A stretch of 64,000 nucleotides of DNA from Bacteroidota bacterium. Lineage in GTDB: Bacteria; Bacteroidota; Bacteroidia; Chitinophagales; Saprospiraceae. The DNA lies in the NCBI GenBank assembly GCA_029557915.1, contig JAKQHS010000030.1, forward strand, positions 124,001 through 188,000. The letters run 5' to 3'. Shown piece by piece: positions 1 to 64,000 of the stretch (the stretch's first letter is position 1; every line of letters begins with the position of its first letter). The position numbers and the translations under genes were made by a program. The notes under the pieces are model-generated. The model was not told the DNA's origin and did not search any database. It saw only the letters and a program-made list of their open reading frames with translations.

Positions 1-531
1 AATGGTGACGATATTGATATTAAACTCTTTCTGAAAATCGACTTCCCGTATGGTCTTCCCCACAAAGGCATCGGGCAGGGTGGCTTCGATCACTTTATAC
101 TGATCGTCCAGGGTGAAAGAATCCACAATGGTACCGATATCCAGCCTTTTGGCCAGGCGGTAAGCCGTGTCGGCTTCCGGGTGGATGATTTCATCGATAC
201 CCATGGCTTCCATGACCTGCTGGTGTGCCGGGTTGATGGCCCGGGCGATCAGGCGATTGGCTTTCATTTGTTTGATCAGTGCGGTAGTGATGATGGAGGC
301 GCCGGTGTCTTCGCCAATGCCTATGATGACGACATCGGAATTCCTTACCGGCAAAGAACGGACGGCGGACTGGTCCGTGGTGTCCATACAGATGGTGTGG
401 GTGATGCTGTCCTGCAAATATTCCACCCGTTTCATGTTGGAGTCTACGCCGATGACCTCATGACCCAGCTCGGTGAGCTTGATGCTGAGTTCGGAACCAA
501 AATTGCCAAGGCCTAAAACGATAAATTTCAT
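1..531 (-). CDS. TrkA/KtrA-type potassium uptake regulatory subunit (C-terminus off the window)
   Basis: Reading leftward from an ATG at 531, the 177 visible residues open with a Rossmann nucleotide-binding fold (MKFIVLGLGNFGSELS, the GxGxxG dinucleotide loop) and continue through a full TrkA-N/RCK domain into the start of a TrkA-C domain before the window ends. RCK subunits of this family bind NAD(H) or ATP/ADP on the cytoplasmic face and gate a TrkH/KtrB membrane partner. The partner gene lies immediately upstream in the same direction, 13 bases away, so the pair forms a two-gene potassium uptake operon. A single RCK domain favours KtrA-type over the two-domain TrkA, but the missing C-terminus prevents a firm choice. 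Confidence 0.9.
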   Translation of the reverse strand, partial: MKFIVLGLGNFGSELSIKLTELGHEVIGVDSNMKRVEYLQDSITHTICMDTTDQSAVRSLPVRNSDVVIIGIGEDTGASIITTALIKQMKANRLIARAINPAHQQVMEAMGIDEIIHPEADTAYRLAKRLDIGTIVDSFTLDDQYKVIEATLPDAFVGKTIREVDFQKEFNINIVTI

Positions 532-544
532 AGAATAAAATTAA

Positions 545-2341
545 TCAGGTGATGAACAGATCCTCTTTCGGATACCGGTATTGTTTTTCCCTTTCTCTTC
601 TAAAAAGCCGGATGAGACCGATCAGAATCGTTAAAAATCCCACCCGGCCGATGAACATCGTAAAAATCAAAACGATCTTGCTGAAATCCGACAAATATGG
701 AGTAATACCCATGCTCAAGCCAACAGTGCCCAGTGCGGAAAAAGCCTCAAAACCGATTTTCAAGAGGTCAAATTTTCCTCCGTCATTCAGGATGATCAGG
801 GTGATCGACATCCCCACCGCCATCAGGGAGAGACTGATGACCGCGAAAGCCTTTTGGATCGAATTTGCCGGGATTTCCTTCCTGCCCAACTCCGTCCTTT
901 CTTTACCCAGGACCTGGTTGATAAAATTAAGGGTGGCCACGGCAAACACGCTGGTTTTGATCCCCCCTGCCGTGCTTCCCGGAGATCCGCCGATCCACAT
1001 AAGCAAGAGGTAGATCATCAGGGTTGGAATGGTCAATCCCACAATGCTGACCACATTAAATCCGGCGGTCCTGGGCGTTACGGAGGCAAAAAAACTTTCC
1101 ACCAGTTTCCCGAATAAGGTCGGATGGTCACGAAGGGTATTGTGATATTCAAACAGGTAAAACAAAAACATGCCCACCACCAGCAATACCAGGGTCGTAA
1201 ATACCACAATCCGGGTGTTGAGGGTGATGATCTGTGATTTAAACCGGTAGGGCTTTCGTTGAATGAACAGGCAATAGACCTGGAGTACTTTTTCCCGGAA
1301 ATACTGAAGGATGTTCAGCAGGATGCCAAAACCGATCCCTCCGAATATGATCAGCACCGCAATGACCAGATGGAGGCCATAAGCAAACCGAACACTTTCA
1401 TGATACAGGTTGTCGTTGCCCAGGGTGGAAAAACCGGCATTGCAAAAAGCGCTGATGGAATGAAAAATGGAGAAAAAGGCCTGTTCCCCGGGGGACGAAA
1501 AAATGCTGGAATCGACCAAAAAGAAAATAACCACCCCCCCAACGGCTTCGATGATCAGGGTGATGACCACGATTCGGACCAGGGCTTTGAGGGCATCCGC
1601 CAGGTTTTGCACATTGAGCATATTCTGGATCAGCATCTGGTTCTGGAAAGTGGTGGATCCGCTGAAAATAAAACCGAAAAGATTGGTGAAGGTCAATATG
1701 CCGAGCCCCCCGATCTGAATTAAAAATAAAATGATCCACTTGCCGAACAAAGTAAAATCGGTCGCCGTATCCAGCACCACGAGCCCGGTCACACAGACCG
1801 CGGAAGTGGAAGTAAACAGGGCATCCACATAAGGGATCGGCCGCGTGGTGGCTGAAGGCAACATCAACAACAGGCTGCCCACCAGTATAAAAAAAAGGAA
1901 GCTGATCAATAAGAGGAAAGGCGCATTGACGGCGGATTTTTTCAGCGAAAAAAGCCGGGTGGAAACTTCCTCCAGGAACAGAAAAACAAAAATACTGTGG
2001 TAAATAAACACATTGGCGGTAAGCGTTTCCGTCACCTGGAGGCCGGAAAGAATGTGGTGGAAAAATAACTCTCCCACCAGGGCCAGGAGCATCAGGACGA
2101 GGACAAAGGTTTGGCCTGCATACCACCTGACTTGCAATTGCCGGGTCTTCCAGTTTAAGGACATGCGCGAGGCAAGCAGAATAAAGGCTACCGCATTCAT
2201 TACCGGGAACCAGCGGCTGTACAGACCATGCGTGGTCTGGGAAAATCCTGAATTGATGATCACCAGCAATACCGCAAGGGTCGAAACCAGGATCAGGCCG
2301 TCCTCGAGGTATTTACGGCCGGCAAGTCTTGAGTAGGGCAT
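545..2341 (-). CDS. TrkH/KtrB-family potassium transporter, membrane subunit
   Basis: A 598-residue polytopic protein with the four pore-loop signatures of the Trk/Ktr/HKT superfamily in order: CVTGLV, FCNAGFS, RTAGFN and TVGLSMG, each with the conserved filter glycine. It takes up K+ across the inner membrane together with the cytoplasmic RCK subunit encoded just downstream. KtrB proteins are usually about 450 residues; here about 130 extra N-terminal residues hold additional predicted membrane helices before the core, a form I believe is common in Bacteroidota. The start is the ATG at 2341. Whether coupling is to Na+ or H+ cannot be read from the sequence. Confidence 0.92.
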   Translation of the reverse strand: MPYSRLAGRKYLEDGLILVSTLAVLLVIINSGFSQTTHGLYSRWFPVMNAVAFILLASRMSLNWKTRQLQVRWYAGQTFVLVLMLLALVGELFFHHILSGLQVTETLTANVFIYHSIFVFLFLEEVSTRLFSLKKSAVNAPFLLLISFLFFILVGSLLLMLPSATTRPIPYVDALFTSTSAVCVTGLVVLDTATDFTLFGKWIILFLIQIGGLGILTFTNLFGFIFSGSTTFQNQMLIQNMLNVQNLADALKALVRIVVITLIIEAVGGVVIFFLVDSSIFSSPGEQAFFSIFHSISAFCNAGFSTLGNDNLYHESVRFAYGLHLVIAVLIIFGGIGFGILLNILQYFREKVLQVYCLFIQRKPYRFKSQIITLNTRIVVFTTLVLLVVGMFLFYLFEYHNTLRDHPTLFGKLVESFFASVTPRTAGFNVVSIVGLTIPTLMIYLLLMWIGGSPGSTAGGIKTSVFAVATLNFINQVLGKERTELGRKEIPANSIQKAFAVISLSLMAVGMSITLIILNDGGKFDLLKIGFEAFSALGTVGLSMGITPYLSDFSKIVLIFTMFIGRVGFLTILIGLIRLFRREREKQYRYPKEDLFIT

Positions 2342-2388
2342 ATCGGTTTTGGCAGTGGAAAAGCCGATGGCTGTTTAAAGCGCTTTGT

Positions 2389-2402
2389 TTCACAAATGTG
2401 AA
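2389..2402. promoter_or_regulatory. Perfect 6-2-6 palindrome in a divergent promoter region
   Basis: TTCACA-AA-TGTGAA is an exact inverted repeat in the 122-base gap between the divergent ktrB-like gene and the methyltransferase gene. The size and symmetry suit a dimeric regulator, but no regulator is encoded next to it and no exact TAnnTTTG box was found alongside, so the role is a guess. Confidence 0.3.
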
Positions 2403-2463
2403 GGATAGAAGCTTGCAAATCTCAGGATTTTAATAGATATTTAAGAATTATTTTTTAATAAGC

Positions 2464-3261
2464 GTGGTTGTGGCTGAAAAAGCAAATTATATACACGGGG
2501 TCAGTCCCGATGAGCAGACGCGTCTCCAATTGCTCAATGAATTAACGAATCAATCCTTCCTGGATTTTTTACAGCTCAATGGTTATGAAGAAGTACTGGA
2601 ACTGGGGTCCGGCCTGGGCATCCTTTGTGCACAGGTAGCCCGGCTTCTTCACCGGGGCAGGGCGGTTGGCATCGAATTGTCCAAAGCCCAGTTGGGCAAA
2701 GCCCCCCGGTTCCCCTCCAACCTGGAATTTGTCATGGGCGATGTCCACGAATTGCCCTTTGACGATGCCTCGTTTGACGTAGTCTATGGAAGGTATATCC
2801 TCGAACATATCAGCAACCCTCCCGGCGCCCTCAAAGAGGCTTACCGGGTCCTGAGGCCCAACGGGAAAATCTACTTCCAGGAAAACAGCATCCTGTGGAT
2901 GGAATTTTACCCGTCCTGCCCGCATTTTATGCATGCCTGGAAAAAATTTGCCCAGTTGCAGAATTTCCTGGGCGGGGATGCCATGATCGGCATCAAATTG
3001 TTCGACCGGTTGAAAAAAGCGGGATTCAGGAATCTGGAAATTTCCCTGGCCCCCGAACTCCATACCGCCGATTCCCCTCATTTCAAATCCTGGATCACCA
3101 ACCTCATCGGTAATCTCCGGAGCGCCGAGAAAAAACTGATGGAAAAACAATTCCTCAATGCATCGGAATTCCTGCATGCCATCAACGAACTGGAGGAATT
3201 TATGATGCATCCCCAGGCATCCACCTATTTTGCCTGGAACCGGATCTCCGGTGTTAAATAA
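2464..3261 (+). CDS. Class I SAM-dependent methyltransferase
   Basis: A 265-residue protein with a Methyltransf_11-type Rossmann core: motif I VLELGSGLG near residue 45, a likely acidic SAM-binding residue in VGIELS, then GDVHELPFDDASFDVV and YGRYILEHI, the usual motif II/III region. The start is GTG at 2464 (or GTG at 2470); an in-frame TAA six bases upstream rules out a longer protein and no ATG lies nearby. The substrate is not evident. The gene stands alone, divergent from the potassium genes and convergent with murB, nine bases from its end. Confidence 0.8.
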   Translation: MVVAEKANYIHGVSPDEQTRLQLLNELTNQSFLDFLQLNGYEEVLELGSGLGILCAQVARLLHRGRAVGIELSKAQLGKAPRFPSNLEFVMGDVHELPFDDASFDVVYGRYILEHISNPPGALKEAYRVLRPNGKIYFQENSILWMEFYPSCPHFMHAWKKFAQLQNFLGGDAMIGIKLFDRLKKAGFRNLEISLAPELHTADSPHFKSWITNLIGNLRSAEKKLMEKQFLNASEFLHAINELEEFMMHPQASTYFAWNRISGVK

Positions 3262-3269
3262 AGCGCGGA

Positions 3270-4277
3270 TTACCAGATATTGATTTCGGGTTCAAGCAAG
3301 ATTCCAAATTTTTCCTGAACATCTTCCCTCACTTTTTGGGCAAAATCCCAGATTTCGGCTCCGCTTGCCCCACCCAGGTTGACGAGGACCAGGGCCTGTT
3401 TTTCATAGCAGCCTACCCTGCCCATTTGTTTTCCTTTCCAACCCGCCTGATCAATAAGCCAGCCGGCGGGAACTTTTACAAACGTATGCGTAAAGGGATA
3501 GTGCGGCGCATCCGGTTTTACGGATTGCAGCTGCCGGTATTGTTCCTCCGTGAGCACCGGATTCTTGAAAAATGAACCTGCGTTTCCCAGGCGGGCAGGA
3601 TCGGGCAATTTTTTTTGCCTGATTTCAATGACCGCCCGGTGCACATCCCTGATATTGGGATGTTCGATCTTCAGCTCGTGCAGTTTCCTTTCCACGTCCG
3701 CATACCGGGTATTGACTTGAGGTTGTTTATCCAGTTGCAGGGTGGCGCTGAGGATAAAATACCTGTCCCTCTGAGCCGGCTCCTTAAATAGGCTGTGCCG
3801 GTAACCAAACCGGCATTCTGCGTTTTGAAAATGCACGATCGATCCGGTAGTCCGATCGAGGGCTTCGACTACTTGCAGGACATCCTTGATCTCCACCCCG
3901 TAAGCGCCGATGTTCTGGATGGGCGCGGCTCCAAGGGTACCCGGGATGAGGGAGAGGTTTTCAATGCCTCCCCAACCCTTTGCCACCGCCCATTTTACAA
4001 ATTCGTGCCAGTTTTCTCCCCCGCATACCCTGATTCGGGCATACCGGTCGTCTTCCCCGATGATTGATATGCCTTTAATTTCATTTTTAATGACCAGGCC
4101 GTCCAGGTCCCGCGTGATCAGGATATTGCTCCCCCCTCCCAGGATCCGGGGATTTTCATACTGCCGGACCAGGGCCAGGAATTCCTGCGTGTTTTGTGCC
4201 GTGGCAAAATACCTCGCCTTTTGCTCCACCCCGAAGGTATTCAACGATGCCAGTGAATGGTTTTCCAGAATTTTCAT
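3270..4277 (-). CDS. murB: UDP-N-acetylenolpyruvoylglucosamine reductase MurB
   Basis: The 335-residue product reduces UDP-GlcNAc-enolpyruvate to UDP-MurNAc with NADPH and FAD, the second committed step of peptidoglycan synthesis in the cytoplasm. The FAD-binding core shows ILGGGSNILI near residue 45 and SLIPGTLGAAPIQNIGAYG near residue 110. The catalytic serine sits in GNAGSFFKNP and the conserved C-terminal glutamate in LLEPEINIW. The length matches the E. coli-type (type I) enzyme. It follows an ABC exporter gene by eight bases in the same direction and lies about 6 kb from the division/wall cluster rather than inside it. Confidence 0.96.
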   Translation of the reverse strand: MKILENHSLASLNTFGVEQKARYFATAQNTQEFLALVRQYENPRILGGGSNILITRDLDGLVIKNEIKGISIIGEDDRYARIRVCGGENWHEFVKWAVAKGWGGIENLSLIPGTLGAAPIQNIGAYGVEIKDVLQVVEALDRTTGSIVHFQNAECRFGYRHSLFKEPAQRDRYFILSATLQLDKQPQVNTRYADVERKLHELKIEHPNIRDVHRAVIEIRQKKLPDPARLGNAGSFFKNPVLTEEQYRQLQSVKPDAPHYPFTHTFVKVPAGWLIDQAGWKGKQMGRVGCYEKQALVLVNLGGASGAEIWDFAQKVREDVQEKFGILLEPEINIW

Positions 4278-4285
4278 AGACGGCC

Positions 4286-6127
4286 TCAGGCCCGGTTTTC
4301 TTCCGGATTGATCAATTCTTTATTGCCCTCAAACTGGAGGCGGGCCAGGTTGCTGTATGCCCCGTCGGGGATGGCGGACAGGATTTCATGGGGACCCTGT
4401 TCGACGATCTTTCCGTTTTCGAGTACATAAATGCAATCGACATCCCGGATGGTAGAGAGCCGGTGGGCGATAATGATCGAGGTGCGTCCTTCCATCAGGA
4501 CTTTTAATGCATCCTGAACCACTTTTTCGGATTCCGCATCCAGGGCCGAGGTGGCTTCGTCGAGGATGAGGATGGTGGGGTTTCTCAATACGGCGCGGGC
4601 AATGGCGATCCTTTGTTTTTGTCCGCCCGACAATTTGATCCCTCTTTCCCCCACGATGGTCTCAAATTTCTCCGGAAACCCATTGATAAAATCCCAACAG
4701 TTGGATTTCCGGGCGGCCCTGTGCAATTCCTCTTCCGTGGCATCCGGCTTTCCATATAAAATGTTTTCCCTGATGGTACCCCCAAACAAAAGCACTTCCT
4801 GGGGCACGATGCCGAAATGCCTTCGATACTCGGAGATTTCATAGTCTTTATAATCCTTGTTGCCCACCAGGATTTGTCCCCCCTTGATCTCATAAAACCG
4901 CAAGAGGACCTGGGCGATGGTGGATTTGCCTACACCGCTTGATCCCACAAAAGCGATTTTTTGCCCGGCGCCGATACTGAAGGATACCCCTTTGAGCACA
5001 TCGATATCCGGCCGGCTGGGATAAGAAAACTCCACCCGGTCGAACCGGATACTGCCTTCCATGGGAACGCTGGAAGGGCTGGAGGCCTGGACCATATCGA
5101 CTTCGGCTTCCTTTCCTAAAATTTCCTTCAGTCTTTCCGTGCCCCCGATCACCGATACCAGTTGGGTATAAAAGGATCCGAGGCTCGCTATGGCGACGCC
5201 GATGGTAGCCGTGAAGGTAAACACATTAAGGAGGTCCCCGGGGCTCATAGAACCATTTTGTACATATTTGGCGCCGAGCCAGATCACAAAAAACAAGGCG
5301 CCGAACAAGGCAATAATAATATAGGTCCCGAAAAGCGCCCGGTACCTGGACAACCGAAGGGCTATGCCCACCAGGCTGGTAATCCTTTTTTCATACCGGT
5401 GGTATTCATAGGGTTCATTGGTAAATGATTTAACGGTATAGATGGCCTGGAGGGTCTCATCCACAATCACATTCGTATTGGCCAGTTCTTCCTGCCTTTT
5501 TTTTGATTCCTTCCGGATAAAACGGCCAAAAAACATGGCCCCGAATACAATCACCGGGAACACCGCCAGCATGATGATAGACAGCCGGGGAGTGGATACG
5601 AGTAGGAAAAGAATCCCCCCGACCAGGATGATCACCTGTCGGATAAACTCCGCCAGGGTGATGGAAAAAGCCGCATACAACTGGTCCACATCGCTGGCAA
5701 GCCGGCTGCTGATTTCCCCCACCCTCGCTTTCTCATAAAAGGGAAAAGGAAGGGTCACCAGTTTGTGGTACAGGTCCTTCCGCAGGTCCGCGGTCCCTTT
5801 TTCACTGACAATGGCAAACAACATGACGCGGAAATAAGAAATGACGCCCTGGATGACGAGGTATAAAAACAACAAAAGGCCCATTTGCGTGAGGCTGAAT
5901 TTCCATGCAGATTTGCCCAATGCGATGTCCAGCATCTCCCCGCTTAGAGGAAGCAAGGCCATGAAAAGCAGGCTGGACAAAGCCAGCAGGATCAGGCCGC
6001 CAACGAACTGCCAGCGATAGGGCCTGATGTATTTAAATACGTACAGGGATTCCTTTAGCCTGGCCCAGTTCATCCTGGGTTTTGATGCCGGTGTTCCGTC
6101 CTTTCCTGAATTATCTGCAATTGCCAT
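4286..6127 (-). CDS. MsbA-like ABC exporter, fused membrane and ATPase domains
   Basis: A 613-residue half-transporter: a six-helix ABC exporter domain over roughly residues 35-330, then an ATPase with Walker A GSSGVGKST, signature LSGGQKQR, Walker B ILILDEATSALD and switch histidine IIIAHRLST. It would act as a homodimer in the inner membrane; MsbA-like lipid export or multidrug export are both possible. The ATG at 6127 is chosen because the only upstream alternative, a TTG at 6139, falls inside a TAACTTTG promoter box (6137-6144). murB follows eight bases downstream and is probably co-transcribed. Confidence 0.9.
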   Translation of the reverse strand: MAIADNSGKDGTPASKPRMNWARLKESLYVFKYIRPYRWQFVGGLILLALSSLLFMALLPLSGEMLDIALGKSAWKFSLTQMGLLLFLYLVIQGVISYFRVMLFAIVSEKGTADLRKDLYHKLVTLPFPFYEKARVGEISSRLASDVDQLYAAFSITLAEFIRQVIILVGGILFLLVSTPRLSIIMLAVFPVIVFGAMFFGRFIRKESKKRQEELANTNVIVDETLQAIYTVKSFTNEPYEYHRYEKRITSLVGIALRLSRYRALFGTYIIIALFGALFFVIWLGAKYVQNGSMSPGDLLNVFTFTATIGVAIASLGSFYTQLVSVIGGTERLKEILGKEAEVDMVQASSPSSVPMEGSIRFDRVEFSYPSRPDIDVLKGVSFSIGAGQKIAFVGSSGVGKSTIAQVLLRFYEIKGGQILVGNKDYKDYEISEYRRHFGIVPQEVLLFGGTIRENILYGKPDATEEELHRAARKSNCWDFINGFPEKFETIVGERGIKLSGGQKQRIAIARAVLRNPTILILDEATSALDAESEKVVQDALKVLMEGRTSIIIAHRLSTIRDVDCIYVLENGKIVEQGPHEILSAIPDGAYSNLARLQFEGNKELINPEENRA

Positions 6128-6136
6128 AAAGCAGGG

Positions 6137-6144
6137 CAAAGTTA
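6137..6144 (-). promoter_or_regulatory. Bacteroidota -7 box (TAACTTTG) for the exporter-murB unit
   Basis: On the minus strand TAACTTTG fits the Bacteroidota -7 consensus TAnnTTTG and ends nine bases before the exporter ATG at 6127. No TTTG is seen at the usual upstream spacing, so only the proximal element is supported. Confidence 0.5.
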
Positions 6145-6213
6145 GGTATTAAGCCCCCGCTCATTTGAAATAAAATAATTCAAGACCTCGTTACAGGTTT
6201 GAAGCGAACGGAT

Positions 6214-7995
6214 ATGTATAAAAAATATATTTATCTCCCGGCCCTGTTTTTATTGCCCTGGATATTATCCGGAGCCACCTATTATGTATCGCCCCAGGGC
6301 AATGACGGCAATTCAGGCCTGAGTCCCGGGAACGCCTTCCGGACTCTTCAGCAATCGGCCATTACCGTCGTTGCGGGGGATTCCGTTTTCGTCGCAGACA
6401 GCACCTATGCCGGATTTGACATCCGGACCTCGGGCACGGCAGCTGATCCGATCGTTTTTCTGGCCCTGGGCAGCCAGGTGATTATCAACCGGAGAAATCC
6501 GGTCACCACGGACGGCATCAATATCGAAGACGCCGATTGGATCGAGATCAGGGGCTTCCAGGTAATCAACCAGCCCAGGGCGGGAATCCGGGCCGTGAAT
6601 GCCGATCACATTACCATCCGGGACAATACCTGTCTCAACAATTTCAAATGGGGTATTTTCACCGGATTTACGGACGATTTCCTCGCCGAGTACAATGAAT
6701 GCGCCAACTCGACGGACGAACACGGCATATATGTATCCAACAGCAGCGACCGGGCGATCATAAGATACAATATCAGCCACCACAACCGGGCCGCAGGCCT
6801 GCATTTCAATGGGGATATCAGCCAGGGGGAGGACGGCATCAACCACGATCCCCAGGTTTACGGCAATATCCTATACCGCAACGGATTGGGCGGCGGCGCA
6901 GCAATCAATATGGACGGGAATCAAAACGCCCTGATCTATAACAATCTGATCTATGACAATTATGCGACCGGCATCGCCCTGTATCAGATTGACGGGGGAG
7001 GTCCATCCATCAATGCCAGGATCTATCACAATACCATTGTACAAGACCCCTCCGCCCGCTGGTGCATTTTATTGACCGACGGGGCATCCGGCGCGACCCT
7101 GCGCAACAATATCCTGATCAACCGGCACAGTTTCCGGGGGATCATCAACATCGACCCGGCCTCCCGCACCGGCTTCAGCAGCGATTACAACGTGACGACC
7201 AATTGGTTTACGCTGGATGACGGCAATTCGGTCCTGGATTCATCGGCCTGGAAGGCCCTCGGTTACGACACCCATTCGTTTTTTTCGGCCAATTTGACAA
7301 ACCTATTTATAAACTACCCCGGGGAGGATCTGCATCTCGCCCCCGGCGCCAAAGCCATAAACTTTGGTATCACCACGCTCTCACCGGACGTGGCTACGGA
7401 TCTGGAGGGCAAGCTCCGAACGACGGGAGGCGCCCCGGATGCAGGGGCTTATGAGTCGGTATCCGGAGCACTGCCCTTGTTCTGGACCCATGTTTCCATA
7501 CGCAGGGAATCCCATCTCATTGAAATCAGAGGCACCCTGGAAACAGACGAAAGGGCCGAAAAAATAATTCTTGAAGAATGGAATCAACGCACTGAAGCCT
7601 TTACGGTCCGGGACTCGAGGACCGTTTCCATTGCCCACGGAACGCTGAAGACAGGTTTCAGTCTCCCTGCCTCAGCAGGATGGCACAGATATCGCCTCCA
7701 TGCCCAAAACGCATCGGGTAATAAAATAACATCGCCGGAAATTTATATTCAGGTTCCAACTGAAGATTGGTCCATTTTTCCCAATCCTACCGCCGGTTTG
7801 ATTTTCCTTAGGCTGCCGGATCTGGATAATGCATCCCTGGTCGTCCGGGATGCCATGGGCAGGACCATCCGGTGGATCGGCAATACCAGGGAGCCGGTGA
7901 ACCTCCATGGACTTCCCCCGGGGAAGTATCTGCTCACCCTCATGCAGGACATCCATACCCTGGGGCAGAAATGGATCCTCAAGGCCGGGGATTGA
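6214..7995 (+). CDS. Secreted right-handed beta-helix protein with T9SS sorting domain
   Basis: A 593-residue protein starting at ATG 6214 with a hydrophobic signal peptide (IYLPALFLLPWILSGA), then a DUF1565-like opening (YYVSPQGNDGNSGLSPG). About 300 residues of parallel beta-helix coils follow, with repeated NxI/NxL turns such as ITIRDNTCLNN and ALIYNNLIYDN, typical of NosD- or pectate-lyase-like folds. The last 75 residues form a type A T9SS sorting domain beginning SIFPNPTAG and ending in beta strands (LPPGKYLLTL). The protein is predicted to be exported by the type IX system and anchored or released at the cell surface, probably acting on polysaccharide. A TTG at 6199 is a weaker start. 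Confidence 0.85.
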   Translation: MYKKYIYLPALFLLPWILSGATYYVSPQGNDGNSGLSPGNAFRTLQQSAITVVAGDSVFVADSTYAGFDIRTSGTAADPIVFLALGSQVIINRRNPVTTDGINIEDADWIEIRGFQVINQPRAGIRAVNADHITIRDNTCLNNFKWGIFTGFTDDFLAEYNECANSTDEHGIYVSNSSDRAIIRYNISHHNRAAGLHFNGDISQGEDGINHDPQVYGNILYRNGLGGGAAINMDGNQNALIYNNLIYDNYATGIALYQIDGGGPSINARIYHNTIVQDPSARWCILLTDGASGATLRNNILINRHSFRGIINIDPASRTGFSSDYNVTTNWFTLDDGNSVLDSSAWKALGYDTHSFFSANLTNLFINYPGEDLHLAPGAKAINFGITTLSPDVATDLEGKLRTTGGAPDAGAYESVSGALPLFWTHVSIRRESHLIEIRGTLETDERAEKIILEEWNQRTEAFTVRDSRTVSIAHGTLKTGFSLPASAGWHRYRLHAQNASGNKITSPEIYIQVPTEDWSIFPNPTAGLIFLRLPDLDNASLVVRDAMGRTIRWIGNTREPVNLHGLPPGKYLLTLMQDIHTLGQKWILKAGD

Positions 7996-8028
7996 TACCA
8001 ATTCCGGTATTTTTCAGAACTTTCAGGC

Positions 8029-8607
8029 TTGTCTTTATACGTGTACCTGGAATGGGCAGCCGCCCTGGCCGGGCTGATCAATGTGTATTTGCTGACCCGG
8101 CAAACCATCCTGGCCTGGCCCGCCGGATTGCTCAGCGTTTTCCTTTATATTTTTATTTTTTACCACCACCGGCTGTATTCTGATGTGATCCTCCACTCGG
8201 TCTATGTGGTGTTGAACCTCTATGGATGGTATCGCTGGTCCCGGCCCGATCACCAGGGCAATCCTTTACCGGTGACCCGGTTTTCCCTGGGGCAGAATGC
8301 CTTACTGTCCCTGGTTATCTTATTTTCTTCCCTGGCCTGGGGTTTATTCATGAAAAAAAACACCCATGCGGATTTCGCTTACCCAAATGCCTTTATCCTG
8401 GTGGCCAGTCTGACCGCGCAATACCTGATGACCCTTAAAAAACTTGAAAACTGGGTCTGGTGGATCCTGGTCGATATTACGGCCATCGTCATCTATTCAC
8501 AGAAAAAACTGCTGGTGACCGCCGTTTTATATTCCCTTTATCTGTTCCTGTGCATCCTGGGATTCAGGGCTTGGTACAGATCGAATAAATTGACTACATT
8601 AAATTAA
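8029..8607 (+). CDS. pnuC: PnuC-family nicotinamide riboside/vitamin transporter
   Basis: A 192-residue membrane protein with the PnuC pattern: NVYLLTRQTILAWPAGL, then YSDVILHSVYVVLNLYGWYRW in helix 3 and WWILVDITAIVIY near the C-terminus, residues that line the substrate pocket in known PnuC proteins. PnuC facilitates uptake of nicotinamide riboside, which intracellular phosphorylation traps. The start is TTG at 8029 or GTG at 8041; no ATG is available. It lies 33 bases after the beta-helix gene and seven before the hydrolase gene. Relatives carry thiamine or riboflavin, and with no riboswitch visible upstream the vitamin is not certain. Confidence 0.85.
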   Translation: MSLYVYLEWAAALAGLINVYLLTRQTILAWPAGLLSVFLYIFIFYHHRLYSDVILHSVYVVLNLYGWYRWSRPDHQGNPLPVTRFSLGQNALLSLVILFSSLAWGLFMKKNTHADFAYPNAFILVASLTAQYLMTLKKLENWVWWILVDITAIVIYSQKKLLVTAVLYSLYLFLCILGFRAWYRSNKLTTLN

Positions 8608-8614
8608 AATTCCA

Positions 8615-9472
8615 ATGGTTTTTCTGGAATCCATCTACAGTTCCCGGAGCGGCAAAAAAACCTATATCGCGGAGTACGGACTTCCGGCCAGGCCACACGG
8701 CCTGGTCATTCTGATCCACGGCCTGGGGGAGCATATCCGGCGCTACGATGAACAGTTTCATTATTTCGTGAATAAGGGTTATGCCTGCCTGGCTGCCGAC
8801 CTCCCCGGTCATGGCCGGTCAGAAGGCCGGCGGGGGGTATGGTCATCCATGGATGAGCCCTACGCGGTGATCGACCGGTTGTTTGCCATAGCCGCAGAGA
8901 AATATCCGGACACACCCCGGATCCTTTATGGACACTCCATGGGGGCCAATATTGCCGCGCGGTATATGCAAGTCCGGCAACCTGCACTCCGGGCGGCAAT
9001 ACTTACCGGGATACCTATACGGACACCAAAGGATATGCCCAGGCCTTTGGTACGGGCCATCCTTTCATCGCCGGTGTGGATAAAAAACCTCACGATCAAA
9101 AACGGCTTGAATATCCAGTCCTTGTGCGGAGACGCCCAGGTGGTCAAAAATTATCTTGCCGATCCCCTGGTCCATGACCGGGTCAGCCTGGGTGCAGGCG
9201 CTTCCATTTTGGACAATGCATACCATTTGACACATACGGAATGGGCCCCGTCCTTCCCCGTTCTGGTCATGCATGGGGAAGACGATAAAATCACCTTCCC
9301 CGAAGGAAGTGTCCTGCTAAAGTCGGTCTGGAATAAAAACGTCGACCTCAAGATCTGGCCGGGGATGATGCACGAAATCCATAATGAAATCCTGAAAAAA
9401 CAAGTCTGGGACCATATGTTGTCCTGGCTTGATCTCCTTAACAATCAAGACACCGATAACCTGTCAAGATGA
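8615..9472 (+). CDS. Monoacylglycerol-lipase-like alpha/beta hydrolase
   Basis: A 285-residue serine hydrolase of the Hydrolase_4 family: oxyanion strand VILIHGLGEH, DLPGHGRSEG, the nucleophile elbow YGHSMGA near residue 109, an acid in VMHGEDDKIT and a late histidine in GMMHEIHNE. These match monoacylglycerol lipase/lysophospholipase enzymes acting on small lipid esters. No signal peptide is seen, so it is probably cytoplasmic. It starts seven bases after pnuC and overlaps the K+ channel gene by four bases (ATGA), implying one transcript. The true substrate is not known. Confidence 0.85.
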   Translation: MVFLESIYSSRSGKKTYIAEYGLPARPHGLVILIHGLGEHIRRYDEQFHYFVNKGYACLAADLPGHGRSEGRRGVWSSMDEPYAVIDRLFAIAAEKYPDTPRILYGHSMGANIAARYMQVRQPALRAAILTGIPIRTPKDMPRPLVRAILSSPVWIKNLTIKNGLNIQSLCGDAQVVKNYLADPLVHDRVSLGAGASILDNAYHLTHTEWAPSFPVLVMHGEDDKITFPEGSVLLKSVWNKNVDLKIWPGMMHEIHNEILKKQVWDHMLSWLDLLNNQDTDNLSR

Positions 9473-10278
9473 AACCAACCCAAAAATACCTGTTTGAGAC
9501 CATTTTTGAAGCAGACACTCCTGCCGGTAAGAAATTTGATGTGGTCCTGATGGTGCTTATCGTGGTGAGTGTCATCCTTGCCAACCTGGAGACCTTGGCC
9601 AACCTTCCGCCATCCATCCAAAACCTCTTCTTTATCCTGGAATGGGGATTCACCGTAATCTTTACCATTGAGTTCATACTCCGGCTGATCGTTGCCCCTA
9701 AACCATTGAAATATATTCTGAGCCCTTATGGGATCATAGATCTGATCGCCATCGTCCCCACCTACCTTAGCCTGATTTTAACGGGCACGCACGCAATCAT
9801 TATTGTGAGGGCCTTGCGCCTGCTACGGGTTTTCCGGTTATTCGAAATGTCCGGCTATGTAAACCAGGGCGCCATACTCATTACCGCTTTTAAACGCACC
9901 AAAGACAAGATCATCATCTTCTTGTTTTTCATATTCATTGTAGTAAATATTGTCGGGGCCCTGATTTACATGCTGGAACACCCTGCCAATCCCAACTTCG
10001 ATTCCCTGCCGCGGAGCGTTTATTGGGCTATCGTAACTCTCACCGGCCTTGGATATGGGGACATCGTACCAAAATCCGCCTTTGGTCAAATCCTTGCTTC
10101 ATTTGTTGTGTTACTTGGTTATGCAATCATTGCCGTTCCCGCCGGCCTGATTACAAAAGAATATGCAAGAACCGATAAATCCATTCATTTTTCCAACCAG
10201 GTCTGCCCGCATTGTTTTAAAGAAGGTCATCAAACCGATGCCGTTTATTGCAGGGCCTGCGGCAATCTGCTCAACTGA
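9469..10278 (+). CDS. Voltage-gated K+ channel with variant filter and C-terminal zinc ribbon
   Basis: A 269-residue six-helix channel of the Kv/ion_trans family. The S4 sensor carries four arginines at three-residue spacing (Arg114, 117, 120, 123). The pore reads YWAIVTLTGLGYGD (about residues 185-198), so the usual TVGYG filter is GLGYG, with glycine at the position of KcsA Thr75. After S6 a short linker leads to a C-terminal zinc ribbon with Cys246-Cys249 and Cys261-Cys264, in place of the common RCK domain. It would conduct K+ across the inner membrane. The start overlaps the preceding hydrolase gene by four bases. Confidence 0.9.
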   Translation: MKPTQKYLFETIFEADTPAGKKFDVVLMVLIVVSVILANLETLANLPPSIQNLFFILEWGFTVIFTIEFILRLIVAPKPLKYILSPYGIIDLIAIVPTYLSLILTGTHAIIIVRALRLLRVFRLFEMSGYVNQGAILITAFKRTKDKIIIFLFFIFIVVNIVGALIYMLEHPANPNFDSLPRSVYWAIVTLTGLGYGDIVPKSAFGQILASFVVLLGYAIIAVPAGLITKEYARTDKSIHFSNQVCPHCFKEGHQTDAVYCRACGNLLN

Positions 10279-10335
10279 ACCCAAACCGTGGAATAAATTT
10301 TCCATTACAAACCGGATTGTCTTTTAATCCATGCA

Positions 10336-10388
10336 CTTCTCGGCCGAGAAGGTAGATTTATAAATCAGGTTTAATTTGGCAAACCTGA
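10336..10388. repeat. Two perfect inverted repeats between convergent genes
   Basis: The 231-base gap between the channel gene and ftsZ holds a 16-base perfect palindrome CTTCTCGGCCGAGAAG (10336-10351) and, 13 bases on, TCAGGTTT (10365-10372) pairing with AAACCTGA (10381-10388) across an eight-base loop. Neither is followed by a T run on the plus strand, so they are not classical terminators for the channel gene. They may stop transcription weakly or stabilise 3' ends. Confidence 0.5.
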
Positions 10389-10430
10389 CATACCTTATCC
10401 TTGCCTCGGGCGGATCCATTCCTTTAGATC

Positions 10431-10467
10431 AAAAAAAACCGGCCGTCCCTTTACGAAGGACAGCCGG
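10431..10467 (-). terminator. Rho-independent terminator of the ftsZ end of the dcw cluster
   Basis: Reading leftward, the stem CCGGCTGTCC...GGACGGCCGG (one mismatch, 10439-10467) is followed directly by eight Ts (10431-10438). It lies 42 bases after the ftsZ stop codon. Confidence 0.88.
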
Positions 10468-10509
10468 ACTTTGTGCAAAACCAATTAAAAGATATACTGC
10501 AGTCGAAAC

Positions 10510-11931
10510 TCAGTCTACATTGTCGTAGAGATAGGAATTGTTCTCCCGGATCTGGGGTTCGTCATCGCTGGAAAGAGTCCATTTGGGGCTTGGATGGTCT
10601 TTGGAAGGAGGCACGTCTTCCAGCGGGATGTTGCGGCGGAGGTAAGCCGGCTGGTTTTCCATTTCCGAGGTATTGCGCATCTGATGCATCTGGAACCTCA
10701 TTTTCCTGCCGGTTTCCGACCTCGTTTCAGAACCGCCCGGACGGGCTCTTTTCTCTTCTTCGTGGCGACCTGAATTTTCCGCACCGGATTCTGAACGGAT
10801 AAAGGGCTCCTCCTGGTTTTTAATCATGGGTTCACGGTAAGCAGGCTCAAACTCAATGGTTTTATCATTGGTCTGGTCCCCGATATCAAAAACCTCATGC
10901 AGGGACGTTGTGGGTTTTTCCTCCTCCAGCGAAACCTTGATTTTCTCACGGACCTCCACGGGCTTATGCCCGAAATTCTGCTCAAATCCGGTAGCGATCA
11001 CCGTCACGCAGATCTGGTCTTCAAGCCTTTCATCAAAACAATTCCCCCAAATGATATCGGTACCATAGCCCGCCTCTTCCTGGACATACTCCGTGATCTC
11101 ATATATTTCATCCATCGTGACTTCCTGGGTGCCATAAGAAATGTTGAGCAGGATATGCTGCGCACCCCGAATATCGTTTTCTTCCAGGAGCGGTGAACTC
11201 AGGGCATCCACGACGGCGCGGTAAGCCCGTCTTTCCCCGGAAGCGGAGGCGGTACCCATGATCGCCACCCCGCTGTTTCGCATGACGGTATTGACGTCCT
11301 CAAAATCCACGTTGACGTAACCGGGCATGGTAATAATTTCAGCGATGCCTTTCGCCGCGGTGGACAGGATATTGTCCGCATTGCCAAAAGCTTCACTCAC
11401 GGGGAGATTGCCATAGATCTGGCGGAGTTTTTCATTGGATATGATGATAAGGGCATCCACATTCCTTTTCATTTCTTCGATCCCCTCAATGGCTTGCTCC
11501 TTCCTGCGCTTGCCTTCGAAGGGGAAAGGAACGGTGACGATGCCCACGGTGAGGATATCCAGTTCCCGGGCGATTTTGGCCACAATGGGGGCCGCTCCCG
11601 TGCCTGTGCCGCCGCCCATGCCCGCGGTGATAAACACCATCTTGGTATTTTCATTGATCAGGGCCTGGATTTCTTCCAGGGATTCAATGCAGGCTTGTTT
11701 GCCCATATGGGGCTTGGACCCTGCGCCGCGCCCGGCGGTAAGCTGGGGACCCAGCTGGATTTTTACCGGAACCGGACTGGTCTCCATGGCCTGGTTGTCC
11801 GTATTGCAGATGATAAAATCCACTCCGACAATCCCCTGCCGGTACATATGGGACACGGCATTGCTGCCCCCGCCGCCAACGCCTATCACCTTGATGATAT
11901 TTCCTGATTCTTTTGGTATTTCGAATTTCAT
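10510..11931 (-). CDS. ftsZ: Cell division GTPase FtsZ
   Basis: The 473-residue tubulin homologue assembles the cytokinetic Z ring under the inner membrane. Visible motifs are VIGVGGGGSNAV at residues 15-26, CNTDNQAM, the GTP signature GMGGGTGTGAAP near residue 105, and the T7 synergy region before residue 230. A long charged linker follows, ending in NSYLYDNVD, the short C-terminal tail I associate with Bacteroidota FtsZ. The linker of about 150 residues is rich in Glu, Arg and Pro. The gene is last in the leftward cluster and is followed by a strong terminator. It is separated from ftsA by 53 bases. Confidence 0.98.
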   Translation of the reverse strand: MKFEIPKESGNIIKVIGVGGGGSNAVSHMYRQGIVGVDFIICNTDNQAMETSPVPVKIQLGPQLTAGRGAGSKPHMGKQACIESLEEIQALINENTKMVFITAGMGGGTGTGAAPIVAKIARELDILTVGIVTVPFPFEGKRRKEQAIEGIEEMKRNVDALIIISNEKLRQIYGNLPVSEAFGNADNILSTAAKGIAEIITMPGYVNVDFEDVNTVMRNSGVAIMGTASASGERRAYRAVVDALSSPLLEENDIRGAQHILLNISYGTQEVTMDEIYEITEYVQEEAGYGTDIIWGNCFDERLEDQICVTVIATGFEQNFGHKPVEVREKIKVSLEEEKPTTSLHEVFDIGDQTNDKTIEFEPAYREPMIKNQEEPFIRSESGAENSGRHEEEKRARPGGSETRSETGRKMRFQMHQMRNTSEMENQPAYLRRNIPLEDVPPSKDHPSPKWTLSSDDEPQIRENNSYLYDNVD

Positions 11932-11984
11932 GGTTTATAGTTTTAATATTTTAAAATCTTGAGTCTTGCACTTCTCCGGATAAA

Positions 11985-13358
11985 TCAGCGCAGATCCGGA
12001 TCCGGTGAGGGTTCGAAAAAGTTTTTGATAAAATCCACGAGCGGCTTCTTTTGTTTGCCTTGCGCAGGGATGGGGCTGGCGGTTTTAGGTGCGGGTACCC
12101 CGGGCAGGCCCAATTCAGGCTGGGTCACGGGTTCAGGGCGTTCGGCCGGTCTGTCTTTACGGGTCTGGAGCAGCATCCGCTGCTGGGATTCCTTCATCTT
12201 GAGGCCATACATGAGCAGGCCGACGCCGGTGGCATAGATCGGACTGGAAATATTATCCTTGAATCCGTATCCAAAGTGTTCATTGGGATACCCGATCCGG
12301 GTTTGCAGGCCGGTATGGTATTCACAAAGCAATTCAAAATTTTTGAGGAGGGCGCCGCCCCCGGTGAGGACAATCCCGGCAATGAGTTTTTTCTCATACC
12401 CGGACCTTCTGATTTCATACAGGATCAGGTCGAGGATCTCCTCGAGCCGGGCCTGGATGATGCGCGCCAGGTTTTTCTCCGATATTTCTTTGGGATCCCT
12501 GCCTTTCAGTCCGGGGATGGTGATGATCCGGTTGTCCACGATTTCGTCGGCAAGGGCGGACCCGAATTTGATTTTCAGCTTTTCGGCCTGTTCGGTCATT
12601 ACAGTGCATCCCTCCTTGATATCCCGGGTGATGATGTTTCCTCCGAAGGCGACCACCGCCGTATGGCGGATAATGCCTTCCTGGAAGATGGTGATGTCCG
12701 TAGTGCCGCCCCCGATATCCACCATGACCACCCCAGCCTCTTTCTCTTCCTTGCTGAGCACGGCTTCGGCACTGGCAATGGGTTCGAGCGTCATATCGGC
12801 TACGGTGAGGTTTGCCCTCTCCACGCAGCGCATAATATTATTGGTTGCGGCAATCTGCCCGGTAATGATGTGGAAATTCGCTTCCAGCCGGTGTCCCGAC
12901 ATCCCGATGGGATCCACGATGCCTTGTTCGTTGTCCACCGTGAATTCCTGTGGAATGACATGAAGGATCTTGTCCCCGGGGGTCAGTCCCAGTTTGTACA
13001 TGTCCTGCACCAGCCGGTCTATATCTGCCCGGGATATTTCTTTTTCATTATTGTCCCTTGCGAGGATGCCCCGGTGTTGCAGGCTCTTGATGTGTTGTCC
13101 GGCAATGCCAACATAGACCTCCTGGATTTCGCACTGAGCGTCTTTTTCGGCAAGGTCCACTGCGTCAGAAATGGCTTTCACGGTCTTGTCGATATTGGCA
13201 ATGACTCCCCGGAGGACTCCCTCAGAATCAACCTTACTGGCGCCAAGCACGTCGATTTTGCCGTATTCGTCCTTTCTGCCTACAATGCAACATACTTTGG
13301 TGGTGCCGATGTCGAGGGCCGCCACCACATTCTTCTTATTAAAGTCTCTTGCATTCAT
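11985..13358 (-). CDS. ftsA: Cell division protein FtsA
   Basis: A 457-residue actin-fold ATPase that tethers FtsZ filaments to the membrane. Residues 11-30 hold the phosphate-1 loop (VAALDIGTTKVCCIVG), phosphate-2 is in VVMVDIGGGTTDIT and the adenosine motif in IVLTGGGALLKN. After a Pro/Gln-rich linker the C-terminus ends PLVDFIKNFFEPSPDPDLR, a hydrophobic helix that fits the membrane-targeting amphipathic helix of FtsA. It sits between ftsQ (33-base gap) and ftsZ, as in other dcw clusters. Confidence 0.97.
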   Translation of the reverse strand: MNARDFNKKNVVAALDIGTTKVCCIVGRKDEYGKIDVLGASKVDSEGVLRGVIANIDKTVKAISDAVDLAEKDAQCEIQEVYVGIAGQHIKSLQHRGILARDNNEKEISRADIDRLVQDMYKLGLTPGDKILHVIPQEFTVDNEQGIVDPIGMSGHRLEANFHIITGQIAATNNIMRCVERANLTVADMTLEPIASAEAVLSKEEKEAGVVMVDIGGGTTDITIFQEGIIRHTAVVAFGGNIITRDIKEGCTVMTEQAEKLKIKFGSALADEIVDNRIITIPGLKGRDPKEISEKNLARIIQARLEEILDLILYEIRRSGYEKKLIAGIVLTGGGALLKNFELLCEYHTGLQTRIGYPNEHFGYGFKDNISSPIYATGVGLLMYGLKMKESQQRMLLQTRKDRPAERPEPVTQPELGLPGVPAPKTASPIPAQGKQKKPLVDFIKNFFEPSPDPDLR

Positions 13359-13391
13359 CTTAATTGGTTTTAGAATGATAAATAGATTGAT

Positions 13392-14186
13392 TTATGCTCT
13401 TTTTGTACATATGACCTGCCCTTTAAATTTCAGATTAACCGAATAATACAGGTCCCATCCCTGGCCAGGGAGGATCTCCCGGTATACCCGCTTCAGTTTG
13501 TCCGTTTTGTCCTCCAGCCTTTCCAGGTCACCCAAAAAAATGCGCGAGGGACCGAATTTGGGGATCAGGGTCCAGTCGTTCTGACTATGGACCATGATTT
13601 CCTCCACCAGGGCGTGCAGGAACCGGTCCCTGGCGATAAAGTTGGCCAGTTCAAACAGGTCCTTTTCCATGCCGGGCTTGCTCAATTCGAGGCTGTCCTT
13701 CGTCATCGGTACCGGGGCGAAGGCGACCAGTACCCTGGGTGAATAATGCGGGGATGCCGGCATGATGCTTCCATCCTTATCCACGTATAAACTGTTTCCT
13801 TCCGGAGTGAGGATTCGAAGGATGGGCTCTCTTTGTTTTACAAAAATGTTTAACCGGTTGCTGGCATCCAGGTAGACGTCCGTGGATTTGATAAAGTCCA
13901 TGGATTGCAGGCCTGCTTCGATCTCCTGCAGGTCCAGCGTCGCCAGCGGGACGTTGGAAAATTCCTGCTGGAATTTGCGGAGGATTTTTGAACGCATTTC
14001 TTCCGTTGTGATGAAATCGTTCCCGTTTTCAAGGTGCTGTACATGGACCTGCATCTGGCCGGAGAGGGCCCTGTTTTTGAAGCGTCCGGCCCTTTCGTAA
14101 AACATCAGAAACAAAAGCACGGTCAGGCCCATGCCCAGGCGGACCATGTTTTGATCGGTGCCGATATTTCTGAGGAATTTTTTCAT
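13392..14186 (-). CDS. ftsQ: Cell division protein FtsQ
   Basis: The start is ATG at 14186, overlapping the murG stop codon (ATGA); an upstream in-frame extension would run antisense-like inside murG and is rejected. The 264-residue protein has a short cytoplasmic N-terminus, one membrane helix (LGMGLTVLLFLMFY, about residues 17-30) and a periplasmic part with a POTRA-like region (ITTEEMRSKI, then SMDFIKSTDVYLD) and a DivIB-like beta domain. FtsQ bridges early and late divisome proteins. In most Bacteroidota murC lies directly before ftsQ; here murG does. Confidence 0.93.
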   Translation of the reverse strand: MKKFLRNIGTDQNMVRLGMGLTVLLFLMFYERAGRFKNRALSGQMQVHVQHLENGNDFITTEEMRSKILRKFQQEFSNVPLATLDLQEIEAGLQSMDFIKSTDVYLDASNRLNIFVKQREPILRILTPEGNSLYVDKDGSIMPASPHYSPRVLVAFAPVPMTKDSLELSKPGMEKDLFELANFIARDRFLHALVEEIMVHSQNDWTLIPKFGPSRIFLGDLERLEDKTDKLKRVYREILPGQGWDLYYSVNLKFKGQVICTKRA

Positions 14187-15283
14187 GCGGCCACAGGATT
14201 GAGATGAAGAATCTGCTCGACGATCGCTGCCGCCGCCTGCGGCCGGGCCAGGGACTTCTGGGCTTGTTTCATCCGCGTCATCGTTTCCTGGTCCTGCAAA
14301 AGCCTGATGACCTGTGCCGTCCCATTTTGCACGACCTCCCTGTCCGGCAGGAGCCAAGCCGCCCCGGCATCGGACAGCGCCTTCGCGTTATGCGTCTGGT
14401 GATCCTCCGCCACGGAAGGCGAGGGCACGAGTACCACCGGTTTGTTTGCGATCAGCACTTCCGATATGGTGAGCGCGCCGGCCCGGCACAACAAGACATC
14501 TGCTGCGGCATAAGCCAGATCCGCCCGGTCAATGAATGCCATGGCCTTCACGTTGTCCAGGCCAGCTGTTGCAGACCGGCCGAATTTTTCAGCGCCTTGT
14601 TTTCCGTATTGCCAGATCCACTGGATGGATTTTTGACCTGAGATCTGTTCATGGCCCGCGGTCATGCTTTCATTGATCGAACGGGCGCCCAGGCTGCCCC
14701 CCATCACCAGGATTGTTTTTTTATCCTGATCGAGGCCGAAATAGGCCATTGCCTCCTTCCTTTTGGATTCCAGGCCTTCCAGGTCTTTCCTTACGGGATT
14801 GCCTGTGACCACGATTTTTTCTTTGGGGAAAAACCGCTCCATATGATCGTAGGCCACACAAATTTTTACGGCCTTTTTGCCAAGGATCATATTGGTTTTA
14901 CCTGCAAACGAATTTTGTTCCTGGATAAGGGTCGGGATCCGGAGCCAGTTGGCCAGGTACAAGACCGGGCCGCTGGCATAGCCCCCCACTCCAACCACCA
15001 CACCGGGTTTGTATTTTACTAAAATGCGCCAGGCCTGGTAAAGGGATTTGACCAGTTTCCAGGGCAGACTGAAATTTTTTACCAGGGATGAACGGTTGAA
15101 GCCTACCACATCCAGGCCGATGATTTCAAATCCTGCCTGGGGTATTTTTTCCATTTCCATCCTGCCTCTTGCTCCGACGAAAAGGATGTTGACCCCGGGC
15201 ACACGGGCTTTAAGCTCCTGCGCAATGGCTATGGCAGGAAAGATATGACCGCCGGTGCCTCCTCCGCTAATGATCACTTTCAT
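14183..15283 (-). CDS. murG: UDP-GlcNAc:lipid I GlcNAc transferase MurG
   Basis: A 366-residue GT28 enzyme that adds GlcNAc to lipid I to make lipid II on the cytoplasmic face of the inner membrane. The N-terminal glycine-rich loop ISGGGTGGHIFPA, the second loop GVGGYASGPVL and the C-terminal donor-site segment with CRAGALTISEVLIANKPVV are all present. It overlaps the end of ftsW by 17 bases and the ftsQ start by four, so translation is probably coupled. Confidence 0.98.
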   Translation of the reverse strand: MKVIISGGGTGGHIFPAIAIAQELKARVPGVNILFVGARGRMEMEKIPQAGFEIIGLDVVGFNRSSLVKNFSLPWKLVKSLYQAWRILVKYKPGVVVGVGGYASGPVLYLANWLRIPTLIQEQNSFAGKTNMILGKKAVKICVAYDHMERFFPKEKIVVTGNPVRKDLEGLESKRKEAMAYFGLDQDKKTILVMGGSLGARSINESMTAGHEQISGQKSIQWIWQYGKQGAEKFGRSATAGLDNVKAMAFIDRADLAYAAADVLLCRAGALTISEVLIANKPVVLVPSPSVAEDHQTHNAKALSDAGAAWLLPDREVVQNGTAQVIRLLQDQETMTRMKQAQKSLARPQAAAAIVEQILHLNPVAA

Positions 15284-16487
15284 CTTCGACGGTTTTAGGT
15301 TTTGGACTGGTATTCGCCATCTTCATCAGTTCATTTTCAGGAGCAGGCTGTTCTTCCTGGATGGATTCGATGAATTTGCTTACGCTCATGATGATCCCAA
15401 AGGCTACGCTGGTAAACAGCACGGAAGTCCCGCCCATACTTACCAGGGGCAGGGTGAGGCCGGTGACCGGAACCAGGTTGACGGATACCGCCATGTTGGC
15501 AAAGGCCTGGACCACCAGGTTGAGGGTCAATCCCATAGCCAGGATGGCCCCAAAAGCTTTTGGGCTTTTCATGACGATCCGGGATACCCGGAATAACAGC
15601 CAGAGATAGAGCAGCAGTATTCCGGTCGCCCCGATCAATCCGTATTCCTCGCAGATGATCGCGTATATATAGTCGGCATAAGCTGCAGGCAGGAAATTGC
15701 GCTGGGTGCTGTTGCCCGGCCCCAATCCCAGCCAGGACCCGTTGGCGATCGCTATTTTGGATTGCTGGACCTGGTATCCTCCTCCGTTTTCATTCGAAAT
15801 AAAATCGGTGATCCTAGAGATCCAGGTATCGACGCGCACAGCATCCGGGAAAAACCACCAAATCAGGACCACGGTGCCGAAAAGCAGGATGCCGAAGAAG
15901 GCCATCATGAAAATATATTTGAAGGAGACCCTCCCGACAAACATGAGCATGACCGAGGTCGCAAAAAGCAAGAGGGCCGTCGACAGGTTGGCCGGGGCGA
16001 TCAGTCCGCAAATCAGCAGGACCGGCACCATGACCGGTATAAAAGCGCTCTTAAAGTCCTTGATGTATTCCTGTTTATTGGAAAGCGAGCGGGCCAGGTA
16101 CATGATGAGGGCCAGGCGGGCATAGTCACTGGTCTGGAACGAAAGATTGATGACCGGGAGGGTAATCCAGCGTTTGGCATCGTTGGTTTCCACGCCAAAG
16201 GCCAGGGTATACAGGAGGAGCGGGATGGCCAGCAGAAACAGGACCGGGGCCAGCTTGTTGTAGATCAGGTAATTCTGCCGGTGGCAGGCATACATGCACA
16301 GCAGGCCGATCCCTGCCATGACCAGTTGTTTGAGCAAGTAGACTTCCGTATTCCCTTTGTATCTGAGATAAGCCATGGATCCCGTGGCGCTGTACACGGC
16401 AAGCAGGCCGAATCCGATGAGGATCCCGATGATGAGCCACATCACCTTATCGCCTTTCCATTCCTTCTTGGTTGTGATCTGCAGCAT
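15267..16487 (-). CDS. ftsW: Septal peptidoglycan polymerase FtsW (SEDS family)
   Basis: A 406-residue ten-helix SEDS protein that polymerises lipid II together with FtsI at the septum. Typical segments are GLLAVYSATGSMAY in helix 1, LGPGNSTQRNFLPAAYADYIYAI in the large extracellular loop (only partly quoted by position, about residues 255-280), and PVTGLTLPLVSMGGTS near the C-terminus. An acidic cytoplasmic tail follows. The start is one base after the mraY stop codon. murD, which normally lies between mraY and ftsW, is absent. Confidence 0.95.
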   Translation of the reverse strand: MLQITTKKEWKGDKVMWLIIGILIGFGLLAVYSATGSMAYLRYKGNTEVYLLKQLVMAGIGLLCMYACHRQNYLIYNKLAPVLFLLAIPLLLYTLAFGVETNDAKRWITLPVINLSFQTSDYARLALIMYLARSLSNKQEYIKDFKSAFIPVMVPVLLICGLIAPANLSTALLLFATSVMLMFVGRVSFKYIFMMAFFGILLFGTVVLIWWFFPDAVRVDTWISRITDFISNENGGGYQVQQSKIAIANGSWLGLGPGNSTQRNFLPAAYADYIYAIICEEYGLIGATGILLLYLWLLFRVSRIVMKSPKAFGAILAMGLTLNLVVQAFANMAVSVNLVPVTGLTLPLVSMGGTSVLFTSVAFGIIMSVSKFIESIQEEQPAPENELMKMANTSPKPKTVEDESDH

Positions 16488-16488
16488 T

Positions 16489-17742
16489 TTACCTGATTTT
16501 GAGGGTGATGATGGTGACCACTGCCAAGAGGACCGCGACGATCCAAAACCGGTTTACAATCTTGGATTCGTGCATGCCGCTTTTCTGGTAATGATGGTGA
16601 AGCGGGGCCATTTTGAATATCCTTCTGCCCTCGCCGTATTTTCTACGGGTATATTTAAAATAGGAAACCTGGACCATCACAGAGAGGATCTCAATCAAAA
16701 AGATCCCGCAGAGGACGGGCAACAACAATTCTTTTCGCAAAACCACCGCCAGGGTGGCGATGATGCCACCGAGGGTCAGGCTCCCGGTATCGCCCATGAA
16801 TACGGTTGCCGGGTAAGCGTTGTACCATAAAAAGCCGATACAGGCCCCGATCAGGCAGGCCGTGAAGATGACCAGTTCACCCGAATTCGGTATAAAATAA
16901 ATGCCAAGATAATTGGCGAAAATGGAGTTGCCGCTGACGTAAGCGAATACGCCCAGGACCACGCCCACGATCGAAGACACCCCTGTGGCCAGCCCGTCGA
17001 GACCATCGGTGATATTGACCGCGTTGGATACGGCCGTAATGATAAAAATAATGATAATGATATAGAGAAGCGGAGTCAGGGTCCTGGCGGCATCGCCCGT
17101 CCAGCGCAGGATGCCCGCATAATCAAAGGCATTTCCTTTGGTAAAGGGCACATTGGTGGAGAGGGAACGGGCATGTACCAATACTTCGGGATTGCCGGGA
17201 TTGGCCGAGGCGGAAAGCCGCTCCAGGATTTCAAACCGGTTGTCGACGGCTTCTTTTTCCGTGACCCGGATTAATACGTTTTTATTGTATAGCAGCGTAA
17301 GCGCCACGATCAGGCCGACGGCGATCTGACCGGTTAGTTTGGTGACGGCTTTGAGGCCCTGCTTGTTCTTTTTAAACACTTTGATGTAATCATCCAGGTA
17401 CCCGATAAAAAACAAACTAAGGGTCACCGCGATCATCAGCAAAACATATACATTGTCCAGCCTTGCCCACAAGATGCAAGGCAGGAGGATGGCCAGGATA
17501 ATGATGATGCCCCCCATGGTCGGCGTACCCTCTTTTTCTTTCTGGCCATGGAGACCCAGGTCCCTTACCGTTTCACCGATTTGTTTGGCCTGCAGGTATT
17601 TTATGATGCGCTGACCAAACAACATGGAAATCAACAAGGAAAAAATCAACGCTCCGCCGGCCCGGAAAGAGATATAGCGGAACAAGCCCGCACCGGGTAA
17701 ATCGACCTGATTGTTGATATATTCGAATAAATGGTACAGCAT
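16489..17742 (-). CDS. mraY: Phospho-MurNAc-pentapeptide transferase MraY
   Basis: A 417-residue multi-helix enzyme that transfers phospho-MurNAc-pentapeptide to undecaprenyl phosphate, making lipid I. Signature segments are [11 protein letters not shown] near residue 75, [11 protein letters not shown] with the catalytic aspartate pair, [15 protein letters not shown], and the cytoplasmic loop [15 protein letters not shown]. The insert with [12 protein letters not shown] between helices makes it longer than the 360-residue E. coli protein; this longer form is common in Bacteroidota. A 122-base gap with a terminator-like hairpin separates it from murE upstream. Confidence 0.97.
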
Positions 17743-17768
17743 TTGTTTTCAGTTATCCTCCGGGATTG

Positions 17769-17827
17769 AAAAAAACAGGAAAGCGGGGTAAGATTTCACT
17801 TTTGAGACCATCGCCCGCTGTACCTGT
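17769..17827 (-). terminator. Terminator-like hairpin inside the dcw cluster (murE-mraY gap)
   Basis: Reading leftward, ACAGG (17823-17827) and AGCGGG (17814-17819) pair with CCCGCT (17782-17787) and CCTGT (17775-17779), with small internal loops, and a run of seven Ts (17769-17775, sharing one base with the stem) follows. This has the form of an intrinsic terminator, though the apical loop is long at 26 bases. It could attenuate transcription into mraY and the downstream division genes. Confidence 0.5.
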
Positions 17828-17864
17828 TAAAACCAACCTGAGAATGATAATTAACCTATATTTT

Positions 17865-19319
17865 TTATATTAAAACTTCTTTTAATATATTTTTATCGTC
17901 AAAGGGGAAACGCTTTCCCTGAATTTCCTGGTAGGTCTCATGGCCCTTCCCTGCGATCAGGATGATATCGCCCGGCCGGTCCGCCATCCTGGCTGCGCTC
18001 TTGATGGCTTCCCTGCGGTCGGACTGTCGGATCATCCGGTGCATTTGCTGGGGTTCAAGTCCGGCGATCATGTCATCCAGGATCTGTTGCGGATCTTCCG
18101 TCCTCGGGTTGTCCGAGGTAAAAATCACGGCATCGCTTTTTTCCATCGCTATGCGGGCCATCACCGGCCTTTTGGTTTTGTCCCGGTCTCCGCCGCATCC
18201 CACTACCGTGATCACCCTGGAACCAGGGGCCTTCAATTCTTTAATGGTATCGAGTACATTCGTCAATGCATCGGGAGTATGGGCGTAGTCGACGATGCCA
18301 AGCACTTTTTTCTCCGCGTGATAAACCGTATCGAACCGCCCATCCACGGCTGGCAAGCCGCTCATGCCGGCCAGGATTTCCATCGGCTCGAAACCAAGTT
18401 CCCGGGCGGCGGCAAAACAGGCCAGAAAATTGTACCCGTTGAAAGCGCCGATCAGGCGGCTGTGCACCTCCATCCCATTCACTTCAAGCACCAGCCCCTG
18501 GAGGGTATTGGCTTTTATTTTTCCCTTGACCTCGGCCAGTTGTTTCAGGGCATAAGTCACCACCCGGGCCCGGGTATTTTGCACCATCACCATGCCGTTG
18601 CGGTCGTCTTTATTGGTGACGGCAAAGGCATCCCGGGGCAACTGATCAAAAAACAACTTCTTACAATCCAGGTAATCCTTAAAGGTGCCGTGGTAATCCA
18701 GGTGGTCGTGGGTTAGATTGGTAAACACCCCGCCCGCAAACCGGAGCCCGGCCGTCCGCTGTTGTTTCATCGCGTGAGAACTCACTTCCATGAAAGCATA
18801 ATCACAACCCGCGCCGACCATGAGCGCCAGCATTTCATTGATCCGGATCACATCCGGGGTCGTATGACTGGTTTCCATCGCCCGGTCGTGGATATAGTTT
18901 CTCACGGTGCTCAGGAGACCTGCCTTGAACCCCAGGGCTTTCATGAGGCGGTAAAGCAAGGTGGCCGTGGTGGTTTTACCGTTGGTACCGGTGACTCCGA
19001 CCAACTTGAGCCTGGAGGAAGGCTGGCCGTAAAAACCATCCGCCAGGATCCCGGCTGCCAGGGCGGGATCTTTCACCTGGAGGAATTCCACCCCGGGGCT
19101 TAATACTTCCGGCAAGCTTTCACAAAGGATAGCCCTCGCCCCCTGTTCCACCGCAGCGCCGATGTACCGGTGACCGTCCGTGACCAGCCCTTTCTGGGCA
19201 ATGAAAACAAAGTTTTCTTTCACTCTTCGTGAATCCGACTCCACCCCTGCCACTTCAAATTCTGCGTTTCCCTTAATGTCAAAGAACTGTATATGCTTTT
19301 TTAATTCTGTCCAATTCAT
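17865..19319 (-). CDS. murE: UDP-MurNAc-tripeptide synthetase MurE (meso-DAP type)
   Basis: A 484-residue Mur ligase that adds the third stem-peptide residue in the cytoplasm. The ATP loop GVTGTNGKTTTATLL lies near residue 110, the carbamylated-lysine region near YLDCKKLFFD, and the substrate-choice motif reads SDNPRTEDP. DNPR is the motif of meso-diaminopimelate-adding enzymes, so the wall is predicted to be DAP-type. It starts three bases after the ftsI stop codon. It is the only Mur ligase in the window. Confidence 0.97.
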   Translation of the reverse strand: MNWTELKKHIQFFDIKGNAEFEVAGVESDSRRVKENFVFIAQKGLVTDGHRYIGAAVEQGARAILCESLPEVLSPGVEFLQVKDPALAAGILADGFYGQPSSRLKLVGVTGTNGKTTTATLLYRLMKALGFKAGLLSTVRNYIHDRAMETSHTTPDVIRINEMLALMVGAGCDYAFMEVSSHAMKQQRTAGLRFAGGVFTNLTHDHLDYHGTFKDYLDCKKLFFDQLPRDAFAVTNKDDRNGMVMVQNTRARVVTYALKQLAEVKGKIKANTLQGLVLEVNGMEVHSRLIGAFNGYNFLACFAAARELGFEPMEILAGMSGLPAVDGRFDTVYHAEKKVLGIVDYAHTPDALTNVLDTIKELKAPGSRVITVVGCGGDRDKTKRPVMARIAMEKSDAVIFTSDNPRTEDPQQILDDMIAGLEPQQMHRMIRQSDRREAIKSAARMADRPGDIILIAGKGHETYQEIQGKRFPFDDKNILKEVLI

Positions 19320-19322
19320 CCT

Positions 19323-21416
19323 TCAACCCATAGTTAGTTCGATGGTCTGCCCCTGAATTTTGGAGCCCGGCGCAATCGACTGGCTTCTCACCCGTCCATG
19401 CCCCTGCAACCTGACTTTTAATCCTTTATTTTCAAGCAAAAAGAGCGCATCGCGCAAACCCATTCCACGGACATCCGGTACCAGATCCTGCTGGAGGTTG
19501 ATCCCGGTCAGTTCAGGCTGGCTTTCGGTCGGACTGAGGCTGGCCCATTCATTGAGGCAACGGTTTTCAAACCTCACGCCGCTGAAATGCAGGAGGGTCC
19601 TGATGTCTGTAGCATAACCTCCTGCACGGATCCGGGCCGGCAGGGGCGCCGTATTCACAGGCGCTTGGTCCTCCGTCGCGATGAAGCGGGAAGCCACACT
19701 GTAATCCGCTATTTCCCGGAAGACGGGCATGGCAGCCGAGGCCCCATAATAGCCGTTGGCAGAGGGTTCGTAAATGACCACGATACATGAATAAACCGGG
19801 TCGTCCGCAGGAAAAAAGCCCGCAAACGAAGCCTGGTATTTTTTTCCCTGGTTGATATCCCCTTTGTAATAATTGGTTACGGCGGTCCCGGTTTTTCCCG
19901 CCACTTTATACAACCGGTTGCGCAGGGCATAAGCCGTGCCTCCGGAATCCGTTGTGCTTTTGAGTAATTCCATGGCCTGTTGGAGGGTCGAATGGCTGCA
20001 AATCTGGTTTTTCAGCACCTGGGGTTTATAGGTTTTTACCGGCTCCGAATACTCCAGGATCTGGTGTACCAACTGGGGCTTCATCATCCGGCCTTTATTG
20101 GCCACCGCATTGTAAAAAGTCAGGAGCTGGAGGGGCGTCAGGGTCAGTTCATATCCATGGGCCATCCAGGGAATGGAGGTGCAACTCCATTTTTGTTCGA
20201 CGTTGTAGGCTTCCTTAATATAAGGGGCGGGTTCTCCTTCGAGGTCGATGCGGGACCGTTCATTCAGACCAAACTGTTCGAGTCGCTTGACAAATTTTTT
20301 GGCATTTTTTTCATAATATTTCTGTGCGGTCACCGCCACCCCGACATTGGAGGACTGTGCAAATACCTGCTTCAGGGTCGGCAGGCTCCCTTTGCGTTTT
20401 TCGGAATCCCTGATTTTTTTGCCGCACAATTCCACCTCTCCTCCATGAATATCCACCCGGTCATCGAGACGGATATACCCGTCTTCCAGGAGGGCCATCA
20501 TGGTAGCCAGTTTGAAGGTGGAGCCCGGCTCTGTGGCTGCACCGACTGCGTAGTTCAGGTACTCGCCGATATCGTCTCCCGAGCGGACCAGGTTGGCCAT
20601 TGCTTTGATTGCGCCGGTCTTCACTTCCATCACCACGGCAGTGCCACCCAGTGCCTGGTGGTGGGCCACCGATTTGTACAGGGCTTGTTCGGTGATGTCC
20701 TGCAGATCGATATCAATATGGGTGATGATATCTTTTCCTCTTTTGGGTTCAAAGTCCCCGATATCGTCCACGGGAACCCAGATGTCCCTGGCTACCTTTT
20801 GGACCAGCCGGCTTCCCTTTTCACCACCCAGGACATCGTCATAATACCCTTCAAGCCCTACCGGTTTGGCGCCCTCACGCACCGAACCCAGTGTGCGGGC
20901 CGCAAGCATCCGGTATGGCCTCTCCCGCTTTGATTTACGCACCACGATCAATCCTCCCTTGTTGCCGCCCAGCCGGAACAAGGGGAAGGTCTTGATTTTT
21001 TCCAGCTGGCTGTAGGTCACTTCTTCCTTAATCAGCAGGTACCGGTTGCCAGCCTGGCGTTCCCGCCACAGCAGGTCGCGATAGGCTCTTTCGGAGATGA
21101 CCGGGTTGAGGTGCCGCGAAAGGCAAAGGGCCAGGGAATCAATGTTTTTTACGAATTTATCCTTCGGCACGGCCAGCAGGTCCATACGAACTTCAAACAG
21201 AGGCAGGGAGGTTACCAGCATACGGCCGTCCGAGGAAAGGATATTCCCCCTTTCCGGTTCTATGGGCTGATGCCTCACATACAAACTGTCTCCCCGGCCT
21301 CTCCAGGACTCCCCTTCAACGATGCCGATCTGGACCACCCGGCCCAGGATCAGGAAACCCGCAAGTACGAAGAGCAGGAAAACGACATAGGTTCTTATGA
21401 TGATTTCGTCTTTCAT
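19323..21416 (-). CDS. ftsI: Septal transpeptidase FtsI (PBP3) with PASTA domain
   Basis: A 697-residue class B penicillin-binding protein: a short cytoplasmic start, one membrane helix (VVFLLFVLAGFLILG), a dimerisation domain with EPERGNILSSDGR, and a transpeptidase domain with SxxK as STFK near residue 300, SSN near 355 and KTGT near 508. The last 60 residues form one PASTA domain (LVPDVRGMGLRDALFLLENKG). It cross-links septal peptidoglycan with FtsW. The PASTA domain is absent from E. coli FtsI but seen in many Bacteroidota. It lies three bases after the ftsL-like gene. Confidence 0.96.
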   Translation of the reverse strand: MKDEIIIRTYVVFLLFVLAGFLILGRVVQIGIVEGESWRGRGDSLYVRHQPIEPERGNILSSDGRMLVTSLPLFEVRMDLLAVPKDKFVKNIDSLALCLSRHLNPVISERAYRDLLWRERQAGNRYLLIKEEVTYSQLEKIKTFPLFRLGGNKGGLIVVRKSKRERPYRMLAARTLGSVREGAKPVGLEGYYDDVLGGEKGSRLVQKVARDIWVPVDDIGDFEPKRGKDIITHIDIDLQDITEQALYKSVAHHQALGGTAVVMEVKTGAIKAMANLVRSGDDIGEYLNYAVGAATEPGSTFKLATMMALLEDGYIRLDDRVDIHGGEVELCGKKIRDSEKRKGSLPTLKQVFAQSSNVGVAVTAQKYYEKNAKKFVKRLEQFGLNERSRIDLEGEPAPYIKEAYNVEQKWSCTSIPWMAHGYELTLTPLQLLTFYNAVANKGRMMKPQLVHQILEYSEPVKTYKPQVLKNQICSHSTLQQAMELLKSTTDSGGTAYALRNRLYKVAGKTGTAVTNYYKGDINQGKKYQASFAGFFPADDPVYSCIVVIYEPSANGYYGASAAMPVFREIADYSVASRFIATEDQAPVNTAPLPARIRAGGYATDIRTLLHFSGVRFENRCLNEWASLSPTESQPELTGINLQQDLVPDVRGMGLRDALFLLENKGLKVRLQGHGRVRSQSIAPGSKIQGQTIELTMG

Positions 21417-21419
21417 CCC

Positions 21420-21731
21420 CTATTTCTTCACAAGTTTTTTGGTCGAGGACTGTTTATGGTAGCCCAGTTCAAGGGGCCTGACATCGTTGGCGAGCTGGGT
21501 GGGTGAACTTGAAAAAAGGAATTCCGACCGGAAAGACATATACTGCCAGCGCAATTCCTTGACTTCCTCTCTCAGTTTGTGGATTTTCCTGACCTTCCGC
21601 TCCGCCTGGTGGGCGTTTGCGATATAAAGCAGGGCCAAAATGCCGGCGAAATAGATAAAAGGCAGGTGCTTGATCACCATTCCGCCGGCGAGGATTTGTT
21701 GTAGCCACTTATTTTGAGACCTTTCTTCCAT
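21420..21731 (-). CDS. FtsL-like divisome protein
   Basis: A 103-residue bitopic protein: charged cytoplasmic start, one membrane helix (LPFIYFAGILALLYIANA, about residues 23-40), then a coiled-coil stretch rich in Lys/Arg/Glu (KVRKIHKLREEVKELRWQY). Topology, length and position between rsmH and ftsI fit FtsL, which bridges FtsQ and FtsWI. FtsL sequences diverge fast, so the call rests on position and architecture. Confidence 0.8.
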   Translation of the reverse strand: MEERSQNKWLQQILAGGMVIKHLPFIYFAGILALLYIANAHQAERKVRKIHKLREEVKELRWQYMSFRSEFLFSSSPTQLANDVRPLELGYHKQSSTKKLVKK

Positions 21732-21815
21732 AAATTTTCCTGATTAAAAATGATACCCCTGCTCCGGAAGTGAATACACCTCCGGTTTGCCCTGGGCATT
21801 GTTTTTCCGCAGTGA

Positions 21816-22727
21816 TTATGCCGACTTTTCGGCAATTCGTAGTCGGGCACTGCGCACCCGGTAGTTTTCTTTTATTTCGTCTTCAGAGGGCCGGATCGAT
21901 TTTTTTGACACTGCCCTCAGTTTTATTATTTTGTTTCCAAACGGATCCTTTTTTACGAGTCCATCCACATCCCCGGTCTGAATAAGATGTTTGACCATCC
22001 GGTCCTCCAGGGAATGGTAGGAAAGGATCACCAGCCTGCCTCCCGGCTTCAACACCTCTACTGCGTCATTCAATAATTGACGCAGAGAGGTCATTTCTTC
22101 ATTCACCTCAATGCGGATCGCCTGGAATACTTTAGCCAGGTATTGGTTGACCGGGCCGACGGCTACGGACCTTGCCAGGTCCTCCAGTTGGGCTACGGTC
22201 GTCACCGGGTTCCGTTCCCTGCGTTGCATGATCAATTCCACCAACCGGTGCGCGTTCCAGACCTCTCCATACCCCCTCAGGATCTTTTCGAGTTTCGCCG
22301 GGTCCGTCCGGTTGATGACATCGGCCGCCGTCCTGGGCTGTTGCTGGTTCATTCGCATGTCCAGGGGCAGGTCCGGCCCGGTATGGCGGAATGCGAAACC
22401 CCTTCCGGGCATGTCCAGTTGATATGAGGAAACCCCCAGGTCCGCCAGCAGGCCGTCGATCTGGCCGATCCCATAGTATTTCAGAAACCGCCTGAGATAT
22501 CTGAAATTGGAATGAATCAGCAAAAACCTTCGATCCGCGATCCTGTTTTGGAAAGCTTGTTCATCCTGGTCAAATGCGATCAGGCGTCCGTTGACGCCCA
22601 ATTTCTCCAAAATCGCCCGGGAATGCCCTCCCCCGCCAAAGGTGGCATCCACATAGATGCCATCCGGTTGGATATGAAGGCCTTCCAGGCATTCCTGTAC
22701 CATCGCTGGCACATGGTATTCCATCAA
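21816..22727 (-). CDS. rsmH: 16S rRNA m4C1402 methyltransferase RsmH (MraW)
   Basis: A 303-residue SAM-dependent methyltransferase acting on 16S rRNA position C1402. It opens with YHVPAMVQECLEGL, then the SAM loop VDATFGGGGHSRAIL, DLGVSSYQLDMPGRGFAFR and the late ILSYHSLEDRMVKHL, all diagnostic of the family. It overlaps the mraZ stop by four bases and is separated from the ftsL-like gene by 84 bases without a recognisable signal. Confidence 0.97.
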   Translation of the reverse strand: MMEYHVPAMVQECLEGLHIQPDGIYVDATFGGGGHSRAILEKLGVNGRLIAFDQDEQAFQNRIADRRFLLIHSNFRYLRRFLKYYGIGQIDGLLADLGVSSYQLDMPGRGFAFRHTGPDLPLDMRMNQQQPRTAADVINRTDPAKLEKILRGYGEVWNAHRLVELIMQRRERNPVTTVAQLEDLARSVAVGPVNQYLAKVFQAIRIEVNEEMTSLRQLLNDAVEVLKPGGRLVILSYHSLEDRMVKHLIQTGDVDGLVKKDPFGNKIIKLRAVSKKSIRPSEDEIKENYRVRSARLRIAEKSA

Positions 22728-23203
22728 ATCCCTTTGGGTATTGACGAAGCCGGCTGGACCCCTCCAAAAACATTCGCCGCCAATTCGGAGAACTGATCCG
22801 GCTCGTTTGCCAGTTCAGCATTGTATTTTTTCTGATCCCATATCTCGATTTGATTGAGATAGGCAAACAGCGTGACGTTTTTTTCCAAGCCTGCGTATTC
22901 AGTAAGGTTTTTGGGAAGAAGAAGACGGTCGGCAGGATCGGCCAGGATCTGGGTGGCCCCCCGGTAAAAATACCGGACAAACTGCCTCTGGACCGGATCG
23001 TAGATATTGAGCTTATCCACTTCTGCCGCTTTCTGATCCCAAACCGGTTTGGGATACAACATCAGGCATTTTTCAAAACCGCGATTGATGACAAAATTCA
23101 GAACCATGCCCTGCTCCTCCATCTGGCGGATAAGGCCTGCGGGTAATTTAACCCTGCCCTTATCATCCACGGTGCTTTGATATTCTCCTGTAAAGCGGGA
23201 CAC
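22724..23203 (-). CDS. mraZ: Transcriptional regulator MraZ
   Basis: A 159-residue protein with two SpoVT/AbrB-like MraZ repeats. The first has GEYQSTVDDKGRVKLPAGL at residues 5-23 and the second ADPADRLLLPKNL near residue 95, each with the DxxGRxxLP-like core (weaker in repeat two). MraZ binds DNA as a ring-shaped multimer and represses the dcw promoter in E. coli. It is first in the cluster, and a matching TGGGN repeat array lies 38-62 bases upstream of its start, which suggests autoregulation. Confidence 0.96.
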   Translation of the reverse strand: MSRFTGEYQSTVDDKGRVKLPAGLIRQMEEQGMVLNFVINRGFEKCLMLYPKPVWDQKAAEVDKLNIYDPVQRQFVRYFYRGATQILADPADRLLLPKNLTEYAGLEKNVTLFAYLNQIEIWDQKKYNAELANEPDQFSELAANVFGGVQPASSIPKGI

Positions 23204-23223
23204 TCTCTGATTGGTTTATAGCT

Positions 23224-23231
23224 CAAATATA
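23224..23231 (-). promoter_or_regulatory. -7 box (TATATTTG) of the dcw cluster
   Basis: TATATTTG on the minus strand fits TAnnTTTG and ends 20 bases before the mraZ ATG. No TTTG is found 19-21 bases upstream; that space is filled by the MraZ-type repeats. Confidence 0.65.
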
Positions 23232-23240
23232 TATCAAGTG

Positions 23241-23265
23241 TCCCACTTTTTCCCATTATTACCTA
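23241..23265 (-). promoter_or_regulatory. MraZ-type operator: direct repeats with 10-base period
   Basis: On the minus strand the sequence reads TAGGT-AATAA-TGGGA-AAAAG-TGGGA: two exact TGGGN units and one degenerate unit, each separated by five bases. This is the layout described for the E. coli MraZ site (TGGGN repeats with five-base spacers). The array sits just upstream of the -7 box, where binding would block RNA polymerase. Confidence 0.7.
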
Positions 23266-23270
23266 CTTTT

Positions 23271-23447
23271 TTTTCAAATTTTTTAAAAATCTAATTTTCA
23301 TTGTATGTATTAAATATTGTAAATAAGCAATTTATACATTAAATATAATTAACCCATAATTAAAATTATGATATAAACAAAAATAAAACAGATATATAAA
23401 TATAACATATATCAATAATATGAAATAAAGCTCTTATAAAATGAAAT
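23271..23447. other. Very AT-rich intergenic tract upstream of mraZ
   Basis: By hand count about 23 of 177 bases are G or C (about 13%), against roughly half in the neighbouring genes. It contains short runs such as ATTAAATAT twice (starting at 23309 and 23338) and TATATAAATATAAC, but no open frame, tRNA or clear hairpin. It separates the dcw promoter from the glycosyltransferase 3' end and may bend DNA or bind a nucleoid protein. Confidence 0.6.
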
Positions 23448-23523
23448 GATTTTTTTTCCCGGCCGGGGCAATCCGTTGAGGAATTGGATCGAGAAAAAGG
23501 GGGATGAAAATTCCGGCCTTGCC

Positions 23524-24237
23524 TTATTTTTTCCGGTTCAGCCTGAGTTGAATCACTCCCAGTGCGGCTTCCTTTATGATCCCGCCATGCATTTTGGAGG
23601 TGCCGGCCACCCGGTCCGTGAAGGTGATGGGAATCTCCTTTATTTTGAATCCTTTATACCAGGATTTGTATTTCATTTCTATCTGGAAGGCATAACCGAT
23701 AAACCGGATGGCATCGAGGTCCAGGGTTTCAAGAACCTTTCTTTTATAGCAGACAAAACCGGCGGTAGGGTCTTTGACCGGCATTCCGGTGATCATGCGT
23801 ACATAGAGTGATGCCCCATAGGACAGGGCAAGACGGTCCCAGGGCCAATCGGAAACCTTTCCTCCTTTTACATATCTCGACCCAATGGCTATATCCGCCC
23901 CATCCTCACAGGCCCGGATGAGCTCAAGCACCTTTAAGGGCGGATGTGAAAAATCCGCATCCATTTCGATCAGATAATCAAACTTTTGCGCGATCCCCCA
24001 TTTAAAGCCAGTCAGATATGCCGTACCCAATCCCAGTTTACCCGGACGTTCGAGCAGGTGTATCCTTTTATTCCCTTCCTGTTTTTCCCTGACCAGTCCT
24101 GCCGTGCCATCCGGCGAACCGTCGTCCACGATCAGGATTTCAATACCGGGGCTGAGGGCCAAAACCTCCTCTAGGATCCGGAGTATATTTTCCTTTTCGT
24201 TAAAGGTGGGAATGATGACTAAAGTTCTTGGATGCAT
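23524..24237 (-). CDS. Polyprenol-phosphate mannosyltransferase-like GT2 enzyme
   Basis: A 237-residue GT-A glycosyltransferase of the DPM1/Ppm1 type: IPTFNEKENI at the N-terminus, the donor-binding ILIVDDGSPDGT, the metal motif EMDADFSHPP, and IGSRYVKGGKV followed by DPTAGFVCYKR. The lack of C-terminal membrane helices matches soluble dolichyl/polyprenyl-phosphate mannose synthases, which load a lipid carrier with a sugar for transfer across the membrane. It has its own canonical promoter (24254-24284) and reads leftward into the AT-rich tract. Confidence 0.85.
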   Translation of the reverse strand: MHPRTLVIIPTFNEKENILRILEEVLALSPGIEILIVDDGSPDGTAGLVREKQEGNKRIHLLERPGKLGLGTAYLTGFKWGIAQKFDYLIEMDADFSHPPLKVLELIRACEDGADIAIGSRYVKGGKVSDWPWDRLALSYGASLYVRMITGMPVKDPTAGFVCYKRKVLETLDLDAIRFIGYAFQIEMKYKSWYKGFKIKEIPITFTDRVAGTSKMHGGIIKEAALGVIQLRLNRKK

Positions 24238-24253
24238 CGGCCAGAAAAGGGGT

Positions 24254-24284
24254 CAAAGATAATCCGGTGAAAATATATGTCAAA
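24254..24284 (-). promoter_or_regulatory. Complete Bacteroidota promoter, TTTG-N19-TATCTTTG
   Basis: On the minus strand TTTG (24281-24284) is followed after 19 bases by TATCTTTG (24254-24261), 16 bases before the ATG of the glycosyltransferase at 24237. Both elements match the consensus exactly. Confidence 0.8.
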
Positions 24285-24306
24285 AAATATTAATATGATT
24301 CAGGGG

Positions 24307-26814
24307 TCAGGATTTGGCCAGCCTGAGAATGGTTTCGGCCACATCCTCCGCATTGGGCTTGGAAAAATAATCCCCGTCTGAACCGTAGGGAGGCCGGTGA
24401 GCGGCAGCCGAAAGGCAGACCGGGGCCGCATCCAGGTACGCATAAGCGCCCTGGGTATCCAGCACCTCCCTCATCATAAAAGCGGTGGCGCCGCCGGGCA
24501 CGTCCTCGTCGAGGAAGATGATTTTATTGGTTTTTTTCACCGACTGGGCGATCAGGTGGTCGAGGTCAAAGGGCAATAAGGTCCGGATGTCGATCAATTC
24601 AACATTTATGCCATGGGGTTTGACCATATGGATCGCTTGCTCGGCGACCCGGACACAGGAACCGTAAGTCACCAGGGTGAGATCTTCTCCTTCGAGCAGC
24701 ACCTCGGGCACGCCCAGAGGCAGGCAATAGGTACCCAGGTTATCCGGCACTCTTTCCTTAAGCCGGTATCCGTTGAGGGATTCAATGATGATCGCGGGAT
24801 CATCGGACTGCATCATGGTTTGATAAAATCCGGCGGCCTGGACCATGTTGCGGGGAACCAGGATATGTATTCCCCGGAGTGAATTCAACATCATGCCCAT
24901 GGGCGAACCGGAATGCCAGATGCCTTCCAGGCGGTGGCCACGGGTCCGGATGATGAGCGGGGCACATTGGACGCCATTGCTCCGGTAGCGAAGGCAAGCC
25001 AGGTCATCGGACAGGGGGGACAAAGCATAGATCAGGTAATCCAGGTATTGGATCTCAGCGATCGGACGGAGACCCCTCATGGCCATCCCAATCGCCTGAC
25101 CCACTATGGTCCACTCCCGGATGCCGGTATCAAAGATCCGTTCTTCCCCATACTTCATTTGCAGGCCTGCAAAGCCCTGGTTGACATCCCCGATCTTTCC
25201 CACATCCTCTCCGAAGGCTATGACTCTTGGATTCGATTCAAATAATTTATCGAAATACAGGTTTAATAATTTATATCCGCTCAGGGTGGGTGCATGGTCC
25301 GAATAAACCGGAGGTATGGGTTTTACCCGGATGGCGGCATTGCGGGTTTCACTGGTCTGGTGGGTATGAAACCGCAAGTGGGCTTTTTGATATACCTCGT
25401 TGAGCCAATTCTTGAGTTTAGTCCATACGGGATCCTTCTCCTGATCGGGAGTGGCGATCAACAACTGTCGAATGGACCGGGCGAGGTCACTGCTTACCGG
25501 TTCGCGGAGGGTTCTCAGTTCATCGATATGATGCTGGACCCGTCCCGCATGATATGGCCTCGAGGCAGCAACTTCAGCAAGCAGGTCCACGACCAACTCC
25601 AATTCCTTTCGGGTGTGGTCAAAGGCATGGGCCAGTGCGCGGTCCCTTTCTTTTTTTACAAACTCTTTGGCCTTGATTTTAAGGGCCTCATCCTCCTGGA
25701 GGCTTAACAGCCCTGCATCAAGCAACCAGCTCCGCATCACGGAAATTCCATCGAATTTTTTTTCCCAGTCCAGACGGTCTTTGGACTTATATCTTTCATG
25801 CGACCCGGAAGTCGAATGGCCCTGGGGCTGGGTCATTTCCTGGACATGGACCAGGACCGGAGTGGAATAGAGGCGGGAGATCTGGGTAGCTTTTTCAAAA
25901 ACCTTGCAGAGTTCAGGATAATCCCAGCCTTTTACGGTGAAAATCTGGATGCCTTCGCCCTGGCTTTCACCGAGGAAGCCTTCCAGGGCCTTGCTGATGG
26001 AGGCTTTCACGGTCTGCAGATGGACCGGTACCGAAATCCCGTATCCATCATCCCAGACAATCATGACGAGCGGCACCTGCATAATGGCGGCGGCATTCAT
26101 GGTCTCCCAAAAAGGTCCTTCTGCGGTGCCTCCATCCCCGATCGTGCAGAAAACGATTTCAGTACCCTTGTTGGAGAATGGCGTGCCGTCAAGGTCTGCC
26201 CGGCTTTTATAGATGCAAGAGGCCTGTGCGAGTCCCAGGGCCCGGCCTACCTGACCCGCGACGCAGGAAACATCCGAAATGACATTGTACTTATCGCGGT
26301 GTGCCGTCCAGTTGCCGTCCTCGCCGATCAATGGAGTTGCAAAATGATTGTTCATCTGCCTTCCCCCGGAAAAGGGATCGTTATCCGAATCGGAATACAT
26401 CTGACCGAAAAATTCATAGACCGAACAAAGGCCCAGGGAAAACATGATGGTCTGATCGCGGTAATATCCTGAACGAAAATCACCGGGCTGAATATAATGT
26501 GACAAGGCAACCTGGGGTATTTCCTTACCGTCCCCGAAAATGCCAAACTTCCCTTTACCGCTCAATACATCCTTGCGGCCCAGAATACTGACTTCACGGC
26601 TCACCAGCGAAATCCAGTAATCCTTTAAAATCCTTGCCTCCATGGTGTCGCCTGCAATACCCGTTTCCGGACCGGCTTCCAGCAGAAGTGCATCCCTGTT
26701 CATCAGCTTGGTTTTAAAATCAGGGGCAAGATACGATTTTGGAACGGATACCTTCCTTACCTCCGGCGGGAAAAGGCTTCCGGAATGGACTGGATTCCAG
26801 GCAGTATAGGCCAT
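24307..26814 (-). CDS. Branched-chain 2-oxoacid dehydrogenase E1, fused alpha and beta subunits
   Basis: An 835-residue one-piece E1. The alpha half (to about residue 480) binds thiamine diphosphate through GDGGTAEGPFWETMNAAAI and has the phosphorylation-loop-like STSGSHERYKSKD. The beta half begins near SGYKLLNLYFDKLFE, with VIAFGEDVGKIGDVNQG and a C-terminal transketolase domain (LVTYGSCVRVAEQAI). It would decarboxylate branched-chain (or related) 2-oxoacids and pass the acyl group to E2. No E2 or E3 gene is nearby. Fused E1 proteins of this type are common in Bacteroidota; pyruvate as substrate cannot be excluded. Confidence 0.88.
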   Translation of the reverse strand: MAYTAWNPVHSGSLFPPEVRKVSVPKSYLAPDFKTKLMNRDALLLEAGPETGIAGDTMEARILKDYWISLVSREVSILGRKDVLSGKGKFGIFGDGKEIPQVALSHYIQPGDFRSGYYRDQTIMFSLGLCSVYEFFGQMYSDSDNDPFSGGRQMNNHFATPLIGEDGNWTAHRDKYNVISDVSCVAGQVGRALGLAQASCIYKSRADLDGTPFSNKGTEIVFCTIGDGGTAEGPFWETMNAAAIMQVPLVMIVWDDGYGISVPVHLQTVKASISKALEGFLGESQGEGIQIFTVKGWDYPELCKVFEKATQISRLYSTPVLVHVQEMTQPQGHSTSGSHERYKSKDRLDWEKKFDGISVMRSWLLDAGLLSLQEDEALKIKAKEFVKKERDRALAHAFDHTRKELELVVDLLAEVAASRPYHAGRVQHHIDELRTLREPVSSDLARSIRQLLIATPDQEKDPVWTKLKNWLNEVYQKAHLRFHTHQTSETRNAAIRVKPIPPVYSDHAPTLSGYKLLNLYFDKLFESNPRVIAFGEDVGKIGDVNQGFAGLQMKYGEERIFDTGIREWTIVGQAIGMAMRGLRPIAEIQYLDYLIYALSPLSDDLACLRYRSNGVQCAPLIIRTRGHRLEGIWHSGSPMGMMLNSLRGIHILVPRNMVQAAGFYQTMMQSDDPAIIIESLNGYRLKERVPDNLGTYCLPLGVPEVLLEGEDLTLVTYGSCVRVAEQAIHMVKPHGINVELIDIRTLLPFDLDHLIAQSVKKTNKIIFLDEDVPGGATAFMMREVLDTQGAYAYLDAAPVCLSAAAHRPPYGSDGDYFSKPNAEDVAETILRLAKS

Positions 26815-26864
26815 ACCCTAATCCCATAAGTTTAACAGAGGGTTAACATAAAAGACGCAAGCGG

Positions 26865-26896
26865 TTTGTTATTCTATTTTCAAATGATTAAATTTG
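26865..26896 (+). promoter_or_regulatory. Complete Bacteroidota promoter, TTTG-N20-TAAATTTG
   Basis: TTTG (26865-26868) and TAAATTTG (26889-26896) are 20 bases apart and precede the ATG at 26917 by 20 bases. The upstream in-frame start at 26866 would lie inside the promoter, so the downstream ATG is preferred. Confidence 0.8.
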
Positions 26897-26916
26897 TATC
26901 CATTAAACACATTTCC

Positions 26917-27387
26917 ATGAAAAAATTATTGTCTCTTTCTACCCTGTGCCTGCTGGCCGGCATTGCTTTTGCCCAAAACAATGCCCCGGCCGAAGTCAAA
27001 ACCGGCCCTGTGATGACCCTGAGCAGTGATGTTGTCGATTATGGCGAAATCATGCAGAATGCCGATCCGGTACGCAAAGTAAAATTTACCAATACAGGCA
27101 CTGAACCCCTGATCATCAAAAATGCGCAGGGCAGTTGCGGTTGTACCGTTCCGCTCTGGCCTAAAGAACCCATCATGCCCGGAGAAAGCAGTGAGATTGA
27201 AATTCATTATGCCACAGACCGCATCGGCCAGATTATGAAAACGGTGACCATCACCACCAATGAAACCGGAGTCAACCATGTCCTCCAGGTAAAAGGAAAT
27301 GTAAAACCCAAACCGGTCGATGAAACCGTCCCCACCAAACAGGCTACCCTGCTTACCCCTGTTAAGAAACAAAACAGCAACCAGTGA
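26917..27387 (+). CDS. Secreted DUF1573 protein
   Basis: A 156-residue protein with a clear signal peptide (KKLLSLSTLCLLAGIAFAQ) and one DUF1573 Ig-like beta domain: VVDYGEIMQNADPVRKVKFTNTG, then IIKNAQGSCGCTVPLWPKEP with the characteristic SCGCT motif, and IMPGESSEIEIHY. The domain is abundant in Bacteroidota and resembles ASH/MSP-type folds; its function is unsettled. A short Lys/Thr-rich tail follows. The gene has its own promoter and a strong terminator, so it is probably a single-gene transcript. Confidence 0.88.
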   Translation: MKKLLSLSTLCLLAGIAFAQNNAPAEVKTGPVMTLSSDVVDYGEIMQNADPVRKVKFTNTGTEPLIIKNAQGSCGCTVPLWPKEPIMPGESSEIEIHYATDRIGQIMKTVTITTNETGVNHVLQVKGNVKPKPVDETVPTKQATLLTPVKKQNSNQ

Positions 27388-27407
27388 ATTATTCATTCCT
27401 GAAAAAA

Positions 27408-27438
27408 GCCTGAATGGGGTTCCATTCAGGCTTTTTTT
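27408..27438 (+). terminator. Rho-independent terminator after the DUF1573 gene
   Basis: A perfect ten-base stem GCCTGAATGG/CCATTCAGGC with a four-base loop (27408-27431), followed by seven Ts (27432-27438), 20 bases after the stop codon. A run of As before the stem could let it act leftward too. Confidence 0.92.
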
Positions 27439-27622
27439 ATTGGATTAGCCTGCTCTCCCCTTCCAAAAAGCTTCTGGCATTGGTAATTGGAATCAGCCCA
27501 ATCCAAGAGGTTGCTCCAGGGCTGCCATTCCGAAAGCTTGGAATCCCGGCACTCGCCTGGAGCTTTTTAGCCGGATGTTCATGGAGGATTTTCAATATAA
27601 TATTTTTCAATGGTGCGAACTA

Positions 27623-27646
27623 GTTTCAGGCGAGGACGCCTGAAAC
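27623..27646. repeat. Perfect ten-base hairpin without T tail
   Basis: GTTTCAGGCG-AGGA-CGCCTGAAAC folds into a perfect stem with a four-base loop. No U-tract follows on either strand, so it is not an intrinsic terminator. It lies in the 478-base gene-free gap 27388-27865, whose first part (27440-27620) shows no convincing gene. Confidence 0.6.
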
Positions 27647-27667
27647 AACCTCCTTATCGCTAAAACA

Positions 27668-27699
27668 TTTGGCTACACTTTAATGGACTTTTATCTTTG
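27668..27699 (+). promoter_or_regulatory. Complete promoter with no protein gene downstream, TTTG-N20-TATCTTTG
   Basis: TTTG (27668-27671) and TATCTTTG (27692-27699) match the Bacteroidota consensus exactly at 20-base spacing. The next rightward protein gene starts at 30059, and a leftward ompA-family gene lies between. Transcription would begin near 27706 and run into the structured segment 27776-27820, then antisense to the ompA-family gene. Confidence 0.65.
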
Positions 27700-27705
27700 A
27701 CTTTT

Positions 27706-27820
27706 CAGACACCCCTTTTTTTATTGGCTTATAGTCTAGGTTAATCCTTTATTATGAGACGCCAGCTTTTGATCAGCCCGGGCGGGTGAAGAAAATGGGT
27801 GGAATCAGATTCTTCCGGGC
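27706..27820 (+). ncRNA. Candidate small or antisense RNA
   Basis: The segment follows a canonical promoter and contains GCCCG (27776-27780) and GAAGAA (27788-27793) pairing with TTCTTC (27810-27815) and CGGGC (27816-27820), a bulged hairpin. The only open frame starting at an ATG, at 27754, is 11 codons. No Rfam family is recognised, the 3' end is not defined by a terminator, and the 5' end is inferred from the promoter. Confidence 0.3.
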
Positions 27821-27865
27821 ATACGAACTCAACCCTTGAACCAGGCTAACTTGCTAACTTGCTAT

Positions 27866-29335
27866 CTAATCCAGGTACAACTTAAATTCCACCCTCCTGT
27901 TCGTAGCCCTGCCCTGTTGGGTTTCATTGGTGGCGATGGGCCTGGACTGTCCAAAGCCCCTGGAGGAGACCCTGGCCCAGGCCAGTCCTTTGCTGATGAG
28001 GTAATCACGGCAGGCCCTGGCTCGTTGTTCACTTAATCTTTTATTAAAATCCGCACTGCCGGTATTGTCGGTATGTCCGGAGATCTCGATTTTGTACTCT
28101 GGATAATTCCTGAGGATCTGCGAGATCTGGTCGAGGATCCGGTAGGAATCGTTGGTCAGGGTGGCGCTGTTGTGCTGGAACTGTACGTCCCGCATGGCTA
28201 TATTCAATACTTCCTTGTCCTCCTGTTTTATTTCCGGGCAACCCCGGTTGGAAGCGGGACCAAAGGTATTGGGGCAACGGTCTTCCCCATCATCGACGCC
28301 GTCTCCGTCCGTATCCGGGCAGCCGTTTTTGGACTTACCGGCTACATTGGGGCATTTATCTACCCGGTCCGCAACCCCATCCCCATCCTTGTCGGGGCAA
28401 CCGCGGGCGGAGGGTGAGCCGGCAACCGTAGGGCATTCGTCGAGATCATCGATCACCCCATCATTGTCGGTATCCGTGGAGGGGCAACCCCTGTTTAGTT
28501 TTGTACCGGCCAGGTTCGGACAGTCGTCATCCTTGTCCGGGACCCCGTCCCCATCGCTGTCCGGGCAGCCTCTTAATGCTTTGACTCCGGGTATTTCAGG
28601 GCAAAGATCGTTGGGATCTTCTATGCCGTCGCCATCGGTATCGGGACATCCGGCAAACTGTTTAAGTCCCGGTTTATTTGGACACAGGTCCAGGTCATCC
28701 GGTATGCCATCGCCATCGGAATCCTTGGCCTCGGACACGGCTTTTTCTTCTTTTTTGGCGGCTCCCTTCCCGAAATAATGAATGAAGCCAACAGAGAACT
28801 GGTTGTTGTTGCGTTGGTCGGAAAGGGACAAGCGGAATTCAGCCTGGAAATTGATATAGGTAGACCTCGCAATTTTTACATCGAGGCCGGCCCCCATAGG
28901 GAGTTGTACGTTAAAGGTATCCAGGTTTTCCGTATTGACCCCGGCGCCGAGCAGAAGATAAGGCCGGAGGGTGCCTTTTTTAGAATTGAAGCGGTACTGG
29001 AGCTGGGCATCCAGTTCTCCGAAAGTGATGTTTTCCGACTGGTCATTGACGCTGAACACACCGATTCTTGCGGGAATATACAGACGGAGGTTATCCGTGA
29101 AGTTCCTCAAATAACCGACTTCAAACCCGCTGTTGAATTCGCGGAAAGACCCGAAATTGGACAGGGAGCCGGCATTGGGGCTTTTATAATCAATGAAAGC
29201 TCTTTTGAAACTGATCCCGTTAACAGAACTTCCTGCCTGCGCGGGTGGGGTTTGCGAAAGGGTGGACAGGGTATCCTGGCCAAACAATGTTGAAGTGCCT
29301 GTCAGCAGGATGAACAGATATACAACATTTTTCAT
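27866..29335 (-). CDS. OmpA-family outer membrane protein with TSP3 calcium-binding repeats
   Basis: A 489-residue protein starting at ATG 29335 (signal peptide MKNVVYLFILLTGTSTLFG). About 180 residues of predicted outer membrane beta-barrel come first. Six Asp-rich thrombospondin type 3 repeats follow, of the form DxDGDGxxDxxDxCP, then a C-terminal OmpA peptidoglycan-binding domain with ISGHTDNTGSADFN and LSEQRARACRDYL. Such proteins link the outer membrane to the wall; the acidic repeats likely bind Ca2+. Longer starts are rejected because a TACATTTG promoter box lies upstream of the chosen ATG. An eight-base unit GCTAACTT repeats just past the stop codon (27845-27868). Confidence 0.9.
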   Translation of the reverse strand: MKNVVYLFILLTGTSTLFGQDTLSTLSQTPPAQAGSSVNGISFKRAFIDYKSPNAGSLSNFGSFREFNSGFEVGYLRNFTDNLRLYIPARIGVFSVNDQSENITFGELDAQLQYRFNSKKGTLRPYLLLGAGVNTENLDTFNVQLPMGAGLDVKIARSTYINFQAEFRLSLSDQRNNNQFSVGFIHYFGKGAAKKEEKAVSEAKDSDGDGIPDDLDLCPNKPGLKQFAGCPDTDGDGIEDPNDLCPEIPGVKALRGCPDSDGDGVPDKDDDCPNLAGTKLNRGCPSTDTDNDGVIDDLDECPTVAGSPSARGCPDKDGDGVADRVDKCPNVAGKSKNGCPDTDGDGVDDGEDRCPNTFGPASNRGCPEIKQEDKEVLNIAMRDVQFQHNSATLTNDSYRILDQISQILRNYPEYKIEISGHTDNTGSADFNKRLSEQRARACRDYLISKGLAWARVSSRGFGQSRPIATNETQQGRATNRRVEFKLYLD

Positions 29336-29374
29336 AAGACGATTTTTAAATTGTTGATAGCCAATCATTAAACG

Positions 29375-29406
29375 GATGTACACGGTAAACCCGTCAAATG
29401 TACATC
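29375..29406 (-). promoter_or_regulatory. Promoter box inside an inverted repeat upstream of the OmpA-family gene
   Basis: GATGTACA (29375-29382) and TGTACATC (29399-29406) form an eight-base inverted repeat. The minus-strand -7 box TACATTTG (29395-29402) overlaps the second arm, 59 bases before the ATG. A regulator bound to the palindrome would compete with RNA polymerase. Confidence 0.45.
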
Positions 29407-29502
29407 GAATTTTTTATATGTGGAATATTCCTAATGCAAAAAATATTGGTATTCAATACTATTTTAAAGGAAAGGGAAGCGGGATCTCAACCAGCCCAGG
29501 AT

Positions 29503-29997
29503 CTATGCTTCTTCAAAGAAGCCGGTATCCATATCCTTTCTCACCTTGTCCCAATCAAAATACCGGCCGTTCATGGCGAGGTATACCCCGGGGCTCAGGG
29601 TTTGCACAAAGGCAAGGGCGGCTCCGAGATTGAAGAATCCGTCGGATGAATTTCCAAAGGCATAAGGGATCATTGCCCCAGTCAGGATAATGGTCTTCCC
29701 TTCGATCCCCGCGCGGGCGATTTCAGTCGCCGTGGCCACCATCCGGTCGGTGCCGTGGGTGAGGATGATCCTGCGGTGCGGGCTTCTCTTGCAGTTGTGA
29801 ATGATGATGCTCCGGTCGGCATCGGTAAGGTCCAGACTGTCTACCATCATCAGGGTTTTAATATCTATGTCCAGTTTGCATCTTCCCCTTGCAAACATTT
29901 CTTTCAGATGGGTATCCTTGAAATACAATTCACCGGTGATCAGGTTGTATTCCTTGTCAAAGGTTCCGCCGGTCACAAACACCTGGATGGTTTCCAT
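29503..29997 (-). CDS. Single-domain asparaginase-like protein
   Basis: A 164-residue protein equivalent to the N-terminal domain of L-asparaginase: VTGGTFDKEYN with the nucleophile-type threonine at residue 12, LTHGTDRMV with the second Thr-Asp pair at 83-84, and TGAMIPY near 107-112. The C-terminal domain that completes the active site in full-length (about 330-residue) asparaginases is absent. Similar short proteins exist as stand-alone genes in several phyla, so this is a family form rather than a truncation. Activity is unproven. The ATG sits only four bases after a TATCTTTG box. Confidence 0.75.
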   Translation of the reverse strand: METIQVFVTGGTFDKEYNLITGELYFKDTHLKEMFARGRCKLDIDIKTLMMVDSLDLTDADRSIIIHNCKRSPHRRIILTHGTDRMVATATEIARAGIEGKTIILTGAMIPYAFGNSSDGFFNLGAALAFVQTLSPGVYLAMNGRYFDWDKVRKDMDTGFFEEA

Positions 29998-30001
29998 GCC
30001 T

Positions 30002-30054
30002 CAAAGATAAACACCCCATCCGGACGGCCGGAAGGAGCCTCTGTCTTATCTTTG
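30002..30054. promoter_or_regulatory. Mirror-image -7 boxes of two divergent genes
   Basis: CAAAGATA (30002-30009, TATCTTTG on the minus strand) and TATCTTTG (30047-30054, plus strand) face outward, each exactly four bases from the start codon of its gene (29997 and 30059). No TTTG element is found at the usual distance on either side. The spacing implies leaderless or nearly leaderless messages. Confidence 0.6.
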
Positions 30055-30058
30055 GGAA

Positions 30059-31414
30059 ATGCTTTATTTACACAGGTCATTCTGGTTGATGTTTTTTATG
30101 ATGCGGGCGGAATTTGGCTTGTTTGCCCAGGATCCTGAAGGACTGAATCCTATGCAGGGGGTGGTGGACGTCCAGCAATATGACCTGGAATTATGGATCC
30201 AACCGGGTGATACCACCATCCGCGGAAAAACCACCATTGATCTGCAAATAGTGAAAACCACACGCGAGCTGATCCTTCAGTTCGAGGATCTCCGCATCAA
30301 TGCGCTCACCTCAAATTCGGGGAAAATCAAGTATACCTACGACGGGAAACAGATCATGATCCGGACGAAAAAGAAATTAAAACCGGGCAGATCCATCCGT
30401 CTGGTCATTGAATATGAAGGCAAACCCTCTGATGGCCTGATCATCAGGCAAAACGAGGGAAGGTACACCGTCTTTGCCGATAACTGGGCCAGCCGTGCCC
30501 GAAACTGGTTTCCCTCCGTGGACCACCCTTCCGACAAAGCGCGTTTTCACGCTACGGTGCATACGGCCGACCCTTATACCGTCATCGCCAACGGGATTAA
30601 GGTCGGGGAATCCGGCCTGAATGGTAAAAAATCTTTTGTATACCATATGGATCATCCCATTCCCACCTATTGTATGGTGATCGGCCTGGCGAAGATGAGC
30701 ATAGCCGGCGACCGGACTGCGGGAGGAATCCCCCTCTCTTATTATACCTATCCGGAAGACAGCGCCTTTGCACGTGAAAGCTTCAAACGGGTTGCCGATA
30801 TGGTCCATTTTTACGACAGCCTCATAGGAAAATATCCTTATGACCGGCTCTCCCTGGTTCAATCGTCCACCCGTTTTGGAGGAATGGAAAACAGCAGCGC
30901 GATTTTTCTTGCGGACCAGGGCGCGGTTTACCGGAGAAGGTCTGATCCGGAGGGTTTGCTGGCACATGAGATCGCCCACCAATGGTTTGGGGACGCAGTT
31001 ACCCAATCTTCCTGGGCCGACCTCTGGCTGAGCGAAGGATTCGCCACTTATTTTTCAGCCTTGTATTTTGAGGCGCGCGATGGCAAAAACAAGTTCGACT
31101 CGATCATGGACCGGTCCCGGAATGAATACCTTCGACGCTCACCCCGGAAAGCCCCGGTGATCTATGATGGATACCCCCAGCTCTTCCAGTTGATGAATGC
31201 GGAAAATTATAATAAAGGAGGTTTATTCCTTCATGCGTTAAGGAAGGCTGCGGGGGACAGCGCTTTTTTTTCCGCTATCCGAAAATATTACGCACAGTTT
31301 AAACACCGGAATGCCACCACGGCTGATTTTCAGGCTTTGGCAGAGGCCGAAAGCCGTAAGGACCTGGATGAGCTGTTCACCCTTTGGTTGCGCCGTCCCG
31401 GGTTACCCGAATAA
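30059..31414 (+). CDS. M1-family zinc metallopeptidase (short form)
   Basis: A 451-residue secreted aminopeptidase-like protein with a signal peptide over about residues 1-23. An M1 N-terminal beta domain is followed by the gluzincin catalytic domain: substrate motif GGMEN at 274-278, zinc motif HEIAHQW at 303-309 and the third ligand Glu326 in LWLSEGF. The ERAP1-like C-terminal helical domain of larger M1 enzymes (600-870 residues) is missing; only a short helical tail remains. It would cleave N-terminal residues of peptides in the periplasm or outside the cell. Confidence 0.9.
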   Translation: MLYLHRSFWLMFFMMRAEFGLFAQDPEGLNPMQGVVDVQQYDLELWIQPGDTTIRGKTTIDLQIVKTTRELILQFEDLRINALTSNSGKIKYTYDGKQIMIRTKKKLKPGRSIRLVIEYEGKPSDGLIIRQNEGRYTVFADNWASRARNWFPSVDHPSDKARFHATVHTADPYTVIANGIKVGESGLNGKKSFVYHMDHPIPTYCMVIGLAKMSIAGDRTAGGIPLSYYTYPEDSAFARESFKRVADMVHFYDSLIGKYPYDRLSLVQSSTRFGGMENSSAIFLADQGAVYRRRSDPEGLLAHEIAHQWFGDAVTQSSWADLWLSEGFATYFSALYFEARDGKNKFDSIMDRSRNEYLRRSPRKAPVIYDGYPQLFQLMNAENYNKGGLFLHALRKAAGDSAFFSAIRKYYAQFKHRNATTADFQALAEAESRKDLDELFTLWLRRPGLPE

Positions 31415-31418
31415 GGAA

Positions 31419-31455
31419 GAAAAAAAACGGGAATCCGTTTTCACAGATCCCCGTT
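31419..31455 (-). terminator. Rho-independent terminator after rprY
   Basis: Reading leftward, AACGGGGATC pairs with GATTCCCGTT (one mismatch, 31426-31455) across a ten-base loop and runs into a T tract (31419-31427). It lies between convergent genes, 26 bases past the rprY stop. Confidence 0.82.
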
Positions 31456-31481
31456 CGGTTATTTTGATGGGTTTGGATCGT

Positions 31482-32201
31482 TCAGACCGGCGCCTCGTTT
31501 TTGACGAGGAGCTGGAATCCATTGCCATGGATGTTTACGATTTCAAGGTCCGGGTCGTCCTTGAGGTATTTGCGCAGTTTTGTAACAAAGACATCCATAC
31601 TGCGTGCAGTGAAATAATTGTCTTCCCCCCAGATTTTAGTCAGGGCCTCTGACCGGGCGAGCACGTCGTTTTTGTACATGCAAAACATGCGGAGCAAATG
31701 CGCTTCTTTTGGAGAAAGTTTGTCCTTTTTATTGGTCACGGTATTGACCAGCAGGCGCAGCGGATAATTAAAATGATATTTTCCGATCGTAAATTCTTTG
31801 ATCTCCTCTCTGGGATCGGCCGCTTTTTTGCTGCGTTTCAGGATAGCCTGGATCCGGTACAACAATTCTTCGGAATTGAAGGGTTTGGAGATGTAGTCAT
31901 CCGCCCCGGTTTTGAACCCTTCCAGGATGTCCTGCTTCAGGGTTTTTGCAGTAAGGAAGACAATAGGCATTTCCGGATCTTTCTGCCTGACTTCTTTGGC
32001 AAGGGTGAATCCGTCTTTTTTAGGCATCATCACGTCGAAGATGCAAAGATCAAAATGGTCCTTCCTGAATGCTTCATAACCTTCCTGGCCATCCGTAGCG
32101 AGCGTTACTTCAAAATCGTGCATCTCAAGATAAGACCGGAGCACATCACCAAAGTTTTGATCATCTTCAACCAACAGGATCTTATTGTTCGTTTTTACCA
32201 T
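31482..32201 (-). CDS. rprY: OmpR-family response regulator (RprY-type)
   Basis: A 239-residue regulator with a receiver domain (LLVEDDQNFG acidic pocket, phosphoacceptor Asp in CIFDVMMPKKDG, the Thr in VFLTAKT, Lys in YISKPF) and a C-terminal OmpR/PhoB winged helix (KLSPKEAHLLRMF, SMDVFVTKLRKYLKDDP). It follows the sensor kinase gene by 195 bases in the same direction. Sequence character and gene pairing match RprX/RprY of Bacteroidota. Direct repeats in its leader (32227-32278) may be its own binding sites. Confidence 0.9.
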   Translation of the reverse strand: MVKTNNKILLVEDDQNFGDVLRSYLEMHDFEVTLATDGQEGYEAFRKDHFDLCIFDVMMPKKDGFTLAKEVRQKDPEMPIVFLTAKTLKQDILEGFKTGADDYISKPFNSEELLYRIQAILKRSKKAADPREEIKEFTIGKYHFNYPLRLLVNTVTNKKDKLSPKEAHLLRMFCMYKNDVLARSEALTKIWGEDNYFTARSMDVFVTKLRKYLKDDPDLEIVNIHGNGFQLLVKNEAPV

Positions 32202-32226
32202 ATAGGATTAGAATTTTGTATACAAT

Positions 32227-32278
32227 GTTAACGTTAAAACCACTGATTTAATTTTAACAAAAAGTGAAATTTTAACAA
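32227..32278 (-). promoter_or_regulatory. Direct repeats upstream of rprY
   Basis: AATTTTAACAA occurs at 32250-32260 and again at 32268-32278, an 18-base period, next to GTTAACGTTAA (32227-32237). OmpR-family regulators often bind such tandem repeats. The gap 32202-32396 also holds TCCCGG/CCGGGA arms near 32370-32390, and no gene. Confidence 0.4.
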
Positions 32279-32396
32279 TTTTTGCCCGAAATAATTTATT
32301 TCATAAAAAATTATTATTTAATAGATTGTAAATCTGAAGATTAGAATAAAATGGACGACAAAAGTCCCGGAGGTCAACTCCCTAAATACCGGGAGG

Positions 32397-33752
32397 CTAC
32401 AAATTTTTGTTCTGATGTTTTGGAAAATACAAGATAAAATTACTGCCTTTGCCTAAGGCACTTTTAACCTGTATATGACCCTGGTGGGCATCCACCATGA
32501 CTTTTACATAGCTTAGTCCCAGGCCGAAACCTTTTACATCGTGCAGGTTCCCGGTGCTGACCCGGTAAAATTTTTCGAAAATGTACTTTTGATTTTCACG
32601 GCTTATGCCTATCCCCTTATCCTCGATCGATATCTCGATACCGTGGTGGATGTTCCTCGTCGCGACCCGGATATCCGGCGAGTCCGGGGAATATTTGTTG
32701 GCATTGTCCAGGAGATTGTAAAGGATATTGCTGATATGGGTCAGATCCCCTTCAATCACCGGGTCTTTGGCTTCCAGGTTCATTTTCAGATCGCCTTTTT
32801 TTCCTTTGATCTGCAGGTTGACGTTTTCTGAAATCGCTTGCAGGAGTTCATGGATATTGATTTCGGACAGTTTAAGTTGCAAGTCTCTTTTTTCAAGCTG
32901 GGCCAGTTGCAAAACTTTTTCGACCTGACCGAGCATGCGGGCGTTTTCCTGCTTGATGATCCGTGTGAACCGCTGCACTTTATCCTGGTTGGAAATGATG
33001 GAAGGATTGTTGATGGAGTCGGTGGCCAGGGAAATGGTTGCTATCGGCGTCTTGAATTCGTGGGTCATGTTGTTGATGAAATCATTTTTCATGTCCGATA
33101 TTTTTTTCTGGCGCTGGATGATATATATGGTATAGGCGAAACAGACCAGGATCAGGGAAGTAAAAAGGAGGGACCCCACCGCCGCGGGGATCAGGTTTTT
33201 CCAAATGATCTGGTTGCGATGCGGAAGGTAGAGGAACAGCCTGCCGGAACCCTGGCTGCTCCGGTCAAAAATGTTGATTTTATAAGGGGTATAATAGAGG
33301 CCCGATTTGATGCCCGTCCGGGAAAGGGACGATTTAAGGGAGGTGACCGTAAAAAAATTATCAACCACCACAAAACCTGAATCGCGGTTGGAATAAATGC
33401 CGTAGTGGTATTCCGGGCGGTTGCCCAGCTTATGCACGGCCCTTTTCAGGAGGGAATCGATAAACAGAAAGCCGGCGCGTCCGTCCAGCCTCTCGATGAT
33501 GCCCTTGTTCATGTATTCGGTGATCAGTTTCTGGCTTTCGGCCGGAGGCAGGTCGGCGAGGGGCTCCAGGTTCCGGTTGTCCCTCCGTTCCACTTCATCA
33601 ATCACGCCGACCAGAGCCTGGTTGACCTCGCGGTCAAACTGGTTTTCCTGCTCCCTCAAAGTGAGCCTGATCCAATACATCTGGAGCAGGATAGACCCCA
33701 GGAGGGCGAGGCCCATGGATATAATGATCAACCAAATGGTTCTTTTGGTCAT
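32397..33752 (-). CDS. rprX: Membrane sensor histidine kinase (RprX-type)
   Basis: A 451-residue kinase: membrane helix at about residues 7-27, a periplasmic sensor of about 160 residues, a second helix near 190-212, HisKA with the phosphoacceptor in NNMTHEFKTPIATI, and HATPase_c with N box NLLDNANKYSPDSP, DKGIGIS and GFGLGLSYVK. It would autophosphorylate and pass the phosphate to the regulator encoded downstream. It lies 98 bases after sprA; the stimulus is not known. Confidence 0.9.
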   Translation of the reverse strand: MTKRTIWLIIISMGLALLGSILLQMYWIRLTLREQENQFDREVNQALVGVIDEVERRDNRNLEPLADLPPAESQKLITEYMNKGIIERLDGRAGFLFIDSLLKRAVHKLGNRPEYHYGIYSNRDSGFVVVDNFFTVTSLKSSLSRTGIKSGLYYTPYKINIFDRSSQGSGRLFLYLPHRNQIIWKNLIPAAVGSLLFTSLILVCFAYTIYIIQRQKKISDMKNDFINNMTHEFKTPIATISLATDSINNPSIISNQDKVQRFTRIIKQENARMLGQVEKVLQLAQLEKRDLQLKLSEINIHELLQAISENVNLQIKGKKGDLKMNLEAKDPVIEGDLTHISNILYNLLDNANKYSPDSPDIRVATRNIHHGIEISIEDKGIGISRENQKYIFEKFYRVSTGNLHDVKGFGLGLSYVKVMVDAHQGHIQVKSALGKGSNFILYFPKHQNKNL

Positions 33753-33850
33753 GTCAGCCCTGTCTGGTCCTTTTTATGAATAATCGGTCCGGTCATGATC
33801 CGCATGCAGGTAAGCAAACGGCTTGAAAGCGTCAGCAAAAATACGGTTAA

Positions 33851-36800
33851 TTATTTCAGGGCAAGCCGGACGGTGACTCCGCCTTTCGCTGTGGTGATGG
33901 GAAAGGATTCCTGCACCGCCGGGATAATCCGGCTGTAATCAAAAAAGAGCCGAAGGGTCACCCGGTCGTTGACTTCGTAATCGGCTGCGTTGGCAATCCG
34001 GAGCATTTTGGCTCCCCGGGTCGGCACGTTTTGGTCCTGGTCGAGCACCCGGTTATTGGTCAGGTCATCCCGGAAACTGAAATCAAATTTCAGGTTAAGG
34101 TCACTTCCTTTTTTTGCCTGGTTGGAGGTTCTACCGCGGGCATCGGGAGTTTGGTTGTCCCTGGGGGCATTAGGCCTGGTGCGCTGGGGCGCTTTTTTGC
34201 CGAAGGGCATGACTACGTTTTTAACCCTCCAGCCGAAACCCACGGTGATCTCCTTGGAATTTTGTTCGATCAGCTGGTAATCGATCATATTGAGTTGCAG
34301 GCTGCGCTGGATCGTATAGTCAAAATTCAATTGCAGGTCCGAGAGGGTCTTGATATCAATCCCGATCAGCGGATTGAAGGTTTCGGTCATGACCACGTTG
34401 GGGATTTCAATCCTGGAATAATAGTCTGCAGTCAGCGGCTTGGTGCGGTAGGCGGAATCCGGATCATAAAACACATCCGAGTTAAACTGGTTGACCATGA
34501 GCCGGGAAGTATATCCATGGCGGATGCTTGCCCCGGACAAGAAGTTCTTCAGGAAGGGGAGTTTATGGAGGCCGTTATAGGTCAGTTGCCAGTTGGGCCT
34601 GGGATTGGTTTTGAATACGTCCAGGCCGGAAGACTGCGGGTCCAGGCCGGTATAGGTGGCGATGAAAGCTGGGATGATGACCTGCTGGTTTTTCCTGCCG
34701 AAGCCTTCCTTATATCCTTCATTCAGGGGGTGGTCGCCGGCATCCGGTTTGTTGGGCTGGCGCTCCGAAAATATGGCCCTGTTCCTTTCAAATTGCGCAT
34801 ACAGGCTATCCACATTTTTTCCGAAGAGCGTGTTGATACCCAGGTAAGAAATATTGAAGGAACCCACTTCAGTGGGCGTGAGATGTTTGAAGCCTCCGCC
34901 CAATCCGTCATTTTTAAAGAATTCAAGATAGTTGCGGGTGTAGTTTTTGTTGAGCGAAAATTCGATGCTGAAATCATTGAAGGGTTCAAGGGTCAGGCGG
35001 GCATCCAGGGTTTGGTTGTAATTCCTGGAGAATTGCTGGTTCAGCCGGATATCGTCCGTGATCATTCCTTTTTGGGCAATATCTTCAAGCCAGGTCTGGC
35101 TCGGGTCCATGCCCAGGATATAAGCCCAGCCCGGTTCCCCAAATCCATTGGCCAGCCCAAGGTATTTTGGCAGGGACCGGAACCCCGGTACCAGGGAAGC
35201 CAGGTTTTCATTGTAGGTGAGCCGGCCTCGCCTCAAACTCATTAAGGGCCGGATCAAGGCTCTTTCAATCCATGAAGGTTGTTTTTCCGCCCTTTCCCTG
35301 GTGTTACGGGCAGGCTGGCCGGATTGGTCAGCGGGTGCGTTCCTGTCCCGGGTGCGCGCCGGTTGGCCCTGGCCGGAAGGGGGTTGATTGATCTTTTGCA
35401 GATAGGCCCATTTATCGTACAGGGCATCAAAATTCAGGTTTGCGGACAATTGCCTGGTCTGGCTGTTCTGAATGACATTGCCCAAAAAATCCACCACGTT
35501 CTCTGATCCCGCCAGCCAGGCAAAGGTGCCCGTGCCCTGGGCGGTCACCTGTACCCAATCCAGCAAAGGGATGTGCCGGGTAGGCAGGTTATAACTCGCA
35601 TTGTAATTGTGCATGTAGTTTTTGGGCCTTCCCAGGCTGCGGATGTTATCCCAGATGACTTCTTTATTTCTTTTAGGGTCATAGGTAGGGTCCAGCCGGC
35701 CCAGGCTATCCATCACGGCGAGCTCATCGATCGCTGAATTGTTGGATGCATTGAAGGAAAATTTGAAGGACTGGGTAAGGTCCCACTGAAGATTGTATTT
35801 CCGGTCCCAGAAAAACAATTTCGTGATAGCCCTGCCGTATTCAGGGGTCGAAAACCGGAAAGCCCGAGTCCCGTATCTACGGTCCAGCCCCGTCGAAAAG
35901 GAAAAGCTGTTGGGCAGGGGATTGATGTTAAACTGGGTGAACCACCGGACCAGTTTGTCGTTTTTGACCAGTTTGCGGAAGGGGGTCAGGTATTTCGCCT
36001 GCCGGGCAAAATTGTAGTTGAATCCTCCCTTATATACATTTTCCTGGTCTTTTTCGACGATGGGATCGTGGTTGGTGGTTTGGGTAAAGGAATAGTTGAA
36101 GTTGAAATTGGAGATGTCCCAGGGCGCGGGTTTGCTGTCCCCGGTCCTTTCCTTGCGTACATTGGTAAAATTGAAGCTGCGGATGGATTCGTAAGCCTGG
36201 GCCTGGCGGCGAATGGAGTCCTTCTCACTGCTGCTGCGTGTTTCGAGCAATTTGTCCTTCAGTTTTATATCCAGGTCGTAGGGATCAAATTTCGGAGCGC
36301 TGGCATTCACACTGAGCTGGGTGTAAAACGGGATTTTGATGCCCCATTTTGAAGGCAAAAATTTACCCAGTTCCAGGTTGGAATTGATGTCAAATTGTTT
36401 GAGGTCTTCCTGTCGCCGCTCGAGCACCTTCTGATCCAGGGCCCCCCACCCGATGCTGTTCATATTGCCGCTGATGGAAAGGTCACCCAGGTCGGCCAGC
36501 TGGATGTCCAGTCTTCCGATGGCGCCGTATCCTCCCTGTTCGTTGAGGCCGTTCAACCGCAATTCGTTGAACCAAACATCCGCTTCATGCTGCCTGGCGC
36601 TGCGGACCGGAAAACGCATGCCGAGCATGACCTGCTTTACCTTTCCGAGCGTGGGGTTCCCAACTATGGCAATGATCCTTTCCGGGTTTTCCGGATCGGG
36701 GATGGCGTATTCAAGGTCCAGCGGTGCGTTGTTTGCATTTCTTTCTTTTTTCAATTCCACCAGGGCCTGCAGGCTCAGGTCCAGTTCGTTTTCCACCTTC

Positions 36801-39800
36801 CAGATTTCTGTGGATTCCCTTCCCGGGATCACCTGGTCCCTTTTACTGAGCCGGGTGGGAATGCGGTACTCGTAATAATTGCTGGTAAAATCGCTTCCAA
36901 TCCGGAGAAAGGTGGTGAACTCCTCCGTGCCGAGGTCCTCCGGAGAATCGGCATGGACAAACATGCGGATCCGCTCATAGTTGCGCATGTCCATGCGGAT
37001 GGGTTTATACACGGCGCACCCGCAGCCTCCTTTCAGTTCTTTCACGGAAAGGGAAATGGATTGTTCGTTTTGAAGCAGATTGGGAAAGGGTCCAATCGAG
37101 TTTTCACGCTGGATCCCGGCAGGCACTACGTAGGGAATCGGAAAACGCTGGCTGTTTTCTTCAATATTGACATCGTTGACATCGAATTTAAAACTGTTGT
37201 CGATGTCATCGCTCGCGCAGAGCGGCAGCCGGTACCTCCTCCACTGGTTCCTGACCATGTCGATGGAATTCATCCTGAGGGTTACGGACTGATCAAAATC
37301 GGCCATATACATCCGGATGAAGCGGATGTTGCGCAATCCGCTGATGCTGCCGACCGTGGTATCCGGGCTTTCCAAAGGAATTTTTACCCTGTACCAGATT
37401 CTTCCGCCGGGGCCGGAAATGGTGTCGGTGATGTATTTATTGATCGCCATGCCCCCTGCATTATCCGGGTACATGGGCACGCGGTACTCATAATAAGCTT
37501 CACTCTGGTCGAAGGCATTGTCGTCATTGATGTCCTCCGATTCCGGGATCTGAGTGTAATTTTTGGCTTCCGTTCCCGACTGTTCGGTAAAACTGCTGTT
37601 TCCCTGGGGGTTGTTCCAGTCCTTATACCGGGTATAGATGTTATCGGTATTGGTGAACGACTCGTCATTAAAATATTTATAGTTGTCGTTGGCCGGATCT
37701 TCCCGGATCCGTTCATAGACCAGCGGGTTCAGGGACTGTACCTTTTGAAGGTAATCTGCATAATATCGCCTTTCTCCGTCATCATCCAGTCCGTCAAAGC
37801 CAAGGTCCTGTTGTTTCAGGATTTCCGGGTCGTTGTTGTGCGCACGCGTGATGGCCTGCACCAGCGGGATCCGGCCCCAGGCCGTCGAATCGATGCGGGT
37901 CATGTTTTTGGTGGTCGGCAATCCGTTTTCAAAGTACATGAGCCCGTCTTTCATGATGTCTTCGGAAATATCCCCGAGGTTTATATAGAGGTTTCCCCCG
38001 GTAGTCACCGGAGAACCATCGGATTTGGACATAAAAGGATTGAGGACCCAGAATTCGATGGTTTCAATATTGGCCGCTTCAAAATCGGTATTATACAGTC
38101 CCCGTTGAATACCGCCCCAGCGTGACCTGGGCTCCAGCAGGTTCCCGTTTTGATCCAGTCCTGCGGAATAAGGGGTGCCTCCCGGAACATCAAAATTGTA
38201 AGGTCCGCGCTGGTGCGGATTAAAATTCAGGTTGAAGGTATACAATTCGATATTCTGACCTGGTCCGATGTTTCGGTTTGGAAACAATTCGGTAATGTTG
38301 ATGGCGGTGGAATAGGCGTCTTCGTTGCCCCCCCTTACCCTGCGGTCGATCCGGTACCAGCTCATTTTAGCCCGGTTGACGAGCGGAAATGTGGTGTTCG
38401 AATTTTGGGGAGCGGATTCGCGGAACCTCCTTCCACTTGGCGTGCTGGCCGGAAACCATTGATTGACCGGAATGCCTAGGTCCTGGCTGCTGGTGCTCCC
38501 TTCAAAGTCATCAATATAGGCGGTGCCTCCTTTGTCCTTGCCCTGGTTGATCGCCCTGGAGTGTCCGGGCCTTAAAGCGGCTGCTTCGCCCAGGAAGGAT
38601 ATTTTGGAATTTTCTTTTGTGGATAATAAAGGCAACCGGTCCAGCAAGCGGGTGATCCAGGGCGCCTCGTTGTTGTACACCAGGTCCAGCCCGTAGATTC
38701 CGTTGTTGATGGGGTCCTCCCCGATATTTACTTTTTGCGTATAAGGCCTTTCAAACAAACGCATCACGGTCCCCCCCACCGAAAGGTGTTTGTTGAATTC
38801 ATATTCGCCGCGGAGCCCGAACATCGTCCGGTTGTTATTGAACCCAAAAAGGGAATTGTCTTCATAATCTATGGAAACCGGAACCCCGGAACTCAGAATG
38901 GCCGGGTCGGTGACCCTCACCCTGCCGGTCTGGTAATCGATCTCATATTGGTTGGGGGACAATTCCTGGGCCCCGGCCCTCACCCGTACGGATCCCTGGG
39001 GTATATTAAAGGAATTGAGAGCCACATCCCCCCCGCTCGATGATTTATACTCCCCCCGGATGATGTACCGGTTGGCTTCCGGAAAATTTAGGGAAGCGGC
39101 CTTGGTGGAATCGTAGAGTTGCTGGAAAACATACTTTTTTCTCAGGTCTGGATCGGAGATCTTTTTCCCCAGGCTTTCCCCGAAGGGCTCCAGCACCGGG
39201 AACATCATTCTTCCGCTTTGAGGATCGATGGTCAGTCCGGGCACAAAATCAAAGACTCCGTCGGGAAAGGGGTCCCGTTGTTTGTTGAGTTTGTCGAGGT
39301 TGAGCAGGTTGAGGAGGGGGATGCTTTTCAGTTCCGTCTCCGGGAGAAAACGTTTTTCCCCTGCCCCGGGGTCGTCGAATAAAACATCCAGTTTAAAATC
39401 CTCTTCACTGATGCCAAAGGACCGCAGGGAATAGAAATTTTTCATCATCAGGTCCCAGATGGGGATATCCACCCGGTTGGAGCGGGGCTTGACCAGTTTG
39501 GTGACGATGACGTTGAGCGAATCCGGGGCAACTTCCTGGGTAAATTCCCCCACTTTATAAGCTTTTCCGTTGAAGGTGTATTTATAGGAAATGGCCACGA
39601 TGTCGCTGGGCCGCACGACACGGCGGAAAGAGATAAATCCGAGATCGGGATGAACCGTATATTCCCGCTGGTCCAGCAACTTTCCTTTGAACACTTCAAA
39701 GTCCCTGCCGATGGCAAAGTTAAAAGGGGGCCGTTGCAGCCCGCTGACCACCTTGTCCGTTTGCCGAAGGCTTGGATCATTGATAAACTGCTGGTAAATG

Positions 39801-41002
39801 CGGTTGGTCCCGTTGGTGGGCAGTTTCTGGTTTGTGGTCATGTCGATGACCGGGGTCGATCCCATCCTCCAGAAGTCCGGGTCGGGATTGTTCATCCGGT
39901 CGTATTCCCCCAGGTCGGAAAAAGCCACCACCTGTCTCAGGTTGTTTATATCCCTGGGGTCCGGGCTGACCCAGACCTGGATGCTGTTGAGGTCGATCTT
40001 CGCCAGGGTACTGATATAGGGCAGGCGAACCATGGCCCCCTCAAAAGTATTCCTGAAATAATGTCCCAGTAAATAATGTTGATTCTCATCGTATTCATCG
40101 CCCGGAATTTCAAAATCCTGAAGCAGGGCCCCGCCCTGCAGGTTGATCCGCTGTTGCTGGGTCCTTGACTGGGAGGCGATCCCGGTAAGCCGGAGGTGGC
40201 CAAACTGTGTTTCTGCCTTTACCCCGAAGAGTTTTTGCGCCCCCTGGATCAGACTGGTCCTCAGGGGCAGGCTGACGTCCCCGGCATCAATTTTTTTAAT
40301 GATTTCATCTTCACTGAACTGATCGCTGTTGTAATTCAGTTTCATCACGTTGTCAAAATCAAAGGTGGCCTGGCTGTTGTAGCTGGTATTGAGGTTGAGT
40401 TTCTCACCGATCTTGCCCTGGAGGTTCATCTGGATGTTCATGTCAAAGTCAAAATTGGTCTGCCTCTGCTGACGAATGGTCAGCGACGGGTTTTTGACAT
40501 TTTGATAATTTGCCCCGAAGGTGAGATCGACGTTACCCTGCGGCCTGATTTCGACGGTATTGCCTCCAAACAGGCGATCGATCAGGGTCTTCTTGACATC
40601 GATTTTCTCCACCGGATCCCTTCCCGTGGTCTGGCGCCCTGAGGAACTGCCCGCGAGCTCGTTGAAATAATCCTGCTGGAGCTGTTTGTTTTTATATCGC
40701 ACATATTCCTCAAAAGTCATCGATTGGGTGCTGAGGTATTCGGAGCCGATCCTTTCGGTCAGGATGTACCGGTTGGTCTCCGGATCGTATTGCACTTCCT
40801 TTTCTATCGAGGCCGGGTCCCGGAGGTCGATGGGATCTTTTTTATCCTGGGGAAGCCGGATTTTTTGGGCGGGAGTGGTATCAGGAATATGCGTTAAACT
40901 TTCCTTAATGTTTCCGGGATTGGGCGGAAGGGTAGCCTTCGATGAATTTGCGAAACCTGAGACAATCCAAATACTACAAAAACCAAGTAGAAATGACTTC
41001 AT
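33851..41002 (-). CDS. sprA: SprA, type IX secretion system outer membrane translocon
   Basis: A 2383-residue protein starting at ATG 41002 with a signal peptide (KSFLLGFCSIWIVSGFANS). SprA (Sov) forms the giant 36-strand outer membrane barrel through which T9SS cargo leaves the periplasm. Family features include ADVWFNELRLNGLNEQGGYG, many NFDYTIQRS-like amphipathic strands, and the conserved end of the barrel (GGVTVRLALK). The length matches known SprA proteins (about 2400). Earlier in-frame starts lie in the leader. It is downstream of ruvA, as in Flavobacterium johnsoniae. It would export the beta-helix protein encoded at 6214. Confidence 0.96.
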   Translation of the reverse strand: MKSFLLGFCSIWIVSGFANSSKATLPPNPGNIKESLTHIPDTTPAQKIRLPQDKKDPIDLRDPASIEKEVQYDPETNRYILTERIGSEYLSTQSMTFEEYVRYKNKQLQQDYFNELAGSSSGRQTTGRDPVEKIDVKKTLIDRLFGGNTVEIRPQGNVDLTFGANYQNVKNPSLTIRQQRQTNFDFDMNIQMNLQGKIGEKLNLNTSYNSQATFDFDNVMKLNYNSDQFSEDEIIKKIDAGDVSLPLRTSLIQGAQKLFGVKAETQFGHLRLTGIASQSRTQQQRINLQGGALLQDFEIPGDEYDENQHYLLGHYFRNTFEGAMVRLPYISTLAKIDLNSIQVWVSPDPRDINNLRQVVAFSDLGEYDRMNNPDPDFWRMGSTPVIDMTTNQKLPTNGTNRIYQQFINDPSLRQTDKVVSGLQRPPFNFAIGRDFEVFKGKLLDQREYTVHPDLGFISFRRVVRPSDIVAISYKYTFNGKAYKVGEFTQEVAPDSLNVIVTKLVKPRSNRVDIPIWDLMMKNFYSLRSFGISEEDFKLDVLFDDPGAGEKRFLPETELKSIPLLNLLNLDKLNKQRDPFPDGVFDFVPGLTIDPQSGRMMFPVLEPFGESLGKKISDPDLRKKYVFQQLYDSTKAASLNFPEANRYIIRGEYKSSSGGDVALNSFNIPQGSVRVRAGAQELSPNQYEIDYQTGRVRVTDPAILSSGVPVSIDYEDNSLFGFNNNRTMFGLRGEYEFNKHLSVGGTVMRLFERPYTQKVNIGEDPINNGIYGLDLVYNNEAPWITRLLDRLPLLSTKENSKISFLGEAAALRPGHSRAINQGKDKGGTAYIDDFEGSTSSQDLGIPVNQWFPASTPSGRRFRESAPQNSNTTFPLVNRAKMSWYRIDRRVRGGNEDAYSTAINITELFPNRNIGPGQNIELYTFNLNFNPHQRGPYNFDVPGGTPYSAGLDQNGNLLEPRSRWGGIQRGLYNTDFEAANIETIEFWVLNPFMSKSDGSPVTTGGNLYINLGDISEDIMKDGLMYFENGLPTTKNMTRIDSTAWGRIPLVQAITRAHNNDPEILKQQDLGFDGLDDDGERRYYADYLQKVQSLNPLVYERIREDPANDNYKYFNDESFTNTDNIYTRYKDWNNPQGNSSFTEQSGTEAKNYTQIPESEDINDDNAFDQSEAYYEYRVPMYPDNAGGMAINKYITDTISGPGGRIWYRVKIPLESPDTTVGSISGLRNIRFIRMYMADFDQSVTLRMNSIDMVRNQWRRYRLPLCASDDIDNSFKFDVNDVNIEENSQRFPIPYVVPAGIQRENSIGPFPNLLQNEQSISLSVKELKGGCGCAVYKPIRMDMRNYERIRMFVHADSPEDLGTEEFTTFLRIGSDFTSNYYEYRIPTRLSKRDQVIPGRESTEIWKVENELDLSLQALVELKKERNANNAPLDLEYAIPDPENPERIIAIVGNPTLGKVKQVMLGMRFPVRSARQHEADVWFNELRLNGLNEQGGYGAIGRLDIQLADLGDLSISGNMNSIGWGALDQKVLERRQEDLKQFDINSNLELGKFLPSKWGIKIPFYTQLSVNASAPKFDPYDLDIKLKDKLLETRSSSEKDSIRRQAQAYESIRSFNFTNVRKERTGDSKPAPWDISNFNFNYSFTQTTNHDPIVEKDQENVYKGGFNYNFARQAKYLTPFRKLVKNDKLVRWFTQFNINPLPNSFSFSTGLDRRYGTRAFRFSTPEYGRAITKLFFWDRKYNLQWDLTQSFKFSFNASNNSAIDELAVMDSLGRLDPTYDPKRNKEVIWDNIRSLGRPKNYMHNYNASYNLPTRHIPLLDWVQVTAQGTGTFAWLAGSENVVDFLGNVIQNSQTRQLSANLNFDALYDKWAYLQKINQPPSGQGQPARTRDRNAPADQSGQPARNTRERAEKQPSWIERALIRPLMSLRRGRLTYNENLASLVPGFRSLPKYLGLANGFGEPGWAYILGMDPSQTWLEDIAQKGMITDDIRLNQQFSRNYNQTLDARLTLEPFNDFSIEFSLNKNYTRNYLEFFKNDGLGGGFKHLTPTEVGSFNISYLGINTLFGKNVDSLYAQFERNRAIFSERQPNKPDAGDHPLNEGYKEGFGRKNQQVIIPAFIATYTGLDPQSSGLDVFKTNPRPNWQLTYNGLHKLPFLKNFLSGASIRHGYTSRLMVNQFNSDVFYDPDSAYRTKPLTADYYSRIEIPNVVMTETFNPLIGIDIKTLSDLQLNFDYTIQRSLQLNMIDYQLIEQNSKEITVGFGWRVKNVVMPFGKKAPQRTRPNAPRDNQTPDARGRTSNQAKKGSDLNLKFDFSFRDDLTNNRVLDQDQNVPTRGAKMLRIANAADYEVNDRVTLRLFFDYSRIIPAVQESFPITTAKGGVTVRLALK

Positions 41003-41121
41003 TTTAATGGTTAAGTGATATTTCCCCGCGGGCATATCGAATTTACAATGATCAGAGGTTGATGCGTCCACAAATATCAGCGGCGAAATTAATAATAACT
41101 TTCTAATTTAAAAATAGTTAT

Positions 41122-41141
41122 GCATTAATTCCAGCATTAAT
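41122..41141 (-). repeat. Short direct repeat upstream of sprA
   Basis: GCATTAAT occurs at 41122-41129 and 41134-41141, a 12-base period, in the 155-base gap between ruvA and sprA. A near-consensus GATATTTG on the minus strand lies between it and the sprA start. The role is unknown. Confidence 0.25.
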
Positions 41142-41157
41142 ATGACCCCCTTCATAC

Positions 41158-41751
41158 TCAGGATGACATTTGTTTCAAGGCCAGCTTGATCAACTCTTCC
41201 ACGCTTTGGATGGCTTGCTTCTGAAGGATCCCGGCAATCACCTGTTGGCTTTTCTGCCTTTGGAACCCCAATGCAATCAATGCAGATAACGATTCTGCCT
41301 GCAAAGTATTGTGATAGACCGGACCGGCGGGGACTGATTTGGATTCGGGCTCCCTGCCTATCTTGTCTTTGAGATCCAAGAGGATACGTTTGGCTGTTTT
41401 TTCACCTATGCCTTTGATGGCTTTGAAAGTGAGGTCGTCCTCGCGCAGGATGGCCGATTTGATGGCATCCGGGGTAAGGGCGGACAAAATCAACTGGGCC
41501 GTTCCCGTTCCGACCCCGTTTACGGAAATCAGTTGAAGGAAAAGCTGTTTTTCATCCAACTGTGCAAATCCGTAGAGGACATGGGCGTCTTCCTTTACGG
41601 CGAGATGCGTATACAACAACACCTCTTCTTTTTTATCGATCTGGCTGTAGGTATGCAGGCTGATGTGCACGTGATACCCTACCCCATGGCAGTCCACGAC
41701 GGCCAGGGTGGGATGGATCACAGACAGTTTCCCTTTGAGATAATAATACAT
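41158..41751 (-). CDS. ruvA: Holliday junction branch migration protein RuvA
   Basis: A 197-residue DNA-binding subunit of RuvAB: N-terminal OB fold (MYYYLKGKLSVIHPTLAVVDCHGVGYHV, only cited by position 1-28), helix-hairpin-helix pairs LISVNGVGTGTAQLIL and KGIGEKTAKRILLDLKDK in the middle, and the C-terminal RuvB-binding domain (ALIALGFQRQKSQQV). It holds four-way DNA junctions for branch migration. The neighbouring sprA arrangement is conserved in Bacteroidota. Confidence 0.96.
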   Translation of the reverse strand: MYYYLKGKLSVIHPTLAVVDCHGVGYHVHISLHTYSQIDKKEEVLLYTHLAVKEDAHVLYGFAQLDEKQLFLQLISVNGVGTGTAQLILSALTPDAIKSAILREDDLTFKAIKGIGEKTAKRILLDLKDKIGREPESKSVPAGPVYHNTLQAESLSALIALGFQRQKSQQVIAGILQKQAIQSVEELIKLALKQMSS

Positions 41752-41886
41752 ATAATATTTTTATATATAAATTTAGCCGGCGCAAATTTTGCAAATATTA
41801 TTGAGACTTGGGAAGTAAAATTCCCCGGATGGCCCGGATTCCGGGTGAGGAAGTAAGGGAGCTGAAAATCGCTCCATCCCGAATCC

Positions 41887-41920
41887 TTTGTTCCCCAGAA
41901 CTTTCAAATCACTACATTTA
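41887..41920 (+). promoter_or_regulatory. Near-consensus promoter, TTTG-N22-TACATTTA
   Basis: TTTG (41887-41890) and TACATTTA (41913-41920, one mismatch to TAnnTTTG) lie 21 bases before the epimerase ATG at 41942. Confidence 0.45.
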
Positions 41921-41941
41921 GCCCACAATTCTTAGTCCTGA

Positions 41942-42940
41942 ATGCGTCATAGCTTTTTTTGCATTGATGCCCATACCTGCGGCAATCCGGTGAGACTGGT
42001 TGCAGGCGGCGCGCCCATGCTCAGCGGAAACAACATGAGCGAAAAGAGGCAGCATTTCCTCCGTGAGTATGACTGGATCAGGCAGGGCCTGATGTTTGAA
42101 CCCCGGGGACATGATATGATGAGCGGAAGCATCCTTTATCCTCCCCACGACCCGGCCAATGATTTTGCACTCCTGTTCATCGAAACCTCCGGATGCCTGC
42201 CCATGTGCGGCCACGGGACGATCGGGACCATTACCATTGCCATCGAGCATGGCCTCATCCGGCCGAAGACCCCCGGAAAACTCAGTTTGGAAGCCCCCGC
42301 CGGCCTGGTCCTGATCGAATATCGCCAGGAAGGCGATAAGGTAGAATCCGTGAAACTGACCAATGTGCCCTCTTTCCTGGAGGCTGCCGGGGTGGAAGTG
42401 GAATGTCCCGGGCTGGGCTTGCTGCACGTAGATATTGCTTATGGGGGCAACTACTATGCGATCGTGGATGAACAGGCCAATTATAAGGGCCTTGATCATT
42501 ATACCGCAGGACAATTGATCCAGTGGAGCCCGGTGCTCCGCCAGCGCATCAACGAAAAACTTAAACTGGTCCATCCCGGGGACCCGACCATCGGCAAATG
42601 TTCCCATATCCTGTGGACCGGAAGGCCCCGATCGGAACACGCCCACGCTCGCAATGCGGTTTTTTATGGAGATAAAGCCATAGACCGGTCTCCCTGCGGT
42701 ACCGGCACCTCGGCCAGGATGGCACAATGGGCCGCCCAGGGTAAACTACAGACAGGCGATTCGTTTGTACATGAAAGCATCATTTTCAGCACATTTACCG
42801 GTAAGGTGGAAGGCACCATGGATTATTATGGAAGGCAGGCGATCATACCCAGTATTGAAGGTTGGGCAAAGGTCACCGGATACAATACGATTTTTATTGA
42901 TGACGATGACCCCTACGCCCATGGTTTCCAGGTTATATAG
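41942..42940 (+). CDS. Proline racemase family, probable 4-hydroxyproline 2-epimerase
   Basis: A 332-residue enzyme with both catalytic cysteines of the family: Cys89 in PMCGHGTIG and Cys252 in DRSPCGTGTSARM. Two cysteines indicate an epimerase/racemase rather than a trans-3-hydroxyproline dehydratase, where one is replaced. It would convert trans-4-hydroxy-L-proline to the cis-D form in the cytoplasm. The flavoprotein gene nine bases downstream encodes the expected next step. The remaining pathway enzymes (a DapA-type deaminase and a semialdehyde dehydrogenase) are not adjacent. Proline racemase activity is an alternative. Confidence 0.85.
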   Translation: MRHSFFCIDAHTCGNPVRLVAGGAPMLSGNNMSEKRQHFLREYDWIRQGLMFEPRGHDMMSGSILYPPHDPANDFALLFIETSGCLPMCGHGTIGTITIAIEHGLIRPKTPGKLSLEAPAGLVLIEYRQEGDKVESVKLTNVPSFLEAAGVEVECPGLGLLHVDIAYGGNYYAIVDEQANYKGLDHYTAGQLIQWSPVLRQRINEKLKLVHPGDPTIGKCSHILWTGRPRSEHAHARNAVFYGDKAIDRSPCGTGTSARMAQWAAQGKLQTGDSFVHESIIFSTFTGKVEGTMDYYGRQAIIPSIEGWAKVTGYNTIFIDDDDPYAHGFQVI

Positions 42941-42949
42941 TTTTGCAGG

Positions 42950-44158
42950 ATGAGGGTTTGTGTGATCGGGGGGGGCGTGATCGGGCTGTTCAGCGCCTGG
43001 TACTTGGTCCGGTCAGGACACGAAGTCTGCCTGGTCGACCGGAATAATTTTAATGAGGGCGCCTCACACGGAAATGCCGGCATGATCTGCCCGAGTCATT
43101 TTACACCCCTAGCTGCCCCCGGGGTGATCCGTCAAAGCCTTAAATGGATGTTCGATTCCGGCAGTCCTTTTTATATCAAACCCAGGTTTGACCCGGACTT
43201 CATCCGCTGGGGCCTGCAATTTTTCAGAAAAGCCAATAGACGGCATGTAAAGGCCAGCATTGGCCCTTTGTCCGCCCTCCTGCAATGGTCCTCTTCTTTG
43301 TATCGTGACCTGGCTGAGGAGGGTATGGACCTGTCCTTATCCCAAAGGGGCATTATAATGGCCTGCAAAGGGCAGCATACCCTCGATGAGGAAAGCCATA
43401 TCGCAGGTCAGGCCGCGGGAATAGGGATCCGCACCAGGATCTTGTCGTCCGGGGAGATCCACGACCTGAATCCCGGGGTCCGGTTTAAATTGACAGGTGG
43501 CGTACACTATCTGGATGATATGCACCTGGTTCCTGAAAAGCTGATTACAAGCCTGAAAGCCGATTTGTCCGGGAAGGCCGAAATGCTTTCCGGCATTGAA
43601 GTGACCGGCTTTCACCGCGAAAACGATCGGATTGACCGTGCATTAACCCAAGCTGGAGAAATCCGGGCAGACTTTTTTGTTCTTGCCGGCGGGGCCTGGA
43701 CCGGAAAACTGGCCAGAATGGCCGGCGAATATGCCGCCATAGAGCCCGGCAAAGGTTATAACATCACCATTCCTGAAGCCAATCCCCAACTCTCAACCCC
43801 CCTGATCCTGGTCGAAGACCGGGTGGCCATCACGCCCATGGACCAGGCCCTCCGGCTCGGGGGAACGATGGAATTGAGCGGGATAAACGACCTGGTCCTC
43901 ACCCGGCGGGTCACCGGGATCCTTCGGGCTATTGAGTCCTGCCTGCCGGATTTCGGGATGGACCAGACTTCCGTGCTGAAACCCTGGTTTGGATTCAGAC
44001 CGCTCAGCCCAACCGGTTTACCGGTCATTGCCCCGCTCGGGAGGCTCCGGAATGTCATGATCAATGCCGGGCATGGCATGCTTGGCCTTTCCCTGGCCCC
44101 GGCCAGCGGGAAACTGCTAAACCAATTGATCGCGGATCACGTTAGAGGGGTAGCATGA
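42950..44158 (+). CDS. FAD-dependent D-amino acid dehydrogenase, probable cis-4-hydroxy-D-proline dehydrogenase
   Basis: A 402-residue DAO-family flavoprotein: the FAD loop VIGGGVIGLFSAWYL at residues 4-18 with VCLVDRNNFN, then SHGNAGMICPSHF typical of DadA-like enzymes, and a C-terminal GFRPLSPTGLPVI and NAGHGMLGLSLAPASGK. In hydroxyproline catabolism such enzymes oxidise cis-4-hydroxy-D-proline to a pyrroline. The gene context supports this role; general D-amino acid oxidation is possible. The stop overlaps the uvrC start by four bases. Confidence 0.85.
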   Translation: MRVCVIGGGVIGLFSAWYLVRSGHEVCLVDRNNFNEGASHGNAGMICPSHFTPLAAPGVIRQSLKWMFDSGSPFYIKPRFDPDFIRWGLQFFRKANRRHVKASIGPLSALLQWSSSLYRDLAEEGMDLSLSQRGIIMACKGQHTLDEESHIAGQAAGIGIRTRILSSGEIHDLNPGVRFKLTGGVHYLDDMHLVPEKLITSLKADLSGKAEMLSGIEVTGFHRENDRIDRALTQAGEIRADFFVLAGGAWTGKLARMAGEYAAIEPGKGYNITIPEANPQLSTPLILVEDRVAITPMDQALRLGGTMELSGINDLVLTRRVTGILRAIESCLPDFGMDQTSVLKPWFGFRPLSPTGLPVIAPLGRLRNVMINAGHGMLGLSLAPASGKLLNQLIADHVRGVA

Positions 44159-45972
44159 ACCGGGAAGCATTCAAACTGGTGCAGCCGACCATCCCTGAAT
44201 TGCCCGGGATATATAAATTCCTGGATGAGAAAGGGACGATCCTCTATGTGGGCAAAGCGAAAAACCTGCTCAAGAGGACCTCCTCGTATTTCCTGGATTC
44301 GAAAAACCACAGTTTTAAAACCGTGACCATGGTGCGGCACGCGGTGCGCCTTGAATTCCTGGTGGTGGAGACCGAACACGATGCCCTCCTCCTGGAGAGC
44401 ACGCTGATCAAAAAAAACCAACCCCGGTACAATGTCAGTTTGAAAGACGGCCGGTCTTTTGCCTTTATATGTATCAAAAAAGAAAATTTTCCCCGTATTT
44501 TTTTTACCCGCAGGGTTTTTCGCGACGGATCGGAATATTTCGGCCCCTACACTTCCAAATACAAGGCGGAAATCGTCCTCGATTTTGTCAAATCGCTCTT
44601 CCCCCTCCGCAACTGCACCCTTAATCTCAGTCCGGAAAACATCAAAAATCACAAGTTCAAGGTCTGCCTGGAATATCATGTAAAAAACTGCCTGGGGCCC
44701 TGCGAAGGATTTGAGTCCAAGGCGGATTACGATGACCGGATACGCCAGATCCGGAATATCCTCAACGGCAATTTTTCGGAGGTCACCGCTTACCTGCAGG
44801 AGCAGATGGAACTCTGCGCTTCAAACCTGGATTTTGAATCCGCCCAGGCCTGCAAGATCAGGCTGGATGCCTTCAACGATTACCAGTCCAAGTCGATGGT
44901 GGTCCATCCATCCATTGGCGACGTGGATGTATTCAGCATCGAACTGGAGGATCACGAAGGGACCGTCAACTACCTGAGGATCATTAAAGGGGCCCTGATC
45001 AATTCGCATACCTTTGAACTTGATAAAAACCTGGACCAGGACCCGGAAATGATCCTCGCTTACGCCATCCTCGAATGCCGGGAACTTTTTTCGAGCATTG
45101 CCGATGAGATCATCGTGCCTTATCCTGTGGATCTCCCCGGGGAACGGTTAAAAATCACCGTACCTCAGCGGGGGGACAAGAAAAAACTCCTTGAACTCTC
45201 GCAAAAGAACCTCCGGTATTACATCCTGGCCAAAAAAAGCGAGATCGCCACCCATACGACCAAACCCGTTGCGGTCCAGCGGATCCTCAATACCCTGCGC
45301 ATAGACCTCCGTATGGAAAAAGACCCGGCGCATATTGAATGTTTTGACAACAGCAATATCCAGGGCAGCCACCCGGTAGCTGCCTGCGTCGTTTTCAAAA
45401 ACGCGAAGCCTGCCAAAAACGAATACCGGCATTACCATGTAAAGACGGTGGAGGGGCCAAACGATTTCGCTTCCATGTCGGAGATCGTGTACAGGCGCTA
45501 TAAAAGGGTCCTGGATGAAAACAAACCCCTGCCCGACCTGATCGTCATTGATGGAGGCAAGGGTCAGCTCCATGCGGCCATGGAAAGCATCATCCGGCTT
45601 GGCCTTGAAAACAAAGTCAAGGTGGTTGGGATAGCCAAAAGACTGGAAGAAATCTATTTCCCCAATGACCCGGTACCGCTTTACATCAATAAAAAATCGG
45701 AATCGCTTAAAGTGATCCAGAAAATCAGGAATGAGGCCCACCGGTTCGCCATCCTCTTCCATCGTGACCAGCGTTCGCGGTCGCTCCTGAGTACAGGTCT
45801 GACCGACATTCCCGGCATCGCCAAAAAATCAGCCGAAACGCTGCTTAAACATTTCGGTTCCATGGCCAGGGTACAGGAGGCCGGCCTGGAAGAAATGGCC
45901 CCCCTGATCGGCCGTAAAAAAGCGGACTTGGTCTACCGGTATTTCCGTCCCGAGGCGGAAGAAGAAGAATAG
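44155..45972 (+). CDS. uvrC: Excinuclease ABC subunit C (UvrC)
   Basis: A 605-residue nucleotide excision repair nuclease. The GIY-YIG domain for the 3' cut starts LPGIYKFLDEKGTILYVGKA, a cysteine cluster follows (NCTL, CLEYHVKNCLGPC), then a UVR helix pair (SNLDFESAQACKIR) that binds UvrB. The RNase H-like 5' nuclease has ECFDNSNIQGSHPVA and DLIVIDGGKGQLH, and a C-terminal double helix-hairpin-helix includes TDIPGIAKKSAETLL. The length is normal. The four-base overlap with the flavoprotein gene implies co-transcription with an unrelated catabolic pair. Confidence 0.97.
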   Translation: MNREAFKLVQPTIPELPGIYKFLDEKGTILYVGKAKNLLKRTSSYFLDSKNHSFKTVTMVRHAVRLEFLVVETEHDALLLESTLIKKNQPRYNVSLKDGRSFAFICIKKENFPRIFFTRRVFRDGSEYFGPYTSKYKAEIVLDFVKSLFPLRNCTLNLSPENIKNHKFKVCLEYHVKNCLGPCEGFESKADYDDRIRQIRNILNGNFSEVTAYLQEQMELCASNLDFESAQACKIRLDAFNDYQSKSMVVHPSIGDVDVFSIELEDHEGTVNYLRIIKGALINSHTFELDKNLDQDPEMILAYAILECRELFSSIADEIIVPYPVDLPGERLKITVPQRGDKKKLLELSQKNLRYYILAKKSEIATHTTKPVAVQRILNTLRIDLRMEKDPAHIECFDNSNIQGSHPVAACVVFKNAKPAKNEYRHYHVKTVEGPNDFASMSEIVYRRYKRVLDENKPLPDLIVIDGGKGQLHAAMESIIRLGLENKVKVVGIAKRLEEIYFPNDPVPLYINKKSESLKVIQKIRNEAHRFAILFHRDQRSRSLLSTGLTDIPGIAKKSAETLLKHFGSMARVQEAGLEEMAPLIGRKKADLVYRYFRPEAEEEE

Positions 45973-46059
45973 CAGGCGACTGCCCTGATCATAAAGGCTC
46001 TAGCCCCAGAGATGCCGTAAAATATATATCTTCGCCCTGTTTTTTAATACGAAAAGCGC

Positions 46060-47136
46060 ATGTTGACTGTCGGGATTATTTCAAGTAAAGGCGACCCCAG
46101 AATTGCACTAGTACCGGAAACGGTTGATAAATACCTCAAATTACCCTGTACCCTCCTGTTTGAGAAAGGCTGTGGGCAATCCGCATCCATTCCGGATGAA
46201 GTTTTCGGGACCAAAGTCGTTTTTGAACCGCGGACGGAGGTCCTCAGTAAATCCGATATCCTGCTCAGCCCGCTGCCCCCGGAACGGGACGACCTCCAGC
46301 ATATCCGTCCCGGTACGGTGCTGGTTTCCATGTTTGCCCCCTTCCAGAACCCCGGTGTGGCCGACCCCCTGAAAGAAAAACAAGTCTCCGCCTATTCCCT
46401 GGATATGATCCCGAGATCGACCCTGGCGCAGGCCATGGATGTGCTTTCTTCCATGGCATCCATAGCCGGGTATAAAGCGGTCCTCCTGGCTGCTTCCCTC
46501 CTGCCCAGGTATTTCCCTATGCTGATGACCGCCAGCGGCACCATCAAGCCCGCCAAAGCCCTGGTCCTGGGAGCAGGGGTGGCTGGCTTACAGGCTATTG
46601 CCACGGCAAGGAGGCTGGGCGCAGTGGTTGAGGTCTTTGATACCCGGAAAGCGGTGAAGGAGGAAGTCGAGAGTCTGGGGGCAAAATTTGTAGAAGTGGA
46701 AGGAGCAAAGGACGAAAAATCAGCCGGCGGTTACGCTGTAGAGCAAACTGAAGAATTTCTGGCAAAGCAAAGGCAAATGGTCCAGGAGAGGGCAGCAAAA
46801 TCCGATGTGATCATCTGCACGGCGCAGGTCCGGGGCCGCAAGGCGCCGGTCCTGATTACCTCAGATACGGTGGCCAAAATGCGCCCGGGTTCCGTCATCG
46901 TGGACCTGGCTTCATCTACGGGGGGCAACTGTGAAGTCACCCGGGACAAACAAACGATCAACCATCTGGGGATTACGATCATCGGCAACAGCCAGCTGGC
47001 AGATACCGTTGCCATAGACGCCAGTTTTTTATTGAGCAACAATTACCTGAATTTTCTCAAAATGCTGGTGAAAGAAGGAAAAATAAACCACGACGCAGGC
47101 AATGAAATCCTTCGTTCGTCCTGTATCACCTTATAA
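46060..47136 (+). CDS. pntAA: NAD(P) transhydrogenase subunit alpha 1 (PntAA)
   Basis: A 358-residue NAD(H)-binding domain I of the proton-translocating transhydrogenase, related to alanine dehydrogenase. It has the Rossmann loop VLGAGVAGLQAIATARRLGA near residue 170, VEVFDTRKAV, and the mobile-loop region with DVIICTAQVRGRKAPVLI. The complex drives NADP+ reduction by NADH with the proton gradient. The alpha subunit is split into AA and AB, as in Rhodospirillum. A TATCTTCG box (46027-46034, one mismatch to consensus) lies 25 bases before the ATG. Confidence 0.95.
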   Translation: MLTVGIISSKGDPRIALVPETVDKYLKLPCTLLFEKGCGQSASIPDEVFGTKVVFEPRTEVLSKSDILLSPLPPERDDLQHIRPGTVLVSMFAPFQNPGVADPLKEKQVSAYSLDMIPRSTLAQAMDVLSSMASIAGYKAVLLAASLLPRYFPMLMTASGTIKPAKALVLGAGVAGLQAIATARRLGAVVEVFDTRKAVKEEVESLGAKFVEVEGAKDEKSAGGYAVEQTEEFLAKQRQMVQERAAKSDVIICTAQVRGRKAPVLITSDTVAKMRPGSVIVDLASSTGGNCEVTRDKQTINHLGITIIGNSQLADTVAIDASFLLSNNYLNFLKMLVKEGKINHDAGNEILRSSCITL

Positions 47137-47150
47137 TATCCAATAGCCTT

Positions 47151-47456
47151 ATGTTAGACTGGATTCAAAACCACCAACAGATCATCTACATCGTATTGCT
47201 GATGGTCTTCCTCGGGATCGAAGTGATCGGCCGGGTGCCCAGCGTACTGCACACCCCGCTGATGAGCGGGGCCAACGCCATCCACGGCGTGGTCATCATC
47301 GGCGCCATCATCGTCATGGGCAAGGCGGAGCCGGACAACTACCTGGCCCTCCTCCTCGGTTTTCTCGCGGTGATCCTGGGAGCGCTGAATGTGGCAGGAG
47401 GATTTGTAGTGACGGACCGCATGCTCGAAATGTTTAAGCAAAAGAAATCGAAATAA
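47151..47456 (+). CDS. pntAB: NAD(P) transhydrogenase subunit alpha 2 (PntAB)
   Basis: A 101-residue membrane subunit with three helices: IVLLMVFLGIEVIG, GANAIHGVVIIGAIIVMG and YLALLLGFLAVILGALNVAGGF. It forms part of the proton channel of the transhydrogenase. The SGANAIHGV segment is typical. It starts 14 bases after pntAA and shares one base with the pntB start. Confidence 0.94.
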   Translation: MLDWIQNHQQIIYIVLLMVFLGIEVIGRVPSVLHTPLMSGANAIHGVVIIGAIIVMGKAEPDNYLALLLGFLAVILGALNVAGGFVVTDRMLEMFKQKKSK

Positions 47457-48874
47457 TGGAGTTGAGTTTACTTACGATCATCTATCTGGTTGCCGCCGTC
47501 ACCTTTATACTGGGCCTGAAGATGCTTTCCAGCCCGGCCTCCGCCCGCAAAGGCAACCTCATCGCAGCCTTCGGTATGGTCCTGGCGATCCTCGGCACTA
47601 TTTTTTTCTACCGGGATGAAGAGGGCAAGGTCCTTCACAATTACCTCTGGATCTTCGGCGGCCTGGCCATAGGCTCGGGCGCGGGATGGGTGGCCGCCCG
47701 GAAAGTAAAAATGACCGCGATGCCCGAGCTGGTCAGCTTATTCAACGGTATGGGAGGGGCCTGCGCGGCGCTCATTTCCCTGATTGAATTCAATCACCTC
47801 AGCCATTCCGCCGGCAATCTGTCCGCGGTAAGCGGGGGAACCCTGCTCATCATTTTCCTGGGACTCATCATCGGATCCATATCTTTTGCCGGGAGTGTGG
47901 TCGCCTGGGGAAAACTCAACGGCAGGATTAAAGATTTTTCATTCAAAGGCCAGCATTGGATCAATTTTATCATCCTGGCCCTGGTCGTTTTCCTCGTCGC
48001 TTTCATCCTGATCTCAAGGCCGGAAACCAGCGGGATGCTTTTTTATGCCGTATTATTTTTGTCCCTCCTTTATGGTTTCTTTTTTGTGATGCCGATCGGT
48101 GGAGCCGATATGCCGGTGGTGATCTCCCTGCTTAATTCATTCACCGGGGTTGCCGCCGCTTCCGGCGGTTTTCTTTATGATAACAAAGCCATGCTCACCG
48201 GAGGGATCCTGGTAGGGGCTGCCGGAACATTGTTGACCATCCTCATGTGCAAAGCCATGAACCGCTCCATTTTTAATGTTTTGGTTGGCAATTTTGGCGG
48301 AGGTGCGGCAGCGGCCACCGGTGCAGCAGCGGGAGGGGCCCGGGCGGTGAAAGAAATTACGGCCAGTGACCTGGCCATCAATCTCAATTATTCAAAATCC
48401 GTGGTGGTGGTTCCGGGTTACGGCCTTGCCGTGGCACAAGCCCAGAAAACGGTGAAAGAACTCGAGGATGTTCTGGAAGCCAATGGAGTGGAAGTGCGCT
48501 ATGCGATTCACCCGGTTGCCGGCCGGATGCCCGGGCATATGAATGTATTGCTGGCCGAGGCCAATGTGCCTTATCCTAAACTGGTCGACCTGGAAGAAGC
48601 CAATGAAATGCTGGCTCAGGCCGATGTAGTCCTGGTCCTGGGGGCAAACGACGTGGTCAACCCTGCTGCAAAAGACGATCCCACCAGCCCGATATACGGC
48701 ATGCCGGTCCTGGAGGTTTGGAATGCCAAGTTGGTCGTTGTAGTGAAAAGGTCTATGGGTGCCGGATATGCCGGTATTGAAAATCCCCTCTTTTTCCATG
48801 ACCGGACCAAAATGTTGTTTGGAGATGCCAAAAAAGTACTTCAGGACCTGGTCAATGAAGTAAAAGCCTTGTAA
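47456..48874 (+). CDS. pntB: NAD(P) transhydrogenase subunit beta (PntB)
   Basis: A 472-residue subunit with nine or so membrane helices (domain II) followed by the NADP(H)-binding domain III from about residue 285: VVVPGYGLAVAQAQ, IHPVAGRMPGHMNVLLAEA, VLVLGANDVVNPAA and VVVVKRSMGAGYAG, all family signatures. It completes the three-gene operon. The C-terminal cytosolic domain exchanges hydride with PntAA. Confidence 0.96.
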   Translation: MELSLLTIIYLVAAVTFILGLKMLSSPASARKGNLIAAFGMVLAILGTIFFYRDEEGKVLHNYLWIFGGLAIGSGAGWVAARKVKMTAMPELVSLFNGMGGACAALISLIEFNHLSHSAGNLSAVSGGTLLIIFLGLIIGSISFAGSVVAWGKLNGRIKDFSFKGQHWINFIILALVVFLVAFILISRPETSGMLFYAVLFLSLLYGFFFVMPIGGADMPVVISLLNSFTGVAAASGGFLYDNKAMLTGGILVGAAGTLLTILMCKAMNRSIFNVLVGNFGGGAAAATGAAAGGARAVKEITASDLAINLNYSKSVVVVPGYGLAVAQAQKTVKELEDVLEANGVEVRYAIHPVAGRMPGHMNVLLAEANVPYPKLVDLEEANEMLAQADVVLVLGANDVVNPAAKDDPTSPIYGMPVLEVWNAKLVVVVKRSMGAGYAGIENPLFFHDRTKMLFGDAKKVLQDLVNEVKAL

Positions 48875-49025
48875 AGCAGGGGGAAGTGCTCAGGAACTAA
48901 ATATTCTTGAGGGAGCATATTTTTCACTGCTTTTGATCAAAAAAGAGCAAAAAACCAGGATTTAGTAAAAAAGGAGCAAAAAAAAACGGAGAATAGAGAA
49001 TTTTATTTCAATACTTTCCGTTAAC

Positions 49026-49118
49026 AATAAAGTGAGAGAGCGCAGCCCCTGTTCGTTTTTTACAATTTGAGTATCTCAGGAGTAAATTTTTCTCTTCTTA
49101 TTCAGGGGCTGTTTTTTT
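49026..49118 (+). ncRNA. Candidate small RNA or long-loop terminator after pntB
   Basis: In the 292-base gap 48875-49166, CAGCCCCTG (49043-49051) pairs with CAGGGGCTG (49103-49111) and seven Ts follow (49112-49118). The 51-base interior can pair further (AATTT 49064-49068 with AAATT 49084-49088). An imperfect -7 box TACTTTCC lies at 49012-49019. A stem with a large inner bubble and a U tail resembles 6S-type RNA, but this may simply be the pntB terminator. The rest of the gap holds A-rich direct repeats around GAGCAAAAAA and no gene. Confidence 0.35.
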
Positions 49119-49166
49119 ACTTAACGTTTTATTTCTTTCCCATGCTGCCCAGGAGGGGGTAGTTTT

Positions 49167-49646
49167 TTATTCCTTTAATTCAATAATCCGGAACCTGCCT
49201 TCATAACCATAGCTCAATGTCCCGGAATTTTTTAATCTGAGCCGGGCATGGAGACTTAGTTCCTGTCCGGAAATTGCCAGTTTCACCCTACCCTTCCGTA
49301 CCGGTGTTTCCTTTTTGTCCTGATAGACCACTCCAAGAATATCCCTCTTTCCAAAAGCACTGAATGGTTTTTTCCTGAACCGGTAACTTCCCGGAAGGAA
49401 CGATTTGCCACGATCGGTTTTGACCAGGATCCACAATACCCGGTTTTTATTCAAGGCATCATGAAAGGTGATTTCCCAGCGGTCGGCCTCCGGTCCGGCT
49501 TCTTTATGGATGACCGTAGCCGAACCAATGCCGGGTGCCCGGTTCGGGGCCGGCTGGCTATTCAGCGGATGGATTTGCAAGCCGCTGACTGTGAGGAGCA
49601 GCAATAACCGGATTGCGTTATAGCTTCTGTTAGACCCCTTGCCCAT
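49167..49646 (-). CDS. Secreted protein of unknown function
   Basis: A 159-residue protein starting at ATG 49646 with a signal peptide (AIRLLLLLTVSGLQIHPLNS). The mature part is about 130 residues, basic, with alternating hydrophobic residues that predict beta strands (DRWEITFHDALNKNRVLWILV, about residues 53-73; YGYEGRFRIIELKE at the end). No domain is recognised. It sits 83 bases downstream of the LolA-like pair in the same direction. Confidence 0.6.
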   Translation of the reverse strand: MGKGSNRSYNAIRLLLLLTVSGLQIHPLNSQPAPNRAPGIGSATVIHKEAGPEADRWEITFHDALNKNRVLWILVKTDRGKSFLPGSYRFRKKPFSAFGKRDILGVVYQDKKETPVRKGRVKLAISGQELSLHARLRLKNSGTLSYGYEGRFRIIELKE

Positions 49647-49729
49647 ATAACAACTGTAACCTTTACGCGGAGTAACGGTACGGACCTGGTTTATTAAAAA
49701 CATCCAGGATTTAGCAGTGGAACAAATAC

Positions 49730-50434
49730 TCAGTTGATGAAGAACATCGAATCCGGGATGTCCACATTGAATTTCAGTTCGGTCACGGTCATCTCCATCT
49801 GGAACTGTCCGTTGTTCAACTGCATTTTGTGGGCAAAAAGAATGCCATCCACCGGCTTGTAATCCTTCATATCGATCACGGTTTCGACTTTGGTTCCCTG
49901 GAATTCCCCGGTGGTAGCCATGCGGGACAACAGTCCGGTGCTGGCATTAAAATACATTTTGGAAGTGGTACCGTCCGCGTCCACGGCCAGGATCCGGTGG
50001 CAATCCTCCCCTTCTATCTTTTCCATTCCGTCATGTTTGAGCGTCACCTCTCCATTGATGATGGACAACTGGGGGAAAATTTTTCCCTGGTTGGCGATCT
50101 GTTTGATCAATTTTTCATCGTCAATCGTCTGGTTGCCCTGCATCCCGCCTATAAAAGCACGGGTACCGTCGTATTTTTGTTCAAACATGACATTGCCCTG
50201 CATGGTGGATTTCATATAGAACTTCCCATCCTTATACCAGGCCTCCGACTCGGAGATGCCAAAAGGCATATTGATCTCCATTTTCCTCGTCATGGTTTTG
50301 ATCGCAGACAGCTTTTCTTTCCCTCCGCTTTTCGCAATACTGTTCTGAATGACTTCCAACGCTTTAGCATCGGACTGGCCGAGGACAGGCAAAGCCAGGA
50401 GCAGGACCAGAAACAAGAGGATTGAATTTTTCAT
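49730..50434 (-). CDS. Secreted LolA-like protein, downstream paralogue
   Basis: A 234-residue protein with a signal peptide (NSILLFLVLLLALPVLGQ) and a beta-rich domain resembling outer membrane lipoprotein carrier (LolA/LolB) folds. Markers shared with its upstream neighbour are KALEVIQNSIAKSGGKEKL, FEQKYDGTRAFIGGMQGNQTI (about residues 103-123), YFNASTGLLSRM and a closing DIPDSMFFIN. The same pattern occurs in Bacteroidota proteins annotated as outer membrane lipoprotein-sorting or insulinase-tail domains. There is no lipobox here, unlike in the paralogue. Function is not known. Confidence 0.7.
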   Translation of the reverse strand: MKNSILLFLVLLLALPVLGQSDAKALEVIQNSIAKSGGKEKLSAIKTMTRKMEINMPFGISESEAWYKDGKFYMKSTMQGNVMFEQKYDGTRAFIGGMQGNQTIDDEKLIKQIANQGKIFPQLSIINGEVTLKHDGMEKIEGEDCHRILAVDADGTTSKMYFNASTGLLSRMATTGEFQGTKVETVIDMKDYKPVDGILFAHKMQLNNGQFQMEMTVTELKFNVDIPDSMFFIN

Positions 50435-50452
50435 TTTTATAATAGTTAAAGA

Positions 50453-51238
50453 TTAATTGATGAGGAATAACTGGTCCGGCAGGTCGCTGTTGATCATCAG
50501 AGCCGTGATTTTCATGTCCAGGGGAAAAGGCACCGCCCCGCCGGTCATTTTTACCTGGTGGGGAAATTTCACCCCGTTCACTTCCTTGTAGTCCCCGAAA
50601 TCCATGGTTTGGGTGGATTTCTGTCCCATGGCGTCGACCGTGGCGATGGTCCGTAACAGGAGGTGGGAGGCCGCGTCAAAATACTGGGTGGATTCGTTTT
50701 TATCCTCATCCGTGACCGTGATTTTGTGGACGGTCTTACCATCCAGTTCTTCGGTTCCAAGATATTTTTTCAGCGACTTGGAAGACGTGAGCTGATCGAG
50801 TTCATCAAACATGCGGGCCTGTTTGCGCACTCCTTTAAGAGTTTGTTCGTCCGTGATCTTCTGATTGCCGCCCATGCCTGATACCTGAAGGGTTGTCCCG
50901 TCGAACTTTTGCTCCATTACGGTGGAACCGGCCATTTCGGTTTTCATGGCCATCTTTCCGTCCTTTATAAACTGGGTGATCAGGAGGTCCCCCATTCCGG
51001 TAGAGGCAGACATTTTCATCATGACGGATTTTACGGAGGTCAGTTTATCGCTGCCCCCGATGGCATTTATATAATTTTTCAGCACGTCGATGGCTTTTTG
51101 GTCCGATTCATTGGTTTTTGCCGCAACGGGCGTATCGCTTTTTTCCGGAGGAGCCTGGACCGCAGTCGCTGTTTTCTTGGAACAGGAAACCATTCCTAAT
51201 GCAAAGATGAACAGGAATAAATAAAAGGCATTTTTCAT
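50453..51238 (-). CDS. LolA-like lipoprotein, upstream paralogue
   Basis: A 261-residue protein with a lipoprotein signal (FYLFLFIFALGMVSC then SKK, cleavage before Cys) and the same domain as the gene 18 bases downstream: VLKNYINAIGGSDKLTSV, VMEQKFDGTTLQVSGMGGNQK, YFDAASHLLLRT and the end SDLPDQLFLIN. Similarity along the whole length shows tandem duplication. It is predicted to be anchored in a membrane facing the periplasm. The ATG at 51238 is chosen because it begins the signal sequence. Confidence 0.72.
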   Translation of the reverse strand: MKNAFYLFLFIFALGMVSCSKKTATAVQAPPEKSDTPVAAKTNESDQKAIDVLKNYINAIGGSDKLTSVKSVMMKMSASTGMGDLLITQFIKDGKMAMKTEMAGSTVMEQKFDGTTLQVSGMGGNQKITDEQTLKGVRKQARMFDELDQLTSSKSLKKYLGTEELDGKTVHKITVTDEDKNESTQYFDAASHLLLRTIATVDAMGQKSTQTMDFGDYKEVNGVKFPHQVKMTGGAVPFPLDMKITALMINSDLPDQLFLIN

Positions 51239-51321
51239 TTTTTGATGTTTAAGATGAAAGGTATAAGTATGAGAAATGTAAAAGTGAGTTCGCAGTTGGG
51301 ATTCTAACAAAACGGGCCTAT

Positions 51322-52167
51322 TCAGGGTTCCAAATTAACCGATTTTTCTAGAATATGAGTCCTCATGGAAGACTGCATTTTCAAGGCCTCTTCGCGTGCG
51401 GCCTGGATATAGTCCGGTCCCGCCGAAGCATAAAGGATGCTGCGGGACGCGTTGATCAGGAGGTCGCCGCTGGTGGTCATCGCCTGCTTCATCACCTGGC
51501 CCAGGTCACCGCCCTGGGCTCCAACCCCTGGTATGAGCAGAAAATATTCAGGCAACAGGTTTCTCACCTCCAGCAAATTCCCGATCCGGGTCGCCCCCGC
51601 CACATACATGAGTTGGTCGGGACTCCCCCACCGGCTGGATAGATGAATTACTTCTTCGAACAGCTTTCGGCCGGAAGCCATCCGCTGAAGCTGAAAATCC
51701 TCCGCCCCGGTATTACTGGTCAGGGCCAGCAGGATGGCCCAGCGTCCCGGCCGCGACAGAAAAGGCAATACCGAATCCCTTCCCATGTAAGGGCTCACGG
51801 TTACGGCATCAGCATCCAGTTGTTCAAAACAGGCGCGGGCATAAAGTTCCCCGGTGTTTCCGATATCGCCCCTCTTGGCGTCCAGGATGACAAACCGTCT
51901 TTTATCCCGGATATAGGCAATAGTATCTGCCATGGCCTGCCAGCCGGCCTGCCCCATGGCTTCATAAAAAGCGGCATTGATCTTATAAGCCACGGCAAGG
52001 TCTGCCGTAGCATCGATGATGGATTTATTAAAATCGAAGACTTTGTCTTTCCCGGTTACCGCCCGGGGGATCCTGGTTTCGTCCGTGTCCAGTCCAATGC
52101 AAAGGCATGATTGAAGTTCCCGGATGGCCCGGTTGAGGGCCTGTCTGTCCCAAAACGGGGTATTCAT
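51322..52167 (-). CDS. pyrF: Orotidine 5'-phosphate decarboxylase (PyrF, long type)
   Basis: A 281-residue TIM-barrel enzyme making UMP, the last step of pyrimidine synthesis. The catalytic segment reads VILDAKRGDIGNTGE with the Asp-Lys-Asp charge network; YKINAAFYEAMG and LIPGVGAQGGDLGQV (phosphate loop) are also present. It is the longer Myxococcus-type family (about 280 residues) rather than the E. coli type (245). Its start shares one base with the stop of the NifU-domain gene. Confidence 0.95.
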   Translation of the reverse strand: MNTPFWDRQALNRAIRELQSCLCIGLDTDETRIPRAVTGKDKVFDFNKSIIDATADLAVAYKINAAFYEAMGQAGWQAMADTIAYIRDKRRFVILDAKRGDIGNTGELYARACFEQLDADAVTVSPYMGRDSVLPFLSRPGRWAILLALTSNTGAEDFQLQRMASGRKLFEEVIHLSSRWGSPDQLMYVAGATRIGNLLEVRNLLPEYFLLIPGVGAQGGDLGQVMKQAMTTSGDLLINASRSILYASAGPDYIQAAREEALKMQSSMRTHILEKSVNLEP

Positions 52168-52466
52168 CAGGAGACTGCGATTACGGCGCTGACCTCCGGG
52201 AATTTTGATTTAATCGCCTGTTCAATTCCGGCACGGAGGGTAAAAGCGGACATGGAACAGGATTGGCAATTGCCGAGCCACTTAATCTTAACCGTTAAAT
52301 CCTCTGTAAAATCGATCACTTCCACATCTCCCCCATCTACGGCCAGGTGGGGCCGCAATTCATCCAGGGCCTGATCGATTTCCTGAATTTTTTTTTCCTT
52401 GCTTTTCCTGGTCAAGTTCATTTTCAAGTCCAAATTTACAGGAAAAACGACAATGGCCGGGGTCAT
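52167..52466 (-). CDS. NifU C-terminal domain (Nfu-type) Fe-S carrier
   Basis: A 99-residue protein with the Nfu domain: QALDELRPHLAVDGGDVEVI, then KWLGNCQSCSMSAFTL with the CxxC pair that holds a [4Fe-4S] cluster between two subunits. It has only the domain itself (no A-type N-terminal half as in NfuA). The ATG at 52466 overlaps the mrp stop codon by four bases; an internal ATG at 52421 is an alternative. Linkage to mrp fits a role in Fe-S delivery. Confidence 0.88.
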   Translation of the reverse strand: MTPAIVVFPVNLDLKMNLTRKSKEKKIQEIDQALDELRPHLAVDGGDVEVIDFTEDLTVKIKWLGNCQSCSMSAFTLRAGIEQAIKSKFPEVSAVIAVS

Positions 52467-53548
52467 TTGTTCATCCTCACCTTTTCGGTTGGAGGCATCG
52501 TTTCATTCCGGATTTGCAGGCTTTCATAAGCCTGCCTGGCCAGTTTTTCAAAAACAGTCTGTGTTTCAGGATGATGCAGGATGGCCGGTTTGCCCTCATC
52601 TCCGGAGGACCGCACCGACATAAACAGGGGGATCTGTCCCAACAATTGGGTTTGGAAGTGCCCGGCAAGTTGCCGGCCTCCCCCTTTTCCGAAAATCTCG
52701 TATTGATGATCCGGAAGTTCTGCCGGAGTGAACCAGGACATGTTTTCAACCACGCCAAGTATAGGGACCTCAATTCCCTGCATACGGAACATGTTGGCGG
52801 CTTTGACTGCGTCCGCAACCGCCACCTGTTGAGGGGTGGTCACTATAATGGCGCCGGTGACGGGTACGGTTTGCACAAGGGTGAGTTGGATGTCACCGGT
52901 ACCTGGAGGAAGGTCAATGACCAGCACATCAAGGTCAGGCCAAAGGCAATCCTCCAGAAACTGTTTCATGATGCCGGCCAGCCGGGGCCCTCTCAGCACC
53001 ACGGCTTGCTCTGGTTCCACTACAAAACCAATGGACATCACCGGAATGCCGTGGGCCTCCAGGGGAACGATTTTTGAGACCCCGTATACCTGCCTCACCT
53101 GGGGCCTTTTTCCTTTGAGACCCAGCATGATAGGTATGCTCGGTCCGTAAAGGTCCGCATCCAGGAGGCCCACTTTAAGTCCGAGGTTTTTCAGTCCCAA
53201 GGCGAGGTTCACGCTGATGGTGGATTTGCCCACGCCTCCCTTGCCGGAAGCGACCGCAATGATGTTTCTGATCTGTGGAAGGTTGGAGCTTTTTTTCTCC
53301 CCGGCGCCGGGATTGCCAAAATGAAGATCCACCTCATAACCGGGAGCGCTTTCCATTAGACCCGTGGAAATGGCCTCATGGAGTTCGGATTTTATACGGC
53401 TTTCGAGCTTCGGCGGGAAGGAAAAGATGATCCCTATGCGCCGGTTTTCAATCTGGATATTCTGGATGCGGTTGGCCAGGACCAGGTTTTGGCCGGTGAG
53501 CGGGTCCGTGATGGTGCCCAGAAACTGCAGCAATGCTTCCCTCGTCAT
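52463..53548 (-). CDS. mrp: Mrp/ApbC-family P-loop ATPase
   Basis: A 361-residue protein with an N-terminal DUF59/MIP18-like region (to about residue 80) and a deviant Walker A ATPase (ASGKGGVGKSTIS, LLDADLYGPS, VIDLPPGTGDIQL). Homologues insert or transfer Fe-S clusters. The CxxC motif that usually precedes the FGKGGG segment is missing: the segment reads FTPAELPDHQYEIFGKGGG and the whole protein has a single cysteine. I believe this is common in Bacteroidota Mrp. It heads a leftward unit mrp-nfu-pyrF. Confidence 0.92.
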   Translation of the reverse strand: MTREALLQFLGTITDPLTGQNLVLANRIQNIQIENRRIGIIFSFPPKLESRIKSELHEAISTGLMESAPGYEVDLHFGNPGAGEKKSSNLPQIRNIIAVASGKGGVGKSTISVNLALGLKNLGLKVGLLDADLYGPSIPIMLGLKGKRPQVRQVYGVSKIVPLEAHGIPVMSIGFVVEPEQAVVLRGPRLAGIMKQFLEDCLWPDLDVLVIDLPPGTGDIQLTLVQTVPVTGAIIVTTPQQVAVADAVKAANMFRMQGIEVPILGVVENMSWFTPAELPDHQYEIFGKGGGRQLAGHFQTQLLGQIPLFMSVRSSGDEGKPAILHHPETQTVFEKLARQAYESLQIRNETMPPTEKVRMNK

Positions 53549-53649
53549 AGGACAATATTAAGGTTTAAAAAACACTTTCGGACAGACCAGCCAATGTGAT
53601 GAATATTTCGGATTTTTACCAGTCTAAACAGGCATTCCGGCAATAACAC

Positions 53650-54594
53650 ATGGAAGTACATTTTGGTTTGGATGATATCCCTTCGCTGCAACATTCCGTG
53701 ATTACGGTAGGCTCCTTTGACGGGGTACACTCCGGCCACCGGAAAATCATCGAAGGCCTCATCGCAAGCGCCAAAGCTTTCGATACCCAAAGTGTGCTGA
53801 TCACCTTTCATCCGCATCCCCGGCTGGTCCTCAACCGGTTTGACCAGACCCTCAGAATGCTCAATACCCTGGATGAAAAAATCGAAATCTTCAAATCCCT
53901 GGGCATTGACCATGTCGTGGTTGTGCCCTTCACCCCGGAATTCGCCTCCCAGTCGCCCAAGGATTATATTGAAGATTTTTTAATCCGGTATTTTAAACCC
54001 AAAGCGGTGGTCATCGGGTATGACCATCAGTTTGGAAAAGGAAGGGAAGGCACCCGCGAGATCCTCTTCAGCCTGCAGGAACAATATCATTATGCGGTCC
54101 GGGAGATCCCGGCCCACCAGATCGACGGGGTCACCATCTCTTCCACCAAGATCCGTCATGCCCTGGCGGAGGGCCAATTTGACCTTGTGCGAAAATATCT
54201 TGGTTATCCATATCCGGTTTCCGGCCGGGTGATTCCGGGGGACCAGTTGGGACGAAAACTGGGTTTCCCGACCGCCAACCTCATGATCAACGATACGACA
54301 AAGTTTATTCCACAACATGGGGTATACGCGGTGAGGATAAAGTGGAAGTCCTATGACAAACCCGGAATGCTTTACATCGGCAAACGGCCAACCACCCACG
54401 AAAGCGGCCGTTTACAGATCGAAGTCAATGTATTTGATTTTGATGGGGAGATGTACGGGGAGCAGGTCTGGGTCGAGATTCTTAAATTCATCCGCCACGA
54501 CAGACAGTTTGAAGACCCGGATGCCCTCCGGGCTCAGATCCTCAGGGACCAGCAGGAGATCCGGGAATATTTCCAACAAGAAACCCAGGCCTGA
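53650..54594 (+). CDS. ribF: Bifunctional riboflavin kinase/FAD synthetase RibF
   Basis: A 314-residue enzyme that phosphorylates riboflavin to FMN and adenylates it to FAD. The N-terminal nucleotidyltransferase half has VGSFDGVHSGHRKII and YDHQFGKGREG; ISSTKIRHAL marks its end. The riboflavin kinase half contains YLGYPYPVSGRVIPGDQLGR, LGFPTANL and the beta-barrel end with YIGKRPTTHE. The length is normal. It is divergent from mrp and overlaps the next gene by one base. Confidence 0.96.
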   Translation: MEVHFGLDDIPSLQHSVITVGSFDGVHSGHRKIIEGLIASAKAFDTQSVLITFHPHPRLVLNRFDQTLRMLNTLDEKIEIFKSLGIDHVVVVPFTPEFASQSPKDYIEDFLIRYFKPKAVVIGYDHQFGKGREGTREILFSLQEQYHYAVREIPAHQIDGVTISSTKIRHALAEGQFDLVRKYLGYPYPVSGRVIPGDQLGRKLGFPTANLMINDTTKFIPQHGVYAVRIKWKSYDKPGMLYIGKRPTTHESGRLQIEVNVFDFDGEMYGEQVWVEILKFIRHDRQFEDPDALRAQILRDQQEIREYFQQETQA

Positions 54595-55625
54595 TGTCCC
54601 GGACCGCAATAGTCATACTGAATTTCAACGGAAAAAAATACCTGGAACAGTTTATACCCTCCATCCTGCAATTCAGTCCGCCGGATGTGCAGATCGTGGT
54701 CGGGGACAATAAAAGCACGGACGATTCCCTGCCCTTCCTCAGGAGCCATTTTCCATCGGTCAGCATTGTTGAAAACGACCGGAATTATGGCTTTGCCGGG
54801 GGCTACAACGAAGTATTGAAACGGGTACCGGCTGACTATTATTTCCTGCTGAACAGCGATGTCCAGCTCCGGGGACCCTGGATGAACCTGATCAGCGCCA
54901 TGAAGGAAGATCCTTGGATTGTGGCATGCCAGCCCAAGATACTTTCTTACAGGGACCCTGAATATTTTGAACACGCGGGCGCGGCCGGGGGATGGATGGA
55001 CTGGTTTGGATACCCCTTTTGCAAAGGCCGGGTTCTCGACCGCTTTGAAAAGGACCTTCACCAGTACGACAAGCCTTCAGAACTGTTCTGGGCAAGCGGG
55101 GCGGCCATGATGGTCCGGGCGGAATGGTTTCACCGGCTGGGTGGTTTTGACGCAGACTACTTTGCCCATATGGAAGAAATCGACTGGTGCTGGAGGGTAA
55201 AAAAATGCGGAGGCAGGATTAAATCCGTTCCTTCCGTGTCCGTCTATCATATCGGGGGAGGTACCCTGCCTTACCAAAGTGTGCAGAAAGTATTTCTCAA
55301 TTACCGGAACAACCTGGCCACCCTCTATAAAAATGAATCCGCGGGTAAGTTGATGCTCCTGCTTCCGGCGCGTATACTCCTGGACTTTGTCGCCGTCCTG
55401 GCCTTTGTGTTGAGAAAAAACGCGAAGGCCGCAGCAGCTGTTTGTAAAGCCTATTGGCAGTTTATCAAATGGATCCCCTCGCTCAACCGGAAAAGAAAAT
55501 CCTTTAAGGCCATCTGCCGTGGAAAAGAAATGAACACGGCCGGCATATACCGGGGATCCCTGGTTTTTGACTTTTTTATCTTGGGCAAAAAATCCTTTGA
55601 TTCCATCGTACATGAGCTGGTATAA
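54594..55625 (+). CDS. GT2 glycosyltransferase, rhamnosyltransferase-like
   Basis: A 343-residue family 2 glycosyltransferase of the WbbL/RfbF kind: AIVILNFNGKKYL, NDRNYGFAGGYN, the DxD-like LLNSDVQLRG, the acceptor region FWASGAAMMVRAEWFHRLGG, and EEIDWCWRVKKCGG with the ExDxxxR-type catalytic region. A hydrophobic segment (ILLDFVAVLAFVL) near the C-terminus suggests membrane contact. It probably adds a sugar to a surface polysaccharide; donor and acceptor are unknown. Its start shares one base with the ribF stop. Confidence 0.85.
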   Translation: MSRTAIVILNFNGKKYLEQFIPSILQFSPPDVQIVVGDNKSTDDSLPFLRSHFPSVSIVENDRNYGFAGGYNEVLKRVPADYYFLLNSDVQLRGPWMNLISAMKEDPWIVACQPKILSYRDPEYFEHAGAAGGWMDWFGYPFCKGRVLDRFEKDLHQYDKPSELFWASGAAMMVRAEWFHRLGGFDADYFAHMEEIDWCWRVKKCGGRIKSVPSVSVYHIGGGTLPYQSVQKVFLNYRNNLATLYKNESAGKLMLLLPARILLDFVAVLAFVLRKNAKAAAAVCKAYWQFIKWIPSLNRKRKSFKAICRGKEMNTAGIYRGSLVFDFFILGKKSFDSIVHELV

Positions 55626-56334
55626 ACTTGAAATCCTGTTTGAAGACGAGGACCTGCTCGCCGTCAATAAACCTTCCGGCTTGCTGTCCATTCCTGACCG
55701 GTGGGACCAGGAGAAAGAGTCCCTCTACTATATATTGGGGGAGAGCCGTGCCGGTTTAATGGTGGTTCACCGCCTGGACAAGGACACCAGCGGAGTCATC
55801 GTATTTGCCAAAAACCAGGAAGCCCACCGTATTCTGAACGATCAGTTTTCGAAGAATGAAAACCGGAAAATATACTGGGCCATTGTGGGACAGCCTGTGA
55901 GCGAACCCGGAACGATCGATACCCCCATTGCCGCGGATCCCTTTGTGGCAGGGAAAATGACCATACACCGGAAAGGAAAAGCTGCCCTTACGTATTTTAA
56001 GCCATTGGAAAACTTCCGGGACTTCACCCTCCTCGAAGTGCAGATTGAAACAGGCCGAACCCATCAGATCCGCGTCCACCTGAGCAGTATTGGTCTTCCC
56101 CTGGCCTTTGACCCGCTTTACGGATCCGACCGGCCCATCACCATCCGGGATATAAAAAAAAGGAACCTAAGGGAGCCGGAAGAAACCGCCTCGGCCCTGA
56201 TGGCCCGCGTGCCGCTTCACGCCTTGTCCATCACCCTGAAACACCCCAAAAACCTTCAGGAAATGACGATCACCGCACCCCTTCCCAAAGACTTTAAGGC
56301 CTTGCTGCAACAGTTGCGTAAATGGGGGAGGTAA
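55612..56334 (+). CDS. RluA-family pseudouridine synthase
   Basis: A 240-residue catalytic domain starting at ATG 55612, within the last 14 bases of the glycosyltransferase gene. It shows LAVNKPSGLLSIPD, the catalytic aspartate in MVVHRLDKDTSGVIVFAK, and TGRTHQIRVHLSSIGLPL. It isomerises uridine in rRNA or tRNA. There is no S4 domain, as in RluA (219 residues) and unlike RluC/RluD. The exact RNA target cannot be read from sequence. Confidence 0.9.
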   Translation: MSWYKLEILFEDEDLLAVNKPSGLLSIPDRWDQEKESLYYILGESRAGLMVVHRLDKDTSGVIVFAKNQEAHRILNDQFSKNENRKIYWAIVGQPVSEPGTIDTPIAADPFVAGKMTIHRKGKAALTYFKPLENFRDFTLLEVQIETGRTHQIRVHLSSIGLPLAFDPLYGSDRPITIRDIKKRNLREPEETASALMARVPLHALSITLKHPKNLQEMTITAPLPKDFKALLQQLRKWGR

Positions 56335-56339
56335 GGCGG

Positions 56340-58223
56340 TCAGGCGTTCATCCAGGCTTCCATTTTTTCTTCCAGCACTTTTTTCATGGACTGGTATTTT
56401 TCAAGAACAGTGGTGGCCTGGGCGCTGGCGTAAAATCCGTCCGAAAACATTTTCGTTTCCATTTCGGCAAGTTCACGCTCCAGTTTTTCAATTTCCTTCT
56501 CCAATTTCTGGTTTGATTTGGTGACCTGCCTGGCCTGCACCACCGGTATTTTTGCAGGGACCTCGGGTTCAACCGTTTGCCGGGTAAGGGGATTGGCTTT
56601 ATTGAGTTCCCTGAAGTCGCCGATTTCCCTTTTGGAAAGGTAATACTGGATGTCGCCGAGGTACTCCTTGATTCCCCCGTTTTTAAATTCTATGGTTTTA
56701 TCCGTGAGGTCCTGAAGAAATTCGCGGTCGTGCGAGACCACGATCAGGGTACCCTCGTAATCCATCAGCGCTTCCTTGAGCACTTCCTTGGAATCAATAT
56801 CCAGGTGATTGGTAGGTTCGTCCAGGATGAGCAGGTTGATGGGACGAAGCAGCATACAGGCCATGGCCAGACGGGCCCTTTCCCCTCCGCTGAGCACACT
56901 CACTTTTTTATCCACATCGTCCCCGCTGAACAAAAAAGCGCCCAGGACCGCGCGAAGCCTCGGCCTCATTTCGGGTGGGGAGATCTCTTCCAGGGTGTCG
57001 AGCACGGTTTTCCGGAGATCAAGGGTTTCAGCCTGGTTTTGGGCATAGTATCCGATATTCACATTGTAACCCGGGGTCACTTTACCGGAGGTCGGAGGTT
57101 CTGTACCGGTCAGGATTTTTACAAAAGTGGTTTTACCCTGTCCGTTCTGCCCGACAAAAGCGATGCGTTCGCCGCGCCGGGCCACAAAATCGACGGATTG
57201 CAGGACCTGTTTTTCTCCGTAATTTTTCCGGATAGCCTTTGTTTCAATAGAGACCTCGCCCGATCGCGGAGCCGGGGGGAACCGGACCACCATGCTGCCC
57301 GGGTCTGTGGGGTTCCAATCGATCCGTTCAATCTTATCCAGTTGTTTGATCATGGATTGGGCCATCCTGGCCTTGGAAGCTTTGGCCCGGAAGCGGTCGA
57401 TGGTTCTTTCTTTCTGGGCGATCAGTTTTTGCTGATTGATGAAAGCATTTTCAAGCAATTGCTCCCGTTCCGCTTTCTGCACCAGGTATTTGGAATACCC
57501 GGCGGCATAATCATTGAGTTTGCCTTGTTCAATTTCCAGGGTGCGGTCGGAGACATTATCCAAAAACTGCCGGTCGTGGGAAATGGTCAGGATCGTGGAT
57601 GGCAATGTGTGCAAATAATTTTCAAGCCAGATGATCGCATCCATGTCGAGGTGATTGGTAGGCTCATCGAGCATCAGGATATCCGGGCCACACAAAAGCA
57701 TTTTGGCCAGTTCCACCCGCATTTTCCATCCTCCGCTGAAATGCGACAAGGGCTGCATAAAATCCTGCGGCCGGAAACCAAGCCCGGTAAGCACTTTTTC
57801 CGTTTCAGCCTGGGCCGTGTCTCCGCCAATCGTGTGCCGCCGGTGATACAGGTCCTCCAGTTCATGGAGTACATCGCCCATGACTTTTTCATCCAGGTGG
57901 TCGTGCAGCCGGGCTTCCAGCCGATTTATTTTCTCTTCAATGGAATTCAATTCTTCAAAAGCCTTCATGGCCTCGTGAATCAGGAGGGTCTGGTCGTCAA
58001 AATCGATTTCCTGCCGCAGATAGGCCAGTTTCGTTCCTTTGGGCACATCCACCGCTCCTTTGTCAGGGCTTTGCAGTCCGGCTATGATTTTGAGCAGGGT
58101 GGATTTACCCGCCCCGTTCCTGCCCACGAGAGCCACTTTTTCGCCGTCGGAGAGGGTGACCGAGACTTCATCCAGAAGGACGCGGTCGCCGTATTTTAAA
58201 AATATGTTTTTAAGCTGCAGCAT
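56340..58223 (-). CDS. ABC-F family ATPase (translation factor type)
   Basis: A 627-residue soluble protein with two ABC ATPase domains and no membrane helices. The first has [27 protein letters not shown] and [14 protein letters not shown]; the second has [26 protein letters not shown] and [13 protein letters not shown]. The linker between them carries the Arg/Lys-rich [19 protein letters not shown] that reaches into the ribosome in this family. A C-terminal coiled coil ([21 protein letters not shown], about residues 565-585) is Uup-like. ABC-F proteins rescue stalled ribosomes or bind branched DNA (Uup). Confidence 0.92.
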
Positions 58224-58262
58224 TCTATTTCATCTGTTTCTGATCCTTGCAGGAGACAGGGG

Positions 58263-58829
58263 TTAATTCCATGACATGTTTTCGGGTAACTCGGAAATCA
58301 CCGAAAAAGTATGCCCTTTGTCGTTCAGTACCCGTTTCCAGAGGATGTTGGATTTTATTTTGAATACATAGTTGGGATCTCCTTCGGCGACAATCCAGGA
58401 GCCGACTTCCATTTCTTCGGAAAGCTGGCCCTTGACCCAGCCGGAATAACCCACGAAAAAACGGATATTGTCCGGGCCGATCAACTGCCTTTCAATCAGG
58501 AATTTCAATTTTTCAAAATTGCCACCCCAGTATACGCCCCGGATTACCGGGACGCTGTCTTCCAACAGGTCGCCTACGTTGTGTATAAAGTGCAGGGTAT
58601 CGGTCCCCACAGGCCCTCCGTAATACAACTCCGCCTCGATCTCCGGGAAATCCTCCACCATTTCATTGATTTTCATTTTAAGCGGTTTGTTGATGATAAA
58701 ACCCACCGACCCGTTTTTTTGATGGTGTTCGCAGAGAAAAACCACTGACCGCCTGAAATGAGGGTCCAGCATAAAGGGCTCTGCCAGGATGAGTTTTCCG
58801 CTCTTGATTTTGGACGTTTTTTTGGCCAT
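58263..58829 (-). CDS. YqgE/AlgH family protein
   Basis: A 188-residue protein with the family core: [20 protein letters not shown] at the start, then [26 protein letters not shown] and [18 protein letters not shown]. The fold is known from structures but the cellular role of YqgE is unsettled (AlgH was linked to alginate regulation). ATG 58829 is preferred to a TTG at 58850 that would overlap fabD. It follows fabD by 17 bases. Confidence 0.9.
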
Positions 58830-58846
58830 GTCGTTGGATTCTGGAT

Positions 58847-59719
58847 TCAAATGGAGCTCACCGGAACCTTTCGATCGATTCTTTTAAGAAGTCCGGAAAG
58901 CACTTTTCCATTACCGCCCACTTCTACAAATTCGGAAAATCCGTCGGAGATCATTTGCTGAATGGTCTGTGACCATTTGACCGGGGCGGTGAGTTGCCGG
59001 ACCAGGTTATGACGAATTTCATCCGGATCCCGGTGGGGAGCGGCATCCACATTCTGATATACCGGGCAAGCGGGACTTGAAAAAACGGTGGTTTCAATAC
59101 CGGCCATCAATTCGTCTTCCGCCAGTTTCATCAACGGGGAATGGAAAGCCCCGCCCACGGCAAGCTGAACTGCGTTTCTGCAGCCGAGTTCCCGGAGGTT
59201 CTGCATGGCTTGCTGGACCGCATCGATCTCTCCGCTGATGACCAATTGCCCGGGACAATTGTAATTGGCAGCCACTACGACGCCTTTGGTTTCGGCGCAG
59301 ACCTTTTCAACTACAGCATCCTCCATGCCCACGATGGCTGCCATGGTGCCGGGGGTAAGGTCGCAGGCCTTTTGCATGGCCAGCGCACGGGTGTAAACCA
59401 GCCTTAAACCGTCTTCAAAACGCAGGGCCCCGGCCGCCACCAGGGCTGAGAATTCACCGAGGGAATGACCGGCCACCGCCTCAGGTCTGAAGTCGGCCGC
59501 CACGGTGGCGGAAATCACAGAATGAAGGAAGATGGCCGGCTGGGTGATCCGGGTCTGTCTCAGGTCTTCCTCCGTCCCGTTCCGCATCACTTCGAAAATA
59601 TCAAAGCCCAGGATTTCATTGGCAGTGCCGAATATTTCATTGGCCTCCGGGTAGCCGGCCAGTTTGCTGGCCATTCCGGCAAACTGGGCGCCTTGTCCGG
59701 GAAAAAGATAGGCTTTCAC
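58847..59719 (-). CDS. fabD: Malonyl-CoA:ACP transacylase FabD
   Basis: A 290-residue acyltransferase that moves malonyl from CoA to acyl carrier protein for fatty acid synthesis. It has the oxyanion motif [11 protein letters not shown] at residues 6-16, the nucleophile elbow [15 protein letters not shown] with Ser near residue 85, and the catalytic histidine in [10 protein letters not shown] near residue 195. The length is normal. Its ATG overlaps the folE stop codon by four bases. Confidence 0.96.
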
Positions 59720-60318
59720 GTTTTGGTCGTTTTGAAGTTGATCAGGCTGAGGAATTCGGAACGGGTTTCCGCATTCCTGAACTCACCGGTAAATGCGGAA
59801 GTCGTGGTGATGGAGTTTTGTTTTTGGACCCCGCGCATCATCATGCAGAGGTGCATCGCTTCAATGACGATGGCGACTCCCAGGGGTTCCAGGGTGTCGT
59901 TGATACAATGCAGGATCTCGTCGGTCAACCTTTCCTGTACCTGCAGGCGGCGCGCAAAGACATCCACGATCCGGGGCAGCTTACTGAGCCCGACGATCCT
60001 GCCGTTCGGGATGTAGGCAATGTGCGCCTTACCGATAAACGGGAGCATATGGTGTTCACAGAGGGAATACAGTTCAATATCCTTGACCAGGACCATTTCG
60101 GAATACTTTTCTTCAAACATGGCCGACCGGAGTATGGCCGCCCCATTTTCCGAATACCCTTTGGTGAGGTATTGCAGGGCTTTAGCCACCCGCTCGGGGG
60201 TTTTGATCAAGCCCTCCCGGGCAGGATCTTCCCCCAATGCACGCAGCACCTCCTGGTAATGCCCGGTAAGCGTTTCGGTGACGGCTCGATCGTAGGTCTC
60301 ATTCTTTTTATAGGCCAT
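59716..60318 (-). CDS. folE: GTP cyclohydrolase I (FolE)
   Basis: A 200-residue enzyme making dihydroneopterin triphosphate, the first step of tetrahydrofolate synthesis. Zinc ligands are in [21 protein letters not shown] (about residues 99-119), [21 protein letters not shown] follows, and [15 protein letters not shown] supplies the second cysteine. ATG 60318 is chosen because a TACCTTTG promoter box (60344-60351) lies between it and the earlier in-frame start. Confidence 0.96.
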
Positions 60319-60343
60319 GCCGGATGGTCTGTATTTGCGAGTG

Positions 60344-60351
60344 CAAAGGTA
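60344..60351 (-). promoter_or_regulatory. -7 box (TACCTTTG) for folE-fabD-yqgE
   Basis: TACCTTTG on the minus strand matches TAnnTTTG and ends 25 bases before the folE ATG. No upstream TTTG at standard spacing. Confidence 0.6.
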
Positions 60352-60429
60352 CATACTTATCCCATGCCGTTTGGTCTGCCGTAAATTATTGTTGGTCTAT
60401 ATTGGGGAAGGGGTGCGGGCAGAAGGGCT

Positions 60430-60437
60430 TATCTTTG
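60430..60437 (+). promoter_or_regulatory. -7 box (TATCTTTG) for the LytS/LytTR pair
   Basis: TATCTTTG ends eight bases before the ATG at 60446. A TTG lies about 25 bases upstream, slightly wide. Confidence 0.6.
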
Positions 60438-60445
60438 GGATATTG

Positions 60446-61489
60446 ATGGAGATGCCAACCCTATCCCTGCCAAAAGTATCCATTTCAAGATTGTGGCTGC
60501 ACGGCACAATCTGGATGATCTTCCTGGTCCTCCTGGTCCTGATGGACAACAACCCATACAGCCTGGGACTGTCCTTCCTCAACAACGGGAGCCGGCTGAT
60601 GCTGTACGGGCTGCTGATTTATTTTAATTTCAACTACCTCATTCCCAGGTACCTGAACACCAATAAACTGGCCATCTATTTTGGAAGCCTGGTGGTCCTG
60701 GCTCTGATCGCCACCCCGCTCGGCACCCTTGTTCAATATTTCCTCCTGTCCTCCTATCCCCAGCTGCAGGGCAATATCCAGTCCCAGCAGGGGCCATTGT
60801 TTCTGGTCTCCATGATGTTTCTCATTTTTTCAACCAGCGGCAAGATCATTGTGGACTGGTTCAAACAGCAGCAAACCATGAGGGACCTGGAAACCCAGAA
60901 CATGCAGTCGGAGCTCAAATTCCTGAAAACCCAGATCAATCCTCATTTTCTGTTTAATACCCTCAACAGCCTCTACGCCCTGACCCTGAAGAAATCGGAA
61001 CAGGCCCCGGAGATCGTGGTCAAACTTTCGGAAATGATGCGCTACATGCTGTACGAGTGCAATGAACGCAGGGTCCCGCTTGAAAAGGAAGTGAAATACA
61101 TCCAGAATTACCTGGACCTGGAAGCCCTCCGCCAAAGCAACCTGGTGGACATAGATTTTAAGGTCAAAGGGGATATCAGCAAACACAAGATCGCCCCCCT
61201 GGTTTTTATCCCATTCCTGGAAAACAGTTTCAAACACGGGGTCAATCATCAGCTATCCGACGCCTATGTCTATGCCACCCTGGCCGTGGAGGGCGATGAA
61301 CTGGATTTCAAGATTGAGAACAGCCGGTCAACCGGTCTGCAGAACCTGGGACCGAAACCCCAGGGCGGGATTGGACTGATCAATGTCCGGCGCAGGCTGG
61401 AATTGATCTACCCGGGGCACCATTCGATCGATATCGAGGACCAACCTCATACATATACCGTACATTTAAAGTTAAAATTAACACCATAA
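60446..61489 (+). CDS. LytS/YehU-type sensor histidine kinase
   Basis: A 347-residue kinase with about four N-terminal membrane helices (residues 15-140), a short coiled coil, then the His_kinase domain: phosphoacceptor in TQINPHFLFNTLNSLYAL and an HATPase region with IPFLENSFKHGV and GGIGLINVRRRLELIY. Such kinases lack a large periplasmic sensor and pair with LytTR regulators. ATG 60446 is chosen because a promoter box ends just upstream. The regulator gene follows five bases after the stop. Confidence 0.9.
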   Translation: MEMPTLSLPKVSISRLWLHGTIWMIFLVLLVLMDNNPYSLGLSFLNNGSRLMLYGLLIYFNFNYLIPRYLNTNKLAIYFGSLVVLALIATPLGTLVQYFLLSSYPQLQGNIQSQQGPLFLVSMMFLIFSTSGKIIVDWFKQQQTMRDLETQNMQSELKFLKTQINPHFLFNTLNSLYALTLKKSEQAPEIVVKLSEMMRYMLYECNERRVPLEKEVKYIQNYLDLEALRQSNLVDIDFKVKGDISKHKIAPLVFIPFLENSFKHGVNHQLSDAYVYATLAVEGDELDFKIENSRSTGLQNLGPKPQGGIGLINVRRRLELIYPGHHSIDIEDQPHTYTVHLKLKLTP

Positions 61490-61494
61490 TTTTC

Positions 61495-62214
61495 ATGCTG
61501 AAAACCATCATAGTGGATGACGAGCCCCTGGCCCTGGACGTCCTCGAAGAGTTTATCAAAAAAGTCCCTGAGCTCAAACTGGTTAAAAAATGCCAGAATG
61601 CCCTCGAAGCCGGCGAAGCCATTCGTAAAAATGAGGTGGACCTGATCTTTCTGGATATCCAAATGCCTCAGATCACCGGGATCGAATTTATCCGCTCCCT
61701 ACCCAAACCCCCCAAAGTCATTTTCACCACGGCCTACAGTCAGTATGCCCTGGAGGGATTTGAACTGAATGCCGTGGATTATCTCCTCAAGCCGATTTCC
61801 TTCGACCGGTTCCTGAAGGCGGTCAACAAGGCCCTGGATACCGGGTATAAGCAGGAAACGGAAACGGAGGTCCCCGAGGATGGGCCTGATTTTATATTCG
61901 TAAAAGCCGATAAAAAACTGATCCGGCTCAAGTACAGCGAAATCCAGTATGTAGAGGGACTCAAGGATTATGTGATCATCAAAACCGACACGGGCAGGAT
62001 CATCACGCTGCAAACCATGAAGAGCCTGGAGGAAAAGCTGCCCCAGCCCACTTTCATGCGGATCCACCGCTCCTATATCGTCAACCTGGAGAAAATCAAC
62101 GCCGTAGTGGGAAACATGGTCGAAGTCACGGAAAAAGGTCAGCCCAAACTGTTGCCGGTGGGAAAAAACTACCGGGAAGAGTTGGAAAAGGTCATCGATA
62201 AGAACAGGCTGTAA
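61495..62214 (+). CDS. LytTR-family response regulator
   Basis: A 239-residue regulator: receiver domain with TIIVDDEPLALDVL, phosphoacceptor Asp in LIFLDIQMPQITG and Lys in DYLLKPISFDRF, then a LytTR DNA-binding domain (FIFVKADKKLIRLKYSEI, GLKDYVIIKT, FMRIHRSYIVNLEKI, KLLPVGKNYREEL). It is the partner of the LytS-type kinase encoded upstream. Targets are not known. Confidence 0.93.
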   Translation: MLKTIIVDDEPLALDVLEEFIKKVPELKLVKKCQNALEAGEAIRKNEVDLIFLDIQMPQITGIEFIRSLPKPPKVIFTTAYSQYALEGFELNAVDYLLKPISFDRFLKAVNKALDTGYKQETETEVPEDGPDFIFVKADKKLIRLKYSEIQYVEGLKDYVIIKTDTGRIITLQTMKSLEEKLPQPTFMRIHRSYIVNLEKINAVVGNMVEVTEKGQPKLLPVGKNYREELEKVIDKNRL

Positions 62215-62230
62215 GGAAATCCATCAAATA

Positions 62231-62261
62231 AAAAAGGCTTCTCCCTTGCGGAAAAAGCCTT
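62231..62261 (-). terminator. Bidirectional-looking terminator between the LytTR and exbD genes
   Basis: AAGGCTTCTCC (62234-62244) pairs with GGAAAAAGCCTT (62250-62261), with one bulged base, across a five-base loop. Reading leftward a T run (62231-62235) follows the stem, ending the exbD transcript; rightward the tail is weak. Confidence 0.72.
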
Positions 62262-62282
62262 ATGCATTGCTTTAATTTTTAA

Positions 62283-62762
62283 TTAAAATCCGGAACGCTC
62301 GGTCCTTTTCTTAGCTGAATAGTTGACTTTCAGCTGGCCGGCCTTGCGCAATTCCGTTTTTACATCGCTGACAAACCCCATGGTCACATCGCCGTCGATT
62401 TTCATGGAAGTCGTGATTCCGGGACGCTGACCTTCGGGCAGTTTTACCTTATGCCTTTCAAGAAACAAAGGGATTTCATTCAGGTCGGCAATCTTGTCAT
62501 TCAACTGTAATCTGGGTTTCGTACCGTACTGATTTACAAATTGAGAAAGAGGCCTTCCGATGTACATGGTATTGACCAGGGATTTTTTCTCCAGTTTGGT
62601 CAGTTCCGTAGCATAAGGAGTGACGGCTTTTACCTTGAGATTGGATTCCCTCAGCTTCACGACCACCATGAAGAAAAACAGGAGAATAAATATGATATCA
62701 GGCAGGGACGAAGTGGAAATCGTCGGCGCCGTATCGGCTCTTTTTGTTGAAAATCTGCTCAT
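62283..62762 (-). CDS. ExbD/TolR-family protein (second copy)
   Basis: A 159-residue protein with a short cytoplasmic start, one membrane helix (SLPDIIFILLFFFMVVVKL, about residues 18-36) carrying the proton-path aspartate of ExbD, and a periplasmic domain. With ExbB-type subunits it couples proton flow to energising an outer membrane or gliding/secretion process. It is 28 bases downstream of another exbD-like gene. Confidence 0.9.
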   Translation of the reverse strand: MSRFSTKRADTAPTISTSSLPDIIFILLFFFMVVVKLRESNLKVKAVTPYATELTKLEKKSLVNTMYIGRPLSQFVNQYGTKPRLQLNDKIADLNEIPLFLERHKVKLPEGQRPGITTSMKIDGDVTMGFVSDVKTELRKAGQLKVNYSAKKRTERSGF

Positions 62763-62790
62763 TTCCTGGCGTTTTTCTATGAATTACCAA

Positions 62791-63345
62791 TCATTTTTCT
62801 TCCCCGAATGCGGTAGGCTCAGCCTCAGACAGCACAAAGGGGATGTCCCTTTTAATTTCATTTTGCTGTTCCTTATTGCATTCTTCTATGGTGTCTTTCC
62901 TGAATCGCTTTTTGGCTTCTTCATTCCAAAGTTCGCTGTAAGCGGCCTTCAGTTCATTGTAGACGGCGAGATACTGTTTGAAATGGGTCCCCCGGTCGTT
63001 TTTCAATGAAATGATAGCCTCCTTTGCCGATTCAGCCAGGTCTTCCCGGCGGCCCGGGTTTGAGATAAATTCTTTAGCCCTGGTTTTGAGGTCTTCGATT
63101 TTCACTGGCTCCCCCCTTACCAGGAGTTGATCCTGGGCATTTACCAATACGGTAAACACGTTGCGGGTATTCAGGGTCAGGTCAATCGGCGGCTCCTCCG
63201 ACCATTGCGGGAGGCGCACCAGCACCCCTTTGTCCTCCACAATATTGGTCGTCACCAGGAAGAAGATCAACAGCAGGAAGGCGATATCCGCCATGGAACT
63301 GGCATTGATCTCAGGATTTGCTTTTTTCTTTTTTTTGGCCAGCAT
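62791..63345 (-). CDS. ExbD/TolR-family protein (first copy)
   Basis: A 184-residue protein starting at ATG 63345 with a poly-lysine start (LAKKKKKANPEINASSM), a membrane helix with the key aspartate (ADIAFLLLIFFLVTTNI), and a periplasmic domain with a longer acidic C-terminal part (EAKKRFRKDTIEECNKEQQ). Upstream in-frame codons overlap the four-helix gene and are rejected. Paired ExbD proteins next to an ExbB are typical of Bacteroidota. Confidence 0.88.
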   Translation of the reverse strand: MLAKKKKKANPEINASSMADIAFLLLIFFLVTTNIVEDKGVLVRLPQWSEEPPIDLTLNTRNVFTVLVNAQDQLLVRGEPVKIEDLKTRAKEFISNPGRREDLAESAKEAIISLKNDRGTHFKQYLAVYNELKAAYSELWNEEAKKRFRKDTIEECNKEQQNEIKRDIPFVLSEAEPTAFGEEK

Positions 63346-63359
63346 GGATCCTTTTGATT

Positions 63360-63839
63360 TTATTTGAACAAATTCCGTATTTCGGAGAATATAAAGATAG
63401 CCACCGCTCCCAACAACATCAGGAGCATCAGCCATATCCCCCCTCCTAAAAGTTTGCTCATGTTTGCAGAGACCTCATTGGTTTTGAGGTCATCCAGGAT
63501 AGCCTGGTTGTCGGGCGCATTCAAAACAAAATACCCAAGGGCAAACAAGCCCACGATCACAGCCAGCCAGATCAAACCCATTTTGGCTCCGGCTGGATTC
63601 ATGGCGACGTGGATGACGGACCACAATACGGTGATGACCACTGCGACCACCAACATGAGCAACATGATCACGATACCCATGTTGAAAATATTGCTCGTTT
63701 TTTGTTGTTCCGTGGGAAGTGCATTGAAAGAATCAAGCCCGTTCAATACCGGTACGGCAAAAATGATCATGGCCACCAAAGCGAGGGCAAATGCGAAGAA
63801 GGTCCCTTTCCCTGAAAGCAGTTTATATAGATTAACCAT
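63360..63839 (-). CDS. Four-helix membrane protein of an ExbB-ExbD cluster
   Basis: A 159-residue membrane protein with four predicted helices: FFAFALALVAMIIFAVPVL, GIVIMLLMLVVAVVITVLW, MGLIWLAVIVGLFALGYFVL and GGGIWLMLLMLLGAVAIFIF. No catalytic motif is seen. Its position between an ExbB-type gene and two exbD genes suggests it belongs to the same proton-driven complex. Function is not established. Confidence 0.75.
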   Translation of the reverse strand: MVNLYKLLSGKGTFFAFALALVAMIIFAVPVLNGLDSFNALPTEQQKTSNIFNMGIVIMLLMLVVAVVITVLWSVIHVAMNPAGAKMGLIWLAVIVGLFALGYFVLNAPDNQAILDDLKTNEVSANMSKLLGGGIWLMLLMLLGAVAIFIFSEIRNLFK

Positions 63840-63887
63840 GGTCTGATTTTTATTTTATTTAAAGCCTGTTAAACAAATGGAAGACCC

Positions 63888-64000
63888 TTATTTAAATATC
63901 TTGTTCTTGGTCAGGATATCCACCAGGCCAATGCTGCTCTCCTCCATCTTATGCGTAATGGTATCGATTTTCACCACGATGTAATTGTAAAAGATCTGCA
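63888..64000 (-). CDS. MotA/TolQ/ExbB proton channel protein, C-terminal end only
   Basis: Only the last 36 residues are in the window: the final membrane helix region followed by KIDTITHKMEESSIGLVDIL and a TAA stop. The FYNYIVVKID segment fits the end of ExbB/TolQ proteins of Bacteroidota, and the exbD genes downstream support the call. The rest of the gene lies beyond the window. Confidence 0.7.
   Translation of the reverse strand, partial: QIFYNYIVVKIDTITHKMEESSIGLVDILTKNKIFK

Follow-up and report, generated by a model that had tools for sequence, protein, structure and literature searches.

A Bacteroidota dcw cluster without murC and murD, and a putative dipeptide-first route to the peptidoglycan stem peptide

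The dcw Cluster of the Window

The window, a stretch of 64,000 nucleotides from a Bacteroidota draft genome (hereafter G000), carries a dcw cluster on its minus strand from which both murD and murC are absent. Its genes and junctions, together with murB, are as follows (window positions; identities are to the syntenic gene of other MurC/MurD-less dcw clusters).

22724..23203, minus strand: mraZ, first dcw gene (TIGR00242, 112.5 bits, cut-off 98.35)
21816..22727, minus strand: presumably rsmH (mraW), 46-63% identity, four other clusters
21420..21731, minus strand: short ftsL-like protein, taken by us for ftsL from its position; 38-70% identity over short stretches, other clusters; zero matches in the NCBIfam scan
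19323..21416, minus strand: presumably ftsI, 41-72% identity, four other clusters
17865..19319, minus strand: murE (NF001126, 595.8 bits, cut-off 373; PF08245, E 1.3e-51; motif SDNPRTEDP)
16489..17742, minus strand: mraY (TIGR00445, 331 bits, cut-off 192.05)
16488..16488, no strand: mraY/ftsW junction, a single base, no murD remnant
15267..16487, minus strand: ftsW (best family TIGR02614, 272.5 bits, under the cut-off of 337.5)
14183..15283, minus strand: murG (TIGR01133, 305.3 bits, cut-off 250.25)
14183..14186, minus strand: murG/ftsQ overlap, ATGA, no murC remnant
13392..14186, minus strand: taken by us for ftsQ from its position; 27-33% identity, three other clusters; zero matches in the NCBIfam scan
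11985..13358, minus strand: presumably ftsA, 56-69% identity, three other clusters
10510..11931, minus strand: presumably ftsZ, 53-74% identity, three other clusters
3270..4277, minus strand: murB (NF000755, 429.6 bits, cut-off 277)

For ftsQ we took as start the ATG that overlaps the stop codon of murG, rather than the mechanical TTG start at 14357. A sequence-only reading of this DNA had described the order mraZ-rsmH-ftsL-ftsI-murE-mraY-ftsW-murG-ftsQ-ftsA-ftsZ without murD and murC, with one base between mraY and ftsW and a four-base overlap between murG and ftsQ, and the coordinates and junctions match this description. A Mur-ligase search of the window likewise upheld its statement that MurE, with the meso-DAP motif, is the sole Mur ligase there, and murB indeed lies outside the cluster but within the window. 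The absence is also as clean as had been claimed: tblastn on 21 clusters yielded no murC or murD remnant, the best match outside murE, in G000, having E = 0.024 and lying antisense to the cluster. The product of murB makes UDP-MurNAc, which is the acceptor for the ligase reaction proposed below.

The same reading held that, in most Bacteroidota, murD lies between mraY and ftsW and murC between murG and ftsQ. We surveyed 80 MraY loci from Bacteroidota genome contigs, taking an mraY-ftsW gap of at least 1200 bases as room for murD and a murG-ftsA gap of at least 1700 bases as room for murC plus ftsQ. Such gaps were found at 72 of 74 and at 62 of 64 measurable loci, respectively, in agreement with that view, and both surveys had the same exceptions (L033 and L054). 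By comparison, all 18 measurable MurC/MurD-less clusters are closed up, including that of a Flammeovirgaceae MAG. An assembly join at the two junctions, which the reading had considered, is excluded: the contig extends over 264,995 bases, and independent genomes show the arrangement as well.

Genome-Wide Absence of MurC and MurD

Textbooks treat MurC and MurD as essential, and both enzymes are drug targets. Two outcomes had been envisaged, i.e., relocation of both genes or a different handling of the early stem-peptide steps, and a genome search for MurC, MurD, and Mpl homologues had been proposed to separate them. In G000 (5.04 Mb, 98.8% complete), four Mur_ligase_M proteins were recovered: MurE, MurF, a single Mpl-like ligase, and FolC. 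Neither MurC nor MurD was found by genome-wide profile search in G000, in its genus-mate G001, or in 17 further drafts, and relocation is thus unsupported. Besides MurE and MurF, G000 carries MurB, MraY, and MurG. The other 18 of these 19 panel genomes have the same four Mur ligases, some with an additional ORF of 820-910 aa taken for a MurF-alanine racemase fusion; outside G000, these labels rest on size, score, and position. MurE is retained in all 19, and its DAP site has the DNPR core in 20/20 MurC/MurD-less MurE sequences, whose comparison with 36 others gave one weak column (K versus R). At 2.7-7.6 Mb, the MurC/MurD-less panel genomes are large, and the losses are spread over 15 genera of the family, which we infer to be Saprospiraceae.

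Could both genes be present but missed, either unassembled or too divergent for the models? All genomes are drafts and some of the family-wide MurD-negatives are incomplete MAGs. However, eleven panel genomes besides G000 are 96-100% complete, the dcw genes lie in contiguous, closed-up clusters, the same search recovers the other Mur ligases, and the divergent MurD of genus g10 was detected at E 2.3e-93. Moreover, MurC and MurD vanish jointly, from the same five of 60 relatives. We therefore regard missed genes as extremely improbable.

The reading had also asked whether relatives routinely lack both genes. Most of them keep both (a MurD match is present in 242 and absent from 56 of the 298 family genomes), so this was not the case for the family at large; it does hold for a polyphyletic minority devoid of both genes genome-wide, which makes the absence a recurrent pathway change and not a matter of gene order. 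Indeed, the starred branches of the tree force at least six changes, and a single MurC/MurD-less clade is rejected (p-AU 1.9e-32). The first tree had 57 rows, L026 and L051 being left out and G021 having too few genes, and changes were counted on 49 rows after dropping eight more.

Two Enzymes Accompany the Losses

We compared the 19 MurC/MurD-less genomes with 27 bearers of both genes. An L-Ala-D/L-Glu-type dipeptide epimerase (AEE) occurs in 19/19 MurC/MurD-less genomes versus 10/27 bearers, and the Mpl-like ligase in 19/19 versus 15/27 (for bearers, among the matches listed, to about E 1e-29). Both together are found in all 19 versus a single bearer among the matches listed (Fisher 4.8e-12, a value that ignores kinship). 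Among these matches, nine bearers have AEE only, 14 the Mpl-like ligase only, three neither, and one both, as expected if having both enzymes makes MurC and MurD dispensable. The one exception, G017, keeps MurC, MurD, and MurI. Conversely, the glutamate racemase MurI is present in 3/19 MurC/MurD-less genomes (G000, where it is intact, G001, and G321) versus 22/27 bearers (Fisher 1.4e-5), a loss that fits an inversion of Glu inside a peptide. On the starred branches, five independent pairs could be formed; possession of both enzymes agrees with the loss in 4.9 of them on average and is never opposite, these pairs being too few for p < 0.05. The Flammeovirgaceae MAG (G321, locus L054) presents the full set, i.e., closed dcw gaps, the Mpl-like ligase, and AEE adjoining the LD-carboxypeptidase LdcA.

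Some choices define these counts. The first 37 genomes held 32 bearers, of which G009, G011, G020, G023, and G027 were left out of the panel; among the matches listed, two of these (G023 and G027) have the Mpl-like ligase, while AEE was found in none, and "both" thus becomes 1/32. MurC of G013 was counted as present though interrupted by an assembly run of N. Kept out of the 19 were G322, with two Mur ligase matches only and taken as fragmentary; G141, which has MurC in its dcw cluster and no MurD match; and G062 (74% complete), in which no MurC, MurD, AEE, or Mpl-like match was found. The superfamily model PF13378 (18/18 MurC/MurD-less, 18/27 bearers) was too broad to count AEE, hence the use of the AEE protein and then of a 20-sequence alignment as query. 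Over the whole family, 43 of the 56 MurD-less genomes gave an AEE match, ten of the 13 exceptions having no listed quality.

This comparative evidence supports the view that the early steps are handled differently. The best explanation, and in our judgement a probable one, is that a putative AEE and the Mpl-like ligase replace MurC and MurD by making the dipeptide first. Free L-Ala-L-Glu would be epimerised at Glu by the AEE, giving L-Ala-D-Glu, which the Mpl-like ligase would join as one block to UDP-MurNAc, thereby standing in for MurC and MurD at once; MurE, MurF, MraY, and MurG would then proceed as usual. The scheme presumes the direction of the AEE and the dipeptide specificity of the ligase, and its L-Ala-L-Glu might come from protein turnover, peptide uptake, or a ligase. 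Counting against it are the bearer G017 with its two enzymes, the MurI kept by G000, G001, and G321, and the MurD-less genomes that gave no AEE match. A source of L-Ala-L-Glu was not found among the ATP-grasp_4 and class-I tRNA-synthetase-like peptide ligases considered. ATP-grasp_4 L-amino-acid ligases reach E <= 1e-8 in only 2/17 MurC/MurD-less genomes (G001 and G111) and 4/27 bearers and hence are not a general source, and the class-I tRNA-synthetase-like enzymes (PMC2922099) gave no lead. It seems to us rather likely that this constitutes a further route to the stem peptide, in which one epimerase and one ligase stand in for MurC, MurD, and MurI, and which would have arisen repeatedly in Bacteroidota lineages holding both.

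The Mpl-Like Ligase

By sequence and predicted fold, the protein is a Mur ligase of MurC/Mpl type. In G000 it scores 184.6 bits with the mpl model TIGR01081 (cut-off 388.7) and, higher, 225.1 bits with the murC model TIGR01082 (cut-off 335.1), thus below both cut-offs. Its best PDB sequence match is 3hn7, the Psychrobacter Mpl, while the predicted model is closest to MurC structures (TM up to 0.84, versus 0.66 for 3hn7). These murC scores and structural matches, and the intact MurI of G000, would suit a ligase acting as MurC on L-Ala, D-Glu being then added by an enzyme without the Mur fold. However, the Arg of the FQPHL[YF][ST]R motif, found in 30/30 MurC, is Ser in 43/43 Mpl-like sequences, which are therefore not simply MurC, and the same motif is found in relatives that also possess MurC. 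Furthermore, MurI, needed for free D-Glu, is absent from 16/19 genomes, and we know of no candidate D-Glu ligase. This alternative is, in our estimation, quite improbable.

To return to the dipeptide-first route, no residue separates the Mpl-like ligases of MurC/MurD-less genomes from those of bearers (19 versus 24 sequences), so no specialisation is visible. The neighbours of mpl were no better a clue: there was no new shared gene, and those neighbours that recur are likewise found beside mpl in the bearers G017 or G013.

The AEE and the Scavenging Alternative

In G000, the putative AEE lies in the gene row LdcA-AEE-PLP enzyme. Residues K151, K153, D177, E203, D228, K250, D300, and D302, which we take to be the catalytic lysines, metal ligands, and DxD motif, are invariant in 20/20 sequences. 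The best PDB matches are 3iji and then 1jpd ("L-Ala-D/L-Glu Epimerase"), while the protein stays under every NCBIfam cut-off, the top model being the N-acetyl-D-Glu racemase DgcA (222.9 of 400 bits). With the L-Ala-D/L-Glu epimerase models, the AEE of G026 scores 146.9 versus 343 (NF011708) and 123.6 versus 500 (NF041118), and those of G000 and G321 are likewise below these curated cut-offs.

AEE directly adjoins an S66 LD-carboxypeptidase (LdcA) in 13/19 MurC/MurD-less genomes, as also in the bearer G017, and the pair resembles an operon for murein degradation; for murein recycling, the comparison is with ykfA-ykfB of Bacillus. This recycling layout suits a scavenging life, in which murein peptides from other bacteria would be taken up and trimmed by LdcA, the Mpl-like ligase would join the tripeptide to UDP-MurNAc, and AEE would only degrade surplus L-Ala-D-Glu. 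Loss of MurC, MurD, and MurI would be predicted just as well, and known Mpl favours the tripeptide: the one characterised full-length enzyme, from Psychrobacter, is described with rates per min of 260 for the tripeptide, 1.4 for L-Ala-D-Glu, and 0.7 for L-Ala (PMC3060825). These rates, like the LdcA-AEE layout and the AEE scores, count against the dipeptide-first route. Some Saprospiraceae are described as epiphytic, though the studied species are mostly single cells inside flocs (PMC9304909) and the placement of our panel in this family is itself inferred. Against scavenging, tripeptide uptake would make MurE dispensable, whereas MurE with its DNPR core is kept in 19/19 genomes; the size of the genomes and the spread over 15 genera argue in the same direction. 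We consider scavenging unlikely, with a small but appreciable chance of being right.

Relation to Known Systems

In Xanthomonas oryzae, MurD2 is described as acting on UDP-MurNAc-L-Ala in place of MurD, the ATP-dependent MurL then epimerising Glu on the nucleotide (PMC8788868, PMC5808125). The route proposed here resembles it in that Glu would be inverted once within a peptide, leaving MurI unneeded; it differs in the absence of MurC as well as MurD, and in that an enolase-superfamily enzyme would epimerise the free dipeptide. No MurD2-type (MurD-like) Mur ligase was found in the 19 panel genomes. A mixed scheme, with L-Ala-L-Glu as the substrate of the Mpl-like ligase and Glu inverted on the nucleotide by a MurL-type epimerase, draws on a MurL homologue adjoining the divergent MurD of genus g10 in the same family (L279). 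This genus has MurC and a MurD, and the scheme would reduce AEE to an incidental correlate; we hold it to be very improbable.

The dipeptide-first route shares its enzyme families with murein recycling as described (LdcA, Mpl, and L-Ala-D/L-Glu epimerase), including LdcA beside AEE and an Mpl joining a preformed peptide to UDP-MurNAc (PMC3060825). Known recycling supplements or degrades while MurC and MurD synthesise; here, by contrast, the recycling enzymes would be the sole route. The canonical MurA-MurF pathway is matched in MurB, MurE, MurF, MraY, MurG, and the Bacteroidota dcw order, and departed from in that MurC and MurD are not found genome-wide and MurI is usually absent. Buchnera of the aphid tribe Aphidini likewise lacks MurC, and is reported to be without murC, murE, and murF and yet to make a cell wall, compensation by the remaining ligases having been suggested (PMC9116674, PMC10591338). 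That bacterium is a reduced endosymbiont losing murC, murE, and/or murF, MurD not being among the losses named there, unlike the present large genomes, which keep MurE and MurF and have lost MurC and MurD jointly. A survey of Verrucomicrobia describes fusions of MurB with MurC, or cases in which MurC was not detected (PMC4803751). In our search of open-licence PMC papers, we found no earlier report of a joint loss of MurC and MurD with MurE kept.

Bacteria with large genomes and neither MurC nor MurD show that the first two stem-peptide steps are replaceable. If the dipeptide-first route is correct, a recycling pathway has turned biosynthetic several times, the dispensability of MurI is explained, and the question can be tested with two genes. 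Saprospiraceae are reported to be abundant in wastewater plants (PMC9304909), and the MurC/MurD-less bacteria probably belong to this family.

Organisation of the dcw cluster

The dcw cluster of the window lies on the minus strand in the order mraZ-rsmH-ftsL-ftsI-murE-mraY-ftsW-murG-ftsQ-ftsA-ftsZ, with a single base between mraY and ftsW and an ATGA overlap of murG with ftsQ, exactly as the sequence-only reading had described. Its further claim, that Bacteroidota usually carry murD and murC at these two places, was borne out: among 80 MraY loci from genome_contigs (titles mostly Bacteroidota, a few bins named otherwise), at least 1200 bases separate mraY from ftsW in 72 of the 74 loci where this could be measured, and at least 1700 bases separate murG from ftsA in 62 of 64, i.e., murD- and murC-sized room. 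The sole exceptions at both gaps are L033 (uncultured Saprospiraceae) and L054 (uncultured Flammeovirgaceae). In 18 measurable clusters lacking both genes (genome G322 counted among them), the distance from mraY to ftsW is 0-67 bases in 13 clusters and 249-637 bases in the other 5; between murG and ftsA, the 760-917 bases suffice for ftsQ only. Scanning the clusters of genomes without MurC and MurD revealed no remnant of either gene, again as claimed. Two further features were noted, the first downstream of the window's cluster on the opposite strand:

9469-10278, plus strand: ion-channel protein (PF00520, E 1.6e-36)
Near 203952-205238 of contig G031:C2 (locus L234): murG and murC, apparently one 846-aa open frame

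Repeated loss of MurC and MurD

The whole genome of the window, G000, encodes four Mur_ligase_M proteins.

Mur_ligase_M proteins of G000 (NCBIfam scores)
MurE: 595.8 bits, over cut-off
MurF: 353.2 bits, over cut-off
FolC: 349.9 bits, over cut-off
Mpl-like: 225.1 bits (murC model) and 184.6 bits (mpl model), both under cut-off

The relocation of murC and murD elsewhere in the genome, which had been envisaged, is thus not supported. Among 60 genomes (G000 and relatives), MurD exceeds its cut-off in 49 and MurC in 51; setting aside split, partial and N-interrupted genes and G050 (57% complete), the same five genomes lack each of them (G000, G001, G005, G008 and G026). Family-wide, MurD is matched at E <= 1e-40 in 242 of 298 genomes, and in 184 of the 217 with at least 90% completeness and at most 5% contamination. 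In 18 family genomes (15 genera) and in G321, the genome of L054, the inventory consists of MurE, MurF, the Mpl-like protein and FolC, labels that outside G000 derive from size, score and position; some of these 19 add an ORF of 820-910 aa that we interpret as a fusion of MurF and alanine racemase.

In a phylogeny built from eight dcw proteins in concatenation (49 rows, twelve of them deviating in composition; 3461 columns; short-search LG+G4), the state without MurC and MurD requires 7 changes, 6 of them forced by the starred branches alone, and constraining the 18 family genomes to one clade lowers the log-likelihood by 589.8 units (p-AU 1.9e-32). Because regaining both genes at their exact ancestral places is unlikely, we read the pattern as repeated loss. 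Searches of open-licence papers turned up no account of MurC and MurD being lost jointly while MurE is retained. Known alternatives include the MurD2-MurL route (PMC8788868, PMC5808125), murein recycling by Mpl (PMC3060825) and, in some Buchnera, cell-wall synthesis without MurC, MurE and MurF (PMC9116674, PMC10591338).

Candidate substitutes

A predicted ATP-grasp_4 L-amino-acid ligase occurs in 2/17 genomes without MurC and MurD versus 4/27 bearers of these genes, and an MR_MLE_C superfamily gene in 18/18 versus 18/27. The single MR_MLE_C protein of G026 has 3iji as its top PDB match and 1jpd, an L-Ala-D/L-Glu epimerase, as its second. Used as a query (E <= 1e-50), it identified a putative dipeptide epimerase of this type (AEE) in 19/19 genomes without MurC and MurD versus 10/27 bearers, the G321 protein being 47% identical to it. 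The Mpl-like protein is present in 19/19, versus 15/27 bearers among the matches listed, and both enzymes together in 19/19 versus 1/27 among the matches listed (Fisher 4.8e-12, kinship ignored). In five independent pairs on starred branches, the combination changes in the same direction in 4.9 on average and in the opposite direction in 0 (a sign test on five pairs has a floor of 0.0625); singly, the enzymes are weaker (AEE 4.1, Mpl-like 2.0 of 5). In the bearers themselves, the two are nearly mutually exclusive among the matches listed (AEE alone in 9, Mpl-like alone in 14, the two together in 1, none of them in 3), perhaps partly through kinship.

We infer two first steps: AEE would epimerise L-Ala-L-Glu to L-Ala-D-Glu, and the Mpl-like ligase would join this dipeptide to UDP-MurNAc, MurE and MurF continuing from there. 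Possible sources of the dipeptide are the turnover of proteins and the uptake of peptides. All proposed enzymes fall in known superfamilies. The main rival, in which murein peptides are scavenged, is the less probable reading; the retention of MurE, with its DNPR core in 20/20 sequences, speaks against it.

The Mpl-like protein

The AlphaFold2 model of the Mpl-like protein (pLDDT 94.0, pTM 0.92) resembles MurC structures, with a highest TM of 0.84, as well as Mpl (3hn7; TM 0.66). At the amino-acid site, MurC carries FQPHL[YF][ST]R (30/30) and the Mpl-like protein ELHT[FY]SS (43/43); the motif was equated by alignment with the L-Ala site of Haemophilus MurC, whose ligands include a His and Args (PMC3060825). 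Given this difference and the scores below both cut-offs, the protein belongs to the curated family of MurC no more than to that of Mpl, and L-Ala-D-Glu is a candidate substrate. Sequence comparison revealed no Mpl-like difference between genomes with and without MurC and MurD; therefore, if the protein of the latter takes the dipeptide, that of the bearers probably could too.

Distribution and neighbourhood of AEE

With an alignment of 20 AEEs as query, 141 of 298 family genomes match at E <= 1e-55. AEE is found at E <= 1e-65 in 43/56 MurD-less versus 92/242 MurD-bearing genomes (Fisher 1.9e-7), and at 1e-85 in 39/56 versus 84/242, the 56 being the complement of the MurD matches, which includes incomplete MAGs and genera otherwise with MurD. 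It is the 13 MurD-less genomes without a match at 1e-65 that most seriously challenge a strict AEE rule.

MurD-less genomes negative for AEE
G062: 74% complete
G141: has MurC
G205: 87% complete; MurD is present in G123 of the same genus
Ten further genomes: quality unlisted

Among the 19 genomes, AEE adjoins an S66 LD-carboxypeptidase (one cluster, two members scanned) in 13 and a BioF/Kbl-like PLP enzyme in 8, and all three stand in a row in six, including G000 and G321. The identical row stands in G017 too, the single bearer that combines AEE with the Mpl-like protein among the matches listed, and is therefore probably ancestral; it looks like a murein-recycling operon. The PLP enzyme beside AEE, in G017 as well, is short (320-361 aa):

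L198:386-1432: short BioF/Kbl-like PLP enzyme
L194:9094-10125: short BioF/Kbl-like PLP enzyme
L193:7800-8864: short BioF/Kbl-like PLP enzyme

Glutamate racemase

MurI exceeds its cut-off in 3 of the 20 genomes searched on the side without MurC and MurD (G062 among the 20) and in 26 of 32 bearing family genomes. Its loss would be the expected outcome of Glu being inverted within a peptide; G000 (full-length, 276 aa), G001 and G321 nevertheless retain it. G013 and G028 bear MurC and MurD, yet no MurI match was found in them. Nor was one found in G010 (genus g10), which keeps murC but has no murD in its dcw cluster and carries, outside the cluster, a divergent MurD (313.8 bits) overlapping a gene truncated by the contig end:

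L279:5967-8514 (contig G010:C244): divergent MurD and truncated gene

The single NCBIfam match of the truncated gene is MurL (NF041275, E 4.9e-61, 206.6 bits, cut-off 700), and by its sequence the pair looks like the Xanthomonas MurD2-MurL pathway within the same Bacteroidota family.
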